21,469 bases of DNA. Source: a virus. A program made the position numbers and the translations under genes. Positions 1 to 21,469 of this stretch are shown here, in pieces (positions within the stretch are counted from its first letter, which is position 1; each line of letters opens with the position of its first letter). The stretch is from positions 1-21,469 of the IMG/VR virus record IMGVR_UViG_3300048011_000679, one strand, 5' to 3'. Below the pieces are notes generated by a model. That model searched no databases. It had not been told where the DNA came from and saw only the letters and a list, made by a program, of their open reading frames with translations.

Positions 1-327
1 TCAGTATCTTCTGCAATTAAAACTGCAGTAAAAAATGTCAAAAAGAACAAAGTTGTTCGAAGTGACAAAAACGTGTACAATCGTATAAAAAACGATTTAT
101 CAGCACGTGACATCAATAACAATAGAGATGCATGGAAACAAGCAATGACATTGTTTAATGGCACAAAGCCACCGACATACCTTCAACCTGTAACAACAAT
201 ATTCAAAGCAGACAATTATCGTCAAGCTTTTGATATTACAGAAAGACAAGGCAAAACGTTGACTGCATACGAGGGTGCATTACTAATGTACAACACTATT
301 GTTGCAAACAACAAAATCAAAGTTTAA
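1..327 (+). CDS. 3' end of an unrecognised protein (5' partial)
   Basis: The frame is open from the first base of the window to the TAA at 325-327, giving 108 residues with no start needed inside the window. The GTG at 73 is a possible but unlikely start, because coding character continues upstream of it. The peptide is hydrophilic and rich in Lys, Asn and Thr, with no membrane segment and no motif I recognise. It is followed within seven bases by a GC-rich hairpin, so it is probably the last gene of a transcript that begins outside the window. No function is proposed. Confidence 0.75.
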   Translation, partial: SVSSAIKTAVKNVKKNKVVRSDKNVYNRIKNDLSARDINNNRDAWKQAMTLFNGTKPPTYLQPVTTIFKADNYRQAFDITERQGKTLTAYEGALLMYNTIVANNKIKV

Positions 328-333
328 TCTAAC

Positions 334-352
334 GGGGGCTGAGGCCCCCTTA
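334..352 (+). terminator. GC-rich hairpin, terminator-like
   Basis: The stem is GGGGGC (334-339) paired with GCCCCC (344-349) around a TGAG tetraloop, followed by only two T residues and then AATT. The stem is very stable for such AT-rich DNA, but the U-tract is short. It sits in the 37-base gap between two genes. It may be an intrinsic terminator, a leaky attenuator or an RNA-stabilising 3' end. Confidence 0.6.
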
Positions 353-364
353 ATTCACAATCAC

Positions 365-1516
365 ATGAAAGTAAATCAAAATCTCATCAGAGTAATGAAT
401 GTACAAACACATTCATATGAAACACAACGAATGCAAAGGTTCATAAAAAAAGAACTTGCAAAACAAAACCTTGGTCATACAAAAGACAAGTATGGAAATA
501 TATATGTGACCAAAGGTGACGCAGACTTATATCCAACAATGGTATGTCACATTGATACAGTACACGCAATAAACAATGATGTACAAGTTGTACAACTTGA
601 TGACGTACTACTAGCTATCGACACTAAAACAAAAAAACGTTATGGTATTGGTGGTGACGACAAAGTAGGTGTATACATTACTCTTGAACTACTAAAACAA
701 TTTGACAACTTCAAAGCAGTATTCTTTCTTGACGAAGAAGTTGGTTGTGTAGGTTCAAGCAAAGCAGACTTCACATTCTTCAATGACAGTACTATTGTAT
801 TAGAATGTGACAGACGTGGATACAATGACTTTGTAACAAGTATAAGTGGTACAAAACTATCAAACGATAAACTTCACAATGACATTGATTACATACTTGA
901 CAAATACAATCGTAAAAAATGTATTGGTGGTATAACAGATGTTGGTGAAATTGCGGACAACAATCCTGTACAAGTAGCTAACATGTCTTGTGGTTACTAC
1001 GACCCACATTCAGACAACGAATACATTGTCATATCCGAAGTAGAATCAACAAAACAAATGTGTTTGGAAATACTACAAGAAACAGCTGACAAAAGATATG
1101 AAATAGATTTGGACAAAAGAACAACTTATGGTGTTGGATATGGTGGCTACAATGCATACTCAGCTAGAAGTTGGGGCTATGACTACTATGACGATTGGGA
1201 CAACAAACCAAAACACAAAACAAAAAACGAAGCATTACACAATACATATGCAGACTCATTCAAAACAACAGCTGAATGCCCATGTTGTAATGCAAGTGAA
1301 GTATGGTTTGACGATTACGAACAACAGTTCTTCTGCTTATCATGCCACACATATGTAGAAATCGATGACAATAATGTAAACATTGATGCTGAGTATATGT
1401 CTACAATCACAGATGAAGAATATATAGAAACAGACACACTTCTATATGACGCAAGCTTCAACCAAGAAGCATTTAAAAAAGATGTTGAACCTAAATTATT
1501 AAACAATGGTATATAG
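365..1516 (+). CDS. M20/M28/M42-type zinc peptidase-like protein with C-terminal zinc ribbon
   Basis: With the ATG at 365 the product has 383 residues; the longer open frame from 299 would have to translate the hairpin at 334-349. Residues 55-220 carry a full set of co-catalytic metallopeptidase positions in the right order: H62 and D64 (CHIDTVH), the bridging Asp in GGDDK (97-100), the Glu pair E124-E125 (FLDEEVG), D149 (LECD) and H215 (DPHSD). The GGDDKVGV stretch resembles the GADDKAG motif of peptidase T-like M20 enzymes. A Tyr/Gly-rich linker follows, then a zinc ribbon with C305/C308 and C324/C327. An aminopeptidase or deacylase reaction on peptides or acylated amino acids is the family expectation; the substrate is unknown. 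No signal peptide is seen, so it should act in the cytoplasm. It overlaps the next gene by 11 bases. Confidence 0.8.
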   Translation: MKVNQNLIRVMNVQTHSYETQRMQRFIKKELAKQNLGHTKDKYGNIYVTKGDADLYPTMVCHIDTVHAINNDVQVVQLDDVLLAIDTKTKKRYGIGGDDKVGVYITLELLKQFDNFKAVFFLDEEVGCVGSSKADFTFFNDSTIVLECDRRGYNDFVTSISGTKLSNDKLHNDIDYILDKYNRKKCIGGITDVGEIADNNPVQVANMSCGYYDPHSDNEYIVISEVESTKQMCLEILQETADKRYEIDLDKRTTYGVGYGGYNAYSARSWGYDYYDDWDNKPKHKTKNEALHNTYADSFKTTAECPCCNASEVWFDDYEQQFFCLSCHTYVEIDDNNVNIDAEYMSTITDEEYIETDTLLYDASFNQEAFKKDVEPKLLNNGI

Positions 1517-3143
1517 ATATAGCGTAAAAACAGATGACGTAATAAATTTTATGCAACAATATGATGGGTCACTTCCGAAAAATCATATGCAGGGAACATA
1601 CGACAGCAGTGATTTTGAATATGTAATCAGAGATAATTTCAACATGTCAAGCTTTAGTTATAAAAGACTAATTGTAAAACTAAAACAAGAAAAAATTATT
1701 CATGTACAAAAATACAAACGAGATGGATATGGAATGTACATGTCACATTGGTTAGACAATAAAAAGCTTTTAGAAAAGTACGGTATAAATGTATATACAA
1801 GAAATGAAAATAACATAACGAACAAAGTTGTGTCACACAGTCTTGCAGAAAATCTAATAGGCTTTGCTGATAACATGCAGAGTGATGACAAACACTTATG
1901 GCAAATTGCTTGTAACACTATATACAGAAAAGCTGTAAACGACAAACACGATAGACATTTCACAATCAACAATAAAGGTGCTATGACATATACACCTATT
2001 GGAAGAATGACAGCTACTACAGAAGATAAAGAACGTTGGTTATCAGACAAGAAATATCGAAGTGATATAAAATTTGGAAAAGGTTTACGCAAAATATTTA
2101 AACACCAAAACATCAAAATACCTGATAATATTATTGAGTTTTTTGCGAATAAACTAAAAGGTATGTATACGTTTCAAGGTAAAATTACAGTAGTAAGCGG
2201 TAGTTATATACGTGATTGGTATAATGGTAATATTTACGCAAAATACAATACAGAATCACTAGGAAATTCTTGTATGCGTCATGATAGCTGTCAAAATTAC
2301 TTTGACATATATACAGAAAACGATGACAAAGTAAAAATGATAATAGCGCTTGATGATGAAAATATGCTGATTGGAAGAGCTATACTATGGAACACAGACA
2401 GTCATGGGCTATTTTGTGATAGAATATACGGTAAACAAATGACTATAGAAGCAATAAAATCATACGCTAAAAAACTTGGTGCATATACAAAATATGAACA
2501 AAGTTACAGTAACACAACACTTGTTTCTCCAACAGGTGAAGCAGACAAAAACGAAATCACAATCACACTAAACACAGGTGGATTTGAATACTATCCGTAC
2601 ATGGATACATTAAAATACTCAGATGATATTTCAAACGACGATGAAATTGTATTAAGCTCAGAAAACGGTGACTATTGTCTTGAATCAACAGACGGTGGAC
2701 CAAATGACGACTATGTAACGCTAGAAAACGGTGACCGAATACACGAAGATGAAGCAAATTACATTGATAGGTATAGTGAGTGGTATCATAGTGAAGATTG
2801 CGTATACAGTGAATACCATGGTGAACATATTATATACGACCGTGCAATATCAATCAATGGTGGAAACGACTACGCATGGGACGACTGCGATGATTTTAAA
2901 TTTGTTGAAGAAGAAGAAGAATACTACCACTATGAAGATGTTGTATGGTCAGAATATCATACAGAATATCTACATAATTATGACGAATGTGTAATACACG
3001 GAATTATAAGTGTCCGTCAATCAAATGAAATAGTAGTAAATGGTACAAATTTAACTTGTCACATAAACGTTACAATTGAAGAGTTACTAGAAAATGAAAT
3101 AATAACTGAAGAAGAATATGAAAATCATGTAACAAATGGGTAA
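1506..3143 (+). CDS. Large conserved-type phage protein with Tyr/acid-rich C-terminal repeats
   Basis: The product has 545 residues. The N-terminal part (about 1-200) is basic and looks helical. Around residues 210-330 there is a segment with the order GSYIRDWYNG, LGNSCMRHDSC, then a beta-rich stretch (MIIALDDENMLIGRAILWN) and DRIYG; I associate this pattern with uncharacterised phage proteins but know no activity for it. The C-terminal third is very acidic and Tyr-rich, with two related repeats near residues 424-448 (DCVYSEYHGEHI) and 474-496 (DVVWSEYHTEYL). No membrane segment is present. It overlaps the peptidase-like gene by 11 bases and the small membrane gene by 8 bases, so the three are probably co-transcribed. 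Function unknown. Confidence 0.85.
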   Translation: MVYRYSVKTDDVINFMQQYDGSLPKNHMQGTYDSSDFEYVIRDNFNMSSFSYKRLIVKLKQEKIIHVQKYKRDGYGMYMSHWLDNKKLLEKYGINVYTRNENNITNKVVSHSLAENLIGFADNMQSDDKHLWQIACNTIYRKAVNDKHDRHFTINNKGAMTYTPIGRMTATTEDKERWLSDKKYRSDIKFGKGLRKIFKHQNIKIPDNIIEFFANKLKGMYTFQGKITVVSGSYIRDWYNGNIYAKYNTESLGNSCMRHDSCQNYFDIYTENDDKVKMIIALDDENMLIGRAILWNTDSHGLFCDRIYGKQMTIEAIKSYAKKLGAYTKYEQSYSNTTLVSPTGEADKNEITITLNTGGFEYYPYMDTLKYSDDISNDDEIVLSSENGDYCLESTDGGPNDDYVTLENGDRIHEDEANYIDRYSEWYHSEDCVYSEYHGEHIIYDRAISINGGNDYAWDDCDDFKFVEEEEEYYHYEDVVWSEYHTEYLHNYDECVIHGIISVRQSNEIVVNGTNLTCHINVTIEELLENEIITEEEYENHVTNG

Positions 3144-3243
3144 AAAATGGAATAAAATACAAAATATAATTGACAGAATACTAACAACAATCTTTTGGAT
3201 TATAGTAATCTTAGTAATTATACTTTCATGTAGAAAACCGTAA
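3136..3243 (+). CDS. 35-residue single-pass membrane peptide
   Basis: The ATG at 3136 overlaps the end of the 545-residue gene by 8 bases. The peptide has a basic, amphipathic N-terminus (MGKKWNKIQNIIDRI), one strongly hydrophobic segment (residues 19-30) and ends SCRKP. The Ser-Cys after a hydrophobic stretch recalls Bacteroidota lipoprotein signals, but only four residues would remain after cleavage, so a simple transmembrane peptide is more likely. The gene sits directly before a strong terminator, as expected for the last gene of an operon. It is too short to judge by codon statistics; the support is its position, overlap and composition. Function unknown. Confidence 0.55.
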   Translation: MGKKWNKIQNIIDRILTTIFWIIVILVIILSCRKP

Positions 3244-3249
3244 GGTTAT

Positions 3250-3291
3250 AAGGGTGATATGGTACTTGTACTGTTATCATCCTTTTTTTTT
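3250..3291 (+). terminator. Intrinsic terminator
   Basis: AAGGGTGATA (3250-3259) pairs with TATCATCCTT (3274-3283) with one G-T wobble, and the loop contains a further GTAC/GTAC self-complementary core. The 3' arm runs straight into nine T residues (3283-3291). It begins seven bases after the stop codon of the 35-residue gene and closes the unit 365-3243. Confidence 0.9.
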
Positions 3292-3319
3292 AAAAAGATT
3301 ATCACAATCATTACAAACC

Positions 3320-3383
3320 ATGCGACATGCGACGACTAAATGTGATGCGACATGCGACGTAATGTGATGCGACGCGACGCGAA
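3320..3383. repeat. GCGAC repeat cluster in control region (iteron- or operator-like)
   Basis: The gene-free stretch 3292-3472 holds a GC-rich cluster in AT-rich surroundings. ATGCGACATGCGACG occurs perfectly at 3320-3334 and 3345-3359, and AATGTGATGCGAC at 3339-3351 and 3361-3373. The core GCGAC appears six times (3322, 3329, 3347, 3354, 3369, 3374), plus GCGAA at 3379. The ATCACA at 3301-3306 is the inverse of TGTGAT at 3341 and 3363. An AT-rich tract follows directly (3384-3472). Such clusters usually bind a repressor or a replication initiator; which one cannot be told from sequence. Confidence 0.75.
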
Positions 3384-3412
3384 ACAAAATAGTACACAAA
3401 ATAATTAAAAAA

Positions 3413-3439
3413 TTGTTGATAAAGTTAGGTTATTAACAA
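3413..3439. promoter_or_regulatory. 10-bp dyad with DnaA-box-like arms
   Basis: TTGTTGATAA (3413-3422) and TTATTAACAA (3430-3439) are inverted repeats matching at 9 of 10 positions across a 7-base spacer. Each arm also holds a 9-mer one base away from the DnaA box TTATNCACA: TTATCAACA on the minus strand (3414-3422) and TTATTAACA on the plus strand (3430-3438). The dyad lies 34 bases upstream of the first gene of the next transcript, so it could be a dimeric repressor operator or a pair of DnaA-like sites. I found no clear TAnnTTTG promoter element in this interval. Confidence 0.5.
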
Positions 3440-3472
3440 AATAAATCGTAAATTAGTTAAAAATTAAATCAA

Positions 3473-3721
3473 ATGACAAAAGACTATCTACACTCAGACT
3501 TGTTACAAGACAAGGCAAACGACAGAGTATTTCAAAAAACTTATGGAACAATAGATAAGTTTGCACGAAAGCTAACAAACATGGAAGTCGCCGCTTTTGG
3601 CATCAAAGATGCCGATACAATAGCGACTATGGAAAAAGTAAACGCTGAAATCTTTTCAGAAGAAATTATCGAACTTGTAAATTACACAATACAACACTTT
3701 AGAAAAAACAAAAGATTATGA
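3473..3721 (+). CDS. Small protein of unknown function (82 aa)
   Basis: The gene starts after an A/T-rich leader of the kind used for Bacteroidota translation starts, and is the first gene after the control region. The product is soluble and mixed-charge, predicted largely helical (for example TYGTIDKFARKLTNMEVAAF), with no recognised motif. Its stop overlaps the next start as ATGA (3718-3721), which indicates translational coupling to the lipoprotein gene. Being first behind a likely operator, it is in the position of an early gene; a regulatory role is possible but nothing in the sequence shows a DNA-binding fold. Confidence 0.75.
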   Translation: MTKDYLHSDLLQDKANDRVFQKTYGTIDKFARKLTNMEVAAFGIKDADTIATMEKVNAEIFSEEIIELVNYTIQHFRKNKRL

Positions 3722-4008
3722 AAAAAGAAAGCACATATCGAACAACTTTCTATTCTATGGTTGGGGTAATAATTATGCTGTTGTTTTTGATAATGACATC
3801 ATGTGCGACACTCATTAGAACAGAACAAACTAAGTTTTATTATCCGACATACAAACAATGGAAGTCGCTTAATAAACACGAGATGAAAATTGTAAACGAT
3901 TTTACATTTAAAAACAACTATATCGCACCCGAATATAGACATTTGAAAACAATTAAATTTAATAAATATGGCAGGAAACAACTCGCAGAAATCTACCTTG
4001 CTAGATAG
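3718..4008 (+). CDS. Small lipoprotein-like envelope protein
   Basis: The product has 96 residues. The N-terminus is basic (MKKESTYR), followed by a hydrophobic stretch (about 12-26) ending MTSC with Cys29. This fits a signal-peptidase II lipoprotein signal as seen in Bacteroidota, where Ser-Cys endings are common, although Met rather than Leu occupies the -3 position. The mature part (about 68 residues) is basic and Tyr-rich with no recognised domain. Lipoproteins encoded by phages can act in superinfection exclusion or lysis; neither is shown here. It is coupled to the upstream gene by ATGA and overlaps the next gene by 41 bases. Confidence 0.7.
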   Translation: MKKESTYRTTFYSMVGVIIMLLFLIMTSCATLIRTEQTKFYYPTYKQWKSLNKHEMKIVNDFTFKNNYIAPEYRHLKTIKFNKYGRKQLAEIYLAR

Positions 4009-4171
4009 GGTAGATGACGGATTTAACTATTTCAACGGGTATAGGCTCGAAGAACTGAAAACAGATGACGTGTATTACATACAAGCTTTTATGAACTACA
4101 TAGAGCAACTTGAAAGCACGATAACAAAGTATAAAAAGCAAAACACTTGGACGAAAGTCCCATTAAAATAG
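3968..4171 (+). CDS. Small protein of unknown function (67 aa)
   Basis: The start lies within the end of the lipoprotein gene (41-base overlap), typical of the compressed arrangement here. The peptide is soluble, with an acidic centre and a helical C-terminal half (YIQAFMNYIEQLESTITKYK) that could form a short coiled coil. No motif is recognised. A start at a later Met would remove most of the protein, so the ATG at 3968 is preferred despite the overlap. Confidence 0.6.
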   Translation: MAGNNSQKSTLLDRVDDGFNYFNGYRLEELKTDDVYYIQAFMNYIEQLESTITKYKKQNTWTKVPLK

Positions 4172-4177
4172 AAAACT

Positions 4178-4348
4178 ATGTATGAAACAATGTATAAAGT
4201 ACACTTGTACTATGGTGGCGAAATGCCAAACAGAACAGTAACAACGCTATGCGAAAAGTCAGCACAATACTATGTTGATAGTGCTGAACATGGAGAGATA
4301 GAGGAAATTAAATTAAAAAGACATGGAGTATCTAAAGCAAGAAAATGA
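4178..4348 (+). CDS. Small protein of unknown function (56 aa)
   Basis: This short frame begins six bases after the previous stop and ends TGA at 4346-4348. The peptide starts MYETMYKVHLYYGGEM and has alternating residues suggesting a beta hairpin, followed by a helical, charged tail (GEIEEIKLKRH). The form, a few strands then a helix, is common among small phage proteins of unknown role. It fills the only gap in an otherwise continuous series of genes, and the next gene starts inside its 3' end (26-base overlap). Confidence 0.6.
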   Translation: MYETMYKVHLYYGGEMPNRTVTTLCEKSAQYYVDSAEHGEIEEIKLKRHGVSKARK

Positions 4349-4529
4349 AGCGTTAAGGAGAGAGTTAACAGACCTTCTAGAACTAACAATAGAAACCAAT
4401 AACTTTTTACGTATGGTTCATGATGACCTAAAAAAATGGGGTATCGAAGAAGATGCAGAGTATGTCGGGTTTCTAGTGGAAACGAGTAATTATAAAATTT
4501 TAAAATTAAAATCACTAATAAATGAATAA
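4323..4529 (+). CDS. Small coiled-coil protein of unknown function (68 aa)
   Basis: The peptide starts MEYLKQENEALRRELTDLL with a heptad pattern of Leu over the first 20 residues, so a short coiled coil is likely. The remainder is helical and acidic, with no membrane segment. It overlaps the preceding gene by 26 bases and ends three bases before the next ATG (TAA TAA ATG). No function is assigned; a small oligomerising accessory protein would fit the sequence. Confidence 0.6.
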   Translation: MEYLKQENEALRRELTDLLELTIETNNFLRMVHDDLKKWGIEEDAEYVGFLVETSNYKILKLKSLINE

Positions 4530-4532
4530 TAA

Positions 4533-4943
4533 ATGACACAAAAAGACTTGCAACTCAAAACACTTAAAAGAATGCAGGACTTCCACGAGAAATACAAAGG
4601 AGACAAACCTGTAAAAAGAATATCTGACAACAACATAGACGTTATAATTTATAGGCGACTACTTGTTCAAAAATACTTTGATGAAGTAGATGTGTTTGAC
4701 AATAGTACAGATGTTTATAGACCTTTATCAAGCACAGAATTAAAGGCACTAGACTCTGTGAGTATAGATGAATTTTGTGACTTTGTATTTTTAAGTAATA
4801 GCATCGAACGAATTAAAAACAATAGGTATGCGATGCAACTAGGAATTGCTAAAGGAAATGAAAAAGAAAAGGAGTATCACTACAAAATTGCTATGCAAGA
4901 GATAAAAACATTACGTCAATTCTTGGATATCAACAAAAATTAA
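4533..4943 (+). CDS. Protein of unknown function (136 aa)
   Basis: The product is soluble and rich in Lys, Asp and Glu, with several likely helices and a central acidic segment around residues 48-85 (FDEVDVFDNS, DSVSIDEFCDFVFL). I recognise no domain. It is the last gene of the small-gene block; the -33 element of the promoter candidate for the recombination module lies inside its last codons. The start is the first ATG after tandem TAA codons. Confidence 0.75.
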   Translation: MTQKDLQLKTLKRMQDFHEKYKGDKPVKRISDNNIDVIIYRRLLVQKYFDEVDVFDNSTDVYRPLSSTELKALDSVSIDEFCDFVFLSNSIERIKNNRYAMQLGIAKGNEKEKEYHYKIAMQEIKTLRQFLDINKN

Positions 4944-4953
4944 AGTAAATTTG
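4923..4953 (+). promoter_or_regulatory. Bacteroidota-type promoter for recombination module
   Basis: TTG at 4923-4925 is followed after 20 bases by TAAATTTG (4946-4953), an exact match to the -7 consensus TAnnTTTG, with the spacing typical of Flavobacterium and Bacteroides sigma factors. The transcript would start near 4960 with a short AT-rich leader before the ATG at 4980. No other match as good was found in an intergenic position. Confidence 0.55.
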
Positions 4954-4979
4954 TTAATAATTAAATTAAATGTAATCTT

Positions 4980-5384
4980 ATGAAAACTGAGAAACTCGCT
5001 GCGTTGTACAAGAAGTACGACCTCAGCAAAGACGATGTCTTTAAACATCAACACTACATTATCATCACTAGAAGCGGGATTGACAAAATCCAAGCAAGTG
5101 AGAAAATCACAATCACCTATGATGTAATCAAATGCGAAACTAACTTTTGTGTTATAAAAGCCAATGCAGATGCGAGTGGCAACACTATTCAGACGTTTGG
5201 TTCAGCACTCAAAGGAACAAGTCATAGAGACGGAAATTGTAATACGTGGTACGTCATGGAAATGGCAGAAAAACGTGCGATGTCAAGAGCCGTGCTCAAA
5301 CTCACAGGTTTCTACGAACTAGGTGTATTTGGCGAAGATGAAAGCGAAGACTTTAAAAGAAAGGATGCGTCATGGAAGAAGTAA
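4980..5384 (+). CDS. Rad52/DdrA/ERF-like single-strand annealing protein candidate
   Basis: The product has 134 residues. A beta-rich region (about 25-75, including ITRSGIDKIQ and FCVIKANADASGNTIQTFGS) is followed by the helix NTWYVMEMAEKRAMSRAVLK and then FGEDESED. This order of strands, then an Ala/Arg-rich helix beginning with an Asn/Thr turn, is what I associate with phage annealing proteins of the DdrA/Rad52 kind, where the usual wording is NTVLKMAKKRA. Such proteins anneal complementary single strands at ends produced by a partner exonuclease. The next gene is such an exonuclease and overlaps by 13 bases, and an SSB-like gene follows, which strengthens the assignment. The similarity is from recollection of motif style, so subfamily is uncertain. 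Confidence 0.6.
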   Translation: MKTEKLAALYKKYDLSKDDVFKHQHYIIITRSGIDKIQASEKITITYDVIKCETNFCVIKANADASGNTIQTFGSALKGTSHRDGNCNTWYVMEMAEKRAMSRAVLKLTGFYELGVFGEDESEDFKRKDASWKK

Positions 5385-6115
5385 AAAAACAAGAAATACT
5401 CGCTAAATTATCAAGTGACGAACACTACTACGGAGAGTATGGCAGGCAGTTTCTTTCTAATTCTGACATAGGTACGCTAATCAATAATCCTGCAGGGTAC
5501 AATCAACCTCGTGAAGATAGCGTAAACCTAATGTATGGCAGAGCATTCCACGAACTTGTAATGTTTGGGGAAACGCAACACGACAAGTTTGTAGATGCTT
5601 CAACAAGGCGAACAAACAAATACAAAGATGCCGAAGAAGAAGCAGGAGGTCTTATATTCTTGAAAAAAGAATGGGACGAATTATGCTCATTAGTAGATAA
5701 GGCTTTCGGAAATATGGAGTTCAAAACCATACTAGAGAACAAGTCTAACAACTTTGAAGTTCCGAATTTAGGAACAATGGATAGCGGTGATTTGACGTGG
5801 AAATGTAAAGCTGATATCGTAACAGATGAAGCAATAATTGACATCAAAACATCAAGCAACATCGGAGGCTTTAAGTATAGTAGCAAGGCATATAATTACG
5901 ATAGTCAAGCGTTTATATACTCAAAACTTTTCCAGAAACCGATGGTTTTTCTGGTAGTAGACAAAGGCACAGGTTGTGTAGGTATATTTGAAACAACAGA
6001 TGAAGCATACGAAAATGGTAGAGAGAAAGTTCGTAAAGCAGAGCAAAACTACCTAGACTATTTCGTCAATAAGACAAAAGAACTAAACAATTTTACAGTC
6101 TATGGCGAGATATAA
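5372..6115 (+). CDS. PD-(D/E)XK exonuclease, RecE/Cas4/YqaJ-like
   Basis: The product has 247 residues. It begins with FLSNSDIGTLINNPAGYN, the usual opening of RecE C-terminal-type nucleases. GRAFHELV (56-63) supplies the His-Glu motif. The catalytic core is D148 (KADIV), D157 and K159 (IIDIKTS), with Q179 and Y183 forming the QxxxY motif of RecB/Cas4-like nucleases. All catalytic residues are present. It should degrade one strand of duplex DNA from ends, producing single strands for the annealing protein encoded just upstream. The order annealase-exonuclease-SSB matches Red-like phage recombination modules. The last 14 bases overlap a 30-residue membrane peptide gene. Confidence 0.85.
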   Translation: MEEVKKQEILAKLSSDEHYYGEYGRQFLSNSDIGTLINNPAGYNQPREDSVNLMYGRAFHELVMFGETQHDKFVDASTRRTNKYKDAEEEAGGLIFLKKEWDELCSLVDKAFGNMEFKTILENKSNNFEVPNLGTMDSGDLTWKCKADIVTDEAIIDIKTSSNIGGFKYSSKAYNYDSQAFIYSKLFQKPMVFLVVDKGTGCVGIFETTDEAYENGREKVRKAEQNYLDYFVNKTKELNNFTVYGEI

Positions 6116-6194
6116 TAAAAACGATATCAGTGATGCGATAGCTGATGCAATAACAATCGCAATAATAGTAATCATTTTAATAATTAAAATTTAA
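6102..6194 (+). CDS. 30-residue membrane micropeptide
   Basis: The ATG at 6102 lies 14 bases inside the exonuclease gene and the frame ends TAA at 6192-6194, four bases before the SSB-like start. The peptide has a polar N-terminus (MARYNKNDISDAIADA) and a C-terminal hydrophobic stretch (residues 17-30) made almost only of Ile, Val, Ala and Leu. It is too short for coding statistics, and AT-rich DNA easily yields Ile runs, so this is a candidate. Its fit between two stop/start points argues for translation. Confidence 0.4.
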   Translation: MARYNKNDISDAIADAITIAIIVIILIIKI

Positions 6195-6198
6195 TTTT

Positions 6199-6537
6199 AT
6201 GTCAACACTTATCAATGCATCAATCAAAACTTCAGAGTTGAAGAAGATTGACCAAAACAAAATCATTAAAGGAGAAAAAGATAGCTACATACCTATCACC
6301 ATCTCTGTAAATGACGAGTCACGATACGGAAAAAACGTATCTATCACAATTGCTCAAGACCAAGACGAACGTGCGTCTAACAAGCCAAAACACTACTTAG
6401 GTAACGGCTCTGTTATTTGGACGGATGGAAAAGTCGTGAAAGGGCAAAAGGAAAACCAAAACGGAGGAAACGAACCATTTGAAACTATTGCTTCAAAAAA
6501 TGTAGCACAAGAGCCAATGAACGACCTCCCATTTTAA
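6199..6537 (+). CDS. Single-stranded DNA-binding protein-like
   Basis: The product has 112 residues. It is beta-rich in the centre (PITISVNDESRYGKNVSITI, HYLGNGSVIW) and has a disordered Gly/Asn/Gln tail ending MNDLPF, which reproduces the acidic-hydrophobic SSB C-terminal tip (DDDLPF in bacterial SSB) that recruits replication and repair partners. It is shorter than bacterial SSB and I cannot verify an OB fold by eye. Its place after the annealing protein and exonuclease and before replication genes fits a single-strand binding role in both processes. An intrinsic terminator follows at once. Confidence 0.7.
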   Translation: MSTLINASIKTSELKKIDQNKIIKGEKDSYIPITISVNDESRYGKNVSITIAQDQDERASNKPKHYLGNGSVIWTDGKVVKGQKENQNGGNEPFETIASKNVAQEPMNDLPF

Positions 6538-6545
6538 TCTAATTT

Positions 6546-6567
6546 CCCGCCCTTCGGGGCGGGTTTT
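6546..6567 (+). terminator. Intrinsic terminator with UUCG loop
   Basis: CCCGCCC (6546-6552) pairs perfectly with GGGCGGG (6557-6563) around a TTCG tetraloop, followed by four T residues. It begins nine bases after the SSB-like stop codon and separates the recombination module from the replication module. Read-through is plausible, since no promoter is evident in the 12 bases between it and the next start. Confidence 0.85.
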
Positions 6568-6579
6568 AAAACACTTACT

Positions 6580-7158
6580 ATGACAGAAGATAAAAAATAT
6601 AAAAGCTTAGAAATTATCGCCAAAATCATAGCTGACAAACACAACAAAACACCCGATTTTATATTCTTTGACACTCGTGTAAGAGAAATAATTGACCTAA
6701 GGTCTATGTTCTTTTACTTTGCAACAAGATACACAAGGCTAAGTTTGTCAGACATTGGAAAGTTTTCTCAATACATGGGCAGAGACAAACCTCATAATCA
6801 TGCATCAGTATTACATAATGCTAACAAAATATGCGACATGATTACTGTTGACAGAGAGCTCAGAGAGAAAATAAACGAGATAGAAAATGAAATCAAATAC
6901 TATGTAGATTATGACAGATATTGGTTTGACGCAATATCAAACTACAAAAAAATAATCGTACACCAAATACACAAAGAGCATGACTTGGATTTCATAACAA
7001 AGTTTTGCGACATAACAACCATATTACATGAAAACAAAGAGTTCTTGGGCATGACGGCAGATTTAGTCCAAGAAGAATTAAATAGAAAACTAAAACGAAT
7101 AAACGATGAAGGGATACATCAAACTACACAGGAGGATACTGGATTGGGAGTGGTATAA
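6580..7158 (+). CDS. Stand-alone DnaA domain IV-like DNA-binding protein
   Basis: The product has 192 residues. Residues 41-84 follow the DnaA C-terminal signature: an alpha-helical RSMFFYFATRYTRLSLSDIG, then GRDKPHNHASVLHNANKI, comparable to the family's SLpeIGraFGGRDHTTVLHAcrkI but with a few extra residues between Arg-Asp and the His. There is no AAA+ ATPase domain, so it could bind DnaA boxes or phage origin repeats without nucleotide switching. The rest is helical, with a Tyr-rich segment around 100-120. It heads the replication module and overlaps the next gene by 53 bases, an unusually long shared coding stretch. Likely roles are origin recognition or interference with host DnaA; which one is inference. 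Confidence 0.7.
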   Translation: MTEDKKYKSLEIIAKIIADKHNKTPDFIFFDTRVREIIDLRSMFFYFATRYTRLSLSDIGKFSQYMGRDKPHNHASVLHNANKICDMITVDRELREKINEIENEIKYYVDYDRYWFDAISNYKKIIVHQIHKEHDLDFITKFCDITTILHENKEFLGMTADLVQEELNRKLKRINDEGIHQTTQEDTGLGVV

Positions 7159-7852
7159 AGATTCCAATACAAAAAATATATTCATACATCTTCTACTAAA
7201 CGCTTGTTACGATAATTGCAGGTTTATGGGTAAATCCGTGAACAGGGGCGAGTATATAACGTCTTTATCAAGAATTTCATCTGACCTAGACATACCTGTT
7301 CGCCAAGTAAGAACGGCTATAAAAAGGCTCAAAGACACAGGCGAAATCGACACGCAAACGACAAACAAGTACACAAAGGTAACAATCTGTAACTATGAGA
7401 GTTATCAAGTAGAAGAGCCAAGAAAAAAGGTTAAAGCGACACGCAAACGACAAACAGTCGACACGCAAACGACAAACATAAATAAGAACATAATAAAACA
7501 AGAAAATAAAAATAATATGTTTTTAAAACAATGTCTATCTGATTCGTCATGGGCTGAGGTTGTGTGTATGCAAAACCAACTCACAAAAAATGCGTTGGAC
7601 AAACTACTGAATGCTTTTCACAATCATCTGATTATGACAGACGAGGTTAAGTTTAACATCAAAGACTTCAAGTCTCACTTTGTAAACTGGCTCAAGTATA
7701 ACAAAAATGTTACAATCAAAGACAATGGTCCATACAGATGGAAGTGGAAAGGACAAGTAATAAAAAGCGGTTCTATTGAAGAACTAGAAAAAGACAAAAG
7801 CTTTTTCGATAAGCCTGGTTTTGAATTTCAAATAATTAGCAATGGAAATTAA
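7106..7852 (+). CDS. Replication initiator, DnaD-like / phage O-like winged-helix protein
   Basis: The product has 248 residues. It opens GYIKLHRRILDWEWYKD, the conserved beginning of phage replication organiser proteins with a DnaD-type N-terminal winged helix, which fixes the start at 7106. The helix-turn-helix lies around 50-81 (YITSLSRISSDLDIPVRQVR), then a strand pair (TKVTICNYESYQ). Residues 109-145 are a polar linker rich in Thr, Gln, Asn and Lys; the DNA encoding it carries three perfect 20-bp repeats. The C-terminal part (about 146-240) is helical and may contact the helicase or a loader. Family role: bind the origin and bring in the helicase encoded next. It overlaps the primase-helicase gene by 11 bases. 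Confidence 0.8.
   Translation: MKGYIKLHRRILDWEWYKDSNTKNIFIHLLLNACYDNCRFMGKSVNRGEYITSLSRISSDLDIPVRQVRTAIKRLKDTGEIDTQTTNKYTKVTICNYESYQVEEPRKKVKATRKRQTVDTQTTNINKNIIKQENKNNMFLKQCLSDSSWAEVVCMQNQLTKNALDKLLNAFHNHLIMTDEVKFNIKDFKSHFVNWLKYNKNVTIKDNGPYRWKWKGQVIKSGSIEELEKDKSFFDKPGFEFQIISNGN
7348..7478. repeat. Three perfect 20-bp direct repeats (candidate origin iterons)
   Basis: CGACACGCAAACGACAAACA occurs without mismatch at 7348-7367, 7437-7456 and 7459-7478. Copies 2 and 3 are 22 bp apart, about two helical turns, and copy 1 is 89 bp upstream of copy 2. Copies 1 and 3 are read as DTQTTN, whereas copy 2 is read in another frame as ATRKRQT. The DNA sequence is therefore what is conserved, not the peptide. 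All lie in the linker-coding part of the initiator gene, like the iterons of lambda gene O. Confidence 0.9.
7479..7535. other. AT-rich tract next to iterons, candidate unwinding element of a replication origin
   Basis: Immediately after the third 20-bp repeat the sequence becomes strongly A/T-rich for about 55 bases, with A-runs on the plus strand (for example AAGAAAATAAAAATAATATG) before ordinary coding composition returns. Repeats for an initiator followed by an AT-rich duplex-unwinding element inside the initiator gene is the known lambdoid origin plan. The function here is inferred from that arrangement. Confidence 0.5.
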
Positions 7853-9608
7853 CGGATACAATATAAAAGACTACAACATATACAAGCTAGATACAAGAGC
7901 AAAGAAATCTACGTGCCCTGTTTGTTCAGAGGGTAGAAAGAAAAAATCTCAGAAATGCCTTATGCTTGATTGGGAACGTGGATTAGGTACTTGTCAGCAT
8001 TGCGGTGAAGTTTTGCAACTACACACATATGAAAAGGAAAAGTCTATTGACTATACATATACAAAGCCAAATGTAAAGAAAATAGAAAATTCTTTACACA
8101 TTAAAATAATTGATTGGTTTAAGAGCAGGGGTATTACAGATGCGACGTTAAGTAAGATGAACATAACGCAAGGCGTAGAATTTATGCCTCAAGTTGGAAA
8201 AGAAGTGAACGTAATAATGTTCAACTACTTTGTCAATGGAATACTTACAAACGTAAAGTATCGAGATGCACAGAAGAATTTTAAGCTATACAAGGGTGCT
8301 CAAAAGACATTCTATAACATAGACTCAATAAAAGACTCAGAAAAGTGTGTTATAGTAGAGGGAGAGATAGATGCGATGTCATTTGTTGAAGCAGGTATTG
8401 ACTACGTAGTAAGCGTTCCCAACGGTTTTACAGCAAAGGGACAGATAAATCTAGACTACCTAACGGATTTTTATCCCTACTTTGAAGATAAAACTCAGAT
8501 ATACATTTGCGTAGATAATGACGAGGCAGGGGAAAACGGCAAAAAAGAACTTATAAGAAGATTTGGCTCAGATAAAGTGTTTTTATGTGACCTCAAAGAT
8601 TGTAAGGACGCAAACGAGTACTTAATAAAGCACGGAAAGGAGGCTTTAAAAAGGGTTGTGCTTGATGCAATACCATGTCCAATAGAAAACGTGCTTAGAG
8701 TGTCTGATATGGCTTCAGACCTAGATGAATTTTATAAAAATGGAGTAAAAAATGGGTACAAGATTGGTTTGAGTAGTTTTGATGGAGTATTTTCAACATA
8801 CACAAAGCAATTTATAGTCGTAACAGGTTTTCCTTCGAGTGGAAAGTCAGATTTTGTTGACCAAATGACCATAGGATACAACATGATGTATGGATGGAAA
8901 ACAGCTTATGCCTCTACTGAAAACTACCCACAATACCTCCACGTCGATAAACTTGTGCGTAAGTTGTATGGCAGTACACCGAAGTATGAGGACACAAAAC
9001 AGAAAGATTGGAAAGAGTGTGTTGAGCATATAAACAAAAACTTCTTTTTTATTGATTACGAAGATGGGTTCGACCTAGACAGAGTTCTTAAAAAAGCAGA
9101 GGAGTTGGTTAAAAGAATGGGAATCAGATGTTTAGTTATCGACCCCTACAACAAGATAAGAGATAAAAACAACCTCAACGCAAGTATAACTGACTACACC
9201 AATGCCTACTTAAATAAAGTAGATACATTCTGTAAGAAACACGATGTGGTTTGTATACTAGTTGCACATCCAACTAAACCTCAAAACGATAAGGGAAAGC
9301 TTATTGAGCCAACATTTTATGATGTAAAAGGCGGAGGAGAGTTTTATGACATGAGTCCACATGGTATATTGGTTCATCGTGATTATGACAATGCGACTGT
9401 AAAAATAAAGGTTTTAAAGGTAAAGTTTGCAAACCTAGGTGAAAACCAAGCGCATGTAGACTACTGTTGGAATGTAAACAATGGTAGATACTCAGAGCTG
9501 AAAGACGGAAACCCAATATGGGATAACACAAATTGGATATCAACTAAAAACAATCCATACGAAATAACTAAAAGTTTGGATTTAGAATTTGAACAAATAA
9601 ATATATAA
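7842..9608 (+). CDS. Bifunctional DNA primase-helicase, T7 gp4-like
   Basis: The product has 588 residues, close to T7 gp4 (566). The N-terminal zinc-binding domain has C25/C28 and C51/C54. The TOPRIM primase core shows VEGEIDAMSF (about 171-180) and ICVDNDEAGENG (about 222-233) with the metal-binding acids. The RecA-like helicase domain has Walker A GFPSSGKSDF (about 327-336), Walker B CLVIDPYN (about 428-435), the VAHPTKP segment (about 470) and VKGGGEFYDMSPHGILVHRD near 493, as in DnaB-type helicases. It should synthesise primers and unwind the phage fork as a hexameric ring. It overlaps the initiator gene by 11 bases, consistent with direct loading by that protein. No polymerase is encoded in this window. 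Confidence 0.95.
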   Translation: MEINGYNIKDYNIYKLDTRAKKSTCPVCSEGRKKKSQKCLMLDWERGLGTCQHCGEVLQLHTYEKEKSIDYTYTKPNVKKIENSLHIKIIDWFKSRGITDATLSKMNITQGVEFMPQVGKEVNVIMFNYFVNGILTNVKYRDAQKNFKLYKGAQKTFYNIDSIKDSEKCVIVEGEIDAMSFVEAGIDYVVSVPNGFTAKGQINLDYLTDFYPYFEDKTQIYICVDNDEAGENGKKELIRRFGSDKVFLCDLKDCKDANEYLIKHGKEALKRVVLDAIPCPIENVLRVSDMASDLDEFYKNGVKNGYKIGLSSFDGVFSTYTKQFIVVTGFPSSGKSDFVDQMTIGYNMMYGWKTAYASTENYPQYLHVDKLVRKLYGSTPKYEDTKQKDWKECVEHINKNFFFIDYEDGFDLDRVLKKAEELVKRMGIRCLVIDPYNKIRDKNNLNASITDYTNAYLNKVDTFCKKHDVVCILVAHPTKPQNDKGKLIEPTFYDVKGGGEFYDMSPHGILVHRDYDNATVKIKVLKVKFANLGENQAHVDYCWNVNNGRYSELKDGNPIWDNTNWISTKNNPYEITKSLDLEFEQINI

Positions 9609-9610
9609 AT

Positions 9611-9958
9611 ATGAAAACACTTATTTTAAATTTTATCATGGTTACGGCAACAATATATCATGCCGACCCAAAACAATGTAATGCTGATTATTTGACAACA
9701 GCATCACTTAAAAAAATAAATTCACAATCACCTGGCTCACATAGATGGATAGCTGTTTCAAGAGATTTAGAGCCTCTTGGCTTTGTGTTTGGAGCGCAAG
9801 TATGTGTAGAAGGAGCAGGAGAGATGGATGGAATTTGGACAGTAGAGGATAGAATGAACAAACGATGGAAAAACCGCATAGACTTCTTAGTTGATTATGA
9901 TATTAAGGGTGGAAAGTGGGAAAACGTCACAATATCTTTGGTAAATGAGCTTGATTAG
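9611..9958 (+). CDS. RlpA/3D-type double-psi beta-barrel protein
   Basis: The product has 115 residues. VTATIYHADPKQC and TTAS near the start, IAVSRDL, the Gly-rich VCVEGAGEMDGIWTV, EDRMNKRWKNRIDF with its conserved Asp, and the final GGKWENVTI follow the strand order of RlpA-like and 3D-domain barrels, folds used by peptidoglycan lytic enzymes. The N-terminus MKTLILNFIM is hydrophobic, but only about ten residues precede the first barrel strand, too short for a standard signal peptide unless that strand is part of it. It may thus act in the cytoplasm or need another export route. It follows the helicase gene by two bases and overlaps the nuclease gene by 14. A cell-wall role is possible but unproven. 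Confidence 0.65.
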   Translation: MKTLILNFIMVTATIYHADPKQCNADYLTTASLKKINSQSPGSHRWIAVSRDLEPLGFVFGAQVCVEGAGEMDGIWTVEDRMNKRWKNRIDFLVDYDIKGGKWENVTISLVNELD

Positions 9959-10343
9959 AAACAGTAAAGAGGTTGTAAGAGCAATAGACTTTACAGGGGT
10001 ACAGAATGGCGTCATACATCCATCAGACATAGATGCTGTTTTAGAGTTTGACAATGATATTTTAATCTTGATAGAGGTGAAAAAGCGTGGAAACAAAATA
10101 CCAATCGGTCAAAAACTTCTACTTGAAAGAATATGCTCGTCATGGAGAACAAAACGTAGCGTTGTCTTAAAAGTGGAGTATGACGATACCTATCCACAAG
10201 ACCAAAACATACCATTAGATGGTTGTTATGTGACGGCATACTACCACAGATACAAGTGGGTTAATACAAGAGAGCCTTATTCTCTTAAAAATTTTTTAAA
10301 TTATTTAGGAGATAGATGGAATAATAAAAAGTGTAGGTTTTAA
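9945..10343 (+). CDS. PD-(D/E)XK nuclease-like phage protein
   Basis: The product has 132 residues. HPSDIDAVLEF followed by ILILIEVKKRG and then GQKLLLERI gives the D-(x)n-ExK arrangement and a following helix of the PD-(D/E)XK fold, similar to small phage nucleases found near replication genes (VRR-NUC or resolvase-like). The C-terminal part (VTAYYHRYKWV, LKNFLNYLGDRW) is aromatic-rich and probably completes the fold. Likely action is on branched or nicked DNA during replication or recombination; substrate unknown. It overlaps both neighbours, by 14 bases upstream and by one base (TAATG) downstream. Confidence 0.7.
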   Translation: MSLIRNSKEVVRAIDFTGVQNGVIHPSDIDAVLEFDNDILILIEVKKRGNKIPIGQKLLLERICSSWRTKRSVVLKVEYDDTYPQDQNIPLDGCYVTAYYHRYKWVNTREPYSLKNFLNYLGDRWNNKKCRF

Positions 10344-10558
10344 TGGAAGATAATGCAATGGTTGTTTGTACACGCAACAACATAAAAGTTTATCCAATTA
10401 TATATGACCTCAACCATCTTAAGATAGAAGTAGATTACGGTGGAAGAAAAAAACAAGGAGAAGAAATATACAATTGGAAGACACAACAAAAAGAATTACA
10501 AAATAAAATAATAGAATTATATGAAATCCTTGCCAGAAATATACAAAGTAGGAAATAG
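10343..10558 (+). CDS. Small protein of unknown function (71 aa)
   Basis: The start shares one base with the preceding stop (TAATG), suggesting coupled translation. The N-terminal half looks beta-rich (MVVCTRNNIKVYPIIYDL, LKIEVDY), and the C-terminal half is a charged helix (KTQQKELQNKIIELYEIL) with a coiled-coil pattern. No motif is recognised. The last 38 bases overlap the next gene. Confidence 0.65.
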   Translation: MEDNAMVVCTRNNIKVYPIIYDLNHLKIEVDYGGRKKQGEEIYNWKTQQKELQNKIIELYEILARNIQSRK

Positions 10559-10820
10559 GGAGTTTGTTTACGACCATAAGTCATTACAGTATGCTTTTAG
10601 TACATACCGCGGGTGTACTAACGAAGAGTTTTTAGAAAACATAGTAGATATACTACACTTCGCTGTATATATGTGTTGGCTAAAAGAAATACCAAGCGAT
10701 GAGTGTTTAGCAGATGATGGAATTATACATGAGTTAGTGCATCTTCTTCAAGAAAACACTATAAAACATAGTAATTTAGAAAATATAAGGAAAAAATTTA
10801 ACAAAACTTTGACTATTTAA
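10521..10820 (+). CDS. Small helical protein of unknown function (99 aa)
   Basis: The product begins MKSLPEIYKVGNREFVYD and has several helices, among them EEFLENIVDILHFAVYMCWL, which is amphipathic rather than a clear membrane segment, and GIIHELVHLLQE. The HELVH stretch matches the letters of a zinc protease HExxH motif, but the protein is small and lacks further metallopeptidase features, so I do not assign that activity. It overlaps the previous gene by 38 bases and is followed by a promoter candidate. Confidence 0.65.
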   Translation: MKSLPEIYKVGNREFVYDHKSLQYAFSTYRGCTNEEFLENIVDILHFAVYMCWLKEIPSDECLADDGIIHELVHLLQENTIKHSNLENIRKKFNKTLTI

Positions 10821-10839
10821 ATTTTTTTTTATACATTTA
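10808..10839 (+). promoter_or_regulatory. Bacteroidota-type promoter before the MazG-like gene
   Basis: TTTG at 10808-10811 is followed after 20 bases by TACATTTA (10832-10839), one base from the TAnnTTTG consensus. A T-run (10822-10830) lies in the spacer. The start of transcription would be about 10846, leaving a short leader to the ATG at 10860. This is one of the few gaps in the right-hand gene series. Confidence 0.5.
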
Positions 10840-10859
10840 CTAAAATCAATGTTTAGGAA

Positions 10860-11405
10860 ATGTTTGACTCTATAGTAGAATCAGTAAAAAACAAGTACAC
10901 GGACAGGAGTATTAAGGGTATTGAAAAGTACAATACCACCCTTGCTGACAACATGAAGGACCACTTCTTGAAACACCTTCAAGAAGAGCTAATGGATGCT
11001 ACTTTGTATATTGAGAAAGAGCTTACTATACAGGACAGAAAACTAAACATGGTTTCTGAGTTTAATAAAACTTATGAAATCCCAATAAGGAAAACACCTT
11101 CTAAAATTCATAAGGATGAGTACTCGTTAAACTACAGGCTAATGCTTGAGGAGCTTGACGAATACTTAGTTGCGTGTGAAGACGAAGACATGGTAGAGAT
11201 AGCCGATGCTGTTGTAGATATGATGTATATATTATATGGAATTATATTGAGACACGGGCTATCTACCGTTATATTCGATATGTTTGAGGAGGTGCATAAA
11301 TCAAATATGAGTAAACTAGAAAATGGTAAGGTTCTCAGGCGCACTGACGGCAAAATCATGAAGGGCTCTGAATATTTCAAACCAAACCTAAAGCAGTTTT
11401 TATAG
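10860..11405 (+). CDS. MazG-like nucleotide pyrophosphohydrolase with two helical units
   Basis: The product has 181 residues. The C-terminal unit (about 90-150) has the all-alpha NTP pyrophosphohydrolase pattern: E97-E98-x-x-E101 (LEELDEYL), then E113-x-x-D116 (EIADAVVD) and D120, followed by YILYGIILRHGL and the tail EVHKSNMSKLENGK with GKIMKG, familiar from phage MazG and HisE-like enzymes. The N-terminal unit (about 12-55) contains a second, similar helix, LQEELMDATLYIEK, preceded by GIEKYNTTL, resembling another phage-associated domain of this kind. The expected reaction is hydrolysis of (d)NTPs to monophosphates, either cleaning the nucleotide pool or lowering alarmone-type signals during infection. 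It probably starts a new transcript. Confidence 0.8.
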   Translation: MFDSIVESVKNKYTDRSIKGIEKYNTTLADNMKDHFLKHLQEELMDATLYIEKELTIQDRKLNMVSEFNKTYEIPIRKTPSKIHKDEYSLNYRLMLEELDEYLVACEDEDMVEIADAVVDMMYILYGIILRHGLSTVIFDMFEEVHKSNMSKLENGKVLRRTDGKIMKGSEYFKPNLKQFL

Positions 11406-11406
11406 T

Positions 11407-11643
11407 ATGGAACAAACAACAAATTATATAGAAAAGGTACTAGGTTATAAGACCTGGACTGACAAAAGAAAAGTAGATGCTTTGCTTGAGTATGACTGTA
11501 ATATGTATACAAACTTAGGGTCAGACTCCACCAAGACACAGGTGCAAGATGTAAAAAAGAAATCAAGAGCTATATACAGAGCTATATCAAAAATAGATTC
11601 TTCAGATGGCAAAAAGCTATTGTACCACATGGATAAAGACTAA
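11407..11643 (+). CDS. Small conserved-looking protein of unknown function (78 aa)
   Basis: The product is soluble and helical, with the segment WTDKRKVDALLEYDCNMYT followed by a basic helix (KKKSRAIYRAISK). The Cys-Asn-Met-Tyr-Thr wording is one I associate with small phage proteins of unknown function near MazG-like genes, but I cannot name a family. It starts two bases after the MazG-like stop codon and ends one base before the next start, so the genes are probably translated together. Confidence 0.7.
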   Translation: MEQTTNYIEKVLGYKTWTDKRKVDALLEYDCNMYTNLGSDSTKTQVQDVKKKSRAIYRAISKIDSSDGKKLLYHMDKD

Positions 11644-11644
11644 A

Positions 11645-11815
11645 ATGGAATCAACACCTCGCCAGAAATACTTAACATCAACTTTTGATAGAATGCACGA
11701 TAAACTAAATAATGCATTTGAGTATGTTTTTGACGGCGATTTTGAAGACTGTAAAAACACCGTGAACTCCCTGATTTATGACCTTCGACAACTTAAAAAA
11801 TCAATGGAACCATGA
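11645..11815 (+). CDS. Small helical protein of unknown function (56 aa)
   Basis: The ATG at 11645 is preferred because it follows the previous stop by one base; an in-frame ATG at 11606 would overlap the previous gene by 38 bases and add a low-quality extension. The peptide, with FDRMHDKLNNAFEYVFDGDF and SLIYDLRQLKKS, is amphipathic and helical. Its stop overlaps the phosphoesterase start as ATGA. It may be a small partner of one of its neighbours, but nothing shows this. Confidence 0.65.
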   Translation: MESTPRQKYLTSTFDRMHDKLNNAFEYVFDGDFEDCKNTVNSLIYDLRQLKKSMEP

Positions 11816-12909
11816 AGAAACGAGTTTATCTAACAGACGACGAAGCCAAAGCACTCGGTATTCGACCAAAAAAACCTCAACCAGGAAGAACTAAGTTCCG
11901 ATGTTTTCTTGACCAGCAACAACAAATGGAGCTGAACAAGGTTAGGCATAGCGGAGTCTATGAATATTGTAAGCAAAGAGGAATAGACTTCTCATCTGTA
12001 AAAGAGTATTGGGATAAAACCAAAGAGTACTCTGTTAAAGTAAGACCTGATGTAATATCATACAACGATATATCTAAAAGGATTATTGAGCAGATGGACA
12101 ATCACTCTCCGTCTTATCATCCAATCGAAAGACAAAAGCAAACAAACCCCCATCTACTTGTTTTAGACCCAGCAGATGTGCATATTGGAAAGTTAGCTAC
12201 AAGTTTCGAGACAGGTGAAGATTACAACCAACAGATAGCAGTTAAGAGAGTAAAGCAGGGTATAAAAGGAATACTGAGCAAGGCTTCAGGGTTTAATATA
12301 GAAAGAATACTATTGATTATAGGAAACGACATATTACATATAGATACACCGAGGAGAACGACTACAAGCGGAACTCCACAGGATACAGATGGTATGTGGT
12401 ATGAAAACTTTTTGAATGCTAAAAAACTTTACGTAGATGTTATAGAAAGCTTACTGACTGTATCTGATGTTCATGTAACATACAATCCATCAAATCACGA
12501 TTACACAAACGGATTCTTTTTAGCTGACGTTATATCATCTTGGTTTAGAAAGTGCGAAAACGTAACTTTTGACGTTAGTATAAAGCATAGAAAATATTTT
12601 AGCTATGGTCAAAACCTTATAGGTACGACTCATGGAGACGGAGCAAAAGTACAGGACTTACCTCTACTAATGGCTGTTGAAGCAAATAAAGAGTGGAGTA
12701 AATCAAAACACAGATATGTGTACACACACCACGTTCATCACAAGAACGCAAAAGATTACGCAGGGGTTACAGTAGAGAGTTTACGAAGTCCCTCAGGAAC
12801 AGATTCTTGGCATCACAGAAATGGATACCAACACAATCCGAAAGCGGTTGAAGGGTTTTTACACCACCCGAAGTTCGGACAAGTAGCAAGATTAACACAT
12901 ATATTTTAG
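11812..12909 (+). CDS. Calcineurin-like metallophosphoesterase
   Basis: The product has 365 residues. Residues 1-110 are a basic N-terminal region with a small helical unit (VRHSGVYEYCKQRGIDFSSV) that may bind DNA. The catalytic domain then shows the family blocks in order: D122-x-H124 (DPADVHIGK), GND at 171-173 (IIGNDILHID), NHD at 228-230 (PSNHDY), H274-G-D (GTTHGDG) and the THHVHH block (305-310). These ligate two metals and hydrolyse phosphomonoesters or diesters. Phage versions are found in replication regions; a nuclease, nucleotidase or phosphatase activity is possible. All metal-binding positions are present, so an active enzyme is expected. Translation is coupled to the upstream gene by ATGA. 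Confidence 0.88.
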   Translation: MKKRVYLTDDEAKALGIRPKKPQPGRTKFRCFLDQQQQMELNKVRHSGVYEYCKQRGIDFSSVKEYWDKTKEYSVKVRPDVISYNDISKRIIEQMDNHSPSYHPIERQKQTNPHLLVLDPADVHIGKLATSFETGEDYNQQIAVKRVKQGIKGILSKASGFNIERILLIIGNDILHIDTPRRTTTSGTPQDTDGMWYENFLNAKKLYVDVIESLLTVSDVHVTYNPSNHDYTNGFFLADVISSWFRKCENVTFDVSIKHRKYFSYGQNLIGTTHGDGAKVQDLPLLMAVEANKEWSKSKHRYVYTHHVHHKNAKDYAGVTVESLRSPSGTDSWHHRNGYQHNPKAVEGFLHHPKFGQVARLTHIF

Positions 12910-12911
12910 TT

Positions 12912-13082
12912 ATGGATTGGTATATGCTTTCTTTTACGTTTAGATGGCCTCACGAGGGTATGGTTTTAGGGTTTGAACTCTTTGACCCATCCGATGAGCA
13001 GCCATACAGTACGATGCGTTTTCACTTTTTGTTGGTAACTTTGAACTTTGAATTTGGTGACGGAGAACATCCTTTTGGATAA
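12912..13082 (+). CDS. Small beta-rich phage protein of unknown function (56 aa)
   Basis: The ATG follows the phosphoesterase stop by two bases and the frame ends TAA at 13080-13082. The peptide contains FTFRWPHEGMVLGFELF and FHFLLVTLNFEFG, two strand-rich halves joined by a polar turn. The Trp-Pro-His-Glu-Gly wording is one I associate with small phage proteins of unknown function. Codons, aromatic content and position support a real gene, and it removes what would otherwise be a 316-base gap. It is the last gene before a terminator. Confidence 0.75.
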   Translation: MDWYMLSFTFRWPHEGMVLGFELFDPSDEQPYSTMRFHFLLVTLNFEFGDGEHPFG

Positions 13083-13177
13083 TTTTCGTTATATTTGCTA
13101 TAACAAAGATTTTTTTTGACACCCTAACCAACTATTGTCATTAGTTTTCTATTCTTTGTTATTTGTTTTCATAAGAG

Positions 13178-13217
13178 AAAAACCCTCAGGAACTGCCAAA
13201 AATACTGAGGGTTTTTT
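13178..13217 (+). terminator. Intrinsic terminator
   Basis: AAAAACCCTCAG (13178-13189) pairs perfectly with CTGAGGGTTTTT (13205-13216) around a 15-base loop, and the U-tract is part of the 3' arm (13212-13217). The symmetrical A and T runs make it potentially active on both strands. The preceding 95 bases (13083-13177) hold no gene; they contain a TATATTTG at 13090 without a partner element, and a weak TTTG-N23-TAGTTTTC at 13115-13149. The next gene starts only 14 bases after the U-tract, so read-through or attenuation is likely. Confidence 0.85.
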
Positions 13218-13231
13218 CGTTAAATTTGTTT

Positions 13232-13684
13232 ATGGACTTTAAGAAGAAAATTTTCGTAAACAGAGAGCTGAGTGACGCAGAGGTGTTGTTTGTAAAGTCC
13301 ACTCTAAAAAACATAGATTTGGAGTCTTATTTAACGGATTGCTTCATATATGTTTGCTTGTACGAAAATGGTATTCTTGAAATATCTAGCGTGAAAGATG
13401 ACTACATATATCTTGTGTCCAAAGAATTTAATATAACTAACAAGATGGCTATGCAGTACTTAAAAAATAGAACAGAAATAGAACAGGAACTAAACAAAGT
13501 TTTGTATTGGAATGGTATAAATAACATCAAGAAATACGTTCCTGTGGTTTTTGACGACGGAAAATCCGTTAGCTATGCAGACTTTAATATTTATGCAGAA
13601 GGTGTGCCAGAAGCCGTTAAAACGCTTAGCGACATGTATTTTGATGACTACATGTACCTAGAAGATGTAGATGAGGAGATATAA
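13232..13684 (+). CDS. Protein of unknown function (150 aa)
   Basis: The ATG at 13232 is preferred over the in-frame TTG at 13226. The product is soluble and acidic, with many Tyr, Asp and Ile residues and alternating strands and helices (for example CFIYVCLYENGILEISSV, KYVPVVFDDGKSVSYADF), ending in an acidic tail (DDYMYLEDVDEEI). I recognise no domain. It lies directly after the terminator and overlaps the endonuclease gene by 14 bases, so the two form a short operon at the end of the rightward block. Confidence 0.75.
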   Translation: MDFKKKIFVNRELSDAEVLFVKSTLKNIDLESYLTDCFIYVCLYENGILEISSVKDDYIYLVSKEFNITNKMAMQYLKNRTEIEQELNKVLYWNGINNIKKYVPVVFDDGKSVSYADFNIYAEGVPEAVKTLSDMYFDDYMYLEDVDEEI

Positions 13685-14126
13685 GAAAGGAAGACAGATA
13701 ACTCGGTCTAAAAAAACAAAAATAGACGGAATACAGTTTCAATCGAAGTTGGAGTCTCACATGTACCTATTGCTCAAAGCCAACAAAATACCTGCTGGAT
13801 ACGAGACGCAAAAGTTCACAATCATCGAGGGATTTGAAGCAAACTTTTCTTCATACGAAAAAACACCAACTAAAAAATACTTACACGACAGAGGTCACAA
13901 AAAAATATTACCCATAACATATACCCCAGACTTTGTGGACCTACAAAACCCACCAAGATACATTATAGAATGCAAGGGAAATCCAAATGAACGTTTTCCT
14001 ATGGTATGGAAGCTTTTCAAGCGATATATAATGCTAAAAGGATGGAAAACAGACTTATTCGTTCCCAGAAACCAAAAGGATTGTCAAGAGGTAATTAATA
14101 TTATAAAAGAAAAATATTACTCTTGA
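13671..14126 (+). CDS. PD-(D/E)XK endonuclease, DUF1064/T7 endonuclease I-like
   Basis: The product has 151 residues. A basic N-terminus (RRYKKGRQITRSKKTK) precedes the catalytic elements: E28 in QSKLES, D87 in YTPDF, and E100-x-K102 in IIECKG, followed by NERFPMVWKLFK. This is the complete PD-(D/E)XK set with spacing like phage structure-specific nucleases. It could resolve branched intermediates or trim DNA for packaging. The last 10 bases overlap the oppositely directed 2147-residue gene, so it is the last gene of the rightward block. Confidence 0.8.
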   Translation: MRRYKKGRQITRSKKTKIDGIQFQSKLESHMYLLLKANKIPAGYETQKFTIIEGFEANFSSYEKTPTKKYLHDRGHKKILPITYTPDFVDLQNPPRYIIECKGNPNERFPMVWKLFKRYIMLKGWKTDLFVPRNQKDCQEVINIIKEKYYS

Positions 14127-17100
14127 TTTTCTGTCATCATTGGGTCTGGCTTAGCTCCAACAGTAAACTCTTTCTGTAAAGCTCTTTCGAGGTAGTTTGC
14201 AAACTTATTCAAATCTCCTTTTGGAGCACCAGGAATAAGCAATGTTGCGCTCCTCAAGTTATATAGCATTTCTATACTTGCTTTAACTTGTTCACTTTTA
14301 GTAATACTCTTGCCACCACCAATATACTGCTCTTGTGTCCCATATTCACCTGCAGATACCTTTTGTACATGCTGGTCTTTCAAATATGCAACCTCAACAA
14401 ATTTATTGAACTGCTCAAAGCCTATTCCAACAAGACCCAAAAGATTTGAAGCAATTAAAGCTCTTCTTCCTTCTTTTGTATCTATTTTTTCAAGGTCTGA
14501 ACTTATAAATTCAGTAAAAACATCGTCATCGAAAAATTTATTCAAACCATAAAAAAGAACATCGTCCATTCCTTCAGTAAATGGAATAGGAGAAGTTGTT
14601 GTAAAAACATCTTGCATTGTTGGTGCAACTATCCCGTATGTTTGTCCAGCCTGAAATTTATTTTCGTATTCCCTAGCGTATTTATCTATAAAATAAGCCG
14701 CTTTCTCTAAAGAAACGCCTTTAACATTCATTTTAGCAGCTATAAACTCAGCTTCTTTAGTTCTTTTTTGGTTTACAGGAAGCATTTCATTCATTAAATC
14801 TTGATATTCCTGGTCAAGACCTATTAAATCATCAAAAACTCCTGGTCTATCCTCAATAGGAAGTATGTCTGACCCTAATAATTGGGTATAACCACCCTCT
14901 CTTTTTATATCTTCTTCTTCTAGTCCAAAACCAAATATACCTGGAGCAAATCCTTTTAGTTGAGCCATAGCAAACCCAAGTTTTATAGCTTGAAAAGATG
15001 CAACTTCTTGAACTATACCTTGCATAGCGGCTCTGGCTTCTTTCTTTTGTGATTCAGGTATAGTTGGGTCGTTAACTATAGCGTATTGATTTGCAAAATT
15101 AGCTCTTGCGTTCGATACAAACTTCTGGAAAGGAAACAACATCCTCACTAAAGTTTGTTTTGATGGAGAGCTTCCGTCGTATATTCCAGCCTCACCCAGT
15201 TTTCCTGTCTGTCTCATTGTTTGAGCAACCATAGCGTCAGCTTTGTTGATAGCATCTATATTTGGGTTTTCGTTTTCTTTTGCCCACCAATCCTTCATGC
15301 TTTTTACATCATCAAAATTAACTCCTTGACGCTCTCTTTCTTGTATATAATGAGATTCAAAAGCTAAGTTTGCTGCAGCTTGGTCGGTAGAACCTAAAAA
15401 TAAATCTAAAGAACGCTCAGACCCCTTACTAATAAAATCTAAAACAGAATTTATTGTGGTCTTTGCGCCCAATGCTTGGATTATTTTACCATCCTCATCT
15501 TTTATCTTTAATGCGTCTAGAATGTATTGTGATGGAACTTCTGTATTGTCTCCTAAAGCAAACTCCGCCTTTAATGAGTTACGCATTCCAGTTCTAGATT
15601 TGTTATATATATTACTAAGGTCTCCTGTGCCAATTAGGCTTTTTTGAAAAAACGCACCTACTTTATTTCTAGATTTAGCTCCGTTCAAAGCTCCAGATAA
15701 ACCAACAACATAGGCACGACTTCCTTTGTTTAAATGTCTTTTAGCAGCATTTGATTTTATGTATGGTGCTGTACCAGTAACAGCACTTACAAACTGAGTA
15801 GACCTCTGACTGACTCTAGCCAAAGAAACAGCAGATATAAAACTATACGCTGCATTAGAAGACTTTTGGAGGGTAGTTTTGTAGTTATCAGAACCAACAT
15901 CAACGAAAACTTCGCTGTTGCCGTTTACAACGTCGTTAAAAACTTTGTTTTGACCTTGAAAATATCTAGCAATAACATCATAGTCTTGTGTGTTTTTAAA
16001 TAGGCTTTTAAATGTTTTATTTTCAAGTAAATATTGAAGCGTAACCATGTCTTTACGAGCATCAATGTCCATTTTAGCACCTCTCATTTGAGTAAAAGCG
16101 TTTTTAGCAAACATACCAGGATTCAATCTTACTCCATCCGCACCTAACGATTCTACAAAAGATATTTCATTTAGGTTTGATGCATCAGTTATAGCAGATG
16201 GTTGGAAAAACCCCTTAACATCATCAATTACCTGTTTAACCACAGTGCGTTCTTCGTGACCAGCTTTTTTGGTTAGTGGTACAGGAACATATGTTCCGTC
16301 TACAAAAGGCTGTTGTGTACCCCGCTCTTTGTTTTCAATTGACCCTCCAAAGTCTGTTATTCTTTGTAGCGCATCTTTCCCTGGTTGCATTGCAGCCAAC
16401 TCATTAACAAAATCTACGTTGAAAGACTGAGCTTTTGAAGATATGTCATCAAAGCTTTTTGCGTCTTTGAATCCAAGGTTGTTATATGCCTCTTCCCAAT
16501 ATAAAAGTCTTTGTTTGAACTTTTCTTTACTGGTTCCTTCGGCTTTTTCAAAATCTGCTCGCCTTAATTCAAGCTCTTGAGTAACTAAGCTCTTCCATCT
16601 AGAAAATTCTAAGTCTACACCGTCTTTATTTGTTACACCAGATTTTCTTAAAGCTCCAGCCAACATATAAAGCTCATATGAGTTTTCTACTTCATTAGCG
16701 TTGTCAGAGTATTTTTTACCGCTGATTGCAGTAGATTTGTTGTATGCTTGAACCTTAGATTTGTATTTTTTAAGAGCTTCATCGTAAAGTCTATTTGTAT
16801 CGCCTTCAGCAACATTAACCTTTCGAACCATATCTCTGTACAACTCATAAAACTCACTACCTTTTTCGGAATCTCTAAACAAAGTTTTTAAAAGTATGTC
16901 TCCTGTACCAAACCCAGCTTTTGCTGTAACAAGTTTCTGTGCCAAAGCGTTTAGACTTTGATAGGACAATCCACTTGTTGCAAATATGTCGATTTGCTCG
17001 GGTGTCTTAGATTTTATCTGAGTAGCTATTTCTTGAGCATTCATAATCGCTTCAACCTGACCAAACATTGGGTTTTTACCCTTGTCCAAATCATCAAAAA

Positions 17101-20100
17101 ACCTAACTATATGTTTAGCTTGTTCTTTGGGCAGCATACTCATCAAGTCTGCTTTTCCGTTGAAAGCTTCTATTCTGGTTATAATCTCGTTAACCCTTTC
17201 TGGGTTTGTGGATTCATCTAGTGTTTGTTGTGGAGCTTCTGTTTGCTGGTCTCCATCTAGCTCTAAAGTGCCCTGAACAGGCTGAGCCTCTCTCTTAGAC
17301 TTGGAGCGCTTTATAGCGTCGCTCAAAACAAAGTTTTCAAAATCTTGCTCATCAACATCCACATATAGTATTGATGGGTCAAATGCCGTATAACCCGCAG
17401 CTGGTACAAATTGCTCTTGGTCTTTTGTCTTTTTGTCTTTTAAATCTTGTAGATATAATTGAGACGCTCTTTCTTCAATCTGTTCATTTGTAATCTCAAA
17501 ATCTGTCTCACCACGAGCCTCTGCTTCATCTTGTAGTTCTTTGGAAGCCCTGTCATCGTACTTAAGCTTAGCGTTTTGTGCAATAAAGTTGTAGCTTAAC
17601 TCCGAAGGATATTTCGTTAGCATTTGCCTTAAATCCTCCTGGTATTTCTCCATGTTCTTGTAAGCATTCTCTCTGATATCGTTTCTTGTTGGTTGATTGT
17701 ATACAACCTCATCAATAAACGAATTATCTATTGCCTTTCCAGCCTCTTCGTATTTAGTTATGGTTTCAAGAAAGAATGCTTTATCGGCAGGAGTCATTGA
17801 TTTTAATAGCTGGTCTTTTCTTTTTTCGTTAAGTAAAATTTGGTCATTTACCTGTGCTTTAAGCTGAAGAGCTGCTTTAAGCTGTGGGTCATTAGCTCCA
17901 TCTAAACCACTTTGCTCTAATGCTTTTATTTCTGTATCAAGAAGTATTTTTGTTCTATGTAAGTCACCTTCACCAGCAATATTTAAATTATTCTTTATTA
18001 CTTGGTCTGCTACTTTTCTTATGTTTGAGTTTTGTCTATATCTACCAATCTTACTCATAGTAGATGAAGAAAATAACGAAGTGAGACCTGTATCTTTCAT
18101 TAGTTTTGCAGCTCTATCATCATCCCATTCATCTATCCCAAACTGAACATTTATGAAATAGTTAGAAAGCGCAACAAATTCTTCTTCTGGTATTTCCCTT
18201 TTAAGAACCGAAGCATCAATACCTAAAGCTCTTGCTATTTTAGTTCTCACACTAACATTCATTCTTTTGCCATATTGGCTAGCTAGTTCTCTTGCGCTTT
18301 TTACGTTTTTAGCTCCTTTAAAGTTTCTAGCGCCTCTCGTTGCTTTAAAGAAGTTATAGGTGAAAAGTCTAGTTATTGCGACTTCAGAAATAGATTGAGT
18401 AAGCGCAATTCCCCTTGCTTTTTGGTCGCTTATATTTAATATGTTCTTTTGAGTTTCTGTAAGCTCTACCCCATCTTCTAGGTTTTGTTGAGCAGCATCC
18501 TTTAGTTGGTCAATTTCAGTAATAGTTGCGCCAAAAGTAGAGGTTCCTGTAACAGTAAGACCAAAAGCGGGATTCACTGCAAATGCAGCGTAATATGGAA
18601 TTGAGTTAGCCATTGGTTGATTAGCTAAAGCCAACATGTCTCCAAAACTACCAGCGTCAGAAATAGAAACATCATACAAAGGTAATGCACTTTCTTTCAG
18701 TTTCATTATTTCTTCTGGCCTTGGTAATCCACTAGCAATAGGTAGTCCATATGTGCCATGTACGACTCCGTCTGCAACCCACTCTGGAACTCCAACAGAC
18801 TGCATAGATTCCGATAAAGCAACCCCCGTGTTTGCTAATATCTCCATAGAAGACAATCCTAGGCCTTGTATAAAGTCTTCACCCCACTCATAGAATATCT
18901 TACCCTCTGCTCCGCCTCTTGTTTTTGTAGGGGTAGCTTCATTTCTGTCTATTAAAGCTTGAGCGCCTTTTATATAGTCTGCTAAAAGCCCGTAATCATC
19001 TGGGTTGCCTATTTCTATTTTAATGTTACCACGAATGACGTCGTTTCTTCCCGTAGGATTCGTAAGAATATCTTCTAATGTGTTCATTGTAGAAGGCACT
19101 CCATTTATAAGTATTCCGTCAAGAGGCATGTCAGACATCTTAAGTCCAGCTTGACTAATGTTTGTTAGTAGTTCTGCACTTCTCAGGTCTACGTTTTTAT
19201 AACTACCAGACATAGCCATTGCGCTACCAATGAGTTTTGAGGAGGTTTCTCTTTTTGATTTAAGAGTATTGAGCATATTGTCCAGCTCCTTTACTGTCTT
19301 TTGAACTATCTCGCCTCTAGTTATTTCTTGATTGTCCTGGCCAAAAATCTTACTCATATTTTGAGCAGGTGTAGCTATTGCTAGAGCATCTCTTTTTTTA
19401 GATGTTTCATCTCTAAAGAACTGTGATTCGTCAGCGATAAGTTTTTCAGACTTCAACGCTGTTTTAATCTGACCTATAACCCGCTCTAGTTTGTAGGGGT
19501 TGAAAACGCCATCGTCAAAGAAATCGTTTGTGCTAAGTCCAGAAGCTTGAGCTACCATAGTCAACTGCTCTTCTCTAGGAGTAAGCGCATTGAATGATTG
19601 ATTGCTAATATCTGAAACTAAGTTTTGAGACTTGGTAAATATAGAAGCCATGTTGTCTACGGGGCTTCCGCTATTAATTATAAATTGTTTAAACTCATCA
19701 AATCTTCTGTTTAAAAGAGACTCTACCTCTTCATTGGTTTGACCAGATAACTTTAATTGTTTTTGATACCCTATTACATTGTCTGTAAAAAGCCTTACGT
19801 CCATCTTTTGACCCTGTGGCCCTTGTATTGTTATGACGTCTCTGAGGGCTTTGGTCTCTGAAACACTAAATCCATATGGTCTTAAGATTGCTTGTAAAGA
19901 CTTTTTTGCGTCTCTTTCTGATGAAGTGAAAAAATCTTTTGGAATGGAATTTACTACATCCTCTAAGTATTTTTTTTCGTCTAAATAACCACCAACTCCT
20001 TTGATGTTGATTTCGTTCTTCCAAGAATCAAAATCATATTCAGCTATTTCTTGGGTATTTACATACCCAGCTTCCTTAAGCTCGTCCTCCGTTAGAGTTA

Positions 20101-20560
20101 TCGTAGGAGACTCCGATAAAGATATTGTATTTTCCGAAGTGGAGGGAGAATCCGAAGCGTCCTGTACGTTTGGACTTTCTGAAAATTGTTGAGATAAAGT
20201 CTGGTCTAGATTTTTTTTTTCAACGATAGGTTTATCAATCCACGTATTGTAGATTGAGTCAGCCTCTTCTTGAGTAGGCATTTGGTCTGTCAGACCATTG
20301 TATGTGTAAAACTTTCTAATATAGCTTTTAACGTCTGGAAGCTGTGAATAAGCTCTTAAGGTAGCTTCCTTGTATGGCTTGTTATTTGCATCAAGTACAG
20401 ACTTAAAATACTCATACGCTTTCTCTGCTTTTATTGGTGGGTCTGGGTCTGGAGTTCCATTACCCTGATTTACACCATTAACGCTTTCTTGTGAAGTTAA
20501 TTCTTGATTTGAATCAGCTCCTTGTGTTTGCTCTATTGTATTTTCGTTGTTCACAATCAT
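14117..20560 (-). CDS. Giant internal virion / DNA-ejection-type protein (2147 aa)
   Basis: One uninterrupted frame encodes 2147 residues. The N-terminus (1-150) is low-complexity, rich in Gln, Ser, Asn and Glu. Most of the rest is helical and polar, with long charged stretches (about 830-1150). A moderately hydrophobic Gly/Ala-rich patch lies near 645-680 (SIPYYAAFAVNPAFGLTVTG) and an amphipathic one near 715-750 (RGIALTQSISEVAITRLF). This combination is usual in very large phage internal or polyvalent proteins ejected with the DNA. No lysozyme, transglycosylase, polymerase or protease motif was seen by eye. It is the last gene of a leftward transcript and is coupled to the upstream gene by ATGA (20557-20560). 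The virion role is inferred from size, composition and context. Confidence 0.75.
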   Translation of the reverse strand: MIVNNENTIEQTQGADSNQELTSQESVNGVNQGNGTPDPDPPIKAEKAYEYFKSVLDANNKPYKEATLRAYSQLPDVKSYIRKFYTYNGLTDQMPTQEEADSIYNTWIDKPIVEKKNLDQTLSQQFSESPNVQDASDSPSTSENTISLSESPTITLTEDELKEAGYVNTQEIAEYDFDSWKNEINIKGVGGYLDEKKYLEDVVNSIPKDFFTSSERDAKKSLQAILRPYGFSVSETKALRDVITIQGPQGQKMDVRLFTDNVIGYQKQLKLSGQTNEEVESLLNRRFDEFKQFIINSGSPVDNMASIFTKSQNLVSDISNQSFNALTPREEQLTMVAQASGLSTNDFFDDGVFNPYKLERVIGQIKTALKSEKLIADESQFFRDETSKKRDALAIATPAQNMSKIFGQDNQEITRGEIVQKTVKELDNMLNTLKSKRETSSKLIGSAMAMSGSYKNVDLRSAELLTNISQAGLKMSDMPLDGILINGVPSTMNTLEDILTNPTGRNDVIRGNIKIEIGNPDDYGLLADYIKGAQALIDRNEATPTKTRGGAEGKIFYEWGEDFIQGLGLSSMEILANTGVALSESMQSVGVPEWVADGVVHGTYGLPIASGLPRPEEIMKLKESALPLYDVSISDAGSFGDMLALANQPMANSIPYYAAFAVNPAFGLTVTGTSTFGATITEIDQLKDAAQQNLEDGVELTETQKNILNISDQKARGIALTQSISEVAITRLFTYNFFKATRGARNFKGAKNVKSARELASQYGKRMNVSVRTKIARALGIDASVLKREIPEEEFVALSNYFINVQFGIDEWDDDRAAKLMKDTGLTSLFSSSTMSKIGRYRQNSNIRKVADQVIKNNLNIAGEGDLHRTKILLDTEIKALEQSGLDGANDPQLKAALQLKAQVNDQILLNEKRKDQLLKSMTPADKAFFLETITKYEEAGKAIDNSFIDEVVYNQPTRNDIRENAYKNMEKYQEDLRQMLTKYPSELSYNFIAQNAKLKYDDRASKELQDEAEARGETDFEITNEQIEERASQLYLQDLKDKKTKDQEQFVPAAGYTAFDPSILYVDVDEQDFENFVLSDAIKRSKSKREAQPVQGTLELDGDQQTEAPQQTLDESTNPERVNEIITRIEAFNGKADLMSMLPKEQAKHIVRFFDDLDKGKNPMFGQVEAIMNAQEIATQIKSKTPEQIDIFATSGLSYQSLNALAQKLVTAKAGFGTGDILLKTLFRDSEKGSEFYELYRDMVRKVNVAEGDTNRLYDEALKKYKSKVQAYNKSTAISGKKYSDNANEVENSYELYMLAGALRKSGVTNKDGVDLEFSRWKSLVTQELELRRADFEKAEGTSKEKFKQRLLYWEEAYNNLGFKDAKSFDDISSKAQSFNVDFVNELAAMQPGKDALQRITDFGGSIENKERGTQQPFVDGTYVPVPLTKKAGHEERTVVKQVIDDVKGFFQPSAITDASNLNEISFVESLGADGVRLNPGMFAKNAFTQMRGAKMDIDARKDMVTLQYLLENKTFKSLFKNTQDYDVIARYFQGQNKVFNDVVNGNSEVFVDVGSDNYKTTLQKSSNAAYSFISAVSLARVSQRSTQFVSAVTGTAPYIKSNAAKRHLNKGSRAYVVGLSGALNGAKSRNKVGAFFQKSLIGTGDLSNIYNKSRTGMRNSLKAEFALGDNTEVPSQYILDALKIKDEDGKIIQALGAKTTINSVLDFISKGSERSLDLFLGSTDQAAANLAFESHYIQERERQGVNFDDVKSMKDWWAKENENPNIDAINKADAMVAQTMRQTGKLGEAGIYDGSSPSKQTLVRMLFPFQKFVSNARANFANQYAIVNDPTIPESQKKEARAAMQGIVQEVASFQAIKLGFAMAQLKGFAPGIFGFGLEEEDIKREGGYTQLLGSDILPIEDRPGVFDDLIGLDQEYQDLMNEMLPVNQKRTKEAEFIAAKMNVKGVSLEKAAYFIDKYAREYENKFQAGQTYGIVAPTMQDVFTTTSPIPFTEGMDDVLFYGLNKFFDDDVFTEFISSDLEKIDTKEGRRALIASNLLGLVGIGFEQFNKFVEVAYLKDQHVQKVSAGEYGTQEQYIGGGKSITKSEQVKASIEMLYNLRSATLLIPGAPKGDLNKFANYLERALQKEFTVGAKPDPMMTENQE

Positions 20561-21469
20561 TGCTTAGTATTAAAGTATGTGATTAGCGCATCCATCACAG
20601 CATTCTTTCCATGAGCGGAATGGTCTGCAGATATTCCTTTAAATCCTGCACCCTCAACAATTTTTTGAAATTGAGGGTTGTTTTGATACATTATTCTATA
20701 AAACTGAGCCGCTTTTCTGTTATCGGCAACAACTATTCCAGGTGAAACAACCTCATTTCTAATGTTCATTTTTAAGGCTTGTTCAGCAACATCGCCACCG
20801 CCGTATTTTAGTTTATAGTCATCTATGGAAGACGCCATTATTGCATCCCCAATGAAGGCAAGTTTTGGCAACTCTCCTGGAGTATCTACTAAGAAAGCTT
20901 GACTAAAGTTTTCTAATTTTTGACCTGTTGTGGTGGTTAAATTAAAATCTTTTTCTGATATTTTTTTAACATTACTTGATAGATTTACACCTTTAACCAT
21001 CCCAACGGTTTCAGCTTTTGCTACCAATTTAACAAAGGAGTCCAGTTGATTATCCATAGCGTAATCAGACACACTTACTACTCCAGTGCTGTCAAACTGA
21101 GTTCTAGCAGTCTGAAGATTACCAACACCAGATTCCCCGCCTTGATTAGCTAAAGCTTGTTGTATAGCTATCCCGTTTAGATAGTCATACCCAGCAGTTT
21201 CGTTTGTAGAAGTCACCCCATTAATCTTTTTTGAGTGTGTTGCAAGAGTTACATCTAGATATTCTGAATCTGATGTTCTTGGCAATCTATCTCTCTCTTT
21301 GTAGTCATCAACCTTAACATTCATTGCTTTAAGGTATTTATCTCTCATAATAGCCTTGAAAAGATTTCTTTGGTCGTCACTTATTTGCTCAATACCGAAC
21401 TCATTTAGTTGAAACGTAGTCGGGTCCATTATGAATTCTTTCATCTGACCGCTTCCTGGAGGGTCTTCT
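20557..21469 (-). CDS. Unrecognised protein, probable virion component (5' end possibly outside window)
   Basis: The frame is open from the window edge (21469) to the TGA at 20557-20559. An ATG at 21444 would give 295 residues (MKEFIMDPTTFQLNEFGIEQ). However, the eight codons before it are open, GC-rich and encode EDPPGSGQ, unlike the AT-rich leaders of other starts here, so the gene may continue beyond the window. The protein is soluble, with a helical N-terminal part, a Gly/Ser/Thr/Gln-rich middle (about 70-130) and a mixed C-terminal part containing GFKGISADHSAHGKNAVMDA. No domain is recognised. Its coupling to the giant gene suggests both belong to the same virion or ejection structure. 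Confidence 0.8.
   Translation of the reverse strand, partial: EDPPGSGQMKEFIMDPTTFQLNEFGIEQISDDQRNLFKAIMRDKYLKAMNVKVDDYKERDRLPRTSDSEYLDVTLATHSKKINGVTSTNETAGYDYLNGIAIQQALANQGGESGVGNLQTARTQFDSTGVVSVSDYAMDNQLDSFVKLVAKAETVGMVKGVNLSSNVKKISEKDFNLTTTTGQKLENFSQAFLVDTPGELPKLAFIGDAIMASSIDDYKLKYGGGDVAEQALKMNIRNEVVSPGIVVADNRKAAQFYRIMYQNNPQFQKIVEGAGFKGISADHSAHGKNAVMDALITYFNTKQ

Follow-up and report, generated by a model that had tools for sequence, protein, structure and literature searches.

A zinc peptidase gene and a predicted GNAT-like partner gene form a conserved pair in phages

Two overlapping genes of a virus fragment from IMG/VR (21,469 bases, hereafter the window), g1 for a zinc peptidase-like protein and g2 for a large partner protein, travel together through very different phages despite flips in their order, which points to one shared job, and the two products almost certainly act in one process. 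The remaining genes of the window form a phage replication set, with an exonuclease VIII-like protein, a DnaA C-terminal domain, a DnaD-like loader, a primase-helicase, a MazG-like protein and a resolvase. A sequence-only reading of this DNA had proposed a unit of three overlapping genes at 365-3243, and all three (g1, g2 and g3) were recovered on the plus strand, with overlaps of exactly the 11 and 8 bases that had been claimed (Table 1). The joint function suggested for the three genes is strongly supported for g1 and g2: unrelated phages keep them adjacent, their order has switched four times or more, and their active sites are invariant. It does not extend to g3, which is found in the closest relatives only.

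Table 1. Features of the three-gene unit and its flanks, in window coordinates
Feature	Position	Strand	Description
Upstream GC hairpin, terminator-like	334..349	+	GGGGGC-TGAG-GCCCCC; fold -13.4 kcal/mol, z -2.45; weak U tract in the window
g1	365..1516	+	383 aa; minimal MH-clan (M20/M28/M42-like) zinc peptidase
g1 ligands H62, D64, D98, E124, E125, D149, H215	548..1009	+	invariant in 79/79 non-redundant relatives
g1 C-terminal zinc ribbon C305/C308/C324/C327	1277..1345	+	from sequence
g1/g2 overlap	1506..1516	+	11 bases; identical overlap in six relatives (L100-L104 and L108)
g2	1506..3143	+	545 aa; GNAT-like core between a winged-helix-like N-terminus and a C-terminus of acidic beta-hairpin repeats
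g2 GNAT-like core, about residues 220-371	2163..2619	+	motifs SCM (255-257), GRAxxW (290-295), DRIY (305-308), PYMDT (364-368)
g2 acidic Tyr/Ser/His beta-hairpin repeats	2736..3065	+	from AlphaFold2 model and sequence
g3	3136..3243	+	35-aa lipobox membrane micropeptide; lipid-type Cys codon at 3229
Downstream intrinsic terminator	3250..3292 (hairpin about 3250-3284)	+	fold -13.5 kcal/mol, z -2.96, then T9

The linkage was surveyed in 79 g1-anchored viral loci from IMG/VR. The possibility that the two genes rarely occur together elsewhere did not hold, as g2 was found within 361 bp of g1 in 70 of these loci, nearly always at 60 bp or less or overlapping. Five of the nine loci without g2 lie near contig ends, and the most frequent of the other neighbour families is present in only 20 of the 79 loci. 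The peptidase comes first in some loci and g2 in others. Both gene trees call for a minimum of four changes of order, compared with about 23 when the labels were shuffled, and the adjacency was retained. The distances among g1 proteins correlated with those among g2 proteins (r 0.45, with none of 1000 permutations above 0.21), a correlation that is expected under co-inheritance and is thus weak evidence by itself. No g1-g2 fusion protein was found. A gene family that may encode a GroEL chaperonin, judging from its sequence, lies near the pair in 11 of the 79 loci, including positions 2-946 of locus L100.

The g1 product scored 25.4 bits against the Peptidase_M42 profile (PF05343, cut-off 23.2) and matched the phrog_4191 peptidase with an E-value of 1.7e-55. 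Several of its relatives exceeded the cut-off of an M20, M28 or M42 profile, and the g1 profile matched PepT and M42 TET aminopeptidase chains in the PDB. The full set of metallopeptidase ligands and the C-terminal zinc ribbon that had been noticed in this protein are both there, and a ribbon-like CxxC...Cxx[CH] pattern recurs in 63 of the 79 g1 proteins. The two-zinc ligand set with its Glu base is also kept in distant phage peptidases. From M20 enzymes, we take D98, and not D99, to be the bridging ligand; two Drulisvirus relatives retain D98 and have a Cys at the position of D99. The dN/dS ratio of close g1 pairs is about 0.10, and the intact ligand set suggests that g1 is very probably an active hydrolase.

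The catalytic domain and the order of the ligands are common to g1 and the PepT (M20B), M42 TET and M28 aminopeptidases, whereas the C-terminal ribbon is a feature of g1. Only 66 residues separate D149 from H215 in g1, where PepT (3gb0) has a long insertion, and the M20 lid/dimerisation domain, located after the third ligand and ahead of the last, was missing from g1 in the alignment with PepT. Similarly, residues 67-165 of MJ0555 (9qr6), which form the PDZ-like insertion of about 100 residues between the first and second ligands of M42 enzymes, have little counterpart in g1. Lacking both the lid and the insertion, g1 amounts to a catalytic domain of minimal MH-clan type, about 245 residues long, followed by a ribbon-bearing tail; a full PepT was ruled out by the ligand spacing. 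By its sequence, its ligands and the adjoining large hypothetical gene, g1 belongs with the 'putative peptidases' of phrog_4191, KP34 gp11 and PhiM1_10. These are known only as annotated peptidases, and the literature searched describes neither their conserved partner nor the pair as a unit.

No family match was obtained for g2 in Pfam, PHROG or NCBIfam, and none to a GNAT model; a comparison of its profile with PDB sequences also found nothing. An AlphaFold2 model of g2 built on 60 sequences reached a mean pLDDT of 90.1, and that of a minimal family member, 309 residues long, reached 94.5. When both models were compared with the PDB by Foldseek and VIA-align, only GNAT-superfamily proteins were found among the matches listed, all of them weak (best E-value 4.3e-3, never reaching 1e-3; best Z 6.9, with an rmsd of 3.3 over 104 aligned residues, and thus below 8). 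The modelled core of g2 probably adopts a GNAT fold. The Q/R-x-x-G-x-G/A acyl-CoA pyrophosphate loop before helix 3 is absent from g2, which has DRIY and variable residues there and no conserved Gly, so that its use of acetyl-CoA is doubtful. In view of the weak fold scores and of this missing motif, g2 is called GNAT-like here and not a proven acetyltransferase.

Eleven g2 residues (Y239, S255, C256, M257, Y269, R291, W295, D305, Y308, P364 and D367) are shared by 78 or all 79 of the pairs, the missing cells being single gaps. M257, R291, W295, D305, Y308, P364 and D367 are present in all 79, and C256 in 78, with one gap. This invariant set makes it rather likely that g2 is catalytic. Close g2 pairs have dN/dS ratios of 0.19-0.29. 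The ends of the protein are exchangeable between members and include winged-helix-like, DnaJ-type zinc and acidic hairpin domains: the winged-helix-like N-terminus is a reading of the predicted secondary structure, the DnaJ-type zinc domain is C-terminal in one huge-phage member, and the two repeats first noticed in the present protein, VYSEYHGEHI (2802-2831) and VWSEYHTEYL (2943-2972), are exact and fall within the predicted beta-hairpin repeat domain.

The pair is present in hundreds of isolated phages, including KP34-like Klebsiella phages, and in some of the largest known phage genomes; its members have so far been annotated merely as 'peptidase' and 'hypothetical protein'. A homologue of g2 directly follows the peptidase in the Cellulophaga phages phi38:1, phi40:1 and Calle_1 (Callevirus). 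In KP34-like and PhiM1-like Autographiviridae, a 'hypothetical protein' of 570-710 aa is encoded directly upstream of the peptidase and was identified as g2 by its motif order (SCM, RAI, RxY, PYxD), by hhalign (E-value 6e-5) and by Foldseek against BFVD. This same order is found in phrog_6980 (KP34 gp10 and KpV475 gp10), which also lies directly upstream of the peptidase and of which the KpV48 protein matched g2 in BFVD with a Foldseek E-value of 1.2e-12, at 13% identity in that alignment. Compared with g2, phrog_6980 has an extended N-terminus and a tail that carries zinc cysteines, and the sequence identity is low. Among Autographiviridae records, g1 and g2 were counted in 230 and 231 from Klebsiella, 42 and 42 from Vibrio, and 10 and 10 from Escherichia phages, respectively, whereas the numbers for Pectobacterium were 51 and 19, a mismatch that is probably due to divergence. 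In each of the eight records inspected, the two genes either adjoin or overlap. In the Thermus phage TSP4, g2 lies 344 bp from a metal-dependent hydrolase matching the g1 profile. The finding is under-described. It joins a known peptidase family to an unnamed partner family, and the conserved adjacency, the repeated order switching and the invariant active sites make the pair a clear, testable unit.

A profile search of genome contigs, with a 12-row alignment, identified g2 followed by g1, with a 4-base overlap, on three contigs from bacteria; two of these belong to named Cysteiniphilum strains. A putative relaxase-like gene lies near the pair on one of these contigs, and the pair is therefore not purely a lytic takeover tool. 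Seven records of more than 250 kb each contain 3-14 g2 and 3-8 g1 genes. In the Enterococcus phage VRE9_3 (L183, 2652-5977), two phrog_18912 genes whose products carry SC-type motifs stand on either side of the peptidase and might represent another diverged partner family. As hhalign gave no link to g2, the VRE9_3 neighbours phrog_18912 and phrog_29713 were not counted as g2 despite their SC motifs.

Published work on relatives bears on the timing. KP34p10 and KP34p11 are both core genes (PMC4411677), and the PhiM1_10 peptidase is among six conserved genes before the primase in PhiM1-like phages (PMC6115819). In KP34-like and PhiM1-like phages alike, the pair belongs to the early region, ahead of the primase, and a role in host takeover is plausible. 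In the infection proteomics of phi38:1, a lysine at position 244 of gp021 ('Peptidase') and an arginine at position 287 of the consecutively numbered gp022 were seen by mass spectrometry (PMC13288928). The g1 homologue of phi38:1 has a lysine at 244 and its g2 homologue an arginine at 287; from this indirect match, made across a numbering that differs between the paper and GenBank, we infer that both proteins are produced during infection.

The families, the conserved residues, the intact metal site and the linkage of the pair are computed results. The reading that we place beside them, with a little less than an even chance of being right, is a two-component phage module in which g2 would modify or bind a substrate that g1 would hydrolyse during early host takeover. 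In such a module, g1 would be an active di-zinc enzyme of minimal MH-clan type, either an exopeptidase or an amidohydrolase. Its partner g2 would be a diverged protein of GNAT fold in which the Cys-Met/Arg/Trp/Asp/Tyr centre is invariant and the binding ends, winged-helix-like and zinc/acidic, can be exchanged. g2 would bind, present or covalently modify a host-derived protein or peptide, presumably by catalysis, and g1 would cut a peptide or amide bond in this shared substrate, with an effect on the host; in the present phage, too, both would act in the early, host-takeover phase. That the substrate is a host protein or peptide targeted in takeover is a tentative proposal. The boldest form of the idea is on the unlikely side: an ancient modify-and-clip (or conjugate-and-release) enzyme pair acting on host proteins, with GNAT-fold chemistry without the usual acetyl-CoA loop, present in phages of Bacteroidota, Proteobacteria and possibly Thermus and Firmicutes, and expanded in huge phages. 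If true, it would provide a self-contained phage route from modification to proteolysis.

A phage GNAT tied to the proteolysis of a host protein, as proposed here for g2, is Rac (LUZ19 gp28) of the phiKMV-like phages, whose action ends in cleavage of the RNA polymerase alpha subunit (PMC7552054). Rac differs from g2 in being a protein of 157 aa with a recognised Acetyltransf_1 domain, and the cleavage is ascribed to host proteases. No profile similarity was found between LUZ19 gp28 and g2, which was therefore rejected as a Rac homologue, and LUZ19 has neither g1 nor g2. The likeness is thus one of how the proteins may work and not of what they are.

Alternatively, g2 might be a non-catalytic adaptor, or the missing lid, that docks on g1 and delivers or gates peptides, its GNAT-like fold being a scaffold. 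The gaps of g1 at the M20 lid and the M42 insertion, the lack of an acetyl-CoA loop in g2 and the variation of its terminal domains are all consistent with an adaptor, but the polar set C/R/D/Y/D, invariant in the 79 pairs, looks catalytic, and many g2 arrays have no adjacent g1. Tandem arrays of 4-7 diverged g2 genes occur on phage contigs (L097, L058, L059, L065 and L080), and on four of these, shorter ones of 26-130 kb (G008, G009, G014 and G015), no g1 was found on the contig itself. Such arrays also weigh against the two-component reading. We regard the adaptor as unlikely.

A role in detoxification or counter-defence appears quite unlikely. The pair would neutralise a small acylated, aminoacylated or peptidyl host toxin or signal, with acyl transfer by g2 and amide hydrolysis by g1. 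The MccE GNAT and the MccF peptidase act as a pair on microcin C and provide a model for such a combination of GNAT and amidase chemistry. The presence of the pair in both phages and bacterial contigs (a mobilisation-type gene accompanies it on one of the latter) and the copy expansion in huge phages would also suit it. However, MccF is a serine peptidase with a different fold, and the pair has no link to known counter-defence islands. Defence interference had been offered as an example of a joint function, but nothing specific spoke for it, and a PADLOC scan for anti-phage defence families gave no credible match.

It is very improbable that the operon simply places an amino-acid-recycling peptidase beside an unconnected gene. 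M20 and M42 peptidases do recycle peptides, but the adjacency survives at least four order switches in many phage lineages while other neighbours change, and this explanation is already largely refuted. That g2 is a Mom-like GNAT modifying DNA or nucleoside bases, with g1 trimming the adduct, is most improbable: the GNAT-like fold and winged-helix-like N-terminus of g2 and the presence of the Mom family in jumbo phages (PMC7824862) would fit, but Mom of phage Mu, although likewise a GNAT fold used by a phage, showed no profile similarity to g2 (E-values 0.26 by hmmsearch and 0.34 by hhalign) and was rejected as a homologue, and the 79-locus neighbour survey revealed no modification genes recurring beside the pair.

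The third product had been described as a 35-residue membrane peptide, which it is, and a lipobox (...IILSC) lies close to its end. In nine close relatives (L099-L102 and L104-L108), g2 is followed by similar, positively charged membrane peptides of 36-45 aa that finish with LSC or FSC plus a few more residues, and L109 has a longer form of 71 aa. The g3 gene was not found in Callevirus and is replaced in L110-L112, so that it was rejected as a part of the core module; it is a genuine gene of the close-relative clade. A second putative small lipoprotein, of 96 aa with a lipobox-like signal (IMTSC), is encoded after g3 at 3718-4008 and has homologues in seven related loci.

The unit had also been described as framed by two hairpin terminators. 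Neither flanking hairpin was called in the window by a consensus terminator scanner, but direct folding showed both; the hairpins are real and the downstream one is a convincing terminator, whereas the upstream U tract is short in the window. The upstream hairpin is kept in L100, L101, L102, L104 and L108 with UUCG or UUAG loops, followed in L108 by a T5 tail, and an equivalent of the terminator downstream of g3 is present in L104.

On the minus strand, opposite to the replication genes, positions 14117-20560 encode a protein of 2147 aa with no PHROG match. Five ATGCGAC iterons lie at 3320-3373, after the g3 terminator and ahead of the following gene (8 copies in the window, against 1.3 expected), and are followed by a conserved AGGTTATTAACAA...TTAGTTAAAAATTA block in the stretch to 3472. 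Three to five copies of the iteron are found at the equivalent intergenic site in L099-L104 and L107, and the region is a candidate origin or regulatory element. The sequence CACAATCAC is located at 356-364, immediately 5' of the g1 start, and occurs four times in the window, against 0.14 expected; in relatives, it stands before the ATGCGAC iterons.
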